Below, one piece after another: positions 1-64,000 of a DNA stretch of 64,000 bases. The position numbers were made by a program, and so were the translations under genes. The notes beneath the pieces were generated by a model. It was not told the DNA's origin, did not search any database, and saw only the letters and a program-made list of their open reading frames with translations. Every line of letters starts with the position of its first letter. The first letter of the stretch is position 1. Source of the stretch: Alphaproteobacteria bacterium (GTDB lineage Bacteria > Pseudomonadota > Alphaproteobacteria > Micropepsales > Micropepsaceae); the NCBI GenBank assembly GCA_021325375.1, contig JAJPHG010000019.1, forward strand, positions 1-64,000, given 5' to 3'.

Positions 1-942
1 ACGGCGCTGGGCGGCCGCGCCTTCACCCTGCCCATCCAGCTCACAGACACCCTCCCACCAACCATCGCCGTCTCCGTCGCTCAAGCAACAAACGACGCAG
101 CCGTGCTCGGCAACATCTCCTCGACCTATCTGCTTTCGATCAGCGGAACCGCCGAGCAACTTGACGGGCTGACGCTCTCTCCGGCGGCAAACGAGAAGGT
201 CGAGCTCGCGCTCACCAGCCTCGATCACGACATCACGATCACTAGCGCCGTTTTCGACGTCGATCTGGCGAAGCTTGCCGTCGCCAACGATGCGGTCACG
301 GTCCAAGCTTATTCCTCCGGCGGCCAGACCGGCACCGAGATCGATCTCACCGGCACCGACGGGATGACGCACAAGATCATCATCCTCGGCGAGGATCCGA
401 ATTCGCTGGAAGCGTACGCGCCGATCGATTCCGGCATGGCGGCAGGCGGGCACGGGGTACCGATCACCGGCGGTCTGACCGTCGCCCAGGCGCTCGCGGG
501 CTCGGGTCCGGAAGCGATCAGCGATACCGCCGCCAACGTCGCGGCCAATTTGGACGCGCTTGAGAGCATTGTCGGACAGATAACCGGCATCGGCTTCACG
601 GATTCCGGAACGCCGGCCCTCAGCCTGACCGAAGCGCAATTCTCGGCCGATCATGACGTGCTTTCGTTGCTCTCCGGCAACTATACACTCAACGTGACAA
701 ACGTCGCCGCAGCCGATGCGCTCGCTATCGCCGCCTACACCGACGTGAACGGAATTTTCGTGGCTGACACCGGCACGGACCTCACAGCGGAACTCGACCA
801 GCTCGAGCACATCTTCAAGGCCGGCAAATTGGAGGGCGTCACGCTCACGAGCGGCACTCTCGGCACGCTTACCGAAACCCAGCTGCTGGCGGACTCCGAC
901 GTGCTGAAGCTTCTCGGCAATTCAGATGTCTTCTTCCACTGA
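1..942 (+). CDS. C-terminal part of a large repeat-containing surface/adhesin-like protein (5' truncated by window)
   Basis: The frame is open from base 1, so the GTG at 103 in the ORF track is not the true start and the gene begins upstream of the window. The visible 313 residues contain about two copies of a repeat of roughly 65-70 residues: T-x-V-x-ANLDALE, then ITGIGFTDSG, then LTEAQ, then a D-DVL-LL segment. Such Ala/Thr/Asp/Leu-rich repeats are typical of very long secreted or cell-surface proteins of Alphaproteobacteria. The protein has almost no cysteine, which also fits an exported repeat protein. The last repeat ends at LLGNSD and is followed directly by the stop. Function beyond a likely surface or secreted role cannot be read from this fragment. 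Confidence 0.65.
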   Translation, partial: TALGGRAFTLPIQLTDTLPPTIAVSVAQATNDAAVLGNISSTYLLSISGTAEQLDGLTLSPAANEKVELALTSLDHDITITSAVFDVDLAKLAVANDAVTVQAYSSGGQTGTEIDLTGTDGMTHKIIILGEDPNSLEAYAPIDSGMAAGGHGVPITGGLTVAQALAGSGPEAISDTAANVAANLDALESIVGQITGIGFTDSGTPALSLTEAQFSADHDVLSLLSGNYTLNVTNVAAADALAIAAYTDVNGIFVADTGTDLTAELDQLEHIFKAGKLEGVTLTSGTLGTLTETQLLADSDVLKLLGNSDVFFH

Positions 943-1230
943 ACGGAGCGTGCCCAATAACATGCTTCGCCCCAAAAACGGGCTTGGTGGCCCGCAACCC
1001 AGGGGTCAATATTCTGAGGCGGTCGCTTTGGAAAACGTTTTTCGACGGCGCGAGTGGTTTGGCTGCTCCGGCTTGAGCATCGCACCATGAGCAGAGTTGG
1101 ACCAGATTTACACCCTGTACCAGTCGAAATCCCGCAAACGGCGACCCTCGGAGTAGCTCGCGGATTTCCGCGCGGCGCGCCGACATTCCGCGTGCTCTGC
1201 GTCTCCGACGGTGCCGCGGAGACTCCCGCT

Positions 1231-1553
1231 TCAGGGAATTTTCGCGCCCTCTGGCCGCCAGTCTCCACCTCCGGATCGGAAACCTCCAGTTCGGGTCCGA
1301 AGTGGAGGTCGAAGTTTCGTGCCCAGCCCGCCCCGCTCGCGGATCGAACTTCTGCTGTCCGAGGCAAGATCCCTGTTTATCAGGGAATTAACAGGGAATT
1401 TTCAGGGCTCAAATGGCAAAAGCCTGGCGCTAGAAAGTGCATTTTATGCCTGGCACCATTGAGTCAAACGACATTCGCGAATTTTTGCAGCTCCGAAAAT
1501 AACAGGGAATTTCAAACCCGGTAACAGGGAGTTTTCCGGCAATATCAGGGGAA
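1231..1553 (+). repeat. Dispersed CAGGGAATT short repeats
   Basis: The 9-mer CAGGGAATT occurs at about 1232, 1381, 1392 and 1503, with a variant CAGGGAGTT at about 1525 and a further ATCAGGGG at about 1547. Tail-like runs of AACAGGGAATTT are familiar from intergenic mosaic elements in rhizobial and related genomes; that parallel is from memory. The element has no ORF of its own, and the 156-aa ORF across it (1054-1524) reads as translated non-coding DNA. Confidence 0.45.
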
Positions 1554-1629
1554 CGCTGTAAGCGTCGCTTTCTGGCGCGCTAGTTTCGGATGCGGTGTTC
1601 CAATTTGTTCTCGTCTGCGGATTTGCAGG

Positions 1630-1815
1630 TTGGAAGGGGCGATGGCGGATGAGCGGCGGCGCCCGATGCGGTATGGGGCGGCGTTCCGCCGGGTGCATCG
1701 TAAGGCGTGGCGGCTTGAATCAGCGCGAGTTTGCGAAGCGCAGGGCCTTTCGCTGGAGCCGTTCGGCAATCGGCGCGCGCGGTTCGAGGCCGAGCCACAT
1801 ACATTGCCGAATTGA
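1630..1815 (+). pseudogene. Remnant of an IS66-type TnpA-like accessory gene
   Basis: The 61-residue ORF begins in an RRR-P-RYG-AF segment and ends in CEAQGLSLEPFG followed by R-RFEAEP. This matches the pattern of the small TnpA protein of IS66-family elements, where a D/LNQREYCE-HG-K-FGNWRAKFKAEP core is typical. Part of the core (GGLNQREF) appears only in the neighbouring +1 frame, so the gene carries a frameshift. No TnpB or TnpC follows and no terminal inverted repeats are evident, so this is a fragment rather than a complete element. The family assignment rests on pattern recall. Confidence 0.45.
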
Positions 1816-2079
1816 CGGGGGTTCCTGGTTCGAAATATTCAGACCAGGTTGACTCAACGACGCAGGCGCCAGCCTATCTCCGCGAACCCTCTGGCCGCGA
1901 TATTTGGCGTAAGCTCGCAGGACATCCAAAGCGAATGGCAGAATTTGAGCGGCGACTGAGCTACTCCTAAGCAACGTCGGACAATGGCCACGAAGAAGGT
2001 AAGAATGGCCTGTCCGTGAATATTTTGCTGTATTCTGTTCACGGGGACGCAATCGAGGCGAACCTGAACCTATCTTCGT

Positions 2080-2520
2080 TTACTCTAGCGCGGCTGGCAC
2101 ACGTTCGGACGTGACGGGTGCGTGACGGGTCCAACGGTCCCCCGGTTTTGCGATGTAGTTCTGAAACACATATCGCCAAGGGATGAAAGGGATGAGCACA
2201 ATGACCGGTCCGATCTCAAAGAAGCCTTTGCGTGTGTCTGCATCGACCTGATTGGCGAGCCACAGCGGCAGTGCGATGCCCACGAGCCAGATCGATTTCC
2301 ACAGGATTTCGTAAATGAGCAGGGGAAGCATCTTAAGCGGATATCGCACACCCACGATTGAAAGGCTCGCCAGCGCCAGAAGAAAGCAATGCGCTACTCC
2401 GGTCGCCTGAGTCCAATGGCCATGATGAAGGAACAGCCGTATCTGGATAAAGCCTTCCGCGACCGCAAGCAGAGCATAGAGGGCACGTAGCAGGTATAAG
2501 CGGAACAGCGATATGTTCAT
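2080..2520 (-). CDS. Small integral membrane protein of unknown function
   Basis: This 146-residue protein has about four hydrophobic segments: around residues 8-27, 40-60, 64-90 and 103-118. It ends in a soluble tail after PWRYVFQNYIAKPGDRW. The combination RYPL-MLPLL-YE-LWK in the middle and IPWRYVF-NY near the end recurs in a family of uncharacterised proteobacterial membrane proteins. A purine-rich stretch (GGGGGATT) lies just upstream of the ATG. It lies 88 bp downstream of the DUF2306-type gene on the same strand and is probably cotranscribed with it. No catalytic motif is visible. Confidence 0.6.
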   Translation of the reverse strand: MNISLFRLYLLRALYALLAVAEGFIQIRLFLHHGHWTQATGVAHCFLLALASLSIVGVRYPLKMLPLLIYEILWKSIWLVGIALPLWLANQVDADTRKGFFEIGPVIVLIPFIPWRYVFQNYIAKPGDRWTRHAPVTSERVPAALE

Positions 2521-2608
2521 TGTTGCAATCCCCCTGGGCGCGATATTTCTCCAAATCGTGCTCTCAGCGCGATCGTGCCCTGTCGCGCAAGCACCTCACC
2601 TACGCATG

Positions 2609-3385
2609 TCAGTCTGAAGCCAGACGCACCTGTTTCGCCCATCCCGTCAGCCTCACGCGGATCATCCAGAAGATGAGAAGGCCAAGCGGCAAGAGCATCG
2701 GCGCGAGGAACATCGGCGGAATATGAAACGGTCCCGGCAGGAGCCGTGCCAGGCCATTGCCGAATCCAGACCCGAAGGAGAGGAAGAGAGCCGTCAACAT
2801 GCGCCAAAGATGGCGTGCCACGCGAGCCGGACCTTCGATTCCGCCTTGAAGGACCAACCTCGCATCTCCTATGGCCGCCACAGCAGCAATCGCGGTGACC
2901 ATGTAGGTGGCGAATAACAGCTGCCCCTTAACTCCGGGCACGGCGCCGGCCGCTGCGGCGATGGACAAACCGCTTAATCCCACGCAAATGCACAGGCTTG
3001 CCGCCAGTGCGAATTTCTCGGCGCGGCCAACGGTGCGTTGCTTTCGTCTCACGATCAGCCAGCCCGTGGCAACGAGATAGAACGTGAGAATTGCGCCCAG
3101 GAGATTCGACATCTGACCGGGTATGATGATCGCGAGCCAGGCCGCGAAGGTAGCCATCACCAGCATCGAAACAACGAACGTCGTTCCGGCAGTGCGATGA
3201 AGCCTTTCGCCTTTCCGTGCGAAGGCTGCGACGGTGCCCGATACAAGCCCAACAGTGCCGCAGCCAACGTGAACGACGTAAGCGAGGCTGGTCGCATCGT
3301 GAAGTGCCGTTTCGGGGAAAGGAAGGTTCACGGCTACGACCGCTCCTTGACTTCTACGTTGACATATGTCAGTACTGTCTGACAC
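2609..3385 (-). CDS. DUF2306-type multipass membrane protein
   Basis: This protein of up to 258 residues has about seven membrane segments. The HVGCGTVGLVSGTVA and KGERLHRTAG motifs near the N-terminus fit the DUF2306 group of predicted membrane proteins. The longest start is a GTG at 3385, which lies inside the double palindrome at 3360-3391, so transcription is probably controlled by the divergent winged-helix protein. No good ribosome site precedes the GTG, so it may be leaderless or start slightly downstream. The arrangement of membrane gene, shared operator and small HTH gene suggests that the regulator controls both its own gene and this one. The substrate or role is unknown. Confidence 0.65.
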   Translation of the reverse strand: MSDSTDICQRRSQGAVVAVNLPFPETALHDATSLAYVVHVGCGTVGLVSGTVAAFARKGERLHRTAGTTFVVSMLVMATFAAWLAIIIPGQMSNLLGAILTFYLVATGWLIVRRKQRTVGRAEKFALAASLCICVGLSGLSIAAAAGAVPGVKGQLLFATYMVTAIAAVAAIGDARLVLQGGIEGPARVARHLWRMLTALFLSFGSGFGNGLARLLPGPFHIPPMFLAPMLLPLGLLIFWMIRVRLTGWAKQVRLASD

Positions 3386-3391
3386 ATGTCA
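3360..3391. promoter_or_regulatory. Double palindromic operator between divergent genes
   Basis: TGACATATGTCA at 3360-3371 is a perfect 12-bp palindrome. TGACACATGTCA at 3380-3391 is a second, near-perfect copy, and the two are 20 bp apart centre to centre, about two helical turns. They overlap the proposed start codons of both divergent genes (GTG 3385 on minus, ATG 3386 on plus). This is the expected place for binding sites of the adjacent winged-helix regulator. The assignment to that regulator is inference. Confidence 0.6.
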
Positions 3392-3715
3392 CAGCGGACA
3401 GATAAGAATGTCAAGTCGTTGAACGGTAGCCAGTTGCTGGCGGCACTGAGCGCTCTCGCGATGCCTCACAGACTAAGGATCATTGCAGCGCTTGCCTTGG
3501 GTGGCCGAAACTATGTCAGCCAGCTCGCACGCGAAGTTGGCATCAGCCGACCGCTGCTGCATCTGCACCTGCAAAAGCTGCAGGAAGCCGGCTTGGTCAC
3601 AAGCAAGCTCGAGCTTTCGAGCGATGGAAAAGCTCTCAACTATTTCGAAGTCACGAGCTTTGACATTGCACTTACGCCTGAAACGATCGTCAAAGCGGTA
3701 AAGACGCTTAATTGA
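3386..3715 (+). CDS. ArsR/MarR-like winged-helix transcriptional regulator
   Basis: This 109-residue protein carries a compact winged helix-turn-helix. After L-ALSALAMPHRLRIIAAL come the helices around YVSQLAREVGISRPLLHLHLQKLQEAGLV, then a wing at SSDGKALNYFEV. This is the layout of ArsR-type repressors. There are no cysteine pairs for metal binding, so metal sensing is unlikely and another signal is implied. The ATG at 3386 lies inside the second palindrome with no Shine-Dalgarno sequence, so the mRNA may be leaderless. A small membrane protein follows after 21 bp in the same orientation, and a DUF2306-type membrane gene is divergent. It probably represses its own divergent promoter region. 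Confidence 0.7.
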   Translation: MSQRTDKNVKSLNGSQLLAALSALAMPHRLRIIAALALGGRNYVSQLAREVGISRPLLHLHLQKLQEAGLVTSKLELSSDGKALNYFEVTSFDIALTPETIVKAVKTLN

Positions 3716-3736
3716 GGTTCGAACGGAGATCCCAAA

Positions 3737-3994
3737 ATGGCTGCGTATATGTACATGCCCACGCTCTTGCTGATTCTCAGCACGGTCTTGATCGTTTTTG
3801 GAATGAAGTACGTCTCCGAGGCACTGCAAGCACGCTCACGCGCGGCCAACGAGCGCTCATTTCGACTCTTTGCCGAAGACGCTCACGCAATCCAATCACA
3901 ACACGTTGCATTGCTCTCGTCGATCCAGTCATCAATTTCGGACATCGGCACACGACTTGGCCAAGTGGAAAGGATTCTGAAGGAGGTCGGCTGA
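3737..3994 (+). CDS. Small single-span membrane protein with cytoplasmic coiled tail
   Basis: This 85-residue protein has one N-terminal membrane segment (about residues 7-24, PTLLLILSTVLIVFGM). A soluble tail rich in Ala, Gln and Ser follows and ends in a short coiled-coil-like stretch (SSISDIGTRLGQVERILKEV). A CGGAG ribosome site sits about 8 nt before the ATG. It follows the winged-helix regulator by 21 bp and is probably in the same operon. I do not recognise a family, and a role as partner of the regulator or of the divergent membrane proteins is only a guess from position. Confidence 0.55.
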   Translation: MAAYMYMPTLLLILSTVLIVFGMKYVSEALQARSRAANERSFRLFAEDAHAIQSQHVALLSSIQSSISDIGTRLGQVERILKEVG

Positions 3995-4254
3995 AGACTC
4001 TGCCGCGAGTCGCCAGCAAGGGGGCCACGAACACGGGCGTTCATTGGCGAGTTCTCGCAGCCTTGCTCGCAGCGCCGTATCGGGCAGTCTCCTCGACCGA
4101 TACTCATCACCAATCGCGCTCGTGTTAGCAGAGTTGTCTGCTAGCGATAACTTGGAGTTATTGGATATAACTCGTCGCTCGGCTCACGCGATACAAGATA
4201 GCCTGTCGAACCGTGAGTTCGATCTGTCCTACGGCATCGAGGATTTTAATGCCG

Positions 4255-5271
4255 CTAGCGGTTCAGCGAACGCAAAAGGATCGACTGCATCTGTTTGACG
4301 AGCTCGGGCGATAGAGTGCCTAGAACGCCGCGGTCCGCTGGATCGAGATGGGCGGCAGGATCGCCGTTCGTGCCGAACACGTAGTGATCGAACATCGTTC
4401 GCCAGACGGCGCGCTGATCTCGCGGCAGGCTTTTCAACGTCAACAATGCGTGGACGAGGCAATTGAACGGTGAGCTCAAAGGGGCCGTCGCGTCGTTCCA
4501 CCAGTAATTGACCAGCAGGTTGAAGCCGTCCAGGGATTTGACGTGGTGCCACCACATGTAGGGAATGTAGATCGCGTCGCCAGGCTCCAGCTCCGCCTGC
4601 ATCGCGGCATCCAGCGCGTATTCGAAGCGCGGATAACGCGTGAAATCCGGCTCCTCCAGCAGCACCATGCTGGTCGGCGGTCCGGCCGGCGTGTGCTCCA
4701 GCGGCCCGATGTAGAGATTGGGAAGCTGCTCCGGCGGAAACAGGGTGAAGCGGCGGTGCCCCGCCACGACGCAGGCGATGTTGTAGTTGAAATCGAAGTG
4801 CGTCGAGACCGTCACGGAGTTTCCGATCCACACGCGCGGTATCGCGGAAGGGGGCGGCAGGCAGGTCGCGTTCTCCTTCGCAAACCCGGGCAGGTAGTCG
4901 GGCAGGGGCACGGACTGGATCGCGATCGCTGGCTGGTCCGCCGCGTTCTCATGCGCCAGGAGCCAATCGATCACCGCACCGATGGGTTCCTGGCGAAAGA
5001 CGAAATTGAGATTGCGCAGATCGCCGTCCTTATAGAAGAACCGGCCCTTGATCGAGGAAGGCCCCACAAGCGTCTGCGCAGGTTTGCCTGCGTCAAATCG
5101 CTTGATATAGGCGGCGAGCGCTGCGGACGATCTTGCGCCTTCGCGCACGGCGGGCCAATCCACCGCCAGCCCCTTCAGCACCGCCGGCTTGTTCAAGGGC
5201 ACGATGTCGCGCTGAAACGAGGTGACATCGACGTCTCGCCATTGCGGTATCGCAGGCAGAACTCGCCCCAT
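4255..5271 (-). CDS. Cupin-like / JmjC-type 2-oxoglutarate oxygenase-fold protein
   Basis: About 338 residues. The centre carries an iron-binding pattern: THFDFNYNIACVVAGHRRF supplies the H-x-D pair and WWHHVKSL the distal histidine, as in Cupin_8/JmjC-fold Fe(II)/2-oxoglutarate oxygenases. The N-terminal DWPAVREG region is also typical. The ORF extends to 5331, but the ATG at 5271 is preferred because it has a GAGGG ribosome site and gives the usual family N-terminus. Genes of this type often sit beside TonB receptors, SapC-like proteins and 'tryptophan halogenases' in Caulobacter-like bacteria, which matches the receptor and halogenase genes further downstream. The substrate is unknown. It is divergent from the fuconolactonase gene. 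Confidence 0.75.
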   Translation of the reverse strand: MGRVLPAIPQWRDVDVTSFQRDIVPLNKPAVLKGLAVDWPAVREGARSSAALAAYIKRFDAGKPAQTLVGPSSIKGRFFYKDGDLRNLNFVFRQEPIGAVIDWLLAHENAADQPAIAIQSVPLPDYLPGFAKENATCLPPPSAIPRVWIGNSVTVSTHFDFNYNIACVVAGHRRFTLFPPEQLPNLYIGPLEHTPAGPPTSMVLLEEPDFTRYPRFEYALDAAMQAELEPGDAIYIPYMWWHHVKSLDGFNLLVNYWWNDATAPLSSPFNCLVHALLTLKSLPRDQRAVWRTMFDHYVFGTNGDPAAHLDPADRGVLGTLSPELVKQMQSILLRSLNR

Positions 5272-5416
5272 GAAAGACGCCCTCATCCGGCTCGCCTTCG
5301 ATCTGTCCCGGGCGGCGCCGTCTCTCAGCATAGTACATCAATTCGAGATGCGGACCATAGACGAACGATTTCCCGCGATGCTTCGCACGGCGATCTCCGA
5401 GGCGTTATAAGAAGGC

Positions 5417-6250
5417 ATGTACGTAGATTCCCATCATCACGTCTGGTCGTTGAAGCGCGGCGACTACGGTTGGCTGAGCGAGCGGTCGGGGCCGGTCTTG
5501 TATCGCGACTACATGCCGGCCGACCTCTCGCCGCTGCTGGCGGCGCACGATATCGACAGAACCGTTCTGGTGCAGGCGGCACCGACGATCGCGGAGACGG
5601 AGTTTCTTCTGGGGTTGGCGCGTCGGAACCCGTTCATCGGCGGCGTCGTCGGCTGGGTGGATTTTGAAGCCGGCGACGCACCGCAGACGATCGCGCGCCT
5701 CGCACGTGACGGAAAACTGCGCGGCCTTCGGCCGATGCTGCAGGATCTGGAAGACGATGCATGGATTCTCCGCCGTGAGATAGAACCCGCCATCTCGGCG
5801 ATGGCAGATAGCGGCCTATGCCTGGATCTACTGGTCTTTCCGCGCCACTTGCCTCATGTCGAAAAGTTTCTCTCCCGGCATCCGGAGCTGCGTTGCGTCA
5901 TCGATCACGGCGCCAAACCCGCGATCGCTCGTGATGAAATCGGGCCTTGGGCGACACAGATGGGCCGAATCGCGCGCGGGAGCGCCGCGTTCTGCAAGCT
6001 CTCCGGCTTGGTGACGGAAGCCGGCCCCGGCTGGTCGCTCGCGGCTTTGCGGCCCTATGTCGACGTGCTGCTGGACGCGTTCGGGCCCGAAAGGCTGATG
6101 TGGGGAAGCGATTGGCCGGTGCTGAATCTAGCCGCCGGCTACGGGGATTGGTTCGCTGCCGCACGTGCTTTGACGGCGGGCGTCGATCCGCCGGGCCGCG
6201 ACATGATCTTCGGCGGCACGGCCAAGCTATTCTACCGCATCCGGAACTGA
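5417..6250 (+). CDS. Amidohydrolase-superfamily lactonase, probably L-fuconolactonase
   Basis: This 277-residue protein starts with the metal-binding HHH motif (DSHHHVW) and has the late aspartate in MWGSDWPVL. Both are hallmarks of the COG3618 amidohydrolase group that opens sugar lactones such as L-fucono-1,5-lactone. In the oxidative L-fucose pathway this enzyme turns the lactone made by fucose dehydrogenase into L-fuconate, the substrate of FucD, encoded at 21577-22890. An AAGAAGG sequence precedes the ATG. A xylonolactonase role is an alternative, because the locus has XylB and XylD but no SMP-30-type XylC. The exact substrate is inferred from context. Confidence 0.75.
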   Translation: MYVDSHHHVWSLKRGDYGWLSERSGPVLYRDYMPADLSPLLAAHDIDRTVLVQAAPTIAETEFLLGLARRNPFIGGVVGWVDFEAGDAPQTIARLARDGKLRGLRPMLQDLEDDAWILRREIEPAISAMADSGLCLDLLVFPRHLPHVEKFLSRHPELRCVIDHGAKPAIARDEIGPWATQMGRIARGSAAFCKLSGLVTEAGPGWSLAALRPYVDVLLDAFGPERLMWGSDWPVLNLAAGYGDWFAAARALTAGVDPPGRDMIFGGTAKLFYRIRN

Positions 6251-6257
6251 CCGGTCG

Positions 6258-7537
6258 TCACGCCTCGACGCCGACAGGGATCGCATAGCCGGCGCGCGGG
6301 AGCAGCAGGCGCAGCAGCGGCCCCGTCATCACCGTCGTCGCCACTGCCATGATCACGAGCATGGTGAACACGTTCTGCAGGATAAAGCCGAGATCGAAGC
6401 CGATGTTGAGCACGATCAACTCCATCAGCGCGCGCGTGTTCATCAGCGAGCCGAGAATGGTGGATTCCTGGTGCGCGAAGCCGGCGATCCGGCTGGCGAT
6501 ATAGACGGGGATCATCTTGCCCAGGATGGACGCGGCCAGCACCAGCGCTAGCCACTGCCAGTCCGATGCGCTCGTCAGGCCCAGTACGTTCGTGCGCAGG
6601 CCCGTATAAGTGAAGAAGACCGGTAGGAAGAACACCAACACGAATTTTCCGATCTGCGCGCGCCAAGCCTCGACGAAGGCCTTGTTGTGGTGAAACAGCA
6701 ACCCGGTCAGGAAGCCGCCGAAGATCGTGAAGATGCCGAGGAAATACGTGCATATGCCCATCGCGAAGATCAGACAGACGATCACCGTCATCAGGTTCGG
6801 CGGAAGCTGGCCGCCCTTCACCGGGAATCTGGTCAACAACCAGTTCACGGACGGCCTGAGCGCAAACCAGGCGACACAGGCCAGAAGAGCAATTCCCCCG
6901 ATCTGCCAGCCGATCGCTGTCATGGAAAAGCGGGCCGAGGCGTAAGCCGAAATGCCCGCCAGCAATATCCAGCCCGTGACGTCGTTGACGGCGGCGGCCG
7001 AGATGGCGACCACGCCGATCTCCGTTCGCGTCAGGTCGAATTCGCGCAAGATCCGGCCCAGGATCGGCACCGCCGTGATCGCGAGACCGACGCCGAAGAA
7101 CAGGCTGTAGGTCAAAGGATCGATGTGCGGCGCCAGATAGGGCGCGGAAAGATGCCCGATCCCGAAGCCCAAAGCGAAAGGCACCGCCACCGACGCCGCC
7201 GCGATTCCGATCGTGCCGTTGCGGTTCTTCGGGCGCGTCAGGTGGCCAACTCGAAATCAGTTCCGATCTGGAACATCAAAAGGACCAGCCCGATCTGGCT
7301 GATGATGGTGATCGGCGCCGACGCCTTCGCGCCGAACAGGAACACCGAAGCGCCGGGAAAGAAGTGGCCGAACAGGGATGGGCCGAGAATCAGGCCGGCG
7401 AGGATCTCCCCGATCACCCCGGGCTGACCAAGCCGCCGCAGAATCTGGTTTCCGGCGCGCGCCGCCGCCATCATCACGATCAGCTGGAGCAAGGTGACGA
7501 AAAGCAGGTTCTCGGTCTGATGGACGGATGAATGCAC
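6258..7537 (-). pseudogene. CPA2-type cation:proton antiporter, split by a one-base frameshift
   Basis: Two ORFs on the minus strand together make one Kef/CPA2-type exchanger of about 425 residues with roughly twelve membrane segments. The upstream ORF (7238-7537) ends at QIGTDFELAT and the downstream frame opens at LTRPKNRNGT. Adding one G in the GTTGGCC run near 7245 restores DFELGHLTRPKNRNGT without any gap. The break therefore looks like a single-base deletion, either real or a sequencing error. The second half retains TAVPILGRILREFDL and AAAVNDVTGW, which carry the conserved polar residues of the family. The gene ends 7 bp from the fuconolactonase stop (convergent). An operator-like palindrome lies 45 bp before its start. 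Confidence 0.75.
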
Positions 7538-7581
7538 GGCGCCCCCTCGGCGATTGTCGGTCAGCCGGAATATTGCTCTTA

Positions 7582-7595
7582 TGATAGCGTTACCA
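7582..7595. promoter_or_regulatory. LacI-type operator 1 (TGATAGCGTTACCA)
   Basis: This matches the CG-centred palindrome TGNTANCGNTANCA shared by seven intergenic sites in this window. It lies 45 bp before the antiporter start (minus) and about 200 bp before the LacI-family gene (plus). A TATGAT hexamer at 7580-7585 overlaps it. It probably allows autoregulation of the repressor and/or control of the antiporter. Confidence 0.7.
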
Positions 7596-7794
7596 AAAGT
7601 TTATTGAAAGGGGCCGAGCGCGCGAGTCGGAGGCAGTTTCCAAGCTTGGTTTACGCCGCAGCGCAACGTGTGGCAGCTTGTGGAAAGACGTGGATAACGC
7701 ATCCAGGCCTTCCATATGGTTGGCGCCTACGCTCAACGACTATGACGACTCACCAACCACGGCCTAGACTACCCGGCGCTAACTGGCTTTCACG

Positions 7795-8874
7795 ATGACC
7801 CGAAAAATTCCATCTCAGCAAAAGACCGGACGGAAGAATCCCGCCGCCGCGACCATCCACGACGTGGCGCGTCTTGCCGGGGTCTCACCGATGACCGTGT
7901 CACGGGTCGTGAACGGCGAGAAGAATGTGCGCGAGGCCACGCGCGCGAATGTGCTGTCCGCCGTCAAGGATCTGCAATACGCGCCGAATGCGGCGGCGCG
8001 CACCCTGGCAGGCGCCGGCGGCGCGCGCATCGGCCTTCTCTACAGCAACCCGAGCGCCGCCTATCTGAGCGAGTTCCTCGTCGGCGCGCTGGACGAAGCG
8101 AGCCGCGACGGCGCGCAATTGGTGCTGGAGAAATGCGAGGCCGAGGACGTGGCGGCGGAATGCACCGCGATCCGGAAACTGGTGAAGGGTGGTGTCGCGG
8201 CCGTCATCCTGCCGCCGCCGCTGTGCGAATCCGTCACCGTCATCTCCGAGCTGAAACAGGCCGGCGTTCCCGCAGTATTCGTGGCCACGGGACGGTTTCG
8301 CGGAGAAGGCTCATGCGTGCGCATCGACGATTTCCGCGCCGCTCACGAGATGACGCGATATCTGCTGGACCTCGGGCACAACCGCATCGGCTTCATCACC
8401 GGCCACCCCAACCAGACGGCCAGCGGTGAGCGGCAATTCGGGTTCGAGACGGCGTTGCGCGAAGCCAACGTCAAGCTCGACAAGACGATGATCGCGCAAG
8501 GCTACTTCAGCTATCGCTCCGGGCTCGCGGCGGCTGAGAAGCTGCTGTCGCGCAAGATCCCGCCGACCGCGATCTTCGCGAGCAATGACGACATGGCGGC
8601 CGCCGTCGTGTCGGTCGCCCATCGCAAGGGCATGGACGTGCCGCGCGATCTGTCGGTCGTCGGTTTCGACGACACCGCCATCGCCACGACGGTATGGCCC
8701 GAGCTCACCACCATCCGTCAGCCGATCGCCGCGATGGCGGAGATCGCGCTGGAGCTGGTCGTGCGCGAAATCCGCCGCAGCAAGGAAGGCATCGAGATAA
8801 AGCCGCTCGACCATTTGGTCGTCCACGCCCTCATAAAACGGCAATCCGCAGCCGCCCCAAGGGACTCGGCCTAA
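7795..8874 (+). CDS. xylR: LacI-family transcriptional repressor of the xylose/xyloglucan locus (XylR-like)
   Basis: This 359-residue protein has the classic LacI N-terminal helix-turn-helix (TIHDVARLAGVSPMTVSRVVNG, about residues 19-40), then the hinge helix region NAAARTLAG. A periplasmic-binding-protein-like sensor domain with FASNDDMAAAVV and VVGFDDT follows. Its neighbours are XylX, XylB and XylD homologues, as in the Caulobacter xylose regulon. Seven palindromes TGNTANCGNTANCA stand before the locus's transcription units, which is the type of site LacI proteins bind. I infer that it represses the whole locus and is relieved by xylose or a xylose derivative. It may respond to another sugar, since the operon set also serves fucose. 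Confidence 0.8.
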   Translation: MTRKIPSQQKTGRKNPAAATIHDVARLAGVSPMTVSRVVNGEKNVREATRANVLSAVKDLQYAPNAAARTLAGAGGARIGLLYSNPSAAYLSEFLVGALDEASRDGAQLVLEKCEAEDVAAECTAIRKLVKGGVAAVILPPPLCESVTVISELKQAGVPAVFVATGRFRGEGSCVRIDDFRAAHEMTRYLLDLGHNRIGFITGHPNQTASGERQFGFETALREANVKLDKTMIAQGYFSYRSGLAAAEKLLSRKIPPTAIFASNDDMAAAVVSVAHRKGMDVPRDLSVVGFDDTAIATTVWPELTTIRQPIAAMAEIALELVVREIRRSKEGIEIKPLDHLVVHALIKRQSAAAPRDSA

Positions 8875-8907
8875 CCATCGCCCACGAAATGACTTGAGCC
8901 GACGCGA

Positions 8908-8921
8908 TGTTAGCGATAACA
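8908..8921. promoter_or_regulatory. LacI-type operator 2 (TGTTAGCGATAACA)
   Basis: This matches TGNTANCGNTANCA at all ten fixed positions. It lies 34 bp after the repressor stop and 52 bp before the GTG at 8973 that I prefer as the xylX start. It overlaps the ATG at 8907 used by the ORF track, which argues that 8907 is not the true start. Confidence 0.7.
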
Positions 8922-8972
8922 ATCGCGTTCGGCCAGGGTTTGACGGCTGGTGGGTATGGGCGGGAACAACAG

Positions 8973-10133
8973 GTGCGTCTGATCGGTCATCTGCCGGGCG
9001 ATTGGCAGGAGGCGATGTTGCTTGGCCGCCTCCAATCGGCCGAAGGGCCGACGCCCGTCCTGGTGAAGGACGGCCGCGTTCTCGATGTATCCGCGCAGGC
9101 GCCGACCTCGGCGGAAGTGCTCAGGTTGTGGGGGGAAGGCGTACGGCCGCCCGGTCGTGATCTGGGTGCACTGGAAGATATGGATTTCGCGTGCGCCTGG
9201 GAGGACGCGGATGCTCCCCTGAAGCTTCTCGCGCCGATCGATCTGCAGTGCATCAAGGCGGCGGGCGTGACCTTCGCAGTCTCGGCGATCGAGCGGGTCA
9301 TCGAGGAGCGGGCTCGCGGCGAGCCCGCGCGCGCCGATGAGATTCGTGCAGGTCTGCGCGAACGGGTCGGCGCGGACATCCGCGCTGTCAGGCCGGGATC
9401 GGAAGAGGCCAAGCGGCTGAAGGCTGCGCTCATCGCCGATGGTCTGTGGTCGCAATATCTGGAAGTGGCCATCGGTCCGGACGCGGAAATCTTCACCAAG
9501 TCGCCGGTGCTGTCGTCGGTGGGTTGGGGCGAATGGATCGGCATCCGCTCGGATTCGGCCTGGAACAATCCCGAGCCGGAGATCGTGATCGCCTGCGACC
9601 GCAAGGGTCGCGCGCTCGGAGCCGCGCTCGGCAACGACGTCAATCTGCGCGATATCGAAGGGCGTAGCGCGCTGCTGCTCGGTAAGGCCAAGGACAACAA
9701 TGCCTCGTGCGCCATTGGGCCTTTCATCCGCCTGTTCGACGACACGTTCGCGATGGACGACGTGCGCATGGCCGAGATCGTTCTCGAAGTCCTGGGCGAG
9801 GACAATTTCCGCCTCGAGGGCAGGAGTTCGATGAGCCTCATAAGCCGCGATCCGCTCGACCTGGTGGGCCAGACGCTCGGCAGGCATCATCAGTACCCGG
9901 ACGGCTTCGTGCTGTTCCTAGGTACGATGTTCGCCCCGATCGAGGATCGCGGCGCACCAGGCGCCGGGTTCACGCATAAGACGGGCGATATCGTGCGCGT
10001 CGCGTCCGACAGGCTCGGAACGCTCGAAAACAGGGTCGCCTATTGCGAGGATGCGCCGGCGTGGCGCTTCGGGATTTCGGATCTCATGGCCAATCTCGCG
10101 AGCCGCGGGCTTCTGGGAGGCGCCGCCGCATGA
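8973..10133 (+). CDS. xylX: Fumarylacetoacetase-fold dehydratase, XylX-like (2-keto-3-deoxy-pentonate dehydratase)
   Basis: The product is about 386 residues from the GTG at 8973, close to the usual XylX length. The N-terminal module contains GPTPVLVKDGRVLDVS, and the C-terminal fumarylacetoacetate-hydrolase-type core contains the NPEPEIVIACD metal-site region and SCAIGPFIRL. In the Weimberg pathway XylX dehydrates 2-keto-3-deoxy-D-xylonate to alpha-ketoglutarate semialdehyde. It is followed by XylB and XylD homologues in the same direction, as in Caulobacter. The longer ORF from 8907 would place the start codon inside an operator palindrome, so the later start is favoured. A fucose-pathway 2,4-diketo-3-deoxyfuconate hydrolase also belongs to this fold, so a second role cannot be excluded. 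Confidence 0.75.
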   Translation: MRLIGHLPGDWQEAMLLGRLQSAEGPTPVLVKDGRVLDVSAQAPTSAEVLRLWGEGVRPPGRDLGALEDMDFACAWEDADAPLKLLAPIDLQCIKAAGVTFAVSAIERVIEERARGEPARADEIRAGLRERVGADIRAVRPGSEEAKRLKAALIADGLWSQYLEVAIGPDAEIFTKSPVLSSVGWGEWIGIRSDSAWNNPEPEIVIACDRKGRALGAALGNDVNLRDIEGRSALLLGKAKDNNASCAIGPFIRLFDDTFAMDDVRMAEIVLEVLGEDNFRLEGRSSMSLISRDPLDLVGQTLGRHHQYPDGFVLFLGTMFAPIEDRGAPGAGFTHKTGDIVRVASDRLGTLENRVAYCEDAPAWRFGISDLMANLASRGLLGGAAA

Positions 10134-10176
10134 GCCGGACGAAATCGCCACAGCATGCAATCAGCGGCAAGTGGGC

Positions 10177-10944
10177 ATGACGATGCAGCACGCAACGTAC
10201 AGCTGTCTGCGCGGAAAGCGCATCGTGATCACCGGCGGGGGCTCGGGCATCGGGGCTGCGTTCGTCGAGGCGTTCGCGCGTCAGGGCTCGCAGGTGATTT
10301 TTCTAGACATCGCCGACAACGAGTCGCGCTCTCTGGAACGGAAGCTGTCCTCGATCACGCCCACGCCGCGGTTCATGCACTGCGACCTGCGCGATGTGCA
10401 TGCGATCGAGAGCACCTTCGCCCAGATCACGGACAAGTTCGGCCCCGTCGAGGTGCTGGTGAACAACGCCGCCAACGACGACCGGCACGCGCTGGACAAG
10501 GTGACGGCGGAATATTGGGACGAGCGCATCGCGACCAATCTGCGCCACGTTTTCTTCTGCACCCAGGCGGTAATGCCGGCGATGAAAGCGGCGGGCAGGG
10601 GGATCATCCTCAACATGGGCTCGGTATCGTGGCACCTCGCGCTCGCCGACCTCACCGTCTACCAGACGGCGAAGGCCGGCATCGAGGGCCTCACGCGCGC
10701 GCTCGCCCGCGATCTGGGAGTTCACGGAATCCGGGTCGCATGCATCGTGCCCGGCGGAGTGCGTACGCCGCGCCAGACGCGGCTGTGGCACACGCCCGAG
10801 GAAGAGGCGCGCATCCTCGAGCAGCAATGCCTCAAGACGCGGGTCGAGCCGGAAGACGTAGCCGCCATGGCGCTGTTCCTCGCCTCCGATGGCGCGCGCA
10901 TGTGCACCGGACATGAATATTTCGTCGATGCCGGCTGGCGCTGA
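10177..10944 (+). CDS. xylB: D-xylose 1-dehydrogenase, short-chain dehydrogenase (XylB)
   Basis: About 255 residues. The Rossmann glycine motif TGGGSGIG, the NNAANDDRH segment, the catalytic serine region NMGSVSWHLAL and the YQTAK (YxxxK) motif are all present, and the protein ends in CTGHEYFVDAGWR. The whole reads like Caulobacter XylB, which oxidises D-xylose to D-xylonolactone with NAD+. The ORF track extends to 10051, overlapping xylX, but the ATG at 10177 gives the normal N-terminus just before LRGKRIVITGGG. The gene sits 43 bp after xylX and 12 bp before xylD, so the three form an operon under operator 2. Confidence 0.85.
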   Translation: MTMQHATYSCLRGKRIVITGGGSGIGAAFVEAFARQGSQVIFLDIADNESRSLERKLSSITPTPRFMHCDLRDVHAIESTFAQITDKFGPVEVLVNNAANDDRHALDKVTAEYWDERIATNLRHVFFCTQAVMPAMKAAGRGIILNMGSVSWHLALADLTVYQTAKAGIEGLTRALARDLGVHGIRVACIVPGGVRTPRQTRLWHTPEEEARILEQQCLKTRVEPEDVAAMALFLASDGARMCTGHEYFVDAGWR

Positions 10945-10956
10945 CATGCTGCCGCG

Positions 10957-12741
10957 ATGACCCAGGAGCGCAAGCCCAAGCGGCCGTTCCGCTCGCGCGA
11001 ATGGTTCGACAATCCTGCCCGCATCGACATGACGGCCCTCTATCTCGAGCGCTTCATGAACTACGGCATGACGGCGGACGAGTTCCGCTCCGGCAGGCCC
11101 ATCATCGGCATTGCCCAGTCCGGCAGCGACATCAATCCCTGCAACCGCATCCACCTGGAGACCGTCAAGCGCGCGAAGGATGGCGTGCGCGACGCAGGCG
11201 GGGTGCCGCTGGAATTTCCCACTCATCCCATCTTCGAGGAGTGCCGGCGTCCGACCGCAGCCATCGACCGCAATCTTGCCTATCTCGGCCTCGTCGAGAT
11301 CCTTCATGGCTATCCGCTCGACGCCGTCGTGCTGACGACGGGTTGCGACAAGACGGCGCCGGCGGCGATCATGGCCGCCGCCACCGTCGATATTCCCGCC
11401 ATCGTACTTTCCGGCGGCCCGATGCTCGACGGACATTTCGAGGGCGAGCTGGTCGGCTCGGGCTCGGTGATCTGGAAGAACCGGCGGCGCCTCAGCATGG
11501 GCGAGATCGATGAAGACGCGTTCATCGAGGCTGCGGTCGCGGCGGCGCCCTCGCTCGGGCACTGCAATACTATGGGGACCGCGTCGACGATGAACGCGGT
11601 TGCCGAAGCGCTGGGACTGTCGCTGCCCGGGTGCTCGGCCATTCCCGCGCCTTATCGCGAGCGCGGGCAGATGGCCTATGAAACCGGCCGGCGCATCGTC
11701 GCGATGGCCTATGAGGATCTGAGACCGTCGCAAATTCTCAACCCTGCGTCCCTTCGAAACGCCATCGCCGTCATCGCGGCGATCGGCGGCTCCACCAATG
11801 CCCAGCCGCATCTGAACGCGATCGCCCGTCACGCCGGTTTCGAGCTTGCGCCGCGGGATTGGGTCGGGTACGGCCGCGACGTCCCGCTGCTGGTGAACAT
11901 GCAGCCGGCGGGAAAATATCTGGGCGAGCGCTTCCATCGCGCCGGCGGCGTCCCTGCCGTCATGCACGAATTGCTGCGCGCGGGAAGGATCGACGGAACC
12001 GCGTTGACCGTTACCGGAATGAGCGTGGCCGACACCCTCGAAGGCCGCGCCAGCAAGGACCGCGAGATGATCGCCGCCTATGAGGCGCCGCTGCAGGAGC
12101 GTGCCGGCTTCATGGTCCTAAGCGGCAATCTGTTCGATTTCGCCATCATGAAGGCGAGCGTGATCTCGCAGGAGTTCCGTGCGCGTTATCTCTCGCGCCC
12201 CGGCCGCGAGAACGTGTTCGAGGGGCGCGCTGTCGTCTTCGACGGTTCGGAGGACTATCACGCGCGCATCAACGATCCGGCGCTCGGAATCGACGCGCAA
12301 TCCATCCTCGTCATGCGCTCATCGGGACCCGTCGGCTGGCCCGGCTCGGCCGAGGTCGTGAACATGCAGCCACCGGACGCGCTGTTGAAACAAGGGATCG
12401 CCAGCCTGCCAACCATAGGCGACGGCCGGCAATCCGGAACCTCGGACAGCCCGTCGATCCTGAACGCGTCGCCGGAAAGCGCGATCGGCGGCGGCCTCTC
12501 GTGGCTCAGGACCGGCGACATCATCCGGATCGACCTGAATGAAGGACGCTGCGACGCATTGGTGCCTGACGACGAGATCGCGCGGCGCAAGCGCGGGGCA
12601 CCCCTTGCGATCCCGGAAAGCCAGACACCCTGGCAGGAGCTGTTCCGCGCGACGACGGGCCAGCTCGATACCGGCGCGGTCATGGAGATGGCGGTGAAGT
12701 ACCGCGCCGTGGCGCGCAAGACGCCCCGGCACAATCATTGA
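10957..12741 (+). CDS. xylD: D-xylonate dehydratase, IlvD/Edd family (XylD)
   Basis: 594 residues, the usual length. The three cysteine regions that hold the iron-sulfur cluster in this family are visible: DINPCNRIH, TTGCDKTAPA and GHCNTMGTASTM. The SGTSDSPSILNASPESAIGGG region and the C-terminal PRHNH closely resemble Caulobacter XylD. The enzyme dehydrates D-xylonate to 2-keto-3-deoxy-D-xylonate, the substrate of XylX. It follows xylB after 12 bp. L-arabinonate dehydratases are close relatives, but the XylB/XylX/XylE context favours xylonate. The first third retains RFMNYGMT and HPIFEECRRPTAA, as in sugar-acid dehydratases rather than the branched-chain enzyme. Confidence 0.85.
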   Translation: MTQERKPKRPFRSREWFDNPARIDMTALYLERFMNYGMTADEFRSGRPIIGIAQSGSDINPCNRIHLETVKRAKDGVRDAGGVPLEFPTHPIFEECRRPTAAIDRNLAYLGLVEILHGYPLDAVVLTTGCDKTAPAAIMAAATVDIPAIVLSGGPMLDGHFEGELVGSGSVIWKNRRRLSMGEIDEDAFIEAAVAAAPSLGHCNTMGTASTMNAVAEALGLSLPGCSAIPAPYRERGQMAYETGRRIVAMAYEDLRPSQILNPASLRNAIAVIAAIGGSTNAQPHLNAIARHAGFELAPRDWVGYGRDVPLLVNMQPAGKYLGERFHRAGGVPAVMHELLRAGRIDGTALTVTGMSVADTLEGRASKDREMIAAYEAPLQERAGFMVLSGNLFDFAIMKASVISQEFRARYLSRPGRENVFEGRAVVFDGSEDYHARINDPALGIDAQSILVMRSSGPVGWPGSAEVVNMQPPDALLKQGIASLPTIGDGRQSGTSDSPSILNASPESAIGGGLSWLRTGDIIRIDLNEGRCDALVPDDEIARRKRGAPLAIPESQTPWQELFRATTGQLDTGAVMEMAVKYRAVARKTPRHNH

Positions 12742-12787
12742 CGGTGCCGTGGCGCCTTGTAGTGTCCCGGTTCGGCCGCTTGCGCAT

Positions 12788-12801
12788 TGGTAGCGCTACC
12801 A
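12788..12801. promoter_or_regulatory. LacI-type operator 3 (TGGTAGCGCTACCA)
   Basis: This is a perfect 14-bp palindrome, 88 bp before the xylE start. It is the most symmetric form of the TGNTANCGNTANCA family and the likely control site for the xylE-GH3 unit. Confidence 0.75.
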
Positions 12802-12889
12802 TTAGGGTCGGGGAGCCGGAGGACGAGACCGCAGAGTCCTCAACTCCGGTCGAGGAAATCGCTGAAGCTTCGGCACACCGGGGGGCCTG

Positions 12890-14332
12890 ATGGCGAAAGC
12901 CAATTACGCGCTTGTCACCGCATTGACCTTGAGCGCGACGCTCGGGGGATTGCTGTTCGGCTACGATACCGCCGTCATCTCCGGCGCGGTCAATGCGATC
13001 GACGTGAATTTCATCGATCCGCGCGGCCTCGCCGAGGGCGCGCGCAACTGGCTGTCCGGTTTCACCATCGGCTGCGCGCTGCTCGGCTGCGTGATGGGTG
13101 CCGCGCTCGCCGGACCGCTTTCGACCGGGATCGGGCGCAAGGGCGGATTGTTCATCGCGGCGCTGCTGTTCTTCATCTCGTCCCTCGGCTCCGCGTTTCC
13201 GGAAGTCTTGTGGGGCGCGTTTGGCGCGCGCGGCGCGGACGCGCTGTGGCCCTTCATCGGCTACCGCCTGATGGGCGGCGTCGCGATCGGCATGGCTTCG
13301 ATGCTGGCGCCGATGTATATCGCCGAAATCGCGCCCGCGAAATCGCGCGGCCTGTTCGTGACGATGCAGCAGATCGCGATCGTGGGCGGCATCAATCTCG
13401 TCTACTATGTGAACTACCTCATCCAGACGCGCGGCGACCATGCATGGCTGATGTCCACGGGCTGGCGCTACATGCTCGCCTCCGCGGCGTTGCCGGCCGC
13501 CCTGCTGCTGGTCTGCATGCTGCTGGTGCCCGACACGCCGCGCTACCTGGTGATGAAGGGGCGCATCGACGAGGCTTTGAAGCTGCTTCAGCGCCTGGGC
13601 GGCGACGATCCGGCCACCACGCTGAAGGAGATCGAGGGCACGCTCGTGGTGCGCAACGAGCGCATCATGAAGTTCGGTGGGCTGGTTCTTTTCGTCGGCA
13701 TCATGCTTTCGGTGTTCCAGCAAATCGTCGGCATCAACGCCGTGCTGTACTACGCGCCGCTGATGTTCGAGAACATGGGCGCATCCACCGATTCCGCCTT
13801 CCTCCAGGCCGTCATCGTCGGGGCCGCCAACACCATCTTCACGCTGGTCGCGTTCTTCACCGTCGACATACTCGGCCGCAAGCCGCTGCTCGTCATCGGC
13901 GCGCTGATCATGGGGGCTGCGATGATCACGCTGGGTGTCCTGTTCGACCGGCACGCGGTCGGGTTTTGGGCGGTCGTCGCGGTCGTCGTCTATATCGCGG
14001 GCTTCGCCCTGTCCTGGGGCCCGGTGGTCTGGGTGCTGCTCGCCGAGATCTTCCCGAACTCGATCAAGGGCAAGGCGATGTCGCTCGCGGTGGCCGCGCA
14101 GTGGATCTCGAATTTCCTCGTGACCCAGACCTTCAAGGTGCTGGATGGCAGCACGGCGCTCAACACCATGTTCAATCACGGTCTGGCCTATTTCCTCTAC
14201 GGCGGCGCGAGCATCCTGGCGGCGCTGTTCGTGATCCGCTACGTGCCCGAGACCAAGGGGCACAGCCTCGAAGCCATCCAGCTTCTGTGGCAGGGCGGCC
14301 GCGCGGCCTGGGCGAAGAAAGCGGCGCCGTGA
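12890..14332 (+). CDS. xylE: D-xylose:H+ symporter, MFS sugar-porter family (XylE-like)
   Basis: 480 residues with about twelve membrane segments. Sugar-porter signatures are visible: GGLLFGYDTAVISGA in the first span, GRKGG between spans 2 and 3, PDTPRYLV before the central loop, FQQIVGINAVLYYAP in span 7, and PETKGHSLEAI at the end. The protein reads like Caulobacter XylE and the E. coli XylE/AraE group, which carry xylose or arabinose with protons across the inner membrane. It stands alone behind operator 3, and its stop overlaps the GTG of the following GH3 gene. It would import the xylose released by the GH31 enzyme. Confidence 0.85.
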   Translation: MAKANYALVTALTLSATLGGLLFGYDTAVISGAVNAIDVNFIDPRGLAEGARNWLSGFTIGCALLGCVMGAALAGPLSTGIGRKGGLFIAALLFFISSLGSAFPEVLWGAFGARGADALWPFIGYRLMGGVAIGMASMLAPMYIAEIAPAKSRGLFVTMQQIAIVGGINLVYYVNYLIQTRGDHAWLMSTGWRYMLASAALPAALLLVCMLLVPDTPRYLVMKGRIDEALKLLQRLGGDDPATTLKEIEGTLVVRNERIMKFGGLVLFVGIMLSVFQQIVGINAVLYYAPLMFENMGASTDSAFLQAVIVGAANTIFTLVAFFTVDILGRKPLLVIGALIMGAAMITLGVLFDRHAVGFWAVVAVVVYIAGFALSWGPVVWVLLAEIFPNSIKGKAMSLAVAAQWISNFLVTQTFKVLDGSTALNTMFNHGLAYFLYGGASILAALFVIRYVPETKGHSLEAIQLLWQGGRAAWAKKAAP

Positions 14333-16749
14333 CGTCTCCTGTGACGCGGAATGTTTCCATCCTGGCTGTCGCGCTGGCGCTTTCGGCGTGTTCGTCGCTG
14401 AACCTCGTCTCGGAAAAGCCCGAGGCTGCGGCGCTGGACGCGACCGGCGCGGTGATCCACCCCGCGCTCTGGCCGACGGGGCATAGTGGCGTCGCCGCCG
14501 ACGCGAAAGTCGATGCCCAAGTCGCGGACCTTCTCGCGAAGATGAGCGTCGAGGATAAGGTCGGGCAGATCATCCAGCCGGACATCAATTCCATCACCGT
14601 GGACGACGTGCGAAAATACCGCTTCGGCTCGATCCTGAACGGCGGCAATTCGGGACCGGGCGGGAACGACCGCGCGCTCGCACCCGAATGGCTGAAGGCG
14701 GCGGATGCGTTCTGGGCGGCCGAGATGGACGCGCCCGAGGGCCGTCCCGCGATCCCGCTCATCTGGGGATCGGACGCGGTTCACGGCAATTCCAACATCA
14801 TCGGCGCGACCGTCTTTCCGCACAATATCGGATTGGGCGCGATGCGCGATCCGGACCTCATGCGCGAGATCGGCGCGGTGACGGCGAAGGAATTGCGCGT
14901 CATTGGCGGCGACTGGACCTTCGCGCCGACCATCGCGGTGGTGCGCGACGACCGCTGGGGCCGTACTTACGAGGGCTATTCCGAAGACCCGCGCATCGTG
15001 AAGGACTACGCCTCCGCCATTGTCGAAGGCATCCAGGGCAGGCCCGGTGACGCCGATTTCATGGCCGGCGCGCATGTCATGGCGACGGCCAAGCACTTCC
15101 TGGGCGACGGCGGCACCGACGGCGGCGTCGATCAGGGCGACAACGTCTATGGCGAGGAAGGCCTGCGCAACGTCTTTGCGCCGCCCTACGAGTCCGCGAT
15201 CGCCGCGGGCGTGCAGACCGTGATGGCGTCCTACTCGACCTGGCGCGGCCAGAAGATGCATGGCAACCATGCGCTGCTCAGCGACGTGCTGGTCGGGCGC
15301 CTCGGATTCAACGGCTTCGTCGTCGGCGATTGGAACGGCTATGCGCAATTGCCGGGCTGCTCGAAAGAGAGTTGTCCGCAGGCGCTGCTTGCCGGCATCG
15401 ACATGTACATGGCGCCCGACGGTTGGAAGGCGCTCTACGCGAATACATTGGCGCAGGTGAAGTCCGGTGAGATTCCGATGGTGCGGCTGGACGAGGCGGT
15501 GACGCGCATCCTGCGCGTGAAGCTGCGTGCCGGCGTGTTGGGGGAGCCGAAGCCGTCCGCACGGGCTTATGCGGGGCAGTGGGATCTGCTGGGCGCGCCG
15601 GAGCATCGCGCGGTCGCACGTCGTGCGGTGCGTGAATCGCTGGTGCTGCTCAAGAACGAGAACCGAATCCTGCCGCTGCCGCCGAAGCTGAATGTGCTCG
15701 TCGCCGGCGATGGGGCCGACAATCTCCCCAAGCAGAGCGGTGGCTGGACGATCTCGTGGCAGGGCGACGGCAACAGCCGAGCCGATTTCCCAAACGGCTC
15801 GACGATCTTCGAAGGCATCCGTGATGCGGTGAGCGCAGCGGGCGGAACGGCAACGCTGAGCGTGGACGGCAGCGCAGCGGCAAAGCCGGACGTGGCCATC
15901 GTCGTGTTCGGCGAGAATCCGTATGCGGAGTTCCAGGGCGACCGCGCGAATGTCGACTACCAGTCCGGCAACCGGCGTGACCTGAAGCTGCTCCAGGAGC
16001 TTAAAGCGCGCGGGATTCCCGTGGTGTCCGTCTTTCTTTCGGGCCGGCCGCTTTATGTGAGCCCCGAGATCAACGCGTCCGACGCATTCGTTTCCGCGTG
16101 GCTTCCGGGCTCGGAAGGCGCGGGCGTCGCCGACATGCTGTTCAAGAAGGCGGACGGCACGATTGCCTATGATTTTCACGGCCGTCTCTCTTATTCCTGG
16201 CCGCGCGCACCGGAGCAGACGCCACTCAATGTGGGGACGGAGCCTTACTATCCGCTGTTCGCCTATGGCGACGGCATGGACTACGCCCATCCCAGGAATA
16301 TCGGGATCATTCCGGAGGCGCCGGAGCTCCAGGCCTCGATCGCCAATACCGACCGCTATGTCGAGGGCGGCCAAGCGCTCGCGCCGTGGAAGCTTGCCGC
16401 CACGCGGGACGCGATCACCGTCACCGGGCCCAAGATCAATCTCACGCGCAACACCGACGGCGACATGGCTCTGGTCGTAACGTTGCATGTGGGCAAGACG
16501 CCCACGGCGCCTACCTCGCTGGGCGTAGCCGGCGGCGTGGTGGACGTGACAGAGATGCTGCGCAGCGCGGGCGTTACCGCGACCGTCGCGGTGAGGCTCT
16601 CCTGCTTCCGCGCGGCCGGGGCCGACATGCGCGCCGTCGATACGCCGCTTCTGCTTTCGTCGCGCGGCGGGGTTACGGCGACGATCGTGTCGGCGGGGCT
16701 TTCACCGGGCGTGGGGGCGCCCGTCTGTCCGCCCGCGCCGCAGACGTGA
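14329..16749 (+). CDS. GH3 beta-glucosidase-type lipoprotein
   Basis: 806 residues from a GTG at 14329 that overlaps the xylE stop (GTGA), so translation is probably coupled; a GTG at 14341 is an alternative. A lipoprotein signal ends in the lipobox LALSAC. The GH3 N-terminal domain contains LLAKMSVEDKVGQI, GSDAVHGNSNI and AKHFLGDGGTDGG. The likely nucleophile aspartate is in FVVGDWNGY (about D334). The GH3 C-terminal domain carries VRESLVLLKNE, and a further beta-domain follows. It resembles exo-beta-1,4-glucosidases of Xanthomonas and Cellvibrio. In this locus it would remove glucose from debranched xyloglucan oligosaccharides. The ORF track starts it far too early, inside xylE in another frame. 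Its 3' end overlaps the convergent esterase gene by 77 bp. Confidence 0.85.
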   Translation: MTSPVTRNVSILAVALALSACSSLNLVSEKPEAAALDATGAVIHPALWPTGHSGVAADAKVDAQVADLLAKMSVEDKVGQIIQPDINSITVDDVRKYRFGSILNGGNSGPGGNDRALAPEWLKAADAFWAAEMDAPEGRPAIPLIWGSDAVHGNSNIIGATVFPHNIGLGAMRDPDLMREIGAVTAKELRVIGGDWTFAPTIAVVRDDRWGRTYEGYSEDPRIVKDYASAIVEGIQGRPGDADFMAGAHVMATAKHFLGDGGTDGGVDQGDNVYGEEGLRNVFAPPYESAIAAGVQTVMASYSTWRGQKMHGNHALLSDVLVGRLGFNGFVVGDWNGYAQLPGCSKESCPQALLAGIDMYMAPDGWKALYANTLAQVKSGEIPMVRLDEAVTRILRVKLRAGVLGEPKPSARAYAGQWDLLGAPEHRAVARRAVRESLVLLKNENRILPLPPKLNVLVAGDGADNLPKQSGGWTISWQGDGNSRADFPNGSTIFEGIRDAVSAAGGTATLSVDGSAAAKPDVAIVVFGENPYAEFQGDRANVDYQSGNRRDLKLLQELKARGIPVVSVFLSGRPLYVSPEINASDAFVSAWLPGSEGAGVADMLFKKADGTIAYDFHGRLSYSWPRAPEQTPLNVGTEPYYPLFAYGDGMDYAHPRNIGIIPEAPELQASIANTDRYVEGGQALAPWKLAATRDAITVTGPKINLTRNTDGDMALVVTLHVGKTPTAPTSLGVAGGVVDVTEMLRSAGVTATVAVRLSCFRAAGADMRAVDTPLLLSSRGGVTATIVSAGLSPGVGAPVCPPAPQT

Positions 16750-18682
16750 CCGCCATCTCGAACGGCACCGCCGGCAGCGCCGCCGGATTGTAGAGATTGC
16801 ACACCGGGCTGTCGGCCCAGCAGAAGCGTACACGCGCGGGGAGGATTCCTTTCGGCGCGTCGAGCACGACGCTGTCCTTCGCGACATGTGCTTGCGCATA
16901 GTCGCAGCGCTTCGCGTCGCAGAGCTGGAACCCGATGGGCCGCCGATCCCCATAGACCACGAGCGGCGTGTTGGAGAAAGCGACGACGACCTGCTTGCCC
17001 TTGCGGGTTGCGCTCGCGGGCATCGGTCCGGAATCGACGACGGTCGCACCGTAGATCAGCCGTTCGGCGTTGAGGGCGAGGCGCCGTCCCAGCTCCTGCT
17101 TGTTGGTGGGATGGATGTCGTAACGGTCGCCTATGTCGACGGTAACGGCGAGCGCGGCAAGGCGGTCGGCGGCGACCGCCTTGCGCTGCGCCTCGCGCAG
17201 ATTGGCCCAGGACGAATCCGCCGGCCCGCCGGCCGCGTCGCCGAAATCGGGAAGCTGCGCGATCAGGAAGGGCAGGCCGGGCTCGTCGAACGCGCCGCGC
17301 CAATCGGCCATCAGCCCGCCGAGCAGGCGCGTATATTCCTCGGGTTCGGCCACGTTCGCCTCGCCCTGATACCAGAGCACGCCGCGCAACTGATAAGGCG
17401 CGATGGGCGCGATCATGCCGTTGTACAGCAGCGTCGTTCCGGTCGCGTCCGACCATGGCGCATGCGGCGCCGCGCGCGTCTCGATCAGCGGCGCGGCGAT
17501 CCTGTAGCGCCAGCGTTCGGGGAGCTGCAGCGTCTCGCCGCCGGAGAATTTCAGTGTACGGACGGACGGAGAACCCCACAACCCGCCGCCCCCGCCGGTG
17601 TCCAGCACGCCGACCGCGATGATGTTCGCGCCCGGCTTGAGCGTGCCCACGGGCAGCGCATAGACGCGCGGCTGGTCCCAGCCTTCTGAGCCGCCGAGAT
17701 GGACGCCGTTCACCCAGGTGTCGTCGATGTCGTCGACGGGACCGAGCGACAGTATCGCTGGCTGCGCCGCCTGGACGGGCGTCAGCTCGACGGTCGTGCG
17801 GAACCAGGCGATCCCGTCGAAATTCTTGAACGCGGCGATGCCGGAGCTTTCCCACCAGCCGTTGAGCTTCATCGTGTCCCAATGCGAGTCGTCGAAATCG
17901 GGCGCGCTCCACGTCGGCGAGGCCATGTGGCCGGGATCGTGCGCCATCCACCACGCGTCCATCAGCGTGCGCCATTTCGCGCGCGCCGTGTCGGGCGTCT
18001 TCTGATATTCGGCGAGGATCGCGAGGGTGCGCTCGTAGCCGCCCACCGCGCGCGTGCCGCTGTCGCTGAGCCAGGCCTGGATGGTCGAACCGCCCCAGGA
18101 ACTTTCGATCAGGCCCAAAGGCACATTCACGTCCTTCTGCAACTCCCGTGCGAAAAAGAAGCAGGCAGCCGAGAAATCCTTCACTGTCGCGGGCGAAGCG
18201 GCCGCCCATTTCGCGCCGGCGTCTGTCGTCGCGACGGGGGTAACGCTGCCGGCACGCGCAAGATGGAAAAGGCGGATCGTGTCGTTGGTGGAATTGGCGA
18301 GCTCGGTGTCGGTGTTGGACGCCGCGCGAACCGGCAGCTCCATATTCGACTGGCCGGAGCACAGATACACGTCGCCGACCAGGATGTCGTGCAGCGTCTC
18401 GCTGTTCTTTCCCGATTGCACTGTGAGGTCATAGGGGCCGCCGGCCGCGAGCGGCGCAAGCTCGATGTGCCAGGCTCCGCTCGTGTCCGCAATGGCACTC
18501 GCGGTTTCGCCCGCAAGGGTTGTGCTGACCGTCTGCGACGGCAGTGCCGTGCCCCAGAGGCGGATCGGCTTGCCGCGCTGGAGGACCGCGTGATCCTGGA
18601 ACGGCGGGGCGAGAAGCGCGGCCTGCGCCGGGCCGCACGCCAACAACGCCGCGAATAGCGCTGGCCACAGTCTCTCAAACAT
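16673..18682 (-). CDS. Sialate-O-acetylesterase-type SGNH carbohydrate esterase
   Basis: 669 residues from the ATG at 18682, which begins a clear signal peptide (MFERLWPALFAALLACGPAQA). The 995-aa ORF from 19660 runs antisense through the neighbouring gene and should be trimmed. The SGNH nucleophile sits in LCSGQSNMELP, followed by SSWGGSTIQAW, LWYQGEANV and, near the end, DIHPTNKQELGRR with the Asp-His pair. An inserted beta-domain (about residues 230-370) fits a lectin-like module typical of this family. It would act in the periplasm or outside, removing O-acetyl groups from galactosyl residues of native xyloglucan. The specific substrate is inferred from the locus. It is divergent from the unassigned 631-aa gene, with operator 4 between them. 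Confidence 0.8.
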   Translation of the reverse strand: MFERLWPALFAALLACGPAQAALLAPPFQDHAVLQRGKPIRLWGTALPSQTVSTTLAGETASAIADTSGAWHIELAPLAAGGPYDLTVQSGKNSETLHDILVGDVYLCSGQSNMELPVRAASNTDTELANSTNDTIRLFHLARAGSVTPVATTDAGAKWAAASPATVKDFSAACFFFARELQKDVNVPLGLIESSWGGSTIQAWLSDSGTRAVGGYERTLAILAEYQKTPDTARAKWRTLMDAWWMAHDPGHMASPTWSAPDFDDSHWDTMKLNGWWESSGIAAFKNFDGIAWFRTTVELTPVQAAQPAILSLGPVDDIDDTWVNGVHLGGSEGWDQPRVYALPVGTLKPGANIIAVGVLDTGGGGGLWGSPSVRTLKFSGGETLQLPERWRYRIAAPLIETRAAPHAPWSDATGTTLLYNGMIAPIAPYQLRGVLWYQGEANVAEPEEYTRLLGGLMADWRGAFDEPGLPFLIAQLPDFGDAAGGPADSSWANLREAQRKAVAADRLAALAVTVDIGDRYDIHPTNKQELGRRLALNAERLIYGATVVDSGPMPASATRKGKQVVVAFSNTPLVVYGDRRPIGFQLCDAKRCDYAQAHVAKDSVVLDAPKGILPARVRFCWADSPVCNLYNPAALPAVPFEMAVTSAARADRRAPPRPVKAPPTRSSP

Positions 18683-18706
18683 TCTGTCCCCACCCCGGCT
18701 TGCCAA

Positions 18707-18720
18707 TGGTAGCGCTAACA
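18707..18720. promoter_or_regulatory. LacI-type operator 4 (TGGTAGCGCTAACA)
   Basis: This matches TGNTANCGNTANCA at all fixed positions. It lies in the 81-bp gap between the divergent esterase (start 18682) and the unassigned secreted protein (start 18764), so one site can control both. Confidence 0.75.
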
Positions 18721-18763
18721 ATCTAGCGTATCGGCGGCCGCAGACAACACCTCGGGGTCGGAT

Positions 18764-20659
18764 GTGAACGGATTCAAACTCACTGCGGCATTGTGCGCCT
18801 GTCTTCTCCTCGGCACCCCTGCCGGAGCCGCCCCAAGCCAGTACAAGAATTTCCGCGTCGCGGTCTATGTCGTGGTCAACGCAACCGAGGCGCTGTCCGA
18901 CGCGGACGAATTCGCGCGGGAATACGCGCGCGTCGCGTCCCAAGTGAAGTTCGACCGTGTCTATATAGAAGTATATCGCAGCCACAATTTCGCGAGTGAT
19001 GCGCAGATCGAGGCGGTGAAATCGTTCTTCCGCGCCAAGGGCATTACCGTCTCGGGCGGCGTGACGCTGGCCGCTGGCGGGCAGGGCGGCCAGTTCGGCA
19101 CCTTCGATTACGAGAAGGCGCAGGACCGCGCGGAATGCCGCAAAGCCGTCGAACTCGCCGCGCGCCATTTCGACGACATCATCATGGACGACTTCTTCTT
19201 CTATAACTCCAAGAGCGATGCCGACATCAAGGCCAAGGGCAAACGCAGCTGGACGCAATACCGGCTCGACACCATGCGCCGGGTCTCGCGCGAGCTGGTG
19301 CTCGGCCCTGCCAAGGCGGCCAATCCGCGCGTGCGCATGATCATAAAATATCCGAACTGGTACGAGCATTTCCAGGGGCTGGGATATGACCTGGAGAAGC
19401 AGTCGCAGATGTTCGCCGGCATCTATGCCGGCACCGAGACGCGCGACCCCGAGATCACCGATCAACTGCTCCAGCAATATGAGAGTTACGAGATCGTTCG
19501 CTACTTCGGCAACATCCGGCCCGGCGGCAATGGCGGCGGTTGGGTGGACACTTTCAGCACGCGCTACGCCGACCGCTATGCCGAGCAGCTCTGGGACACC
19601 CTGTTCGCCAAGGCGCCGGAAATCACCCTGTTCAGCTGGGGCGGCCTTGCGGACGCGCACGCCATCGAGCCGGGAGAACGGCCGTGGAAGGACCAGAAGA
19701 CGAGTTTTGACTGGAAGGCCGCAATGTCGTCGGTGCCCAACGCCGGATGGGCGCGCGTCGCGGGGGCAGCGCTGGAGAATGTCGATCCGGTGATCGGGCT
19801 CCTCGGCAATCCGACCGGCATCGCGAGCTACAAGCCCTATCAGTCCAGCAGCGACGAGGATTTCCTGCAGAACTATCTGGGCAATATCGGCTTGCCGGTC
19901 GAGATGACGCCGGTCTATCCGGTTGAGGCGCGTACGGTCCTGCTCACCGAGAACGCGAAGGCCGATCCGGGGATCGTGGCGAAGATCGAAACTTCATTGC
20001 GGGCGGGACACAATGTCGTCATCACGTCCGGCTTGCTGCGCGCGTTGCAGGGCAATGGCATCGAGGACGTCGTCGAATGGAGCGTCACCGGTCAATTCGC
20101 GGCCGTGCGCGATTTCCTCAACGGTTACGGCGCGGGCAACGGCACGAGCCTGAATGATCCCGGCCGCGAGGCCAAGGCGATCGTGTTCCCGGAAATCCAT
20201 TTCTACACCAATGATTCCTGGCCGATCGTGCGAGACGTCGCGGGCGCGAAGGGCTACCCGCTCCTGCTAATGAACCGCTATTCCAACGGGATCATCTATG
20301 TGCTCGCGGTACCGCAGAACATCGGCGATCTCTACGATTTGCCGACGGGTGCATTGACCCAGATCAAGACTTATCTGCAGGACGGCGCGGCCGTTCGCAT
20401 CGACGCGCCGGCGCATGTGAGCCTCTTCACTTATGACAACGGCACGTTCGTCGTGGAGTCGTTCCGCGACACCGCCATGCCGGTAACGATCTCGCTGGAG
20501 GGAAGCGGTCGATCGCTACGCAACGCGATGACGGGCAAGCCGCTGGTGCCGGTTGCGGAGCCGGAGACGCCGCGCCGACAGCTTCAGCCGTCCGCGCGAA
20601 CGGCTTTCGCAACGATGGTCCCGCCCCATAGCTGGCAAGTATTCCGCGTCGTGAAATAG
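18764..20659 (+). CDS. Unassigned secreted protein with predicted TIM barrel plus two further domains; candidate glycoside hydrolase
   Basis: 631 residues from a GTG start with a signal peptide ending near GTPAGAA. I do not recognise the family. Residues about 30-300 show a regular alternation of strands and helices that fits a (beta/alpha)8 barrel: RVAVYVVVN, DRVYIEVY, ITVSGGVT, DDIIMDDFFF, VRMIIKYPN, MFAGIYAG, EIVRYFGN and ITLFSWGG as strands 1-8. Acidic D142/D143 at the end of strand 4 are candidate catalytic residues. Next comes a Rossmann- or glutaminase-like segment (about 370-500, RTVLLTENA and HNVVITSGLLRAL), then a C-terminal beta-sandwich. That order resembles GH42-type enzymes. It shares operator 4 with the acetylesterase, so a role in xyloglucan breakdown is likely. 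The substrate is unknown. Confidence 0.6.
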   Translation: MNGFKLTAALCACLLLGTPAGAAPSQYKNFRVAVYVVVNATEALSDADEFAREYARVASQVKFDRVYIEVYRSHNFASDAQIEAVKSFFRAKGITVSGGVTLAAGGQGGQFGTFDYEKAQDRAECRKAVELAARHFDDIIMDDFFFYNSKSDADIKAKGKRSWTQYRLDTMRRVSRELVLGPAKAANPRVRMIIKYPNWYEHFQGLGYDLEKQSQMFAGIYAGTETRDPEITDQLLQQYESYEIVRYFGNIRPGGNGGGWVDTFSTRYADRYAEQLWDTLFAKAPEITLFSWGGLADAHAIEPGERPWKDQKTSFDWKAAMSSVPNAGWARVAGAALENVDPVIGLLGNPTGIASYKPYQSSSDEDFLQNYLGNIGLPVEMTPVYPVEARTVLLTENAKADPGIVAKIETSLRAGHNVVITSGLLRALQGNGIEDVVEWSVTGQFAAVRDFLNGYGAGNGTSLNDPGREAKAIVFPEIHFYTNDSWPIVRDVAGAKGYPLLLMNRYSNGIIYVLAVPQNIGDLYDLPTGALTQIKTYLQDGAAVRIDAPAHVSLFTYDNGTFVVESFRDTAMPVTISLEGSGRSLRNAMTGKPLVPVAEPETPRRQLQPSARTAFATMVPPHSWQVFRVVK

Positions 20660-20666
20660 CCGTGCT

Positions 20667-21599
20667 ATGCTCGCGCTCATGAGCGGCAGGCTTTCGCGGC
20701 GTGCATTGCTGGGCTGTGGCGCAGCCGCCTGGACTTTTCCGGCCGCGGCTCTCACCGGCGAAACGGCCTTCGTCGAAAACGCGGTCAATCTTATGACGAT
20801 CGGCGTGTCGGTCGCGGGGCAGGGACCCTATCGCTTCGTCGTCGATACCGGCGCGGACCGCACGGTGATCGCGCAGGAGGTTGCCGAGGCGCTGAACCTG
20901 CCGCGCGGAGACAAGGCGGCCGTCGCCGGTATAGCCCGCACGGTGGTTGCCGACACCGTGCACGCCGGCAGGCTCCGCCTGGGTGCGATGGAGACGGAGG
21001 AATTGAACACGCCGGTGCTGCCGCGCACATGGCTAGGCGCGGACGGCTATCTCGGTCTCGACGTGATCGATGGTCACCGGATCATCTTCGATTTCCGCAA
21101 CCGCGTGATGACGTTCGGCGGGGCGCCGTCGAGCTACTTCTTCGACTACGTCAAAGCGGACGAGACCGTGCTGCACGGCAGTGGCAGCGGAGGGCATCTG
21201 CGTTCCGTCGACTGCCGCGTGGACGGCGTCCATGCGGCGACCTTCCTCGATACCGGCGCGGACGTTTCGGTGGGAAATTCGAAACTGTTCGAAGCGCTTT
21301 CGCGGGCGGGCAATGGCTTCCTTCCGACAGAGCCGGTGATGTTGAGCGGCGTCACCGGCGGCAGCGTCGCCGGCCGCGCGCTCGCCATCGAACGGGCGCG
21401 GCTCGGCGGTTTCGACCTCAGCACCAGCGGTCTGGTGATCGCGGACCTGCCGATCTTCGAGCTGTGGAACCTCGCGGACAAGCCGGCATTGTTCATCGGC
21501 ATGGATTTCCTGAGCCATTTTTCCAAGCTCACGATCGACTACGGCCGCAAGCAGTACCGCCTCGAACTCGCAAGCCTCATGCTGGCGAGCCAGACGTAG
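20667..21599 (+). CDS. Secreted retropepsin-like aspartyl protease
   Basis: 310 residues. The ATG at 20667 or the one at 20679 can start it, and either precedes a Tat-like signal (SRRALLGCGAAAWTF). Two aspartyl-protease half-sites are visible, FVVDTGADRTVI (about residue 55) and FLDTGADVSVG (about residue 195). The protein is therefore a duplicated-lobe retropepsin-like enzyme of the type often annotated as a clan AA protease. It begins 7 bp after the unassigned 631-aa gene in the same direction and is probably cotranscribed under operator 4. Its 3' end overlaps fucD by 23 bp (convergent). A protease inside a sugar regulon is unusual. It might process secreted enzymes or the receptor, but nothing in the sequence proves this. 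Confidence 0.7.
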   Translation: MLALMSGRLSRRALLGCGAAAWTFPAAALTGETAFVENAVNLMTIGVSVAGQGPYRFVVDTGADRTVIAQEVAEALNLPRGDKAAVAGIARTVVADTVHAGRLRLGAMETEELNTPVLPRTWLGADGYLGLDVIDGHRIIFDFRNRVMTFGGAPSSYFFDYVKADETVLHGSGSGGHLRSVDCRVDGVHAATFLDTGADVSVGNSKLFEALSRAGNGFLPTEPVMLSGVTGGSVAGRALAIERARLGGFDLSTSGLVIADLPIFELWNLADKPALFIGMDFLSHFSKLTIDYGRKQYRLELASLMLASQT

Positions 21600-22890
21600 A
21601 CCGCCAATAGCTGCCATCCGGATAACGATACATCTCGGCGCTCTCGCGCAGGAATTCCACGCTGAAGCCGGGCTTCGCGCTCGGCCAATACGCGCCGTCG
21701 TGCACGTCGACGGGGTCGACGAAATGCTCGTGCAGATGGCCCGCAAACTCGACCATGCGATCGTCGCGCTCGCCGCCGATCGCGATCAGGTCGATGGCGC
21801 CGATATGCTGCACGTATTCGCACAACCCGACGCCACCGGCATGCGGGCACACGGCCTTGCCGAACTTCGCCGCCATCAGCAATACGGCGAGATTCTCGTT
21901 GAGGCCGGCGAGCCTGCAGGCGTCGACCTGCACCACGTCGATCGCGTCGGCCTGCAGGAACTGCTTGAACATGACGCGGTTGTGGCAGTGCTCGCCGGTG
22001 GCCACGCGCACCGGCCGCACCGCCTCGGCGACCCTGCGGTGGCCGAGTATGTCGTCGGGGCTGAGCGGTTCCTCTATCCACCACGGATCCGTCGACATGA
22101 GGTGACGTACGCGGGCGATCGCCTCGTCGATCTCCCATACCTGGTTGGCGTCGATCATCAGGTGGCGGCCGCCGCCCAATTCCTCGCGCGCGATCCTGCA
22201 GCGCGCCAGGTTCTGTGCGTCGTCCCTGCCGACCTTGAACTTGAGCGCCTGCCAGCCTGATGCCACCGCCTCGCGGCACAGCAGGCGGATCTTCTCGTCG
22301 CCGTAGCCGAGCCAGCCGGCAGAGGTGGTGTAGGCGTCGAGCCCGCCGGTCTTCATGCGCGCGAGCCGTTCGGCGCGCCCGGCACATTTGTCCTGCAGCA
22401 GCTCGACCGCTTCCTCGCGCGTCAGTGCGTCGGTGATGTGGCGATAGTCGATGAGCGTGGCGATCTCCTGCGGGCTCATGTCGCAGACGAGTTGCCACAC
22501 CGGCTTGGCTGCGACCTTCGCCCAGAGGTCCCATGCCGCGTTGATCACCGCCGCGGCCGCAAGGTGCACGACACCCTTCTCCGGTCCCAGCCAGCGCAAC
22601 TGGCTGTCGCCGGTGACGCGGCGGGAGAACGCAGCCATGTCCGCTTGGATCTCCTCCAGCGACAGGCCGGTGACGAAGGGTGCGAGCGCGCGGATCGCCG
22701 CCGCGCAGATCTCGTTACCTCGGCCGATGGTGAAGGTCATGCCGTGACCTTCAAGGCCATCGACCGAGGTCTTGAGGACGCAAACCGCGGCCGAATAGTC
22801 CGGATCGGGGTTCATCGCGTCCGAGCCGTCGAGAAGCTTCGACGTCGGAAAGCGCAGATCCAGCGTTTCGACGCCCGTGATGCGGATCAT
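21577..22890 (-). CDS. fucD: L-fuconate dehydratase, enolase superfamily (FucD)
   Basis: 437 residues, the normal length for FucD. The N-terminal capping domain contains DYSAAVCVL and GRGNEI. The barrel carries the KFKVG (KxK) motif, then the metal-binding acids in MIDANQVW, WIEEP and ATGEHCHN, then CPHAGGVGLCEYVQH. This pattern closely follows characterised L-fuconate dehydratases of Xanthomonas. The enzyme makes 2-keto-3-deoxy-L-fuconate, the substrate of the dehydrogenase at 42662. It is the last gene of a minus-strand unit GH74, small secreted protein, fucD, controlled from operator 5. That arrangement ties fucose catabolism to the xyloglucanase. Confidence 0.88.
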   Translation of the reverse strand: MIRITGVETLDLRFPTSKLLDGSDAMNPDPDYSAAVCVLKTSVDGLEGHGMTFTIGRGNEICAAAIRALAPFVTGLSLEEIQADMAAFSRRVTGDSQLRWLGPEKGVVHLAAAAVINAAWDLWAKVAAKPVWQLVCDMSPQEIATLIDYRHITDALTREEAVELLQDKCAGRAERLARMKTGGLDAYTTSAGWLGYGDEKIRLLCREAVASGWQALKFKVGRDDAQNLARCRIAREELGGGRHLMIDANQVWEIDEAIARVRHLMSTDPWWIEEPLSPDDILGHRRVAEAVRPVRVATGEHCHNRVMFKQFLQADAIDVVQVDACRLAGLNENLAVLLMAAKFGKAVCPHAGGVGLCEYVQHIGAIDLIAIGGERDDRMVEFAGHLHEHFVDPVDVHDGAYWPSAKPGFSVEFLRESAEMYRYPDGSYWRSTSGSPA

Positions 22891-22900
22891 GCGTCCGGCC

Positions 22901-23230
22901 TCACGGCGCTTTCTTGGGCGGCGGCGTGTAGGGGGTGAACCCGCCGAGGAAGCAGAAATTGTTCCGCCGCAGAACGGTGAACTTCTGCGTGTTCTCGCAG
23001 ATCGTGCCCCCCTCGATGTCCCATTTGACGCCGTTCTCGAATTTCAGGCCCGGACAGGTCGTCTTCAGCGTATTCTTCCACACCTTGCCGTCGTTCATGT
23101 AGATCAGCAGCTCGTTGTCGCTGAGCGACGTCGTATGGTCGATCTGCGTGGCGGTAAGGCAGATGTCCTTCGCTTGCGCCGCGGCCGGAACCGCAAGCAA
23201 AAGTGCGAGAACGAATATTGTAGGTCTCAT
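22901..23230 (-). CDS. Small secreted cysteine-containing protein (DUF6491-like)
   Basis: 109 residues from the ATG at 23230, which has a perfect AGGAGG ribosome site 9 nt upstream; the longer ORF from 23257 lacks one. A signal peptide (TIFVLALLLAVPAAAQA) is followed by a compact mature part with four cysteines (KDICLTA, TTCPGL, GTICEN, NNFCFLGG). This resembles a family of small exported proteins of unknown function. It lies between the GH74 gene (55 bp) and fucD (10 bp), so it is part of the same operon. It may be a periplasmic binding or structural partner, but I can assign no role. Confidence 0.6.
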   Translation of the reverse strand: MRPTIFVLALLLAVPAAAQAKDICLTATQIDHTTSLSDNELLIYMNDGKVWKNTLKTTCPGLKFENGVKWDIEGGTICENTQKFTVLRRNNFCFLGGFTPYTPPPKKAP

Positions 23231-23285
23231 GGCGTTTTTCCTCCTGTGCGCGTGCATTGTGCCCCTTCAGTGATTTCCATGGCCG

Positions 23286-25544
23286 TCATTTCACCGGATC
23301 GCCGTAGAATAAGCCACGTCCGTCCGTGCCGAGATAGACCCTGCCGAAGATGCGCGGGTCGCCGCAGATCGAGCGGAAGCGGCGGCCATATTGATGCGCG
23401 TCGTCGTTGATCCGCTTCCAGTCGCGGCCGGCGTCGTCGGAGCGCCATACGCCGCGGATCTGACCCTGCCAGCCGAACGAGAACAGCGCTGGATAAGTCG
23501 AAGCCGGGGGCGCCTTGCCGAAGCCGAGCGCCTCGATGTTCATATGGATGACGACTTCGCGGAACGATCTTCCGCCGTCGGCCGAATGCAGCAGCCTGCC
23601 GGCACCCGTGCGGAACCACAGATCGCCCGCGATCCCAGGCGTCGCCATCAGCGGCCACTGGGCCTCGCGCCAGGTGGGCCAGTCGGTGTGGGGATCGACA
23701 GAGAGGCCGGTCGTATCCAGCGTCGCGAAGGTCGCGCCGCCATCATCGCTCGCGCGGATCGTGCCGTTGGCGAAATCCACAGCATAGAAGCGTTTCGAAT
23801 CGACACGGTCGGCGACGACATGCGCCCACATGGGAAGCGTGCTCAGCGCTGTCCAGGTCGCTCCTCTATCGCGTGTCAGAAGGGGAACCGGCGTCATAAC
23901 GACGAAGGTTGCTCCGTCCGCGGAGACGACGACGGCTGCATCGCCCTCGGCATCGTAGTGGCGTGCTTCGATCTCGCCTTTGTCGTTGGTGCCTCTCAAG
24001 GGCGGCACGACAAGCGGTGCCCAGCTTTTCCCGCTATCGAGCGAATAGGCCAGGGTCGGCGAATAGCCTTTCGCGCGCGGCGCGGCCGTGCCGCCGCGCA
24101 CCAGCACGTTGGGCGCCATCCCGGCATAGTCGATCGTGTTGGTGTTGGAAAAGATCGGATCGGTGAAAAGCGTGTCCGGCGAGCGGTCGAGATCGTCATG
24201 CACGAAGCCGGCGATGTCGCCGAAGCCGCTGACGAGATGCGGGCCGGATGCCGGGCTGGTCAGGGCGAGGATCGCCGTCTCTTCCACGCCTGCAACCCAC
24301 GGCTTCCAAATCAGCGGCTGGCGCGCGTCGGCGTTCCGTAGCTCGTCCGTCGCGTAGACGGTCGCACCGGTTGTGTAGGCGACATGACCGGAGTCGAAGG
24401 GGTCGATGGCCAGCGCGGCGATCCACCAGCCGAAATCCGCTTCGGTGTTTCCCCATTGATGGCCCCAAATGAGGAAAGGTGTCGCCGATACGTCTCGGTG
24501 GCTGAGCTCCTCGAGGCTTTTCCAAGTGATGCCGCCATCGGTCGTGCGCCACACCGTGTCCTTGGGATGATAGCGGTTCAAGGTCGCGACAACAGCCGTG
24601 CCGGGATGCGCGCGGTCGGCATCGATCGCCATGTAGCCGCCCGGCGGGCGCTTTGCATCCCTGTCCGGCGTGATGTCGGTCATCCTGTTCGATGCGACGT
24701 CGAGCTTGAAGACGGCGCCGTCGGTCGCGCCGTTCGGGCCGATGCTATTGGAATAGGCGATATAGACGGTGTTCTTGCCGTCGAACGCGGCTTTCACCGG
24801 AAGCAGGTCCCCGCGCGGTTCTCCCGGGACCGGCGTCCAGCTCTCGCCGGCATCGTCGCTGCGGAACAGGTGCCGTACGCCCGGATCGGCGCTCGCGACG
24901 ACGATGGTGCGCGTGGGTATGTTCTTCTTCTCGCCGCTTGGGACAAAGAGCACAAAACTCAATCCGGCGTTGGGCGCATCTCCCCGAGGCCGTATACCGA
25001 GGCCCTTCTGCGGAAAGGACAAGATGGGCGACCAGTTCGCCCCGGCGTCGGCGCTCTTTTCGAGCCCGTCGTTGCGCGAGCCGAAATAGAGAAGGGATGT
25101 GTCGTTGGGGTCGACGGCCAGCCTCTCTCCCAGGCCGCGGCCCGCCTCGTTGCCGCCCATCTTGAAACGCGTCGGGAATATCTGCCAGTGCGTGCCGCGG
25201 TCGCGGCTTCGCAGGATGGCTGCGGCTTCACGCGTTCCCGCCGCGAGATAGACGACGTTCGGATCGGCGGGGTCGGGCGCTATGCTTTCGACTTCCATAT
25301 ATTCGCCACGGTCGATGCCGTCTTCGATCGGTATCCATCGCTTTGCACGATCGTCCCAGCGATAGGCGCCTCCGATATCGGTGCGCAAATAGGCGAGCCC
25401 TTTCTCCGCCGGGCTGAAGGCGATCCCCGGCGAGAACCCGCCGCCGCCGACCGTCACGTTCTTCCATGTATAGGGTTCGTCGGCCTGTGCCGCGCCGGCG
25501 GCCGCCAACAGAAAGAATCCCAGACAGCGAAAGGCGGAAATCAC
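23286..25544 (-). CDS. GH74 xyloglucanase (endo/oligoxyloglucan hydrolase)
   Basis: 752 residues with a signal peptide (FFLLAAAGAAQA). The mature protein starts with YTWKNVTVGGGGF and has RTDIGGAYRWDD, where D56 corresponds to one catalytic aspartate of GH74. The second is in ALAIDPFDS, followed by TTGATVYAT. Several Asp-box (S-D-G-G-x-x-W type) repeats, such as SADAGANW, TTDGGITWK and SADGGRSF, support a two-lobed beta-propeller. Enzymes of this family cut the glucan backbone of xyloglucan. It heads a minus-strand operon with the small secreted protein and fucD, and operator 5 lies 15 bp upstream of its start. A sialidase annotation based only on Asp-boxes would be misleading. Confidence 0.88.
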   Translation of the reverse strand: MISAFRCLGFFLLAAAGAAQADEPYTWKNVTVGGGGFSPGIAFSPAEKGLAYLRTDIGGAYRWDDRAKRWIPIEDGIDRGEYMEVESIAPDPADPNVVYLAAGTREAAAILRSRDRGTHWQIFPTRFKMGGNEAGRGLGERLAVDPNDTSLLYFGSRNDGLEKSADAGANWSPILSFPQKGLGIRPRGDAPNAGLSFVLFVPSGEKKNIPTRTIVVASADPGVRHLFRSDDAGESWTPVPGEPRGDLLPVKAAFDGKNTVYIAYSNSIGPNGATDGAVFKLDVASNRMTDITPDRDAKRPPGGYMAIDADRAHPGTAVVATLNRYHPKDTVWRTTDGGITWKSLEELSHRDVSATPFLIWGHQWGNTEADFGWWIAALAIDPFDSGHVAYTTGATVYATDELRNADARQPLIWKPWVAGVEETAILALTSPASGPHLVSGFGDIAGFVHDDLDRSPDTLFTDPIFSNTNTIDYAGMAPNVLVRGGTAAPRAKGYSPTLAYSLDSGKSWAPLVVPPLRGTNDKGEIEARHYDAEGDAAVVVSADGATFVVMTPVPLLTRDRGATWTALSTLPMWAHVVADRVDSKRFYAVDFANGTIRASDDGGATFATLDTTGLSVDPHTDWPTWREAQWPLMATPGIAGDLWFRTGAGRLLHSADGGRSFREVVIHMNIEALGFGKAPPASTYPALFSFGWQGQIRGVWRSDDAGRDWKRINDDAHQYGRRFRSICGDPRIFGRVYLGTDGRGLFYGDPVK

Positions 25545-25558
25545 GTTTCAATCCGTTC

Positions 25559-25572
25559 TGGTAACGTTACCA
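25559..25572. promoter_or_regulatory. LacI-type operator 5 (TGGTAACGTTACCA)
   Basis: This is a perfect 14-bp palindrome between the divergent GH74 (start 25544) and GH95 (start 25624) genes. It is ideally placed to repress both. Confidence 0.78.
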
Positions 25573-25623
25573 TAACCATCGTCCAAATCGGCCGGACGTG
25601 CAAGAATGACGAGGGGACGAGCC

Positions 25624-27981
25624 ATGCGTTCAAGCTTTGCGATCGTCGTGCTGCTGCTCTGCGCGGCAGCGCCGGCGCGCGCCGCTTCCGTGCTTACGCT
25701 GTGGTACGAGCGTCCGGCGGCGGATTGGGAGCGAGAGGGCCTGCCCATCGGCAACGGCGCCATGGGCGCGATGATCACCGGCGGCGTCGCGGAAGAGCGC
25801 GTCCAGTTCAACGAGAAGACGCTGTGGACTGGCGGACCCGGTTCGGCGCAAGGCTATGATTTCGGCCTGCCGGACCGTTCGTTGGCCGGAGCCGTCAAGC
25901 AGGTGCAGGCGCAGATCGCGCGTGACGGCCGGATGGAGCCTGAAGCGGTCGCAAAGATCCTCGGTCACAAGGCGCGGGGTTACGGCGATTATCAGAGCTT
26001 CGGCGATGTCGTGTTGGTGTTCGCCGGGCTCGATGGCCCTGCATCGAACTATCGCCGCGAGCTGGACATCGAGCACGCGGTCGCACGGGTGAGCTTCACC
26101 GCGGGCGGCGCACACTACACCCGAGAGTATATCGCGAGCTTTCCGGGTCACGTCGTCGTCGAGCGCATCTCCTGCGATCATCCGGGAAGAATCGGCTTTC
26201 GCACGTCGTTCGCGATCCCCGAAAACCGCACGGTTTCGTCATCCGCGAGGGACGGGCTCATCACGGCATCGGGCGCGCTCAAGGACAACGGCTTGAGATA
26301 TGAGTCCGAGATGCAGGTCATCGCGTCGGGCGGAACGCGCAGCGACGGCCCGGACGGCAGCGTCACGGTGGCGGGCGCCGACAGCGCGGTGCTCATTCTG
26401 GCCGCGGGCACGAACTATGCACTCCACTATCCGGACTATCGCGGACCCGACCCGCACGCTGACGTCGCCGCGCGCGTGCGCGAAGCGGTCGCGCAAGGCT
26501 ACGACGCGCTGCTCGTCGATCACGAGCGCGACTATCGCGCCCTGTTCGATCGCGTGACGCTTGATCTCGGGCAGGCGATGCCGGACGTGCCGACCGACAG
26601 GCTGCTCGCACAGTACCGGGACGGCAGTTCCACCACGGACCGCGCGCTGGAGGCGCTGTATTTCCAGTACGGACGCTATCTTCTCATCTCGGCATCCCGC
26701 GCCGGTTCCCTCCCGGCCAATCTGCAAGGCGTCTGGAACGATTCTGCGACGCCGCCATGGAACGCCGACTATCACGTCAACATCAATTTGCAGATGAACT
26801 ATTGGCTCGCCGAAACCGCCAACCTTTCCGACACCACACCGCCTTTCTTCGCGCTCGTCGACGGTCTGGTGGCGCCGGGACGGCTCGCCGCGCGGCGGAT
26901 ATTCGGCGCGGAAGGCTGGATCGCCAACCTCAATACGAATCCGTGGGGCTATGCCGGGCTGATCGATTGGCCCACTGCGTTCTGGCAGCCGGAAGCCGCG
27001 GCATGGCTGGCGCAGCATTATTACGAGCACTACCGCTTCTCGCGGGACCGGTCGTTTCTCAAGACGCGCGCCTATCCGTTGATGAAGGAAGCGGCGCAGT
27101 TCTGGCTCGAGGCGCTTGTCACGGATCCGCGCGACGGAAGACTCGTCGTCTCGCCGAGCTATTCGCCCGAGCACGGCCCGTTCTCCGCTGGAGCATCGAT
27201 GTCGCAGGAGATCGTGTTCGACCTGCTGACGAATACGTCCGAGGCTGCGGGGCTCTTGGGCGACAACGCTTTCCGCGTGAAGATCCGCGCGGCGCTTGCG
27301 AAGCTCGATCCCGGATTGCGTGAAGGCTCCTGGGGACAACTGCGCGAATGGAAAGAAGACTGGGACGACCGTTCGGACGATCACCGCCATGTCTCTCATC
27401 TTTTCGCGCTTCATCCCGGCCGGCAAATCTCGCCGGGAGCGACGCCCAATCTCGCCGAGGCGGCGCGGATGTCTCTGCTGGCGCGCGGAGACGGCGGCAC
27501 CGGTTGGAGCAAGGCCTGGAAGATAAATTTCTGGGCGCGCCTTCGGGATGGCGATCACGCGCACAAGATGCTGGCGGAACAATTGCGGGGAAGCACGATG
27601 TCGAACCTGTGGGATACGCACCCGCCCTTCCAGATCGACGGGAATTTCGGCGCGACCGCAGGCGTGGTCGAGATGCTGCTGCAGAGCCAGAACGGCGAGA
27701 TCGACATCCTGCCAGCTCTGCCCACCGTCTGGGCCGCCGGCGGCGTGAAAGGTCTGCGGGCTCGCGGCGACGTGACGGTCGACATCGATTGGTTTCGTGG
27801 TGCAGCGCAGCGAGTTGTTGTGACGGCGGTACACAGCGGTGAGGTCGTCCTGCGAAGCACGATCTTTCAAGGCAAGTTCGTTTTCGGCGGAAAGCGGCCA
27901 ATAGCCCTGAAAGGTGCGGGAAACTGCCGTCGGTTTTATGCAACGCGGGGAGAGCGTTACGTGATCGAGCGTGCTCTCTGA
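25624..27981 (+). CDS. GH95 alpha-L-fucosidase
   Basis: 785 residues from the ATG at 25624, which has an AGGGGA ribosome site; the ORF track starts at 25606. The signal peptide is IVVLLLCAAAPARA. GH95 features run in order: LWYERPAADWEREGLPIGNGAMGAM at the mature N-terminus, QFNEKTLWTGGP, then NADYHVNINLQMNYW, where the conserved asparagines lie. Next come RQISPG, GGTGWSKAWKINFWARL with the DGDHAHKM segment, and FQIDGNFGATAGVVEMLLQS. GH95 enzymes remove alpha-1,2-linked L-fucose from galactose, as found in fucogalacto-xyloglucan. It is divergent from GH74 behind operator 5 and precedes the TonB receptor. Confidence 0.88.
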   Translation: MRSSFAIVVLLLCAAAPARAASVLTLWYERPAADWEREGLPIGNGAMGAMITGGVAEERVQFNEKTLWTGGPGSAQGYDFGLPDRSLAGAVKQVQAQIARDGRMEPEAVAKILGHKARGYGDYQSFGDVVLVFAGLDGPASNYRRELDIEHAVARVSFTAGGAHYTREYIASFPGHVVVERISCDHPGRIGFRTSFAIPENRTVSSSARDGLITASGALKDNGLRYESEMQVIASGGTRSDGPDGSVTVAGADSAVLILAAGTNYALHYPDYRGPDPHADVAARVREAVAQGYDALLVDHERDYRALFDRVTLDLGQAMPDVPTDRLLAQYRDGSSTTDRALEALYFQYGRYLLISASRAGSLPANLQGVWNDSATPPWNADYHVNINLQMNYWLAETANLSDTTPPFFALVDGLVAPGRLAARRIFGAEGWIANLNTNPWGYAGLIDWPTAFWQPEAAAWLAQHYYEHYRFSRDRSFLKTRAYPLMKEAAQFWLEALVTDPRDGRLVVSPSYSPEHGPFSAGASMSQEIVFDLLTNTSEAAGLLGDNAFRVKIRAALAKLDPGLREGSWGQLREWKEDWDDRSDDHRHVSHLFALHPGRQISPGATPNLAEAARMSLLARGDGGTGWSKAWKINFWARLRDGDHAHKMLAEQLRGSTMSNLWDTHPPFQIDGNFGATAGVVEMLLQSQNGEIDILPALPTVWAAGGVKGLRARGDVTVDIDWFRGAAQRVVVTAVHSGEVVLRSTIFQGKFVFGGKRPIALKGAGNCRRFYATRGERYVIERAL

Positions 27982-28077
27982 TTGTGCGGTGCAGCAAGAG
28001 AAAAGCGGCAGGCGTTACAAATTTGCGGCGGTTTTGAGCAATTTTTCTCAAGGGGACTAGTGACGCTCAAGAATCTA

Positions 28078-28091
28078 TGATACCGCTACCA
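28078..28091. promoter_or_regulatory. LacI-type operator 6 (TGATACCGCTACCA)
   Basis: This matches all ten fixed positions of TGNTANCGNTANCA and overlaps a TATGAT -10-like hexamer. It lies 243 bp before the TonB-receptor start and probably controls the receptor-halogenase unit. Confidence 0.7.
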
Positions 28092-28270
28092 TTGATGAGG
28101 CAGCGGGGGGCCACCTTCTCAAAAATAATCGCACGGCACGAGTGGACGGCGGGCTTCGCCGTTCGCCTGGAGGCGCGAGAAAATCCGCGAATGTTATCGG
28201 GGTTTTTCGAGCCTGCGTGAGCGTAATCCGCGATACTTCCGGGTTTCGTTTCGAGTTTCGGCTTCGGGCG

Positions 28271-28284
28271 TGTGATCGATAACA
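28271..28284. promoter_or_regulatory. Operator-like half-conserved palindrome (TGTGATCGATAACA)
   Basis: This matches TGNTANCGNTANCA at nine of ten fixed positions. It lies 50 bp before the receptor start, in the leader. It could be an auxiliary site for looping with operator 6, but it is weaker than the others. Confidence 0.35.
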
Positions 28285-28333
28285 CTGCGAGCGCGAAATC
28301 AGGCGCCGGGGAAACCTTACGGAGGGATTGCAA

Positions 28334-31300
28334 GTGTTCAGGACTACTCGGTCGACAAGAATAACGTTGCATGCGGCACTGTTGACGGGCGCGTCCGCGT
28401 TCGCGATGGCGCTTTCTTCGGCGGCGTTCGCGCAGAGTTCGGGATCGGTCGCCACGGGGCAGGCGGTCGCTGACGCGACCAAGAAGGGCGACATCGAAAC
28501 CGTCGTCGTCACCGGCACGCGCGCCAGCCTGAAGACCTCGCAGGGGATCAAGAAGAACTCCGATCAGGTCGTCGATTCGGTGACGGCCGTCGATATCGGC
28601 AGCCTGCCGGACCGCAACGTGGCCGACGCGCTGCAACGCGTCCCCGGCGTCACGCTCCAGCGCACGGACGCCAACCGCGACCCGGTTCGCTACGGCGGCA
28701 CCGGCAACGGCATCTACATCCGCGGCCTGGCCTGGGTGCAGAGCCTGACGAACGGGCGTGACGAGTTCTCGGCCGCGAACGGCCGTGCCTTGAGTTTCGC
28801 AGATGTGTCCGCCGACCTGCTGTCGGGTGTCGACGTGTACAAGAACCCCGATGCGGAGATGATCGAGGGCGGTGTCGGCGGCACAGTCAACCTGAAGACC
28901 CGCAAGCCGTTCGATCAGGACGGCGAGTTGCTCGCGGTGTCTGCCGACTACACGGACGGCGATCTGATCAACAAGGGCACGCCGTCCGTCAACGGGCTCT
29001 ACAGCAATCGCTGGAGCACGCCCATGGGCGAGATCGGCGCGCTGATTTCGGTCGACTACCAGGACCAGACCAACCGCACGAACGGCTTTTCGCTCGATCA
29101 CTATGACTGCGTGGACGTGACATTGATCGGCAGTGCGGCCACGCGTTCCCAGCGCGACTCCGATGCTTGCAACTCCATTCCGGAGGCGAACCGGCGCTAT
29201 ATCCCGGACTATCTCGGCTGGCGCCAGATCGATTGGGAACAGAAGCGCCTGGCGTTCGACGGCTCTGTCCAGTGGCGTCCGAATGCGGCCTGGGAGGTGA
29301 CTGCCGAGGGGTTCTATTCCAAGGCCGACCCGCACGACACCGAGCACACGCTGCCCTTCGTTCCGCAGCCGGAGAACTATCTCGGCGAAGGCTCGTATGA
29401 CTATCACTACAACAAGAACGGCGTGTGGACTGGCGGCACGATCAACGATATCGCGAGCGGCGGCATCGATACCCGCATCGGCCAGCATCACGACACCAAC
29501 GCCGATTTCTCGCTGAACGCCAAATTCAACCCGAACAACAACTGGTCGTTCTCGGCCGACGCGCAATATGCCGAATCCTCGGCGACGAATTTCAGCATGA
29601 CGGCGTTCACCGACAAGATGGATCCGTTCGACTGCACCGACGGTTCGGTGGGCACCTGCGCGGCCACCGGCGGCGCGACGAACGGTTATTCCGGCGAAAA
29701 CCTGACGATCAACCTGTCGCCCACCGGCGTGCCGCAGGTGTCGTTGAGCGATCCCGCGGGAATGAAGCAGCGCGACAATTACTATTACGGCGCCGCCATG
29801 GACCACATGGAGGACAACTTCGCCCATTCCTGGGCCTATCGGGCCGACGGAACCTATACTTTCGACGACAATTCGTGGCTGAAGACGGTCGATTTTGGCT
29901 TCCGCGGCGACGACAAGCAGGCCGTAACGCGCCAGACCGGCTACAACTGGAGCATTCTCAGCCATCAGGGCTGGGGCGGTGGGCCGACCCAGTTCCTGAA
30001 CAGCACGGGCTACGACGCCAATCACCAGAACGCGGGCCTGCCCAACCAGGTGGGAGAGTTCGATTTCGGCAGTTTCTTCGGCGGCAACGGCCCGTCGGCA
30101 TGGTTCATCAATTCGTCCCTGCTGCGGCAACCCACGTCCAACATCTATTCCTATCTCGTGGACACGGAGTCGATGGGCTGGGGCTGGGTTCCTTATGCCA
30201 CGCAGCACGGCTGTCCCGCCGGACAGGACGTGAAGTGCCTGGCCATCTATGGCAGCGGCAATCCGGAGGCCGACAACGTCAGTGCCGGCATCAACAATCA
30301 GCACGAGACGACCTACGCCGGCTACACGCAGGTCAACTACTCGCACGAAAATTTCCTGGGCACGGGCGTTCCCGTCGACGGAAACATCGGCGTTCGCGTC
30401 ATCCAGACCCAGGACGCCACGGCCGCGGGCAAGATGATCCTGCCGGCGGTTCCCGGCCTCTGCGTCACCGATCCGACGCTGGGCGATTGCCCGACTGCGA
30501 TCCAGTTCATCAATGGCGGCGGGTCGCAGACCTTGTCGCCGGCGACGGATACCTACACCGACGTCCTGCCGAGCTTCAATTTCCGGGCACATATGAGCGA
30601 CGAGCTCCAGCTGCGGCTGGCGTTCTCGCAAGGTATCGTCCGTCCCGACTTCGCCAACACGCAGAATTTCCAGACGCTGGGAATGGCCGTCGGTCCGGAC
30701 GGCAAGTTCGACGACGCCCCGAACAACATGCCGTTCTCGGGCTCGGCGGGTAACACCAACCTGAAACCGATGCATGCCAACAACTACGATGCCAGCCTGG
30801 AATGGTATTTCGCGCCCACCGGCAGCATGACGCTCGCCCTATTCCACAAGGATCTGTCGGACTACTTCCTCACGGGCACGGTGGGCGTGCCGGTTACCAG
30901 GAACGGCGTGACCGAGACGTTCGGCCTGATCGAAACGGTCAACGGCAGCAAGGGCAAGGTCGAGGGCTTCGAGCTCGCCTATCAGCAGTATTACGACTCG
31001 CTGCCTGGTCCTCTGAGCGGTCTCGGGCTGCAGGCGAACTACACCAAGATCTACAACAGCGGCGGCGCCAATCCGACCGTCAACCTGTTCGAGACGGTGG
31101 AGATCGCGAACGCCCAGAAACCGTTGCCGCTCGAGGGCATGTCGCCGGACAGCTACAACGTCGCGCTGCTCTATCAGAAATTCGGGATCGACGCCCGCCT
31201 GGCCTACAACTGGCGCTCGACCTTCCTGCTGACGAGCTCGGCGGCGAATGTCAATCAGCCGGTCTGGTCCGAGAACTACGGCCAACTGGACGGATCGATC

Positions 31301-31459
31301 TTCTATACCTTCATGGACCACTACAAGATCGGCATCCAGGCGACCAATCTGCTCAAACCCACGACGCATCTGGACGTCGGCTATGCCGACTTCCATCCGC
31401 GCTACGATTGGATCGAGACCGACCGCAAGATCGCACTCGTGCTGCGCGCGCAATGGTAG
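28334..31459 (+). CDS. TonB-dependent outer-membrane receptor for (xyloglucan) oligosaccharides
   Basis: 1041 residues from the GTG at 28334, chosen because GGAGGG lies 7 nt upstream; the TTG at 28328 is too close to it. A long signal peptide ends at AFAQSSG. A TonB box-like stretch IETVVVTGTR is followed by a plug domain (DIGSLPDRNVADALQRVPGV, IYIRGL, SADLLSGVDVYKNP, GGVGGTVNLKTRKPF) and a 22-strand-type barrel ending in ALVLRAQW, with the terminal aromatic residue typical of outer-membrane proteins. It belongs to the TonB-receptor group often paired with 'tryptophan halogenase' genes. Context suggests import of branched xyloglucan oligosaccharides into the periplasm. Operators 6 and possibly 6b lie upstream. 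Confidence 0.88.
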   Translation: MFRTTRSTRITLHAALLTGASAFAMALSSAAFAQSSGSVATGQAVADATKKGDIETVVVTGTRASLKTSQGIKKNSDQVVDSVTAVDIGSLPDRNVADALQRVPGVTLQRTDANRDPVRYGGTGNGIYIRGLAWVQSLTNGRDEFSAANGRALSFADVSADLLSGVDVYKNPDAEMIEGGVGGTVNLKTRKPFDQDGELLAVSADYTDGDLINKGTPSVNGLYSNRWSTPMGEIGALISVDYQDQTNRTNGFSLDHYDCVDVTLIGSAATRSQRDSDACNSIPEANRRYIPDYLGWRQIDWEQKRLAFDGSVQWRPNAAWEVTAEGFYSKADPHDTEHTLPFVPQPENYLGEGSYDYHYNKNGVWTGGTINDIASGGIDTRIGQHHDTNADFSLNAKFNPNNNWSFSADAQYAESSATNFSMTAFTDKMDPFDCTDGSVGTCAATGGATNGYSGENLTINLSPTGVPQVSLSDPAGMKQRDNYYYGAAMDHMEDNFAHSWAYRADGTYTFDDNSWLKTVDFGFRGDDKQAVTRQTGYNWSILSHQGWGGGPTQFLNSTGYDANHQNAGLPNQVGEFDFGSFFGGNGPSAWFINSSLLRQPTSNIYSYLVDTESMGWGWVPYATQHGCPAGQDVKCLAIYGSGNPEADNVSAGINNQHETTYAGYTQVNYSHENFLGTGVPVDGNIGVRVIQTQDATAAGKMILPAVPGLCVTDPTLGDCPTAIQFINGGGSQTLSPATDTYTDVLPSFNFRAHMSDELQLRLAFSQGIVRPDFANTQNFQTLGMAVGPDGKFDDAPNNMPFSGSAGNTNLKPMHANNYDASLEWYFAPTGSMTLALFHKDLSDYFLTGTVGVPVTRNGVTETFGLIETVNGSKGKVEGFELAYQQYYDSLPGPLSGLGLQANYTKIYNSGGANPTVNLFETVEIANAQKPLPLEGMSPDSYNVALLYQKFGIDARLAYNWRSTFLLTSSAANVNQPVWSENYGQLDGSIFYTFMDHYKIGIQATNLLKPTTHLDVGYADFHPRYDWIETDRKIALVLRAQW

Positions 31460-31672
31460 GGGCTCGCAGGCTCTAGCGTTGGGCGGCGCAACGATACCCT
31501 TCCGGTGTTCTGTCGAGGTTTCGATGGGACACCGGAGGGGACCCATTCACGGGGTACGTTCGCGCACCGGTGGCTGCCGGCGCGGCGGCGGAATGAATGC
31601 CCGCGAATGAATTTCGTGGTGTAGCATCGTGCCCGTCGAACGCATCGTTTCGTGCAGACGGAAAGTCGCAGA

Positions 31673-33205
31673 ATGACCGCCATCGCGTCGCCAAGGCCCA
31701 TCAGCAAGGTCGTCATCGTCGGCGGGGGAACGGCCGGCTGGATGACGGCGGCTGCGATGCAGAAATTCTTCCAGCCCGGCTTCGCCAAGATAGAGCTCGT
31801 CGAATCCGAGGAGATCGGTACCGTCGGCGTCGGCGAGGCGACGCTGCCCACGATCTACATCTTCAACAACCGGCTCGGCATCAACGAAGCCGATTTCATG
31901 CGCAAGACGATGGCCACCTTCAAGGTCGGCATAGAGTTCTGCGACTGGGGGCACATCGGCAATCGCTTCTTCCACGGCTTCGGCGATTTCGGCGCGCCCA
32001 TCGACGCCATCACGCCCTATCAATACTGGCTGAAGCTTCGCGGCCTCGGCGTGGACATGGACCTGGGCGAGCTCTGCGTGCCGTCCGTGATGGCGCAGCT
32101 GAACCGCTTTGCTCAGCCGCATCCGGACCCCAAGAACCCGTTCTCGGCGTTCCTCTACGCCTATCATTTCGATGCGATGCTCTACGCCCGTTACTTGCGG
32201 GAATATTCCGAGCAGCTCGGCGTCAAGCGCACCAACGCCAGGATCGTGGATGTGAAGCTTCGCGGCGAGGACGGCTTCATCCGCTCCGTCGTGCTCGACG
32301 ACGGAAGCGAGATCGAAGGCGATCTGTTCATCGATTGCTCCGGCTTCATCGGCCTGCTGATCGAGAAAGCCCTCAAGACGGGTTACGAGGACTGGACGCA
32401 TTGGCTGCCCTGCGACCGCGCGCTCGCGGTGCCGTGCGAAAGCGCGGGCCGGCTGACGCCCTTCACGCGGTCGACGGCGCGCGAGGCCGGCTGGCAGTGG
32501 CGCATCCCGCTGCAGCACCGCATCGGCAACGGCTATGTCTACAGCAGCAAGTTCATCGGCGACGACGATGCGTCCCGTACGCTGCTCGCCAATCTGGACG
32601 GCAAGACGCTCGCCGAACCGAGGGGACTGCGCTTCACGACCGGACGGCGCCGCAAGTTCTGGAACAGGAACTGCGTCGCCATCGGTCTTGCCGCGGGATT
32701 CCTGGAACCGCTCGAATCCACCTCCATCGCCCTCATCCAGAACGCCATCGGCCGGCTGCTGGAGCTGTTTCCCGACCGTGATTTCCATCCCATGCTCGAG
32801 GCGGAGTTCAACCGCCAGTCCGAGCAGGAATTCGAACGCGTGCGGGACTTCATCATCCTGCACTACGCGTTCAGCAAGCGAACCGACTCCGCGCTTTGGG
32901 ACTATTGCCGCGGCATGTCCCTGCCGGACAGCCTGAAATTCAAGATCGATCTGTTCCGCGCGCGAGGCCGGCCGGCGATCTACGACGGCGAAGGCTTCAA
33001 GGAGCCGAGCTGGATCGCGATCTACAACGGCCTGAACGTCACGCCGCAGGCTTACGACTCCCTGGTCGACCGGCGCAGCGAGGCGGACATCCGCAGCCTG
33101 CTCGAGGAGCGCCGGACGGCGTTGCGCCGCATCGTGGAGACGATGCCGACCCACGAGCAATTCATCGAGCGCAACATCCAGGCGAAACCCGCGAAGGTGA
33201 CGTGA
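31673..33205 (+). CDS. Flavin-dependent 'tryptophan halogenase'-family protein 1
   Basis: 510 residues from the ATG at 31673; the ORF track extends to 31652. The FAD motif [15 protein letters not shown] lies near the N-terminus. [12 protein letters not shown], the lysine in [13 protein letters not shown] (equivalent to the catalytic lysine of PrnA-type enzymes), [10 protein letters not shown] (WxWxIP) and [10 protein letters not shown] are all retained. The active-site features of flavin halogenases are therefore intact. In Caulobacter-like bacteria such genes sit beside TonB receptors, and the real substrate is generally unknown. There is no natural-product cluster here, so tryptophan halogenation is doubtful. 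It overlaps the second copy by four bases (GTGA). Confidence 0.8.
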
Positions 33206-34749
33206 GCGATAACCGGCCCGCAAACGACATCGGGACGCCGCGGCACGTCCGCAAGATCGTCATCGTCGGCGGCGGAACCGCGGGCTGGATGGCGGCGGCG
33301 ATGCTGTCCGTCCTGCTGCCGGCCCAGCAGCGCGAGATCGTCCTGATCGAATCCGACGAGATCGGCACCATCGGGGTCGGCGAGGCGACGATCCCGATCA
33401 TCCTGAACTTCAATGCCATTCTTGGGATCGACGAGGCCGATTTCGTCCGCAAGACCCAGGGCTCGTTCAAGCTCGGTATCCAGTTCATCGACTGGCGGCA
33501 CAAGGGCGACAGGTATTTCCATCCCTTCGGCCGCTACGGCGGCGATTTCGGGCCGGTGCCGTTCCACCAGTATCTGCTGAAACTGCGCGCCATGGGAGAA
33601 GCGCCCGATCTGGACGACTACGTCCTGTCGGGCTCCGCGGCGCGCGCCAATCGTTTCGACCGGCCCGCCGCGGGAGCAGGCTCGGTGTTCTCGACCTACA
33701 GCTATGCCTACCATTTCGACGCGTCGCTCTACGCAAGATACCTGCGCGACTACGCCGAACGGCGCGGCGTGATGCGCGTCGAAGGCAGGATCGTGGATGT
33801 CGCGCTGCGCGGCACCGACGGCTTCGTGGAGAGCGTCGCGCTCGAAGGCGGCCGGCGCATCGGCGGCGAGTTCTTCATCGACTGCTCGGGCTTTCGCGGC
33901 CTGCTGATCGAACAGGCGCTCAAGACCGGCTTCGAGAGCTGGACGCATTGGCTGCCCTGCGACCGCGCGGTGGCCGTGCCGTGCGACAGCGCTCCCGTGC
34001 TGACGCCTTATACGCGGGCGACGGCGCGCGACGCGGGCTGGCAGTGGCGAATTCCCCTGCAGCACCGCATCGGCAATGGCTATGTCTACTCAAGCGCGAT
34101 GCTCGGCGACGATGAAGCCGTTGCGACGCTTATGGCCAATCTCGACGGCAAGCCGCGCGCCGAGCCGCGCATGATCCGGATTAATACCGGCCGCCGCAGG
34201 AAGGCATGGAACAAAAACTGCCTGGCGCTGGGTCTGGCCGCCGGTTTCATGGAGCCGCTGGAATCGACCAGCATCCACCTGATCCAAACGGGCATCGCCA
34301 AGCTGGGCGCGTTCTTTCCCGATCTCGACTTCGATCCGTTGCCGATCGAGCAGTACAACAAGCGCGTCGCCTACGAGTGGGAGCGCATCCGCGATTTCCT
34401 GATCCTTCACTATCACCAGACCGAACGCGAGGACACGAAGTTTTGGGCCTATTGCCGGAACATGTCGATCCCCGACACGCTGCGCAACAAGATGGAGATG
34501 TTCCGCCGCCATGGACGATTGATGGTGGAGCCGGACGAGTTGTTCAAGGAGGCGAGCTGGCTCGCGGTGATGCTGGGGCAGGGGCTGATCCCGCAGCGTT
34601 ACGACCCGCTGACCGATGCGTTCGACGAGGGCACGATGCGCGGCCTGATGGCCAACATCCGAAGCGCGGTCCGCCAGACGACCGAGCGTATGCCGCTTCA
34701 TTCCGACTTCATCGCCAGGAATTGTCGCGCAGACGCGCTGCCGGCGTGA
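33202..34749 (+). CDS. Flavin-dependent 'tryptophan halogenase'-family protein 2
   Basis: 515 residues from the GTG at 33202, which overlaps the stop of copy 1; the ORF track adds an unrelated upstream stretch. It has the same architecture as copy 1: [36 protein letters not shown] with the catalytic lysine, [19 protein letters not shown] and [10 protein letters not shown]. The two copies are clear paralogues from a tandem duplication, similar over their whole length but well diverged. Coupled translation suggests equal dosage and possibly a heterodimer. The genes follow the receptor and precede a secreted cysteine-rich repeat protein, so all four are probably one transcript. The substrate is unknown. 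Confidence 0.8.
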
Positions 34750-34766
34750 CATAAGGGAGAACACTC

Positions 34767-35780
34767 ATGAAATGGCCGGTTCAATTCGCCGCTCTCTGTC
34801 TCGCACTGGTCGTGCTGGCGACGCCCGCCTCGGCGCAGTCCGGCGGCGCAGGCGGCGCGCTGCAGAGCTCGGGCGCGCAGCCGCTGGGCGATCACATGGG
34901 CCAGAACAACATGACCCAGGACCAATTCAACCAGCTGAGCGACTATGTGGACCAAGCCAAGCGGCTCACAAAGGAAGACAAGGCCAAGGGCAAGACCAAG
35001 GATGATCTCAAGAAGGAGGACAGCGCGGCGGCCGCCGATCTCGCCCAGGCGCTTGCCGTGCCCTGCGAGGTGACCGACGCCGAGCTCGTGGCGCAAAGCT
35101 CCGCCGGCATGAAAGGCTATGAGGCCGCGTGCGGCAACGGCATGGGATATTTCCTGGTCTCGGAGCCATCGAAGCAACCTTACGGCATCTCCTGCTTCAC
35201 AGCGCGCGCCAAACACGACCTTGACGCGGCGAAGGGCAAGACCGCCGATGCGCAGTGCCAGCTTCCGGCGAACGCCGACATCGACGCCGTCGCCGGGCGC
35301 GTGCTGGCGGGCCTGAACGTGACGTGCGCCGTGCGGAAGCTATCCTGGATGGGGCGCAGCGACACCACCAACTCCGAATACAACGAAGTGTCCTGCGCCG
35401 ATGGGAAAGGCTACATACTTGTCACTCCCGAGCCGGGCTCTGCCACTGCGCCGCATGCGCTCGGCTGCGCCGACGCGGCCGTGCAGGGCATCCGTTGCAA
35501 GCTCACTGCCGTGGCGCAAAGCGCCCAACCGGCGCTGACGCTGCAGACGTTCAAGGACGCGCTGAAGCAGCACAACGTGTCCTGCGACGCCGGCGGCGAG
35601 CGCGTGATCGGCCAGGAGAACGTGCAGAAGCGCTACGTCGTCGAGTTCAAATGTCCGCAGCAGCCGCGCGGCCTGGTCGCATTCATTCCGATCGGCGCGA
35701 ACACCACGCCGTTCGAGACTACCGATTGCGCGACGGCGGCCAAGCGCGGTCTGGCCTGCAAGTTGAACGCGGCGCAGTAA
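34767..35780 (+). CDS. Secreted three-module cysteine-containing protein of unknown function
   Basis: 337 residues with a signal peptide (ALCLALVVLATPASAQ), a Gly/Gln/Asn-rich linker and a charged KEDKAKGKTKDDLKKED segment. Three related modules of about 75-80 residues follow. Each has an opening cysteine (PCEVTD, TCAVRK, SCDAGG), a central cysteine in an E-CADGKGY-L-type stretch, and closing cysteines near GISCF, GCADA or DCATAAK and then R-G--CKL. An AGGGAGA ribosome site lies before the ATG, 17 bp after halogenase 2. It is the last gene before operator 7. I recognise no family name. The paired cysteines suggest disulfide-stabilised repeats in the periplasm. Confidence 0.6.
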   Translation: MKWPVQFAALCLALVVLATPASAQSGGAGGALQSSGAQPLGDHMGQNNMTQDQFNQLSDYVDQAKRLTKEDKAKGKTKDDLKKEDSAAAADLAQALAVPCEVTDAELVAQSSAGMKGYEAACGNGMGYFLVSEPSKQPYGISCFTARAKHDLDAAKGKTADAQCQLPANADIDAVAGRVLAGLNVTCAVRKLSWMGRSDTTNSEYNEVSCADGKGYILVTPEPGSATAPHALGCADAAVQGIRCKLTAVAQSAQPALTLQTFKDALKQHNVSCDAGGERVIGQENVQKRYVVEFKCPQQPRGLVAFIPIGANTTPFETTDCATAAKRGLACKLNAAQ

Positions 35781-35817
35781 CGGCGCACGGTCTTGCAAAG
35801 TGGTCTGGGGCGCGGCA

Positions 35818-35831
35818 TGGTAACGCTACCA
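35818..35831. promoter_or_regulatory. LacI-type operator 7 (TGGTAACGCTACCA)
   Basis: This matches all ten fixed positions and is 13/14 symmetric. It is 57 bp before the preferred GH35 start at 35889. The longer ORF start at 35793 would lie upstream of it and is therefore unlikely. Confidence 0.75.
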
Positions 35832-35888
35832 TTGCGGCTTGAAAGCGGATTCCATACAGCCGCGACCGCGGGGCGCGGGAGGGACGAA

Positions 35889-37538
35889 ATGCGGGACTCC
35901 AACATGTGCCTGCGCGCGCTTGCGGCATGCCTGGTTCTTGCTTCGATGAGCCTGCCGCCGGCACAGGCCGCCGCGCGCAGGCTGCCAGCCTCGGCGTCAC
36001 GTTCCATGCCGCAATTCGTGGAGCGCAACGGCCATTTCGCGCTGATGGTGGACGGCGCTCCATTCCTCATTCTTGGCGGTCAGGCGAACAATTCGAGCAA
36101 CTACCCGTCCATGCTGCCCAAGGTCTGGCCGGCGATGGAGAAGCTCCACGCCAACACGCTCGAGATCCCGGTGGCTTGGGAACAGATCGAGCCCGCGGAG
36201 GGACGGTTCGACTTCTCCTATGTCGACACGCTGCTGAAGCAGGCGCGCGCCCATGGTCTGCGACTCGTCCTGCTTTGGTTCGGCGCCTACAAGAACACGT
36301 CGCCGAGCTACACGCCGTCCTGGGTGAAGCGCGATCACGCGCGCTTTCCGCATCTCGTCAACAGCAAGGGAGAGACCTGGTACGCGTTGACGCCGATCGC
36401 GCAGGCGACCATCGACGCCGACTCGAGGGCGTTCGCCGCGCTGATGCGGCATCTGAAGGAGAACGATCCGCAGCGCACCGTCATCCTCATGCAAGTCGAG
36501 AACGAGACGGGCACTTATGGCAGCGTGCGCGATTTCTCTCCCGCCGCACAGACGTTGTTCGACGCTCCGGTGCCCGAGGCGCTGCTCAGGAAATTCGGCA
36601 AGCAGCCGGGGACCTGGTCGCAGGTGTTCGGCAAGGACGCCGACGAGTTCTTCTACGCATGGTACATGGCGCGTTATGTCGGCAAGGTCGCGGTCGCGGG
36701 CAAGAGCGAATATCCGTTGCCGATGTACGTGAACGTGGCGCTGCGCGATCCGATCAACGACCAGGACCCGAATACCTATTCGAGCGGCGGTCCCGAATGG
36801 AACGTGCTCGACATCTGGAAGGTCGCCGCCCCGGATATCTTCCTCGCAGCGCCCGACATCTACGAGCCGAAATTCGACGTCGTGATGGCGCATATCGGCC
36901 GTTTCAAGCGGCCGGACAATGCGCTGCTGGACGTGGAGATCGGCAACAAGCCCGCCCATGCGCGCTATTTCTTCGCGATCCTGGGCAATCAGGGATTGGG
37001 CTTCGGACCTTTCGGCATGGATTACACCGGCTACGCCAACGCGCCGCTTGGCGCGGGGCCGATGACGGATGAGGGGCTGGCGCCCTTCGCCGCAAACTAC
37101 GCCCTGCTCGGTCCGTGGCAGCGCGAATGGGCGAAGCTCAGCTTCGAGAACGACGTGTGGGGCGTGGCCGAGCCCGATGACGGCCATCAGCAGACCATCA
37201 GTCTGGGACGCTGGACCGCGACCGTCACATACGGCCAGCCGCAATTCGGTCCGACCAAGCCGGCTCCGCTTGCCCCCGACGCGGCGCCGAGCGGCGGCGT
37301 GCTGATAGCCCGGCTGGGTCCGGACGAATTCCTGCTCACCGGCCGCGACGCGCGCGTGGAATTCTCGCTGACCGAGAAGACGGCCGATCTCCACTCCATG
37401 TTCGACCGCGTCGAGGAAGGCCGTTTCGAGAACGGGAAATGGGTTTTCGATCGCATGTGGAACGGCGATCAGACGGATTGGGGATTGAACCTGCGTGCTC
37501 TGCCGCAGGTCCTGAAGGTCAGCCTCGCCACCTATTGA
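35889..37538 (+). CDS. GH35 beta-galactosidase (DUF5597-type, Bgl35A-like)
   Basis: 549 residues from the ATG at 35889 with a GGGAGGG ribosome site, then a signal peptide ending near PPAQAAA. The catalytic barrel contains FLILGGQANNSSNYP, NTLEIPVAWEQIEPAEGRFDF, the acid/base region QVENETGTYG (ENE at about 204-206) and a candidate nucleophile in LLDVEIGNK. A C-terminal beta-domain follows. The type resembles the GH35 beta-galactosidase of the Cellvibrio japonicus xyloglucan locus, which removes galactose from xylosyl side chains once fucose is gone. It heads a five-gene operon under operator 7, with 9 bp to the GH31 gene. Confidence 0.85.
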   Translation: MRDSNMCLRALAACLVLASMSLPPAQAAARRLPASASRSMPQFVERNGHFALMVDGAPFLILGGQANNSSNYPSMLPKVWPAMEKLHANTLEIPVAWEQIEPAEGRFDFSYVDTLLKQARAHGLRLVLLWFGAYKNTSPSYTPSWVKRDHARFPHLVNSKGETWYALTPIAQATIDADSRAFAALMRHLKENDPQRTVILMQVENETGTYGSVRDFSPAAQTLFDAPVPEALLRKFGKQPGTWSQVFGKDADEFFYAWYMARYVGKVAVAGKSEYPLPMYVNVALRDPINDQDPNTYSSGGPEWNVLDIWKVAAPDIFLAAPDIYEPKFDVVMAHIGRFKRPDNALLDVEIGNKPAHARYFFAILGNQGLGFGPFGMDYTGYANAPLGAGPMTDEGLAPFAANYALLGPWQREWAKLSFENDVWGVAEPDDGHQQTISLGRWTATVTYGQPQFGPTKPAPLAPDAAPSGGVLIARLGPDEFLLTGRDARVEFSLTEKTADLHSMFDRVEEGRFENGKWVFDRMWNGDQTDWGLNLRALPQVLKVSLATY

Positions 37539-37547
37539 GAGACGCCG

Positions 37548-40403
37548 ATGTTGGGGATGTATCGGAAGGGGTTGGCCGCGGCGCTGCTCTTGCTCGCGAG
37601 CTCGTCCGCCATGAGGGCCGACGACCGCGGCGCCTGGCGGCAGACCGACGACGGCGTGATCGTCAATCCATCGCGGGGCGCCGCGCGCGCGGTACGGCTG
37701 CTTGTCGCGAGCGACCGCGTCATTCGGGTCACGGCTTCGCCGACGGCCGAGATCGATACGTCGAAGAGCCTGATGGTCGTGGCGGCACCGCAAGCGGCAG
37801 TGAAATTCCATGTGATGCAGAGTGGCGACATCCTGACGCTCAGCGCGCCGCGAGTCTCCACCGACGTCTCGCTCACGAGCGGCGCCGTCAGATTTCGCGA
37901 CGCGAGCGGAAAGGTGGTCCTCGCGGAAGAGAATTCCGGGACCTTCGCGCCGGTGAAAGTAGAGGGGCAGGACTTCTATGCGATCCGCCAGGAGTTCAAT
38001 CGCGGCACGGACGAGGGCTTCTACGGCCTCGGCCAGCACGAGAACGGCCAGTACAATTACAACGGCGAGGACGTCGACCTCGCGCAGCACAACATGGACA
38101 TCGCCGTGCCCTTCGTGGTGTCCAGCCGCAACTACGGCGTCCTGTGGGACAACGACGCGATCACGCGCTTCGGCGATCCGCGCGAATACCGTCCGATCTC
38201 GCAGGAACTGAAGGTCACCGACGCCGATGGCAAGCCCGGCGGCCTGACCGCGCGTTACGCGGTCGACGGACAGGTGAAGGTCGCGCGCGACGAGAGCGAC
38301 GTGAACTATCAATACATCAAGGATCTTGCGAACTGGCCCGTGTCACTGATCGACCTGACCGGCAACAGCCCCCAGATCGCGAAAAACCAGACCGTCACCT
38401 GGGAGGGCAAGCTCGAGACCGGGAAAACCGGCGTCCACAAATTCCGACTCTATGTCAGCTCCTATGTGAAGCTCTATGTTAACGGCAAGCTCGTCATCGA
38501 TGCATGGCGTCAGAACTGGAACCCCTGGTACCGCAATTTCGACGTCGCGATGACGGCGGGCGTGCCGGTCTCTGTCCGCATCGAGTGGATCCCGAACGAC
38601 GGCTATATCCGCCTGCTGCACGCCGATCCGCTGCCTTCTGACGAACGTCACGAGCTGTCGTTGTCGTCGGAGGTGGCCAAGACCATCGACTACTATTTCA
38701 TCGCCGGCCGGGACTACGACGATGTGATCTCCGGCTATCGCGGCCTTACCGGCAAGGCCGCGATGCTGCCGCGCTGGGCCTATGGCTTCTGGCAGAGCCG
38801 CGACCACTACGAGACCCAGGACCAGCTTCTCGACACCGTGCGCGAATACCGCAGGCAGCACCTGCCGCTGGACGTGATCGTGCAGGACTGGCGCTATTGG
38901 GCCGATCCCGCCTGGGGCTCGCACGAATTCGAGGCCTCGCGCTACCCCGATCCCGCGGCGATGGTGAAGGACGTGCACGATATGCACGCCCATATCATGA
39001 TCTCGGTGTGGCCGAAATTCTATCCGACCACGGACAATTACAAGGAGCTGGATGCTGTCGGCGGCGTCTATCACGGCAATATCGACGCGGGCGCGAAGGA
39101 TTGGGTGGGTCCGGGCTACCTCTCGACCTACTACGATCCCTACAACGCCAAGGCGGCCGATATCTATTGGCGCCAGATCCAGGACAAGCTGGGCCAGCTC
39201 GGCTTCGACGCCTGGTGGCTGGACAATGACGAGCCGGACATCCGCTCGAATTTGAGCATCCCCGAACGCGAGGCGATCATGGGGCCGACTGCGATCGGGT
39301 CTGGCGCGGAATATTTCAACACCTTCCCGCTGGTGCACGTTGCGGGCGTCTATGATCATTGGCACGCGCTGCATCCCGACACGCGCACGCTGCTCTTCAC
39401 GCGTTCGGGTTATGCCGGCATCCAACGCTATTCCGCGGCCTTGTGGAGCGGCGATCTTCCGGCGCGCTGGCAGGACCTGCGAAACCAGGTGGCGGCCGGG
39501 CTCGGGCTCTCGATGGCGGGCGTGCCCAACTGGACCTTCGACATCGGTGGCTATGTCGTCGAGGACCGCTATCTCCATCCAGGCGAGGCCGATCTCGCGG
39601 AGTGGCGCGAAATCTATACGCGCTGGTTCCAGTTCGGTGCCTTCGTGCCGGTCTTCCGCAGCCACGGGCAGGGGCAATTGCGGGAGATCTACAACGTCGC
39701 GCCGCCGGGCAGCGAGGTCTACGAAACGCTCGCCCGATACGACCGCCTGCGTTACCGCCTGATGCCTTATATCTATACGCTGGCGGGCGAGACCTATCGC
39801 GACGACTACACGATGATGCGTGGTCTGGTCATGGACTTCCCGTCCGACCCCAACGTTTCGAATTTGGCCGACGAGTACATGTTCGGTCCGGCATTCCTTG
39901 TCGCGCCCGTCGGCGAATACAAGGCGCGGTCGCGCGAGGTCTATCTGCCCGCGAACGCGCGATGGTACGATTTCCACACGGGCAGGCGCTTCGACGGCGG
40001 GCAGAAGGTCATGGCCGATGCGCCGCTCTCGCGCATGCCGCTGTTCGTCAAGGCCGGATCGATCGTGCCCGTGGGACCGGCCGTCGAATACACAAGCGAG
40101 AAGCCCGCGGCGCCGGTCACGCTGTTCGTCTACACCGGCGCGAATGGACGGTTCGAGCTCTACAGCGACGACGGCGAGAGCTACGCCTATCAGAAAGGCG
40201 GCTTCGCGCGCATTCCCATCGCCTATGACGACGCCCATCGCCGGCTTACGATCGGCGCGCGGCGGGGAAGCTTCAAGGGCATGGTCAAGAACCGTGTTTT
40301 CAATATCCGTTGGATCTCCGGGCCCGGAACGGCCGATCTCGACGCCAAGCCGGACAAACGCGTCGCCTATTCCGGAGCGGCGATCGTCGTAAAGCGGCCG
40401 TGA
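37548..40403 (+). CDS. GH31 alpha-xylosidase with PA14-like insert
   Basis: 951 residues with a signal peptide. The N-terminal beta-sandwich (GFYGLGQHENGQYN) is interrupted at about residues 270-370 by a PA14-like insert (TWEGKLETGKTGVHKFRLYVSSYVKLYVNGK is its start region). The barrel contains RWAYGFWQSRDHYE, PLDVIVQDWRYW, the nucleophile D559 in WWLDNDEPD, the acid/base D636 in WSGDLPARW and VPVFRSHG. This architecture matches CjXyl31A, the alpha-xylosidase of the Cellvibrio xyloglucan system. It would cut non-reducing-end xylose from xyloglucan oligosaccharides, feeding XylE/XylB. Its stop overlaps the FucP start (GTGA), so translation is coupled. Confidence 0.88.
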   Translation: MLGMYRKGLAAALLLLASSSAMRADDRGAWRQTDDGVIVNPSRGAARAVRLLVASDRVIRVTASPTAEIDTSKSLMVVAAPQAAVKFHVMQSGDILTLSAPRVSTDVSLTSGAVRFRDASGKVVLAEENSGTFAPVKVEGQDFYAIRQEFNRGTDEGFYGLGQHENGQYNYNGEDVDLAQHNMDIAVPFVVSSRNYGVLWDNDAITRFGDPREYRPISQELKVTDADGKPGGLTARYAVDGQVKVARDESDVNYQYIKDLANWPVSLIDLTGNSPQIAKNQTVTWEGKLETGKTGVHKFRLYVSSYVKLYVNGKLVIDAWRQNWNPWYRNFDVAMTAGVPVSVRIEWIPNDGYIRLLHADPLPSDERHELSLSSEVAKTIDYYFIAGRDYDDVISGYRGLTGKAAMLPRWAYGFWQSRDHYETQDQLLDTVREYRRQHLPLDVIVQDWRYWADPAWGSHEFEASRYPDPAAMVKDVHDMHAHIMISVWPKFYPTTDNYKELDAVGGVYHGNIDAGAKDWVGPGYLSTYYDPYNAKAADIYWRQIQDKLGQLGFDAWWLDNDEPDIRSNLSIPEREAIMGPTAIGSGAEYFNTFPLVHVAGVYDHWHALHPDTRTLLFTRSGYAGIQRYSAALWSGDLPARWQDLRNQVAAGLGLSMAGVPNWTFDIGGYVVEDRYLHPGEADLAEWREIYTRWFQFGAFVPVFRSHGQGQLREIYNVAPPGSEVYETLARYDRLRYRLMPYIYTLAGETYRDDYTMMRGLVMDFPSDPNVSNLADEYMFGPAFLVAPVGEYKARSREVYLPANARWYDFHTGRRFDGGQKVMADAPLSRMPLFVKAGSIVPVGPAVEYTSEKPAAPVTLFVYTGANGRFELYSDDGESYAYQKGGFARIPIAYDDAHRRLTIGARRGSFKGMVKNRVFNIRWISGPGTADLDAKPDKRVAYSGAAIVVKRP

Positions 40404-41668
40404 GCGCTCGAGAAGAGCCCACGGCGACTCCGCCGTCGCGCACGGCGCTGACGGCGTTCGTCCTCATCGTGAGCCTGTTCGCGTTCTGGGGACTGGCGAA
40501 CGGCTTCAACGGCATCCTGGTCAAGCAGTTCCGCAAGGCCTTCACGCTCGACTACGGCGAGGCGATCCTCGTCGATACCGCATTCTATATCGCCTATTTC
40601 GTGTTCGCGATTCCCGCGGGCCTCTTCATCCGGCGGTTCGGCTACAAGTCCGCGGTGGTCTTCGGCCTCTTGCTCTACGCAGCGGGGGCGCTGCTGTTCT
40701 ACCCCGCGGCCGCCTTGCGCGAGTACTACGTGTTCCTCGGCGCACTGTTCGTGATCGCGAGCGGGCTGGCATTCCTGGAGACGTCCGCCAATCCGCTGGT
40801 GACCCTTCTAGGGCCGCCGGAGACCGCGGCGCGGCGGCTGAACTTCGCGCAGTCCTTCAACGCTTTCGGCCCGATCAGCGCGGTGCTCATCGGCCGCAGC
40901 TTCATCCTGTCCAACAGGGAGTTCACGCCCGCCCAGCTCGCGGCGATGCCCGCCGCGGACGCCACGCGCTACTATGCCGGCGAAGCCCATGCCGTGCAGC
41001 TTCCCTATCTCGTGCTCGGCATCGTCGTGCTCTTGTGGGCGCTGTTCGTCGCCTGCGTGAGTTTTCCGCCCATCGCGACGAATGTCGAGCCGCAGCAGAA
41101 CGCACCGCCGGCCTCGCTTCTCCTGCGCAAGCCGCATTTCCTGTTCGGCGTCGTGGCGCAATTCTTCTACGTCGGCGCGCAGGCGGGAACATGGGGGCTC
41201 ATCATCCCTTATGCGCAGCACGCGATCCCGGGCATGGCGGAGCGTTCGGCGGCCTATTGTCTGCTGGCGTCCTTCGTCGCGTTTGCGGTGGGTCGGTTCG
41301 CGGGCACCGCGCTGATGGGCCGGATCGATGCGAACCGGCTGATGACGTTGGCCGCGCTAGCCAATTTGGCGCTGACGCTGGTCGCCGCGCTGGCCGGCGG
41401 CTGGATCGGGCTCTGCGCGCTGGCGGCAACGAGCTTCTTCATGTCGATCATGTTCCCGACTATCTTCGCGTCGGCGATCCGCGGCTTGGGGGCGCTGACC
41501 AAGATCGCATCCTCGTTTCTCATCATGTCGATCATCGGCGGCGCGCTGCTGCCGCTTGCGATGGGACAGATTGCCGACCGAAGCGCGCTTCCCTATGCGA
41601 TGCTGGTGCCGACGCTCTGCTACGCAGTCATTTTCGCGTTCGCGCGAGGCTCGCGCGGTCATGCGTGA
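40400..41668 (+). CDS. fucP: L-fucose:H+ symporter, MFS (FucP-like)
   Basis: 422 residues from the GTG at 40400 that overlaps the GH31 stop; the ORF track starts about 90 bases too early, inside GH31. About twelve membrane segments. FucP-family features include FAFWGLANGFNGILVKQF in the first span, GLAFLETSANPLV, RLNFAQSFNAFGP and MFPTIFASAIRGLG. FucP proteins carry L-fucose, and related ones glucose or galactose, across the inner membrane with protons. Because it shares an operon with an aldo/keto reductase and a keto-deoxy-fuconate dehydrogenase, L-fucose is the likely substrate, although galactose released by the GH35 enzyme is possible too. Confidence 0.82.
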   Translation: MSAREEPTATPPSRTALTAFVLIVSLFAFWGLANGFNGILVKQFRKAFTLDYGEAILVDTAFYIAYFVFAIPAGLFIRRFGYKSAVVFGLLLYAAGALLFYPAAALREYYVFLGALFVIASGLAFLETSANPLVTLLGPPETAARRLNFAQSFNAFGPISAVLIGRSFILSNREFTPAQLAAMPAADATRYYAGEAHAVQLPYLVLGIVVLLWALFVACVSFPPIATNVEPQQNAPPASLLLRKPHFLFGVVAQFFYVGAQAGTWGLIIPYAQHAIPGMAERSAAYCLLASFVAFAVGRFAGTALMGRIDANRLMTLAALANLALTLVAALAGGWIGLCALAATSFFMSIMFPTIFASAIRGLGALTKIASSFLIMSIIGGALLPLAMGQIADRSALPYAMLVPTLCYAVIFAFARGSRGHA

Positions 41669-42671
41669 GCCGCTTCCCGTCCATGGGTTTGGCGGTGCCG
41701 CCATCGGCAACCTCTACCGCGCGGTCGCCAACGAAGAGGCCATCGCCGCGGTCCACGCAGCGCTCGACGGCGGTTTCGGCCTGATCGATACCGCGCCCTA
41801 TTACGGCCACGGCCTGAGCGAGATGCGGATCGGCGCGGCGCTTGCCGCGTGGCAGGGCGGGCGTCCCGTGATTTCAACGAAAGTCGGCCGCGTGCTCGAG
41901 CCGGCGGAACCCGGCGACGCCGGCGATTTCGGCTTCGTCGAGCCGCTGCCCCTGCGGCCGCGCTTCGACTATTCGCGCGACGGCATAAGACGCAGCCTGC
42001 ACGACAGCCTCGCGCGACTGGGCGTGCAAAAGCTCGACATCGCCTTGATTCACGACATTGGTGCGCTCACGCACGGCGCGTCGGCGGACGTGATCCTGCG
42101 CCAGGTCCTGGGTGAGGCGCTTCCCGCGCTGCGGGACGCCCGCGCGGAGGGGCTGGTCGACCGCATCGGCATCGGCGTGAATGAATGGGAGGTATGCCTG
42201 GAAGTGCTTGCGCATGCCGATATCGACGTCATCCTCCTGGCCGGGCGCTATACGCTGTTCGAGCAGCCGGTCCTGCGGTCGCCTCTGTTCGACGTCTGCC
42301 TGGCGCGGGGGATTCGCGTCATGGCCGCCGGGGTCTTCAATTCGGGCCTTCTAGCGTCGCGGCCGTCTCATACGAGCACTTACGACTACAAGCCCGCGTC
42401 CGACGAAGCAGTCGCGCGCGCCGGGATGCTGTGGGGCATCTGCGCGCGGCATGGCGTGGCGCCACAGGCAGCGGCATTGCAGTTCCCGGCAGCCCATCCT
42501 GCCGTCTCGACCGTGCTGGTGGGCGCTCGCAGTCCGGTGGAAATCGCCGAAATATTGGCGTGGCGCGGCATGAACATCCCGGCGGAGCTTTGGCGGGAAT
42601 TGAAACAGGCGGGCCTCATCGCCGACAATGCGCCCGTTCCCGATCTTCAGGAGAAGCAGCGTTGCGTTTGA
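41661..42671 (+). CDS. Aldo/keto reductase, probable L-fucose (D-threo-aldose) 1-dehydrogenase
   Basis: 336 residues from the ATG at 41661, which overlaps the fucP stop by 8 bp. The aldo/keto reductase tetrad is recognisable: Asp and Tyr in LIDTAPYYGHG, Lys in VISTKVGR and His in IALIHDIG. The VNEWEVCL and LLAGRYTLFEQ regions are typical of the D-threo-aldose 1-dehydrogenase / fucose dehydrogenase subgroup. It would oxidise L-fucose to L-fucono-lactone with NAD(P)+. The product goes to the lactonase (5417), then FucD, then the next gene. Oxidation of galactose by the same enzyme is conceivable. Confidence 0.78.
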   Translation: MREPLPVHGFGGAAIGNLYRAVANEEAIAAVHAALDGGFGLIDTAPYYGHGLSEMRIGAALAAWQGGRPVISTKVGRVLEPAEPGDAGDFGFVEPLPLRPRFDYSRDGIRRSLHDSLARLGVQKLDIALIHDIGALTHGASADVILRQVLGEALPALRDARAEGLVDRIGIGVNEWEVCLEVLAHADIDVILLAGRYTLFEQPVLRSPLFDVCLARGIRVMAAGVFNSGLLASRPSHTSTYDYKPASDEAVARAGMLWGICARHGVAPQAAALQFPAAHPAVSTVLVGARSPVEIAEILAWRGMNIPAELWRELKQAGLIADNAPVPDLQEKQRCV

Positions 42672-43390
42672 AGGACAAGATCGCCGTCGTGACGGCGGCG
42701 GGCGCGGGCATCGGCCGCGCCACGGCTTTGGCGTTCGCGCGTGAGGGTGCGCAAGTCTGGGCCGCCGATATCGATGCAGCCGCGCTGCGGTCGCTGGAGC
42801 CGCATGTCCGGACCATCCCACTCGACGTCCGGGATGAGGGCCAGATCGCGGGGGCTTTCGCAAAGATCGGCCGCCTCGACGTCCTTTTCAACTGCGCGGG
42901 AATGGTCCCGGGTGGAACGGTGCTCGACGGCGAACTGGGGATTTATGGCACGGCTTGGGACCTGAACCTGATGTCGATGGTGCGGACCATCCGTCATGCC
43001 TTGCCGGCGATGCTCGAGGCGAAGTCCGGCTCCATCATCAACATGTCGTCCATCGCCTCGAGCGTGAAGGGCGTTCAGAACCGCTGTGCCTACAGCGTCA
43101 CCAAGGCGGCGGTGATCGGGCTGACGAAATCGGTTGCGGCCGATTTCGTGACCGGTGGCGTGCGCTGCAATGCTCTTTGCCCGGGAACCGTCGATACGCC
43201 TTCCCTGCGCGAGCGGATCGCGGCGTCGCCGGAGCCCGAGGCCGCGATGCAGGCCTTCATCGCGCGCCAACCGATGGGGCGCCTGGGAACGGCGGAGGAG
43301 ATCGCGGCGGCGGCAGTCTATCTCGCGAGCGACGAGACGAAGTTTCTGACCGGCCAATGCCTCGTCATCGACGGCGGTTGGACGGCGTGA
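42662..43390 (+). CDS. SDR, probable 2-keto-3-deoxy-L-fuconate dehydrogenase
   Basis: 242 residues from a TTG at 42662 that has an AGGAG ribosome site and overlaps the aldo/keto reductase stop by 10 bp. The upstream ORF extension is the antisense-like second frame of that gene. The Rossmann motif is TAAGAGIG, the catalytic serine region is NMSSIASSVKG and the YxxxK motif is YSVTK. CNALCPGTVDTPSLRERI and ARQPMGRLG are characteristic of 2-keto-3-deoxy-L-fuconate dehydrogenases. It would give 2,4-diketo-3-deoxy-L-fuconate, which a fumarylacetoacetase-fold hydrolase then splits to pyruvate and L-lactate. That last enzyme is not obvious in the window. It is the last gene of the operon from operator 7. 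Confidence 0.82.
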   Translation: MRLKDKIAVVTAAGAGIGRATALAFAREGAQVWAADIDAAALRSLEPHVRTIPLDVRDEGQIAGAFAKIGRLDVLFNCAGMVPGGTVLDGELGIYGTAWDLNLMSMVRTIRHALPAMLEAKSGSIINMSSIASSVKGVQNRCAYSVTKAAVIGLTKSVAADFVTGGVRCNALCPGTVDTPSLRERIAASPEPEAAMQAFIARQPMGRLGTAEEIAAAAVYLASDETKFLTGQCLVIDGGWTA

Positions 43391-43405
43391 GCGTGTCCGG
43401 CCTTT

Positions 43406-43431
43406 AGTCTCCGCACCGCGCGAGGGAGACT
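43406..43431 (+). terminator. Stem-loop between convergent genes (AGTCTCC / GGAGACT)
   Basis: A perfect 7-bp inverted repeat with a 12-base loop follows the SDR stop by 15 bp. No T-run follows on either strand, so it is at best a weak or bidirectional terminator at the end of the fucose operon. Confidence 0.35.
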
Positions 43432-43492
43432 CGAAACAGGGAAATTTCGCCGGCTTTATCCCTGCTGATGCAGGAGATCGCCGTGAAGTTCC

Positions 43493-44578
43493 TCATCGGT
43501 CGGCGAGGGCTGAAGCGGTTGCGGCCTCCTGAAAGGAAACCAGCTTCTGTCTCGATTCATCCCACAGTGCCAGACGAATACCGCGTAGACTTTCGCCGAG
43601 CGTCACGCGGCCGACCGTTTGCAGTTGGGGGTGATCGCGCAGCGCCTCGCGCAGCCGGTAAAAGGGGATGCGGCTCGACAGGTGATGGATGTGATGAATG
43701 CCGATGTTGGCGGTGAACCACCTGAACAGGGCTGGCAAGTCGTAGTGCGAGCTTCCCAGGAGTGCCCCTTCCGGCAACGACCAGTCAGGGTCGCGCGACC
43801 AGACCACAGCCTCAAACTGATGCTGGACGTAGAACAGCCATACACCGATCGATGCGGCGAGCAGCATCACCGGCAGATACACGGCAAGGAACGGCCCGGC
43901 GCCGATGAACCAGATGCAGACCGCTGCGATCACGGTTATTCCGAGGTTCGTGGCGGTTACGTTCACCCAAGGCCGCCAGCCCTGGCGCATCTGTTCGAAC
44001 GGCAGACGGTGCTGGAGGAGGAACAGATAAGCGGGCCCGATCCCGAACATCACAACAGGGTGGCGATAAGCGCGATAGGCGAACCGGCCCCAGGGCGAGC
44101 GCGACAGATACTCGCTCAAAGTGAGGGTGAGAATATCCCCAATGCCGCGCCGGTCGAGATTGGCCGAAGTCGCATGATGAAGTGCGTGATTGCGCTTCCA
44201 GTAATCGTAAGGCGTCAAGGTCAGAACGCCGATCACGCGGCCGATCAAGTCGTTCGCGAAGCGCCGGCCGAAAAAGGCGCCGTGGCCGCAATCGTGCTGG
44301 ATCATGAACAGCCGGACAAGAAACCCCGCTGTCGGGATCGCGAGCAGAAGCGTAAGCCAGTAACCCACGCCAAGAGAGAGCCACATCAGGCCCCAACCCA
44401 GCGACAGGGAGCAGCCCGTTACGCTGAGCTCGAATACGGCGCGCGGCCAGCTTGGGTCGCGGTATCGAACGAGCGCTTGGATGAGAGACCCGCAGAGGGG
44501 AGTTGGGTTCGTGCCCGGATCGTTGCCGCTGGCTCCGGGCACGGCCCGAGATTCTCTTTTGGCTGTTGACCTCGGCAT
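43493..44578 (-). CDS. Membrane fatty-acid desaturase
   Basis: 361 residues with about four to six membrane segments. The three histidine boxes of acyl-lipid desaturases are present: HDCGHGAFF, HHATSANLDRRG (preceded by RNHALHH) and HHIHHLSSRIPFYRL, plus FYVQHQFE. They bind the di-iron centre that introduces a double bond into fatty-acyl chains in the membrane. The gene lies 84 bp downstream of a cold-shock protein gene on the same strand, which fits membrane fluidity control in the cold. The N-terminal 25 residues are polar and may start slightly later. The regiospecificity (delta-9, delta-12 or other) cannot be read from these motifs. Confidence 0.82.
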   Translation of the reverse strand: MPRSTAKRESRAVPGASGNDPGTNPTPLCGSLIQALVRYRDPSWPRAVFELSVTGCSLSLGWGLMWLSLGVGYWLTLLLAIPTAGFLVRLFMIQHDCGHGAFFGRRFANDLIGRVIGVLTLTPYDYWKRNHALHHATSANLDRRGIGDILTLTLSEYLSRSPWGRFAYRAYRHPVVMFGIGPAYLFLLQHRLPFEQMRQGWRPWVNVTATNLGITVIAAVCIWFIGAGPFLAVYLPVMLLAASIGVWLFYVQHQFEAVVWSRDPDWSLPEGALLGSSHYDLPALFRWFTANIGIHHIHHLSSRIPFYRLREALRDHPQLQTVGRVTLGESLRGIRLALWDESRQKLVSFQEAATASALADR

Positions 44579-44662
44579 AGCCGCCTCCTGCAGACGCTAT
44601 GAGCTGGGCAGGAGGCGCGAAGAATTCTTGTCCTCGACGCCTCCACCCAAAGCAGGCGAGTC

Positions 44663-44866
44663 TTACGCCGCTTGCAGATTGACGGCTTTTGAACCTTTGG
44701 CATCTGGCTGAATGTCAAAGGTCACGCGTTGACCTTCTCCCAGGCTGCTCAGGCCCGCCATCTCAACGGCCGTCGCATGGACGAACACGTCCTTGCCGCC
44801 GCCCTCGGGCGTGATGAAGCCGAAGCCCTTTGATGAATTGAAAAACTTCACTGTTCCGATCGTCAT
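44663..44866 (-). CDS. CspA-family cold-shock protein
   Basis: 67 residues forming a single cold-shock domain. RNP1 is [12 protein letters not shown] and RNP2 is DVFVHATAV, and the protein starts with [10 protein letters not shown] as usual. Such proteins bind single-stranded RNA and act as chaperones or antiterminators. A desaturase gene follows on the same strand. The approximately 200-base upstream stretch is free of genes and could hold the long leader typical of cspA mRNAs, but I see no specific element. Confidence 0.9.
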
Positions 44867-45439
44867 GATTGCACCTGGTTAATCGGGTTTCGCCCAAGCA
44901 AAGGCCCGGCGCCGCCAGCGGGGACAATCAGATTTGAAAGTTCGGCTGTCTCGGCCAGGCGCGCTTGTGTGCGAGTGGGGAGTACAACAGTGCGCTTCAA
45001 CTGACAGAACGCCGCGACTAGCTCTATATGGGCGCTTGCGCCGTCCAATACAAGGCTGGGGATCGGCCAGGCCCGGCTCACCTCAATCAAATTGCGGAAA
45101 GACCCGGCATGTAGCCATCCTTGATTTGCGATCCACTGTCGAGCGCTGAGCTTCGGCGTTGCGGCGGCCGGACCGATGCCGTGTTCTTCACTCCCGAGGC
45201 GGTGGGTTCAAATCCCGGTGAGATGATCCCAGACCTGCATGAGGCGGATCTCTTTCCCGCGGGTTTACCATTTCGTCAACATCGTCTTCCGTCAGGCTGA
45301 ACCGCGCCGACGGTGCGGATGGGCTATGGCAGAAGAGCATCGATCTCGGCTGACGGGCCGGGCACGGCCATGGTTGAGATTACGTCCGTGAAATGCGCGC
45401 GAAGCCAAGCACGGAATATGTTCGCCGGATTGCGGAATT
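44867..45439. other. 573-bp intergenic region upstream of cspA and the metal-efflux operon
   Basis: This divergent region separates cspA (minus) from the metal-efflux genes (plus). Its ORFs are short and have no family features. A GGTTCAAATCCCG stretch near 45205 imitates a tRNA T-arm, but no acceptor stem or CCA end fits. Otherwise I see only leader and promoter-type DNA. Confidence 0.45.
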
Positions 45440-45874
45440 ATGCCTGATGTAGCATATTCCCCCGGAATTCGATCGATCGCGGGTTTCGTGGCGGCTGCCG
45501 CAGTGGGACATTCGGGAATCCGGCGCATGGGCTTGGCGCGGCGTCTCGTCGTGCTTGTCGTGGCTTTCACCCTGGCGCTGCAATGCTATATCGCCCAAAC
45601 GCATATCCACAGCCTGCCTCAGGGCCTCGACGGTGCCGTCAAAGCCGCGACTGAACAGTCGCCGGCACCCGCAAAGACACCCATCGATCATGGTCCGATG
45701 GAATGCCCGCTTTGCCAGGCCGTCATGCATGCCGGTGCGGTCGTCGTATCGGCGACGCCGATTCTCAATCTGCCTCTCGCCTGGGTCAGAACAGTCAGGC
45801 TTACCTTCACGGTGCGGCCGTCGTCCGACGTGACCGCACATGAGTGGCAGAGCCGCGCACCGCCGCGCCTTTAA
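45440..45874 (+). CDS. Small DUF2946-like protein of the metal-efflux operon
   Basis: Up to 144 residues. The internal ATG at 45527 (MGLARRLVVLVVAFTLALQ) gives a proper signal or anchor and may be the true start. The mature part has a possible metal-binding pair of motifs, QTHIHS and ECPLCQAVMHAG, then a hydrophobic segment and a basic tail. Small proteins of this kind (DUF2946 type) regularly precede CzcCBA-like efflux genes. It lies upstream of the outer-membrane factor gene on the same strand and is presumably involved in periplasmic metal sensing or delivery. This is inference from motifs and position. Confidence 0.55.
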   Translation: MPDVAYSPGIRSIAGFVAAAAVGHSGIRRMGLARRLVVLVVAFTLALQCYIAQTHIHSLPQGLDGAVKAATEQSPAPAKTPIDHGPMECPLCQAVMHAGAVVVSATPILNLPLAWVRTVRLTFTVRPSSDVTAHEWQSRAPPRL

Positions 45875-46027
45875 ACCCCAAAGCTCTTTCGAGTCGCGCT
45901 GGTCACGGTGACGCGCGGCCATTTTTCCAAATATTCGGCACTCGCCCTTGGCGTGGGCCGCTCGGAAAATCCAAGTTCCATGAAAAGCACGAGAATCAGG
46001 CGCGCGAAGCGCCGCACCAAGACCCAT

Positions 46028-47560
46028 ATGAGCGAATTGAGCAAAGAGCGGATTTTGGATTCGCTCGCCGATTCGCCACGATCACGGACAGGGCTGCTCC
46101 TCGCGGCTCTTGCCTGTTTGATGATCGCAGGTTGCGCGGTAGGGCCGGATTTCAAGAAGCCTGCCGCACCGAATGTCAGCAACTATACCCGCGAGCCGCT
46201 CTCGACCACCGTCGCGAGCCCCGATGTCTCCGGTGGCGAGGCCCAGCACTTCGTGGAAGGAGGCGACATTCCTGCGGACTGGTGGACCCTGTTTCACTCC
46301 AAGCCGCTCAACGACCTCATCGAACAGTCGCTCGCGAACAATCACGACCTCAAAGCGGCGCAGGCTGCGTTGTCGGTGGCGAGGGAAGCCGCCCTGGCGC
46401 AGCGAGGGGCCTACTATCCCAGCGTCACCGCGGGCTTTTCCGCCAGCCGGCAGCAGCAGCCGGGATCGCTCGCCCCCGTGCCCATCAACAACTCCTTCCA
46501 ATACGACCTGTTCACGCCGCAGGTCAGCGTTTCGTATACGCCCGACATCTTCGGCCTGAACCGGCGAACCGTGGAGTCTTTGGACGCGCAGGAACAGTCG
46601 GTTCGCTTCCAGATGATCGCAGCGCATATCACGTTGAGCACCAATGTGGCGGCTGCCGCGATCCAGGAAGCGTCGTTGGAAGCGCAAGTCGACGCGACGC
46701 GCGAGCTCATCGCCGCCAACACCGACATGGTCCGGATCCTGCGATATCAGCTGGACAAGGGCTACGCCGGCCGGCTCGATCTTGCCGCGCAGCAAGCGCA
46801 ACTCGCGCAAGCCGTCGCCGCGTTGCCGCCGCTCCTCAAGCAATTGGCTCAGCAACACGATCTTCTGGCGGTTCTGGCAGGCCGGTTTCCGAGCCAGGCG
46901 CCTGCCGAAAAATTCGAGCTTTCGAGTTTGAATTTGCCGCAGGATCTTCCGGTAAGCCTTCCGTCCGCGCTCGTGGCGCAGCGTCCGGACGTGCGCCAGG
47001 CCGAAGCCAACATGCACGCGGCCAGTGCCCAGATCGGCATCGCCGTCGCGAACCGGCTGCCGAATATCCAACTGACCGCGAATGCCGGCAGCACGGCGCT
47101 GGCCATCGGCCAGGTGTTCGGGCCGGGCACGGGCTTTTGGAGTCTTGGGGCGGCGCTCGCGGCTCCCGTTTTCGACGGCGGAACGCTGATGCATCAGGAG
47201 CGTGGCGCGCGCGCAGCCTATGTCGAGGCTTCCGAACAATATCGCAGCACCGTGCTGGGCGCCGTCCAGAATGTCGCCGACACGTTGACGGCGCTCGAAC
47301 AGGACGCCGAGGGGCTGAAGGCGGCTGCCGCCGCCGAGGACGCCGCCAGGGTGACGCTGGATTTGTCTCAGCGGCAATATAAGGACGGCTACGCCAGCTA
47401 TCTTTCGCTCCTGAGCGCCGAGCAAGCCTATCAGCAGGCACGCATCAATCTCGTGCTGGCTCAGGCCAATCGTTACGCCGACACCGCGGCGTTGTTTCAG
47501 GCGCTCGGTGGCGGGTGGTGGCATCGCGCGGATCTGACCAATGACAAACATGGCCAATAA
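46028..47560 (+). CDS. RND efflux outer-membrane lipoprotein (NodT/CzcC family)
   Basis: 510 residues from the ATG at 46028; the ORF is open from 45908 and two other ATGs are possible. A lipoprotein signal ends in LMIAGCAVGPDF. Two outer-membrane-efflux repeats follow, with WWTLFHSKPLNDLIEQSLANNHDLKAA in the first, and RPDVRQAEANMHAASAQIGIAVANRLPNI and APVFDGGTL in the second. It forms the TolC-like channel through the outer membrane for the pump encoded downstream. Its 3' end overlaps the adaptor gene by 20 bp. Confidence 0.82.
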   Translation: MSELSKERILDSLADSPRSRTGLLLAALACLMIAGCAVGPDFKKPAAPNVSNYTREPLSTTVASPDVSGGEAQHFVEGGDIPADWWTLFHSKPLNDLIEQSLANNHDLKAAQAALSVAREAALAQRGAYYPSVTAGFSASRQQQPGSLAPVPINNSFQYDLFTPQVSVSYTPDIFGLNRRTVESLDAQEQSVRFQMIAAHITLSTNVAAAAIQEASLEAQVDATRELIAANTDMVRILRYQLDKGYAGRLDLAAQQAQLAQAVAALPPLLKQLAQQHDLLAVLAGRFPSQAPAEKFELSSLNLPQDLPVSLPSALVAQRPDVRQAEANMHAASAQIGIAVANRLPNIQLTANAGSTALAIGQVFGPGTGFWSLGAALAAPVFDGGTLMHQERGARAAYVEASEQYRSTVLGAVQNVADTLTALEQDAEGLKAAAAAEDAARVTLDLSQRQYKDGYASYLSLLSAEQAYQQARINLVLAQANRYADTAALFQALGGGWWHRADLTNDKHGQ

Positions 47561-48716
47561 ATCGATTCATCGGAAATTTCCGCGCGCCGGCGCCGTCGCC
47601 ATCCTGGCAGCGGCGGCATTCGTGTCGTTCGCCGGCTGTTCGCCCAAGACCGACAGCGGTGAACAACCGTCTGTGACGGCCAGCAACGTGACCCTGACGG
47701 CCGCCCAGCGGCAGCACATCCGCCTCTACACCGTCGCACCGTCGCGGGTCCGCAAGACGATCGAGACTTCCGGCGCGGTCGATTTCGACAACGATCAGGC
47801 AACGAGCGTGCTGGCGCCTTTCTCCGGTCCGGTATCGCGGCTGCTTGTTTCCCCCGGTGACCGGGTCAAGAAAGGCCAACCGCTGGCGGTGGTGGATTCG
47901 CCTGACTTCGCGGCGGCCATCGGCGCCTACCGCAAGGCCCTCACCGCAGCGCAGACGCTGCGCCGGCTCGCCGACATGGACAAGGATCTCGTCCAGCATC
48001 AAGGCGTTTCCCAGCGCGAGGAGGCGCAGGCGCAAACCGATGCCGCCAGCGCCGAGGCCGATCGCGAGGCCGCCCGGCAAGCGCTCGTGTCGCTGAACGT
48101 CGATGCCCGAACCATCGAGAACATTCGCAAAGGCCGCGCGGTTTCGCACGTCGAGGGCATCATCCGCTCACCGATAGCGGGGACCGTGGCCGAAAAGCTG
48201 ATCACGCCAGGACAACTTTTACAGGCCGGTACCACGCCGTGCTTCACCGTCGCCGATCTTTCGCGCGTCTGGGTCATGGCGCAAATCTTCGATTCCGATC
48301 TTTCTTCCGTCAGTGTCGGCGACACGGCAGAAGTGGAAGTCGGCACGGGTTCAGCTCATCTCGCCGGAACGGTGGACAACATTTCCGCCTTGGTGAACCC
48401 GGATACCCGTTCGGTCGTTGCGCGCGTCGTCGTCGAAAATCCCGGAAACTCCCTCAAGAAGCAGATGTATGTCCGCGTGGCGATCAAATCCCGCCAGGAA
48501 AGCGACGGGATGCTGGTCCCGGTTTCAGCGATCCTCCGCGACGATGAGAACCTGCCGTTTGTCTATGTCGCCCAGCGCGACGGCGCCTTCGCGCGACAGC
48601 ATGTGACCCTGGGTTATCGCACCGGCGACCAGTACGATATTGCCGCCGGCCTCAAAGCCGGTGATCGGATCGTGGTCGACGGCGGTATCTTCCTCCAGTT
48701 CATGCAAAGTCAATGA
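47541..48716 (+). CDS. RND periplasmic adaptor (CzcB/CusB-type)
   Basis: 391 residues with a lipoprotein-like signal (ILAAAAFVSFAGC). Membrane-fusion-protein features run in order: ETSGAVDFDNDQATSVLAPFSGPVSRLLVSPGDRVKKGQPL (biotinyl-like half), a hairpin at about 110-180 with EEAQAQTDAASAEADREAARQAL, then IIRSPIAGTVAEKLITPGQLL, a beta-barrel domain and a C-terminal domain with DGGIFLQFMQSQ. It links the inner-membrane pump to the outer-membrane channel. It overlaps the channel gene (20 bp) and the pump gene (4 bp). No histidine-rich metal-binding extension is visible. Confidence 0.85.
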   Translation: MTNMANKSIHRKFPRAGAVAILAAAAFVSFAGCSPKTDSGEQPSVTASNVTLTAAQRQHIRLYTVAPSRVRKTIETSGAVDFDNDQATSVLAPFSGPVSRLLVSPGDRVKKGQPLAVVDSPDFAAAIGAYRKALTAAQTLRRLADMDKDLVQHQGVSQREEAQAQTDAASAEADREAARQALVSLNVDARTIENIRKGRAVSHVEGIIRSPIAGTVAEKLITPGQLLQAGTTPCFTVADLSRVWVMAQIFDSDLSSVSVGDTAEVEVGTGSAHLAGTVDNISALVNPDTRSVVARVVVENPGNSLKKQMYVRVAIKSRQESDGMLVPVSAILRDDENLPFVYVAQRDGAFARQHVTLGYRTGDQYDIAAGLKAGDRIVVDGGIFLQFMQSQ

Positions 48717-51700
48717 GCGACGATCTGCCGCCAATGCCGCCACGCACGGCCTCGATCATGAATCGGGTCGTGGCCTCTTCGCTGGGGCAGCCCCTTCTCG
48801 TCGGGCTGGTGACGCTCATTCTGCTCGTCGCGGGGACGCGCTCGCTCGACCGCCTGCCGGTGGATGCCTATCCCGATCTTTCGCCGCCCCTGGTCGAGAT
48901 CATAACCCAATGGCCCGGACACGCCGCGGAGGAAGTGGAGCGGCTGATCACCGTTCCGGTCGAGATCGGGATGAACGGCATTCCGCAGACGACCACCATC
49001 CGCTCGATCTCGCTCTATGGATTGTCCGACGTCATCATCACGTTTCGTGACCGCACCGACAACAATTTCGCGCGCCAGGAAGTCTTCAATCGCATGTCGG
49101 GCCTCAGCCTGCCGGGCGGCGTGGCGCCTTCCGTGTCGCCGCTGTCGTCGCCTTCGGGACTGATCTATCGCTACGTCCTGCAAAGCCCGGACCGGTCGCC
49201 GATGGAACTCAAGACCCTCGAGGCCTGGACCATCGAGCCGCAATACAAATCGGTTCCCGGCGTGGCTGACGATTCCGGCTTTGGCGGCGGCACGATGCAA
49301 TATCAGGTGCTGCTGGATCCGGCGAAGATCGCGGCGATCGGCATGTCCGCGCCGCAAGTGGAAGCCGCCCTGGCGGCAAACAACAGCAATGCAGGCGGCG
49401 GGTTCTATACGCAAGGTGCCCAATTCTACTACGTGCGCGGCGAGGGGCGCCTGACCACGGTTGAGGACATCGGCAACGTGGTGCTGGCGGTGCACAACGG
49501 CACCCCGGTGTTGCTGAAGGATGTCGGCCGGGTGGTCATCGGCATCGCGCCGCGCCTGGGCGAGTTCGGCTACGAGAAACAGGACGACGCCGTCGAGGGC
49601 GTCATCTTGCTGCGCACCGGCGAGAAGACCCAGGACGTCCTGAACAGGGTCGAAGCGAAGACCAAGCAACTCAACGAACAGTTCCTGCCCAAGGACGTCA
49701 AGATTCTTCCGTTCTACGACCTGAGCAGCCTGATCGCGCTGACGACCCAAATCGTGGAGCAAAACCTGCTGCGCGGGATGCTGCTCGTCCTCGTGGTCCT
49801 CATTTTCTTCCTGTACGATTTCCGGGCCGGGCTGATCGTCGCCGTGACCATTCCGTTGTCTCTGTTGTTCGCGTTCGTTTGCCTCGATATCCAGAACGCC
49901 TCCGCCAACCTGCTTTCCATCGGCGCGATTGATTTCGGGATCCTTGTGGATGGCGCGATCTTCATGGTGGAAAACATTTTCCGCCAGATCGCCGCGCGCC
50001 AGGGAACCCGGTTCGATCTTCTGGAAATCATCAAGGACGCGGCGGCGGAGGTGGATCGGCCGCTCGTCTATGCCGTCGCGGTGATCGTGGTCAGCTTCCT
50101 GCCGATCTATGTCTTGTCCGGGCCTTCGGGCACGCTGTTCAAGCCCATGGCCGACACGATGATCTTCGCGTTGGTCGGATCCTTGATCGTCACGCTGACC
50201 CTGCTACCGGTGCTGTGCTCGTGGTTCATGCGCAAGGGCGTGCGTGAGCGGCACAACGTCGTTTTCGAATGGATCAAGTCGGCCTATGTCAAAGGCCTCG
50301 ATGCTTGCCTCGCCCATCCGTGGTGGACGATTTCGGCTTCGGCGATCCTGCTGGCGGGCTCCCTGCTGCTCATCCCGTTCGTCGGCGCCGAGTTCATGCC
50401 GCATTTGGACGAAGGCGCACTGTGGGTGCGCGCGACGATGCCCTACACGATTTCGTTCGACGAAGCGGCGAAGGTCACGCCCAAGATTCGGGACATATTG
50501 CACTCATTTCCCGACGTCACCACCGTGACCTCGGAACTGGGCCGGCCCGACGACGGGACGGATTCGACCGGCTTCTTCAACGTCGAGTTTTTTGTCGGTC
50601 TTAAACCTTACGCGGAATGGACCGGCCCTTATCGCACCAAAGCCACGCTGATCGAGGCCATCGACAAGAAGCTCCAGGCCTTTCCCGGAATCATTTTCAA
50701 CTACACGCAGCCCGCGGAGGACGCGGTGGACGAGGCGGAAACAGGCTTGAAAAGTGCCCTGGCCGTCAAAGTCTTCGGTTCCGACCTGGACACGCTCCAG
50801 CAAAAGGGCAAAGCCATCAAGCAAGTGCTGGAGCGGGTTCGCGGAATTGGCGATGTGACTCTCGTGCAGGAGTTGGGGCAGCCCAGTCTGGCCATAAAGA
50901 TCAACCGCGCCGCGATTGCGCGCTACGGTTTGAATGCCGACGACATCAATGGCGTGATCCAGACGGCTATCGGCGGGGACGTAGCCACGCAGGTGGTGCA
51001 GGGAGAAAAGCAGTTCGATCTCGTCGTCCGCCTCGAGCGCCAGTACAGGGAAAACCCCGAGGAGATCGGAAATATCCCGATCGCAACGCCGGCCGGGCAA
51101 CAAATCCCGCTCAAGGAGTTCGCGGACATCCAGGTGACGAACGGCGCCTCGTTCATCTACCGCGAGGACAATTCGCGGTATATCGGCGTCCAGTTCTCGG
51201 TGGAAGGACGCGATCTGGCCGGCGCGGTCGGCGACGCCATTCAGCAAGTGAACGCGAAAGTCACTTTACCGCAGGGCTACCGCTTGGACTGGGGTGGCGA
51301 ATACACGGAATACACGGCTTCGCGCGCGCAAATGAACGTCATTCTGCCGCTGACCTTGTTCCTGATCTTCCTTCTGCTTTTCGTGCTCTACAGCAATTTC
51401 AAGTTTCCGTTCATCACCGTGCTCGGCGTGCTGCTGTCCGCCCCGGTCGGCGGCATCGTGGCGCTCTGGGTCACCGATACGCCGTTCTCCGCGTCTTCCG
51501 GCGTCGGCTTCCTCGCCCTGTTCGGCGTCTCGGTTCTGACGGCCGTCGTCTATATCTCCTATGTCAATGAGCTCCGCCGCAACGGCACGCCCGTCGCGGA
51601 CGCCATCAGGGAAGGCGCGATCCTGCGGCTGCGTCCGATCATGATGACCGCGCTGGTGGCGGCGCTGGGCCTGTTGCCCGCGGCGCTGGCTACGGGTGTC

Positions 51701-51832
51701 GGCACCGACACCCAAAGGCCATTTGCGTTGGTCATTGTCAGCGGCCTTCTTACGCGGCTGTTGATCAGTATTTTCCTGATGCCGGCTCTCTATGCCCTTG
51801 TGGCACGTTCCGGAGACCGGCTGGAAGTGTGA
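48713..51832 (+). CDS. CzcA/HME-type heavy-metal RND pump
   Basis: 1039 residues, the usual size, with twelve membrane segments and two large periplasmic loops. The HME signature in span 4 is GAIDFGILVDGAIFMVEN, with the acidic residues used for proton relay in CzcA-type pumps. VDAYPDLSPPLVEIITQWPG at the N-terminus and FIYREDNSRYIGVQFSVEGRDLAG support the class. It probably exports divalent cations such as Zn, Co, Cd or Ni, or Cu/Ag; the metal cannot be fixed from sequence. It completes an operon in C-B-A order with overlapping genes. It is convergent with a drug-type RND operon. Confidence 0.85.
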   Translation: MSDDLPPMPPRTASIMNRVVASSLGQPLLVGLVTLILLVAGTRSLDRLPVDAYPDLSPPLVEIITQWPGHAAEEVERLITVPVEIGMNGIPQTTTIRSISLYGLSDVIITFRDRTDNNFARQEVFNRMSGLSLPGGVAPSVSPLSSPSGLIYRYVLQSPDRSPMELKTLEAWTIEPQYKSVPGVADDSGFGGGTMQYQVLLDPAKIAAIGMSAPQVEAALAANNSNAGGGFYTQGAQFYYVRGEGRLTTVEDIGNVVLAVHNGTPVLLKDVGRVVIGIAPRLGEFGYEKQDDAVEGVILLRTGEKTQDVLNRVEAKTKQLNEQFLPKDVKILPFYDLSSLIALTTQIVEQNLLRGMLLVLVVLIFFLYDFRAGLIVAVTIPLSLLFAFVCLDIQNASANLLSIGAIDFGILVDGAIFMVENIFRQIAARQGTRFDLLEIIKDAAAEVDRPLVYAVAVIVVSFLPIYVLSGPSGTLFKPMADTMIFALVGSLIVTLTLLPVLCSWFMRKGVRERHNVVFEWIKSAYVKGLDACLAHPWWTISASAILLAGSLLLIPFVGAEFMPHLDEGALWVRATMPYTISFDEAAKVTPKIRDILHSFPDVTTVTSELGRPDDGTDSTGFFNVEFFVGLKPYAEWTGPYRTKATLIEAIDKKLQAFPGIIFNYTQPAEDAVDEAETGLKSALAVKVFGSDLDTLQQKGKAIKQVLERVRGIGDVTLVQELGQPSLAIKINRAAIARYGLNADDINGVIQTAIGGDVATQVVQGEKQFDLVVRLERQYRENPEEIGNIPIATPAGQQIPLKEFADIQVTNGASFIYREDNSRYIGVQFSVEGRDLAGAVGDAIQQVNAKVTLPQGYRLDWGGEYTEYTASRAQMNVILPLTLFLIFLLLFVLYSNFKFPFITVLGVLLSAPVGGIVALWVTDTPFSASSGVGFLALFGVSVLTAVVYISYVNELRRNGTPVADAIREGAILRLRPIMMTALVAALGLLPAALATGVGTDTQRPFALVIVSGLLTRLLISIFLMPALYALVARSGDRLEV

Positions 51833-52263
51833 GTCCAAATTGGCGACGAAAGTGCAGGGCGGTATATGCGAATGCCGCCGCACCAGTCGGATTCCAGCGA
51901 ATTCCTCTCAGTCGCTTCCGGAAACCTTATTCGCGGACGTTGTGGCGGAAGCTCCTCGGTGCAAGACATGCATAACACGCCGCCGCTAACCACGCTCACC
52001 GCCGAAGCTCCTGTCCAATCTCAATCATCACACTGGACGATCCCTTTCGCTCGACGCGAGGCCATGGCGGCGAAATGGCGGGCCTCAATCTCTGCAACCA
52101 TTGCATGGCCGCCTGCCGATCGCGGCACAATGATCCTATTGCAATGCAATATGCTGCAATGAGCTGCAATTGCGGAGAGTGGAATTCACTGAAATCTTGT
52201 CCTGTACCATCTCCCACCAGTTTCCGCGCGGCGGCTGGCGGGCTTGCGACATCGCCTTCACGG
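51833..52263. other. 431-bp gap between convergent RND operons
   Basis: No gene is evident. Around 52138-52173 lies a cluster of TGCAAT units (ATTGCAATGCAATATGC, then CTGCAATGAGCTGCAATTGC) that is much more AT-rich than its surroundings and contains the short palindromes ATTGCAAT and GCAATTGC. No hairpin followed by a T-run is clear. The short ORFs across the region show no family features. Confidence 0.45.
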
Positions 52264-55200
52264 CTAACCTAGCCGTTCACGTACGATCTCGTAGAACAAT
52301 GGAACGAAGAAGATCGCAAGCACCGTCGCCGACAGCATGCCGCCGATGACGCCGGTGCCGATGTCGTTCTGGCTGGCCGCGCCCGCGCCGGTCGAGACCG
52401 CAAGCGGGATGACGCCGGCAATGAAGGCGAGCGACGTCATCAGGATGGGACGGAGCCTGAGCCGCGCTCCTTCGACCGCGGCGTCGCGGATGGATTCGCC
52501 GCGCTTCTGCGCGTCGACCGCGAACTCCACGATGAGGATCGCGTTCTTCGCCGCGAGACCCATGGTCGTGAGCAGGCCGACCTGGAAGTAGATGTCGTTG
52601 TAGAGGCCGCGCGCGGTGGCGGCGAGGATCGCTCCCACGATGCCGAGCGGAATGACAAGCATCACCGAAAGCGGAATGGACCAGCTCTCATACAGGGCCG
52701 ACAGCAGGAGGAAGACGACCAGCGCCGAAATCGCATAAAGCGCTGCGGTTTGGGAGCCGGCCTGGCGTTCCTGATAGGACAGGCCCGTCCACTCCAGGCC
52801 CACGCCCTTGGGAAGCTGCTGGAAAAGTCTCTCGACTTCCTCCATCGCGGTGCCGGAGCTTTTCCCCGGCGCAGGCGTGCCCTGCAATTCGAGGGATCCG
52901 ACGCCGTTGAAGCGCTCGAGCTTCGCGGGACCCAACGTCCAATGATAGGTGGCGAAGGATGAGAACGGCGCCATCTCGCCCGACGCGCTGCGCACATACC
53001 AGCGATAGAGATCGTCGGGCACCATGCGATAGGGCGCGTCTGCCTGCATATAGACCTGCTTCACGCGGCCGCGATCGACGAAGTCGTTCACGAACAGGCC
53101 GCCCCAGGCGGTGCTCAGCGTGCTGTCGATGTCGGCCAGCGGCAGGCCCAGCGCGGTCGCCTTGTCCTTGTCGATGTCGATGTGCAGCTGTGCGGTGTCG
53201 TCGAGCCCGTTGGGGCGCACGCCGGCGAGCAGTGGGTCTTTCGCGGCCAGTTGCAGGAACTGGTCGCGGGCCTTCATCAATCCATCGTGACCCAGATTGC
53301 CGCGGTCCTCCATTTCCACGTCGAAGCCGGACGATTGGCCGAGCTCCTGGACCGCCGGCGGCACGAGCGCGAACACCATCGCGTCGCGATATTTGGAGAA
53401 GCTCCCCATGGCGCGCTGCACGACGCCTTCCGCGTGGTTCGATGCGCCGGAGCGCTCGTTCCAGGGCCTCAAATGCACGAAGGCGATGCCGGAATTCTGG
53501 CCGGCGCCTGCGAAGCTGAAGCCCGCAACGATGAACGTGGTCTCGACGTTTTTTGCCTCGTCGACCATGTAGTGGTGCTCGACCTGCTTGGCGACGGCGA
53601 GCGTGCGCGACTGCGTGGCGCCGACCGGAAGCGTGATCTGGGTGAGAACGATGCCCTGGTCCTCTTCCGGCAGGAACGCGGTCGGAAGGCGGATGAAAAG
53701 CAAAACCAGGACCACGATGATCGCGCCGTAGATGAGCAGCGCCGGGCGCACCCAGCCGAGAAGCCGCTCCAGCGCGCGATGATAGCGGTCGCGGCCGTAC
53801 TCGAAGGTCTCGTTGAACCAGGTGAAGAAGCGGCCATGCATCTCCTTGCCGCCCTGTGGTATCGGCTTGAGAAGCGTGGCGCACAACGCGGGCGTCAGGA
53901 TGAGCGCTACCGTGATGGACAGCACCATCGCGGAAACGATGGTGACCGAGAACTGACGGTAGATGACGCCGGTAGATCCGCCGAAGAACGCCATCGGCAG
54001 GAACACGGCCGAGAGCACCAGCGCAATGCCGACGAGCGCGCCGGTGATCTCCTGCATCGATTTCTTGGTGGCTTCCTTGGGCGAAAGGCCTTCCTCGCGC
54101 ATCAGCCGCTCGACGTTCTCCACCACCACGATGGCGTCGTCGACCAGAAGACCGATGGCAAGGACCAGCGCGAACATGGTGAGCGTGTTGATCGAATAAC
54201 CGAAGGCCGCGAGGACGGCGAAGGTACCCAGCAGGACGACGGGCACGGCGATCGCCGGGATCAGCGTCGTGCGCCAGTTCTGCAGGAACACGAACATCAC
54301 GACGATGACGAGGATCGTCGCCTCGACCAGCGTCTTGATCACGTCGTTGATCGAGAGGCGGATGAAGGTCGTGTTGTCGACGGGAAAGGCGAGCTTCACG
54401 CCGGGCGGAAAGGTCGCGGCCAGCTCCGTCGCCTTGGCCTTCACCGCGTCGGCGGTCTTGAGCGCGTTGGCACCGGGCGCGAGCTGGATGGCGATGCCGG
54501 CCGCGGGCTTGCCGTTCATGCGGCTGACCACCGCATAGCTTTGCGCCCCCAGCTCGACGCGGGCGACGTCCTTGAGCCGGACGATGGCCCCAGTCGTATT
54601 GGTTTTGAGCACGATGTTCTTGAACTGCTCGGGCGTCTCCAGGCGCGATTGCGCGGTGACCGTCGCGTCGAGCTGCTGCCCCGGGATGGTCGGCTGGGCA
54701 CCGAGTTCGCCGGCCGAGACCTGGACGTTCTGCGCCAGGACGGCGTTCTGCACGTCGACGGGTGTCAGTGCGAAGCTGTTTAGCTTGAACGGATCGAGCC
54801 AGATACGCATGGCGTAGGGCGAGCCGAACACCTGTGCCTGGCCGACACCCGACACGCGGCTTAGCGGGTCCTGCATCTTGCTCGCCATGAAGTCGGAGAT
54901 GTCGATGTTGGTGTACCGTCCGCTGTCGTCGTAGAGCGCGACGACGAGCAGGAAGCTGCTCTGCGATTTGAGGACGACGACGCCCTGCTGCTGCACTTCC
55001 TGCGGCAGGATCGGCAGCGCCTGCTGCACCTTGTTCTGCACCTGCACCTGGGCGATGTCGGGATTGGTGCCCGGCGCGAAGGTCGCGGTGATGGAGACCT
55101 GTCCGTTGGAGCTGCTGGACGACGAGAAATAGAGCAGGTTGTCGACGCCGGTCAGCTGCTGCTCGATCACTTGCGTTACGGAGTTCTGCACCGTTTCCGC

Positions 55201-55365
55201 CGCGGCGCCCGGATAGTTGGCCACGATCGTCACGGCGGGCGGTGCGATGGTGGGGTATTGTGTGATCGGCAAGGTCTGGGTCGCCAGCACACCCATCAGC
55301 GCGATGACGATCGCGATCACCCAAGCGAAGACCGGCCGTTCGATGAAGAACTGCGACAGTCCCAT
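52264..55365 (-). CDS. HAE1-type multidrug RND efflux pump (AcrB/MexB-like)
   Basis: 1033 residues from the ATG at 55365; the ORF-track start at 55491 overlaps the adaptor gene. The N-terminus [20 protein letters not shown] and [15 protein letters not shown] are classical. Span 4 has [15 protein letters not shown] with the proton-relay aspartates, and [32 protein letters not shown] marks span 11. It exports amphiphilic drugs and similar compounds from the inner membrane. The stop of the upstream adaptor and the start of this gene share one base (TGATG), so they are coupled. No outer-membrane channel gene is adjacent. Confidence 0.88.
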
Positions 55366-56462
55366 CAGGCACCTTTGCCCGATTTCGCGAACGACGCGGG
55401 CACGGGATGCACGGGCGCATCCGGCATCGCTTTCTGCAGGCCTTCGACGATCAGCCTGTCGCCGGGCTTCAGCCCATCCGTGACAAGCCATTTGTCGCCG
55501 ACGGCGCGCGACGTCTTGAGCAAGCGCAGCCGCGCGACGTTCCCGGCGTCGACGACGAGTGCGGTGGGGTCGCCTTTTTCGTTGTGTCCGACGCCTTGCT
55601 GGGGCGCGAGGATCGCGTTCTGCTCCACGCCTTCGATGATGGTGGCGCGCACGAACATGCCCGGCAGCAGGATGCCGTTCGGATTGGGGAAGATGGCGCG
55701 TAGCGTCACCGCGCCCGTCGTCTGATCGACGGTCACCTCGCTGAATTGCAGATTGCCGGCTTGCGGATAGCTCGATCCGTTGTCGAGCGACAGCGTGGCC
55801 GGCGTATCGGAAGGCTCGCTGTTCACGCTGCCATGCTGCACCGCCTGCTTCAGCGTGAGCACTTCGTTGCTCGATTGCGTGATGTCCACATAGATGGGAT
55901 CGAGCGTCTGGATCGTGGCGAGGGCCGTGGTCTGGTCCGCCGTGAGCAGCGCGCCTGCCGTCACCGATGACCGGCCGATGCGGCCCGCGATGGGCGCCGT
56001 GATCCGCGTGTAGCCGAGATTGATGCGCGCCGCCTCGACGTTGGCGAGCGCCTGCTTGTAGGCGGCGACGGCGTCGTCATAGTCCTGCGGCGCGACCGCC
56101 CCCTGCTTCACCAAGGCGGCGTAGCGCTCCGACTTCGCCTTCGCGGTGGCGAGGGCGGCGGCGGCGTTGTCATAAGCTGCTTTGTAAGGCGCCGGGTCGA
56201 TTTGATAGAGTGCCTGTCCTTTTTGGACCAGCGCACCTTCCGTAAATAGGCGCGCCTTCAGGATGCCGCCGACCTGCGGGCGGACATCCGAGACCGCGTA
56301 AGGCGAGGTGCGGCCGGGAAGGACGGCGGTCAGCTGCACCGGCTCGGCCCTGATCACGACGACGCCGACATCGGGCGGCGGACGTTTCGGAGGGGCGCCC
56401 GGACCGCATCCCAAGAGTGAAAGCCCCGCGAGGCCGGTAGCCAAAACGCTGCGAATGGTCAT
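55365..56462 (-). CDS. RND periplasmic adaptor lipoprotein (AcrA/MexA-like)
   Basis: 365 residues with a lipoprotein signal ([10 protein letters not shown]). The lipoyl-like half [47 protein letters not shown], the hairpin region ([35 protein letters not shown]) and the C-terminal [17 protein letters not shown] are typical of AcrA/MexA. It pairs with the following pump. The 179 bp upstream of its start contain no gene. No TetR-type regulator is adjacent, so control is unclear. Confidence 0.87.
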
Positions 56463-56641
56463 GGAAACTCAAATCCGAAAGGCAGATGCAAATGGAGCGC
56501 GCCGGAGCAATCCGACACGACCTAAGTAGTCTTCGCAACTGCAATATTCTATGTCCAATGTACGATTTTATCGGGGACGGGGGAACGATTTCGCTTCCCG
56601 CGAAATTGCTTTCGCGAAAGCCAGCGGCCCTTTGCTGCGTT

Positions 56642-56839
56642 CTACCGGAAAATTCCGAAGCAGAAATCCACGCAGAACTTCAGAAAAGGTACCGCCGCCG
56701 CAATGATAGCGATCACGACCAATGCCAGTCCGACCAGCGCCAAGTCGCGCGATCGTTCCGGTTCATGGTGATGAACCAGCGCCATGGCTTCCTCCGCGCG
56801 GACTCTTTCGGCCCGCCTTGGAGGGATGTTGCGCGCCAT
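56642..56839 (-). CDS. Possible small membrane protein (65 aa)
   Basis: From the ATG at 56839 the frame gives a basic N-terminus (MARNIPPRRAERVRAEEA) and an HHHEPERSRD stretch. One strong membrane segment (LALVGLALVVIAIIAAAVPFL) and a short Cys/Phe tail follow. It is in frame with, and downstream of, the repeat-protein remnant, which could mean either a separate small gene or just the read-through tail of a pseudogene. I recognise no family. The hydrophobic segment and charge distribution make a real small protein plausible. Confidence 0.35.
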   Translation of the reverse strand: MARNIPPRRAERVRAEEAMALVHHHEPERSRDLALVGLALVVIAIIAAAVPFLKFCVDFCFGIFR

Positions 56840-56902
56840 CAGGCGCAAAATCCACACAAATTTTATGACTTTGGCACCGGCGCCACAGAGGCGTGGTTCA
56901 CG

Positions 56903-57238
56903 CTGTGGAGTCAGTTTGAACAGCGTGCCGCCGCTTCCGTTCGCGCCGTCGTCCGACGTCGTGCCATAGATGTTGCCGCTCCGGTCGACGATCACGGGCG
57001 TCCCCGGGCCTCCGCCGTTGGTGCAATTCTGTTCGCTGCAAAAGCTGTACAGCACCTGCTCGGTCCAGCCGTTGCCGTGACTCAGCGTGTAGACTGTTCC
57101 AAGAATTCCCGCGCCGCCGATATGGGGCGTGCCCAGGAAGTTGCCGCTGGCGTCGAGGGCCGGGCCCGCTGCGGGCTCGAGTCCGTCTTTGCAATTCGTT
57201 TTCGAGCAGAAATCGTAAATCACTTTGCATTTGTCGCA
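56903..57238 (-). pseudogene. Fragment of a GloVer-type tandem-repeat protein
   Basis: The translated stretch contains two copies of a repeat (VIYDFCSKTNCKDGLEPAAG and VLYSFCSEQNCTNGGGPGTP are the repeat starts), each followed by D-SGN--GT---GG-G-GT---L. This is the pattern of the 'choice-of-anchor tandem repeat GloVer-containing' proteins, which normally have many such repeats and a signal peptide. Here both ends are missing and the frame runs into unrelated sequence after KLTPQRE, so it is a decayed internal fragment. Confidence 0.5.
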
Positions 57239-57450
57239 TCGTATCGGCCTCGCCTGGGCGTCGACGGCGTCGTCAAGTCGCGAGCTTACCCTCATCCATA
57301 TTTGCCAGCGTGAAAAAATTCAGGTTCAATGAGTGGTTGCGTCACCAGGGGCCCTGGTCGGGCGAGAAATTCTCCGGATCAAGACCAAGGAAAGCATCCC
57401 GGTCCAGTCCGGTTTCATGATGCCGAGCCGTCCAGACGGAAATTCCAGTC

Positions 57451-59247
57451 ATGTTCGAACCTCAATCGGTGAACGAGTTCGGCTCCGATCTTCCCGAGCC
57501 GATCTCCCGGCATGTGTGGAGAGAACGCTATCGTGCTCACTCGCCCGAAGGTCACCCGCTCGAAGCGGAGATCGGTCAATCCTGGCGCCGGGTCGCACGC
57601 AGCATTGCCGCTTCGGAAAACGACAGCCATCGCTGGGCGGAGGAATACCGTCAACTGTTCGATGACTTCAAATTCCTTCCAGGAGGTCGCATCCTTGCGT
57701 CCGCCGGCACGACCCACCGCGCGACGCTGTTCAACTGCTTCGTCATGGGAGCGATCGAGGACGATCTCGGCGCGATATTCAGTCATCTGCGGGAAGGAGC
57801 TCTTACTCTCCAGCACGGCGGCGGCGTTGGGTACAACTTTTCCACCCTTCGGCCGCGAGGCGCGCTGATACGCGGCCAGGGGGCGACTTCATCCGGCCCC
57901 GTCTCGTTCATGCAGATATGGAACGAAGCGTGCGCGACCATCATGAGCGGCGGCGCGCGGCGCGGCGCGATGATGGCTTTGCTGTCGTGCAGCCATCCCG
58001 ACATCGCCGAATTCGTCGCGTCGAAACGCGTCGGCGGCCGCCTCACGAATTTCAACATCTCCGTGGGGCTGTCGGACGCATTCATGGCGGCGGTCCGGCG
58101 TGACGAGACATGGCCGCTCGTTTTCGACGGTCAGGTTTTCGCCGAAGTGACGGCGCGCACCTTGTGGAACCAGATGATGGAGGCCGCGTACGAGTCGGGA
58201 GAACCCGGCGTTGTTTTCCTCGAACGCATGAATGCCAGGAACAATCTCTATTATTGCGAGGAGATCGTCGGCACCAATCCGTGCGGCGAGGTTCCACTGC
58301 CGAACTACGGGGCCTGCCTGCTTGGATCGTTGAACTTGGCGGCCTTCGTGCGCGATCCGTTCACTTGCCATGCGCAGCTCGACGAGGCCCGGCTCGTGGA
58401 ATCCACGCATAAAGCCGTGCGGTTTCTGGATTCCACCATCGATCAATCCCGTTTTCCTCTCCCGCAGCAGAGAGACGAGGCCCGCGCGAAACGGCGGCTT
58501 GGTCTTGGCATCACCGGTCTGGCCGACGCGTTGCTCATGTGCAATGTCCGCTACGATGCGCCCGAAGGATTGGAGCTCCTCCAGCGCTGGATGTCGCATG
58601 TGCGCAATGAAAGCTTCAGGGCGTCCGCGATGCTTGCCGAGGAAAAGGGCCCGTTCCCGTTGTTCGATCGCGACAAGTTCCTGGACGGCGCAAACGTCCG
58701 CAGGCTTCCCGCTGACATTCGCGACCAGATCGCGCGTGGTGGAATCCGCAACGGCGTCCTCAACTCCATTGCTCCGGCGGGTTCGATTTCGCTTCTGGCC
58801 AACAACGTGTCTTCGGGTGTGGAGCCGATATTCAGCGCCGACTGCGTCCGTCGCGTCAGGACATCCGACGGCTCGTTCCAAAGTGTCCGCGTGACGGACT
58901 ATGCCGTCGCCCTGTATCGCGGGATGCGCGGACAGCGCGACGGCATTCCAGACGCATACACGGACGCGTCGTCCATCGGCGTTCGGGCGCACATCGCCAT
59001 GCAAGCCATGGCACAGTCATTGACGGACGGCGCGGTGTCGAAAACCGTGAACGTTCCGCAGGACTATCCATATCCGGAATTCGAGCGTCTTTATCTCGAG
59101 GCGTTCGACGCCGGCTGCAAGGGGTGCACGGCTTTTCGGCCCAATGGCGTGCGCCCATCGATTCTACATGGTCTCGACAGCTTGGACGCCAAACCCGAGG
59201 GCGAATGCCGCCAACCGGAGCGGGTGGAATGCGCCGTATGCCTCTGA
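57451..59247 (+). CDS. nrdJ: Adenosylcobalamin-dependent (class II) ribonucleotide reductase, short form
   Basis: 598 residues. The N-terminal substrate region has PGGRILASAGTTHRATLFNCFV, whose cysteine is one of the active-site pair. LTLQHGGGVGYNFS and GARRGAMMALL follow. The radical-bearing cysteine lies in NPCGEVPLP and is followed by YGACLLGSLNL. The phosphate-binding loop is SIAPAGSISLLANNVSSGVEP. The C-terminus ends in CRQPERVECAVCL, whose cysteines may act as the reducing pair. This is well below the roughly 1200-residue NrdJ I would expect in many Alphaproteobacteria and is close to compact class II enzymes, so lateral transfer is possible. It reduces ribonucleotides using B12. It stands 221 bp before a cluster that includes a B12-type radical SAM enzyme. 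No cobalamin riboswitch is evident upstream. Confidence 0.85.
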   Translation: MFEPQSVNEFGSDLPEPISRHVWRERYRAHSPEGHPLEAEIGQSWRRVARSIAASENDSHRWAEEYRQLFDDFKFLPGGRILASAGTTHRATLFNCFVMGAIEDDLGAIFSHLREGALTLQHGGGVGYNFSTLRPRGALIRGQGATSSGPVSFMQIWNEACATIMSGGARRGAMMALLSCSHPDIAEFVASKRVGGRLTNFNISVGLSDAFMAAVRRDETWPLVFDGQVFAEVTARTLWNQMMEAAYESGEPGVVFLERMNARNNLYYCEEIVGTNPCGEVPLPNYGACLLGSLNLAAFVRDPFTCHAQLDEARLVESTHKAVRFLDSTIDQSRFPLPQQRDEARAKRRLGLGITGLADALLMCNVRYDAPEGLELLQRWMSHVRNESFRASAMLAEEKGPFPLFDRDKFLDGANVRRLPADIRDQIARGGIRNGVLNSIAPAGSISLLANNVSSGVEPIFSADCVRRVRTSDGSFQSVRVTDYAVALYRGMRGQRDGIPDAYTDASSIGVRAHIAMQAMAQSLTDGAVSKTVNVPQDYPYPEFERLYLEAFDAGCKGCTAFRPNGVRPSILHGLDSLDAKPEGECRQPERVECAVCL

Positions 59248-59321
59248 ACCTTGCTCGTCTCGCCGAAGGGCAGACGCTTTCGTGACGGCATGTATAGCGT
59301 GATGCGCGTGCCACGACGCTA

Positions 59322-59350
59322 GATGTCGTGCACGGTGATAACACGACATC
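59322..59350. promoter_or_regulatory. 9-bp perfect inverted repeat (GATGTCGTG / CACGACATC)
   Basis: The two arms are separated by 11 bases, between the nrdJ stop (75 bp) and the radical SAM gene (118 bp before its start). There is no T-run, so an operator is as likely as a terminator. It lies about 47 bp upstream of the candidate -35 sequence for the radical SAM operon. Confidence 0.45.
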
Positions 59351-59397
59351 AAAGGCCGTCATTTCACCCGAAAATCCGTATAAGGCGCTTTTATTGC

Positions 59398-59426
59398 TTG
59401 TTGCCAGGTGAAAGCGAAAATAGGAT
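59398..59426 (+). promoter_or_regulatory. Candidate sigma70-type promoter TTGTTG-N17-TAGGAT
   Basis: The two hexamers are 17 bp apart in the only AT-rich stretch before the radical SAM operon and would start transcription about 30 bp before the ATG. The match to the consensus is modest. Confidence 0.35.
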
Positions 59427-59468
59427 TGTACTTCTTGAGGTTGATCTGTCGAAGCAGGAGCTGAAGGA

Positions 59469-60815
59469 ATGCCCGCCCCGCGATTCTTCGCACGCGAAGA
59501 GTTTTTCGGCTGGCTTCTATTCGACCCGCGCACGCATCAATACGTCGTCCCGGTCACCTCGGCGGCGATATGCGCATTTCGTAGAGTCATCGAAGACGGC
59601 GACCTTCCGTTGGCGGACGAGTTGCCCGGCGACGACCGCGATCACGCCGCCGACATTGCCCGCTGGCTGCGCGACAACGATTGCATCCCGGGCTCGATCC
59701 GCATTTCCTGCCGCGCGCCGAAGCCCGGAATGCTGTCCGCGCCGCTCAACGTCTATTTCGACTTCACCAGCATCTGCAATCTCGCCTGCACGATGTGCTA
59801 CGACGAGCCGAAGCGGGCCGGCACCAAGCGTAGTTCGGAGCTGACCGTTGCCGAGATCGACGGCGTGTTCGCTCAGCTGGGCGAGATGGGGGTGTTTCGC
59901 GTCGATCTCGCCGGCGGCGAGCCGACGCTCCTGCCGGACGTGCTGGAGGCTTATCTCGCGGCGGCGGACAAGCATCACATATCGGTCAGCATGACCACGA
60001 ACGGCACGCGCCTTTCCTACGATCTCTCGCGGCGCATTCTGGGACACGGGCTCAAGACGGTTACCGTCAGCATCGACGGCCACGATGCCGGCATGAACGA
60101 CCGTGTCCGCGGCGCGGGTGCTTTCGAAAAAGCGGTCCTCGGCCTTCAAAATCTTCTGACGGCCAAACGCGATCTGGGCAGCGATACCGTCATCGCCATC
60201 AAGAACACATTCCGTCCGACCATCACTGCGGAGGAGATCGGCGGCTTTGTCGAGCTCGGAAGGAGCTTGGGCGTCGACAAGGTCAAGTTCAACTCCATGC
60301 GGCCATCCGGCGAAGCGGCCGCGGACAGGGAGCTGATCTCGGCAGTCCCGGCCTACTACGCGGCGCTGCGCGAGATGAAGCGCCTGGCCGATCTGTCCGA
60401 CGATGTCGAGATCAGCGGGCCCGTGAATCCGGCCACCTGCTTCGGCGGGCGCATCTCTCACCTGACCGACTGGGGCTGCGTCGCCGGCAAGGAGCTCATG
60501 ACGATCGACTCGATCGGAAACGTGCGTCCCTGCTCGATGATGAACGATTTCGTGGTTGGCAATGTGCGCTCGAACTCTCTTCGCGAAATCTACTTCAACA
60601 GCCGTATCAACTCCCTGCGAAATGTCGAAAAGGCGGAGTGCAGTTCGTGTTCCGCCTTCATGACGTGCCGCGGGGGATGTCGCGTCCGCAGCCAGGCCGC
60701 CGGGGACTTTTTCGCCAAGGATCCGTTGTGCCCCAAAGACGCCGGTCAGGACATGGTGCATGCCGCGGAACGTGCTCGGCCATTCCAATACCTCGGGCTT
60801 CCACATTCGCTCTGA
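59469..60815 (+). CDS. Radical SAM/SPASM enzyme with N-terminal PqqD/RRE-like region (peptide-modification type)
   Basis: 448 residues, with AGGAG 8 nt before the ATG. Residues 1-80 resemble the PqqD-like/RRE region found in front of RiPP-modifying radical SAM enzymes (EFFGWLLFDPRTHQYVVPVT). The radical SAM cluster motif is CNLACTMC (C103, C107, C110), followed by the AGGEPTL motif. The C-terminal SPASM domain has C337, C355 preceded by GNVRP, then CSSC, C400, C404 and C421, which fits the ligands of two auxiliary iron-sulfur clusters. SPASM enzymes usually modify ribosomally made peptides or protein side chains. It is the first gene of the cluster with a B12-type radical SAM, a NUDIX protein and a repeat protein. 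The reaction is unknown. Confidence 0.8.
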   Translation: MPAPRFFAREEFFGWLLFDPRTHQYVVPVTSAAICAFRRVIEDGDLPLADELPGDDRDHAADIARWLRDNDCIPGSIRISCRAPKPGMLSAPLNVYFDFTSICNLACTMCYDEPKRAGTKRSSELTVAEIDGVFAQLGEMGVFRVDLAGGEPTLLPDVLEAYLAAADKHHISVSMTTNGTRLSYDLSRRILGHGLKTVTVSIDGHDAGMNDRVRGAGAFEKAVLGLQNLLTAKRDLGSDTVIAIKNTFRPTITAEEIGGFVELGRSLGVDKVKFNSMRPSGEAAADRELISAVPAYYAALREMKRLADLSDDVEISGPVNPATCFGGRISHLTDWGCVAGKELMTIDSIGNVRPCSMMNDFVVGNVRSNSLREIYFNSRINSLRNVEKAECSSCSAFMTCRGGCRVRSQAAGDFFAKDPLCPKDAGQDMVHAAERARPFQYLGLPHSL

Positions 60816-60824
60816 AAGGCAAAG

Positions 60825-62444
60825 ATGATGGCAAAGGTCAGGGTCTCTCTTCCCACGGTCTACGATCCGCGCGAATGGCCGCAGCCCTATTCCGCCGCGT
60901 CCATGTTCCTGGCCGCCGCCGCAGAGCGGCGTCCGGCTTTGGGCGAACGTCTGGAATTCGATTTCCAGAGCTTCGGCAGCAGTTCCGATCCCGCCGAATT
61001 CGCGCGGGCCATAGTCGCCGCGAAGCCGGACATCCTGGGGCTCGGCATCTATACCTGGAACGAGACCGTGCTCGAGACCGCCATCCCGATCATCCATGCC
61101 CTGTCGCCGCACACCCGCATCCTTCTTGGCGGTCTATCCGTGCTCTACAGCGATGCCGAATACTTCAGAAAATTCCCCGAGGTCGACCTGTTCTTCCGCG
61201 GTGACGGCGAGAAATCGTTCCCGGACGTGCTGGAGCATTACGTCGACGGCACTTACGAGGAAGTGCTGAACGGCAACATCCTCATCAGCGGCGTCGCCTC
61301 GCACGCGAACTTCCCGCAGCGGGTGAACGACCGCTCGGCCGTGAAGATGCCGGAGGTCGTGTCGTACTATCTGCGCGACGAGAGCGGGACCTGCTTCTTC
61401 GAGCGTCACGCGGATCAACATTGGAACTGCGTATGGTGGGAGCTTTCGCGCGGCTGCGTCTATACCTGCGCATTCTGTGGCTTTGACGCCCAGGAACTCG
61501 GGTTCCGCCATCACTCCGTCGAACGCGTGCTGCAGGAATTCGACGTCTTCATCGAAAAGAAAGTGAAGCGCGTCTTCATCACCGACGCCATTCTCGGCGG
61601 CAAGCGCGCCAACGCGAAGGAGATCCTCAAGGGTCTCTCCGAACCGCACCGCCGCGACCACAACATGTACATCTACGGTTTCATCCGTCCCGAGCTGGTC
61701 GACGAGGAGTTCGCACGTCTTCTGCACACGTCGAATTTCGCGTTCGTCAATGTCGGGCTGCAGACCGTCAATCCCGACGTGCCGAAAGAGATGCGCGCCA
61801 ACAACCTTTCGCAGATCCGTAAGAATCTGCCCTGGTTGAGCCGCTACGGCGTGCGCTACCAGACGGACCTGATCGCGGGATTCCCCGGTGACACCTATGA
61901 CGGCTTCCTGGATTCGGTGCGCTTCATCATCGAGGAAGCGAAGCCCACGCGCTTCCGCGTCTACCAGCTCAGCGTTCTGCCGGGAACGCCGCTCTACCGG
62001 CTGGCGAAGGAAAAGGGTCCTGAATGGGTTACTTACGACCCGAAGGACGGGTCTGTGACGAGCTCCTACAGCTGGGACGGTCCCGAGCTGAAGCGCATGC
62101 TCAGCTTCGCGAACTTCTCCGTCGCGCTTTACAATTATTTCACGCAGCACGACTGGCTTGGCGACGAAGACCGCTTCCGCAGCCTCGATCTTTTCCATCA
62201 CCTCTATGAGCGCACCCTCCGAGATGAGGAGGAGTTCGGCAAATGGGATCAGAAAGCCGCCTCCTTGAACCAAGACGAGGAGTCGAATATGTGGATCGAG
62301 GCGTTCCTCAAGCGCGAAGGCATAGAGCAGCTGCATCTGCCGAAGAAGAAACGCTCCAAGACGCGCGCTTCGATACCGGTCGAGATGCACGATCCCGCCG
62401 CTTATGCGGCCGCCTATATGCGGGCCGATTCGGTCTACGACTAG
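60825..62444 (+). CDS. B12-binding-domain radical SAM protein
   Basis: 539 residues, 9 bp after the SPASM gene. An N-terminal cobalamin-binding-like Rossmann domain (about 1-140) has PDILGLGIYTWNE, ILLGGLSVLYSD and LFFRGDGEKSFPDVL; the usual D-x-H-x-x-G base-off motif is not obvious. The radical SAM motif is CVYTCAFC (C211, C215, C218), inside ELSRGCVYTCAFCGF. TDAILGGK and LIAGFPGDTYDGFL follow, then a C-terminal alpha-helical region and a Lys/Arg-rich tail. Members of this class commonly methylate unactivated carbons or catalyse related radical chemistry, and several are RiPP-maturation enzymes. Its pairing with a SPASM enzyme and a repetitive small protein suggests a two-step modification. 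Confidence 0.78.
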   Translation: MMAKVRVSLPTVYDPREWPQPYSAASMFLAAAAERRPALGERLEFDFQSFGSSSDPAEFARAIVAAKPDILGLGIYTWNETVLETAIPIIHALSPHTRILLGGLSVLYSDAEYFRKFPEVDLFFRGDGEKSFPDVLEHYVDGTYEEVLNGNILISGVASHANFPQRVNDRSAVKMPEVVSYYLRDESGTCFFERHADQHWNCVWWELSRGCVYTCAFCGFDAQELGFRHHSVERVLQEFDVFIEKKVKRVFITDAILGGKRANAKEILKGLSEPHRRDHNMYIYGFIRPELVDEEFARLLHTSNFAFVNVGLQTVNPDVPKEMRANNLSQIRKNLPWLSRYGVRYQTDLIAGFPGDTYDGFLDSVRFIIEEAKPTRFRVYQLSVLPGTPLYRLAKEKGPEWVTYDPKDGSVTSSYSWDGPELKRMLSFANFSVALYNYFTQHDWLGDEDRFRSLDLFHHLYERTLRDEEEFGKWDQKAASLNQDEESNMWIEAFLKREGIEQLHLPKKKRSKTRASIPVEMHDPAAYAAAYMRADSVYD

Positions 62445-62449
62445 AAGCC

Positions 62450-62959
62450 ATGGTTATGATCCACCGCTACGATATCGCAGCGCCGGAGGCCCGAAACCTC
62501 GAAGCTGTCGCCGTTCGCGTGGGAAGCGTGATCGTGGTGGATGAGCTGGAAAGAGTGCTTGTCGGGCAGCGCCATCCGGCCGAGGAGTTCGAGTCCGGCA
62601 GATGGGATCTGCCGGGCGGCAAATGCGAGAGCGGCGAGCCCTACGAGGCGACGGCGCTGCGCGAATTGCGGGAGGAGTTCGGCATTGCCTTGTCGCCGGA
62701 CGACCTGCACTATTTGCGCGGCTATTGCTGCGTGTATGACGACCGTATCGTCAACGCGATCTATTTCAGGGCCCATGTGGAATCCGACGCGCGGATCCTC
62801 ATCGCGGCCGATGAGTTCTCGGGTGGCGGCTTCCGGCCCCTTGCGGAGGTCGCCCAATGGGACCTCGCCTTTGGGCAACAGAGTGTCATTCGGGATTACC
62901 TCGCCACTATCGGCAGGTACAATGAGGAAGGACGCAGCCATGGCATATCAGAGCAGTAG
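62450..62959 (+). CDS. NUDIX hydrolase
   Basis: 169 residues from the ATG at 62450, 5 bp after the radical SAM gene; the ORF track starts too early. A complete NUDIX box is present (GKCESGEPYEATALRELREEFGI fits G-x5-E-x7-REUxEExGU). The fold is supported by VAVRVGSVIVVDE and the WDLPGG strand before the box. It would hydrolyse a nucleoside diphosphate linked to some other group. Within this cluster it might clear or activate a nucleotide-linked donor or by-product, possibly together with the nucleotidyltransferase encoded two genes downstream. Its last 20 bases overlap the repeat-protein gene, so translation is coupled. Confidence 0.8.
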   Translation: MVMIHRYDIAAPEARNLEAVAVRVGSVIVVDELERVLVGQRHPAEEFESGRWDLPGGKCESGEPYEATALRELREEFGIALSPDDLHYLRGYCCVYDDRIVNAIYFRAHVESDARILIAADEFSGGGFRPLAEVAQWDLAFGQQSVIRDYLATIGRYNEEGRSHGISEQ

Positions 62960-63620
62960 ACAGGCGAGTCTCAAGGTGCGGAAACTGGCCAGCGCGGTGG
63001 CCGCGCGGCTGGGCCGCGGCGGAAGCAGCGCATCGGGCATGAATGCGCGCTTGGTCAGCGCCATAGCAGGCAAATTGGCCGCCGCCCGGGGCGCTTCCGC
63101 CCGCGCCGCTTCGGCCAGGACGGCCTCCGCCAAGAACGTGACGCTTGCGAGCATGGTCGCCAAGAAGCTTAGCGCCGCCCGTAGCGCGTCGGCTCGCGCC
63201 GCCGCAGGCGCCGGCGCCTCGGCCAAGAGCGCATCGGCGAAGAACGTTAAGCTCGCAAGCCTGGTCGCGAAGAAGCTTGGTGCCGCCCGTGGTGCGTCGG
63301 CTCGCGCCGCAGCAGGTGCCGGCGCCTCGGCCAAGAGCGCATCGGCGAAGAACCTCAAGCTCGCGAGCCTTGTCGCCAGGAAACTCGCCGTCAGCGGGGC
63401 GGGAGCGAGCCGCGCGGCGCCCGGCGGTGCTGCGCATGCGGACGTCATCAACAAGCTCGCCAGCAAAGTGGCCCACCGTCTGGGCGGCGGCAAAACCAGT
63501 TCCGATCAGGTGCGCGAACTGGCCGAGCACTTCGAACGCATCGCCGGCGCGGCGGGTTCCGGCGGCGCGGCGCAGGATGACCTTCCGACCTCGGACGAGA
63601 CCGCGAGGGGATCGAAGTAG
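62940..63620 (+). CDS. Ala/Lys/Ser-rich repeat protein, candidate substrate of the radical SAM enzymes
   Basis: 226 residues from an ATG with AGGAAGG upstream, overlapping the NUDIX gene by 20 bp. The ORF track embeds it in a longer frame. The sequence is dominated by Ala, Ser, Lys, Arg, Gly and Leu, with no Cys or Trp, one Tyr and one Phe. A 10-residue amphipathic motif of the form [KRT]-L-x-S-x-[VI]-A-x-[KR]-L occurs six times, at about 15, 37, 68, 104, 140 and 172. Two full 36-residue repeats (66-101, 102-137) and a partial third lie in the middle. The C-terminal 45 residues are acidic and differ (SSDQVRELAEHFERIAG). There is no signal peptide. It could be a precursor with multiple core peptides, or a nucleic-acid-binding histone-H1-like protein. 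I infer the former from the neighbours. Confidence 0.65.
   Translation: MAYQSSRQASLKVRKLASAVAARLGRGGSSASGMNARLVSAIAGKLAAARGASARAASARTASAKNVTLASMVAKKLSAARSASARAAAGAGASAKSASAKNVKLASLVAKKLGAARGASARAAAGAGASAKSASAKNLKLASLVARKLAVSGAGASRAAPGGAAHADVINKLASKVAHRLGGGKTSSDQVRELAEHFERIAGAAGSGGAAQDDLPTSDETARGSK
63135..63350 (+). repeat. Two tandem 108-bp direct repeats inside the repeat-protein gene
   Basis: Codons 66-101 and 102-137 form two successive 108-bp units with nearly the same DNA sequence, for example GCCTCGGCCAAGAGCGCATC in both. A third, shorter and more diverged copy follows. Near identity at the DNA level indicates recent tandem duplication, so the number of copies may vary between strains. 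Confidence 0.75.
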
Positions 63621-63623
63621 CCC

Positions 63624-64000
63624 TTGGCATCGACCGGCGCAGAGAGTGCGGGCCGCTTCGTCTGGCTCCTTGCGCCGACCGCGCCGCCTTCCAGGTCGCC
63701 GCGCTCGGAGGCAGAGGCGCGCGATGCCTGCGCGTTTGCCTACGACAATTGGCGCGTACTGCCGGCATTGCTGCCGCGGCTTGAGCGCTGGCTCGGCAAG
63801 CGTGCGTCTGCCGCGCTGCTCGATCCGCTGCGCCATCGCGCCGCAGCGGCGCGGGCGTTGGCGGAGCTTGAAGAGACCTGCCAGCGGCAATTTCGCGACG
63901 CGTTCGAGCGCCGGGACATCCCGCACGTCTTTCTGAAATCGAGCGCCGTGCGGTGGCTGGCCTATGATGATCCGCACGAGCGCTGTGGTTGGGACGTCGA
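63624..64000 (+). CDS. Nucleotidyltransferase-fold protein (NTP_transf_5-like), 3' truncated by window
   Basis: The frame is open to the window edge from a TTG at 63624, 3 bp after the repeat-protein stop. The start is uncertain because no strong alternative exists nearby. The visible 125 residues contain an alpha-helical N-terminal part (FAYDNWRVLPALLPRLERWLG), then IPHVFLKSSAVRWLAYDDP followed by RCGWDV. This is the layout of the PF14907-type nucleotidyltransferase core (LKG-A, then Y-dp--R---D-D). The usual glycine of LKG is serine here. Such proteins occur in RiPP and similar biosynthetic clusters, which supports the peptide-modification reading. Confidence 0.6.
   Translation, partial: MASTGAESAGRFVWLLAPTAPPSRSPRSEAEARDACAFAYDNWRVLPALLPRLERWLGKRASAALLDPLRHRAAAARALAELEETCQRQFRDAFERRDIPHVFLKSSAVRWLAYDDPHERCGWDV

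Follow-up and report, generated by a model that had tools for sequence, protein, structure and literature searches.

Several described systems are close to the locus analyzed here. In Rhodobacter sphaeroides, the transcript of the acuR-acuI-dddL operon is proven to start at the AUG of acuR, with no Shine-Dalgarno (SD) sequence (PMC3017554), and in Bacillus subtilis the membrane protein SdpI sequesters SdpR at the membrane (PMC1626106). With the former, our locus would share an autorepressor gene as the first gene of the operon, an inverted repeat over the promoter and the prediction of the same layout in several lineages (PMC3017554), and with the latter an ArsR-type autorepressor that is co-transcribed with a membrane protein (PMC1626106). 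In winged-helix fold and in family, the regulator is also like the ArsR/SmtB metalloregulators (ArsR, CmtR) and NolR, and its small partner resembles PspB, being short, with a predicted N-terminal membrane helix that runs into a coiled coil, and giving weak PspB profile matches in 9 of 41 family members.

The locus lies in a stretch of 64,000 nucleotides (nts) from a Micropepsaceae genome (contig JAJPHG010000019.1, positions 1 to 64,000), hereafter called the window. From its comparison with homologous loci, we consider it quite probable that two palindromes in the window serve the ArsR-like gene at 3386-3715 as a double operator, where bound dimers would occlude the promoter, with a leaderless start in most of the family and probable control of the divergent genes.

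Conservation of the palindrome pair

The window contains TGACATATGTCA, a perfect 12-bp palindrome, at 3360-3371 (predicted operator site 1) and TGACACATGTCA at 3380-3391 (predicted operator site 2), in which the regulator gene has its ATG start codon. The letters and coordinates that the earlier note had given for the two palindromes were exact. The sites are 20 bp apart from start to start and enclose an 8-bp gap, GTACTGTC (3372-3379, plus strand), of which the best -10-like hexamer is TACTGT (3373-3378). Taken alone, the window gives only weak evidence for such a pair, which is only mildly improbable there: when 300 random 64-kb sequences were generated with a first-order Markov model, 42 of them (about 14%) held two near-perfect 12-bp palindromes that were nearly identical and at most 60 bp apart. 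The statistics of the window alone are therefore indecisive, and conservation must carry the argument. No further exact match of the palindromes was found in the 4.77-Mb genome to which the window belongs, and a single-site scan of this genome for a wider regulon, with one mismatch allowed, returned four further sites, scattered singly, and nothing beyond them; a control pattern gave one.

Homologues of the regulator were collected from genomes of the same genus and, for GTDB as a whole, from a single genome of each species, which resulted in 86 loci, the window included, spanning Alpha- and Betaproteobacteria, Acidobacteriota and Bacillota. All of them have a 12-8-12 pair 5′ of the ArsR-like gene, and the consensus of each site is TKWCAYRTGWMA. 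An automatic search allowing gaps of 4-13 bp detected 83 of the 86, with the best upstream pair at a gap of exactly 8 bp in each, and the three exceptions (L021, L045 and L073) have weaker sites that were readable by inspection with the same spacing. Genomes were also scanned for the pair pattern. Of 61 relatives, counting the genome of the window, 5 have it, once per genome and always with the ArsR-like gene. Of 28 genomes with other homologues, 21 have it, a single time in all but one, which has it twice. As a control, the pattern was reversed, and no match was obtained in the same scans. The sole additional pair is located in Rugamonas sp. A1-17, 5′ of a gene named DUF4386 by its likeness to a gene of locus L009; this family is also present within several of the regulator operons. 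The second Rugamonas pair (L103, 1501-1560) precedes a 6-codon ORF, ATGAAATTGAAAATATCTTAA, which begins in site 2 and is followed by the DUF4386 gene, and looks like a copy of the arsR promoter with a truncated start.

The same pair, which the earlier note had proposed to seek in relatives, was thus present in every homologous locus compared, at a fixed spacing, and, judged by this conservation, the pair at 3360-3371 and 3380-3391 is real. Its fixed spacing across phyla, its overlap with both core promoter and start codon, and its occurrence beside the ArsR-like gene, with the one Rugamonas site as exception, support the view that it behaves as the predicted operator of the adjacent gene.

Promoter geometry and the start of the regulator gene

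Information content was calculated for 57 dereplicated sequences of the group in which the start codon in site 2 is in frame with the regulator, aligned on site 2. Both sites stand out as peaks, and so do TTGAC (-29 to -25) and TATTnT (-6 to -1). In this group, TTGAC and TATTnT are separated by a 17-bp spacer, TATTnT, the -10 box, falls within the 8-bp gap, and A/G-T-G stands at +6 to +8 in site 2, 6 nts past the -10 box; the boxes in the gaps of homologues are TATTCT, TATTGT or TAAAAT. The site-2 ATG or GTG is in frame with the regulator in 68 of the 86 loci, and upstream of it an SD sequence is missing in nearly all in-frame sequences. Because this RTG lies where transcription is expected to start and has no SD, leaderless and self-repressed transcription is predicted, and for most family members there is strong indication that the arsR transcript has no leader.

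Judging from the reading frames, leaderless expression is not universal. The site-2 RTG is out of frame in 18 of the 86 loci, most of which have a GGAG-, AGGA- or GGA-like motif before a downstream start. These loci include relatives of the same genus, several with TTGA 4 bp farther upstream, and the downstream start of the same-genus homologues is accompanied by a GGAG-, AGG- or AAGGA-type ribosome site. On a protein tree of 110 columns and weak resolution, approximately seven changes between the in-frame and out-of-frame states were counted. In Cohnella ginsengisoli (L051), one extra G in a run of G shifts the site-2 ATG out of frame compared with its nearest relatives, and this out-of-frame state may be a frameshift.

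The layout suggests that one dimer of the regulator would bind each 12-bp site and that the two dimers, two helical turns apart, would sit on one face of the DNA. The dimer at site 1 would cover the spacer between -35 and -10, and that at site 2 the start of both transcription and translation, with the consequence that RNA polymerase would be occluded and arsR, together with the following gene of a small membrane protein, would be shut off. In most of the family, the first transcribed base would be the first base of the site-2 start codon, and in the genome of the window the same pair would also lie upstream of, and act on, the divergent membrane-protein genes at 2080-3331. The fixed spacing of two turns, the position of the sites on both sides of the -10 box and the overlap with the start codon argue for occlusion and autoregulation. 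Repression by direct occlusion, as the earlier note had suggested, is consistent with predicted sites that extend over core promoter and start codon at fixed spacing.

In the window, whose promoter is a poor match to the leaderless layout, the -35-like TTGACT (3347-3352, plus strand) is displaced upstream by 4 bp relative to most family members, a shift shared with several same-genus relatives, and lies 20 bp from TACTGT, which is a weak match; a sigma-70 scan of the window promoter gave no sigma-70-like match. The 109-aa ORF is in frame with the plus-strand ATG at 3386, which lacks an SD, and from the behavior of the family a leaderless arsR mRNA in this genome is likely, not certain. The pair could be the operator while arsR is transcribed here with a short leader and translated from TTG 3419, as in the congeners, since several same-genus loci with the shifted TTGA use TTG or another downstream start with an SD, and since the conserved part of the protein begins at approximately residue 14. 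However, no convincing SD is found ahead of TTG 3419 and, in contrast to the congeners, ATG 3386 is in frame here. We consider a short leader unlikely, though by no means negligible.

The regulator, its partner and the divergent genes

The regulator (3386-3715, plus strand, 109 aa) is an ArsR-like winged-helix protein according to its matches with Pfam HTH_5 (1.2e-10; 41.5 bits, cut-off 22) and HTH_20 (38.5 bits, cut-off 27), both above the curated cut-off. Its score of 44.9 bits with the NCBIfam metalloregulator model is under the cut-off of 55, and that with the SdpR model, 21 bits, is under the cut-off of 100. The protein has no cysteine, and any cysteine at all occurs in 9 of the 86 aligned rows, in 8 of these only near the variable N-terminus. 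Because of the missing cysteines and the score below the metalloregulator cut-off, a metal is unlikely as the inducing signal, in agreement with the metal-free ArsR-like protein described before. The recognition-helix region SRPLLHLHL is invariant in the 86 rows.

Plasmid relatives of the regulator, mostly less than 60% identical, served as a partly independent check. The 12-8-12 layout recurs in all seven records examined, Streptomyces included, and each has a small partner of the 85-aa type after the regulator, in some cases assigned by position and shape and not by a significant profile score. The plasmids of Niallia, Peribacillus, Paenisporosarcina and Exiguobacterium have an 8-bp gap with TAAAAT, and their annotated start is the site-2 ATG. 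The layout was readable by eye in three Streptomyces records. Two of them have GCA..TGC sites and SRALLQVHL instead of SRPLLHLHL as the recognition helix, and the third has SRPLLYMHL with sites near the family consensus. Altered site bases thus go with an altered recognition helix, in two sequences only, which fits binding by the encoded protein. Any repressor could have sites that flank a core promoter in this manner, and the palindromes might bind a different, perhaps global, regulator and adjoin arsR by chance. This is very improbable, given that the pair is confined to genomes with this arsR and to this locus, that its spacing is kept from Proteobacteria to Bacillota and Streptomyces, and that site bases and recognition helix changed together in the two Streptomyces.

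Directly 3′ of the regulator, the double operator of which we take the pair to be, a gene of the 85-aa type is found in 86 of 86 loci. In the window it is located at 3737-3994 (plus strand), with an SD, GGAG, at 3725-3728. The structure model is one continuous helix from residue 3 to 84 (pLDDT 89.8), which we read as a membrane span at the N-terminus that continues into a coiled coil. Among the Pfam matches of the family, PspB is the commonest (9 of 41 members, best 1.7e-4, below the cut-off); the 85-aa protein of the window has no Pfam PspB match, and the score of one plasmid relative, 14.7 bits, is under the cut-off of 25.6. When sequences of the PDB were searched with profiles of the 85-aa family and of the 146-aa family described below, no meaningful match emerged. 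The third gene is variable and encodes a four-helix membrane protein of 146 aa in the majority of loci and DUF4386 or DUF6010 elsewhere. Later operon genes mostly encode membrane proteins, and in some loci the third gene is not obviously of this type. The third gene in L030, L045 and L073 (Azospirillum, Rhizobium and Bradyrhizobium) is a common, apparent membrane protein of about 110 aa (..RIMGPVHGLAF..). In Streptomyces, the regulator and its small membrane protein are followed by a Sensor-domain membrane protein and then an ABC transporter ATPase (S. decoyicus plasmid, L123), or by an MMPL-type transporter (two other Streptomyces). The partners are uncharacterized membrane proteins, in agreement with the earlier note.

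Since a PspB-like membrane protein is invariably encoded by the next gene, the mechanism that we consider the likeliest is a release of the repressor via its membrane partner, as in SdpI/SdpR; our judgment of the double operator does not extend to this step. More tentatively, the operator pair, the ArsR-like repressor and the PspB-like protein may form a conserved signaling cassette of four phyla, in which the membrane protein would sense the envelope state and capture or release the repressor, which in turn would occlude a leaderless promoter over its own start codon. Such a cassette would precede varied cargo, mostly membrane proteins (146-aa family, DUF4386, DUF2306-like, DUF6010, MMPL, Sensor/ABC).

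On the minus strand, the window encodes a DUF2306-like membrane protein (2609-3331; Pfam DUF2306, 3.2e-6, below the curated cut-off) and a 146-aa membrane protein of an unnamed family (2080-2520), with four long helices in the model (pLDDT 90.9) and a homologue near the regulator in most loci. A fold search with this model gave no PDB match. The DUF2306-like gene is part of a 258-aa ORF that can open at GTG 3385, and the earlier note had proposed that the palindromes cover both divergent start codons, neither with a ribosome site, so that both genes would be leaderless and directly blocked by one repressor. However, an in-frame GTG at 3331 has AAGGAG (3348-3343, minus strand) 11 nts 5′ of it, and the same-genus homologues show no conserved residues before approximately residue 19-28 of the longer ORF and start near there. 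GTG 3385 was rejected on account of this AAGGAG and the non-conserved first 18 or so residues, and the gene most likely starts at GTG 3331 (240 aa). In none of the other 85 of the 86 loci compared was a divergent membrane gene found at this place, and direct blocking of two leaderless starts is very doubtful. What holds is that one start codon, ATG 3386, is covered and has no SD, and that the arsR transcript is predicted to be leaderless in most of the family, from the layout of -10 box and RTG and the missing SD; for the minus strand, with AAGGAG before GTG 3331, coverage, leaderless transcription and the lack of a ribosome site are not supported.

The 146-aa family gene, third in the regulator operon in most relatives, is found in the window in the divergent unit behind the DUF2306-like gene, an arrangement seen in no other of the 86 loci. 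Because a gene that normally belongs to the arsR operon sits in this unit, the operator pair probably controls the divergent genes (2080-3331) as well, in this one genome. A second copy of the 146-aa family is present on contig 43 of the same genome (L116, 266323-266724), with no operator and no regulator found adjoining. Inverted repeats 5′ of a gene can form hairpins, but it is hardly credible that translation is controlled here by such a hairpin at the 5′ end of the mRNA. This reading was rejected for the main group, in which site 1 and the gap are upstream of the predicted start, with the -10 box between the sites, and would hence be outside the mRNA.

Elsewhere in the window, a Na+/H+ exchanger is apparently split into two minus-strand ORFs in different frames (6258-7190 and 7238-7537), the larger of which has a Pfam match beginning at profile position 83; this suggests either a frameshift or an error in the sequence. 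At 1375-1550, within 1 kb that has no clear gene, there are several short repeats of the (A)ACAGGGAATTT type.

Comparison with known systems

In the literature searched, no description was found of the regulator/PspB-like cassette or of an ArsR-type double operator that holds its own start codon, nor any mention of DUF4386, and the pair of genes for an ArsR-like repressor and a small membrane protein appears on this basis to be an undescribed cassette. Within approximately 32 bp, the operator interlocks with the -10 box and the start codon, at a spacing that is fixed from Proteobacteria to Bacillota and, in part, Streptomyces, so that the specificity of the regulator and the start site would have to evolve together. 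The locus may thus serve as a compact natural case for leaderless translation and for the co-evolution of repressor and operator. Moreover, a testable regulator, site and partner are now attached to membrane-protein families of unknown function, namely DUF4386, the DUF2306-like proteins and the 146-aa family.

Unlike PspB, the small partner is always paired with an ArsR-like gene, no psp genes were seen adjoining, and the window member gives no PspB match. The regulator differs from the ArsR/SmtB metalloregulators in its score (44.9 of 55 bits), its lack of cysteines and its partners, which are not known metal transporters. Compared with SdpR/SdpI, the regulator reaches 21 of 100 bits, and SdpI is polytopic whereas the partner here has one helix. 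The principle of a leaderless autorepressed operon is already known from acuR. However, AcuR belongs to the TetR family and its operator is one TAATAGAC-n6-GTCTATTA repeat, whereas the regulator here is ArsR-like and faces two 12-bp palindromes; the acuR start codon is not described as lying within the operator, acrylate is the inducer, and the cargo of that operon consists of enzymes.
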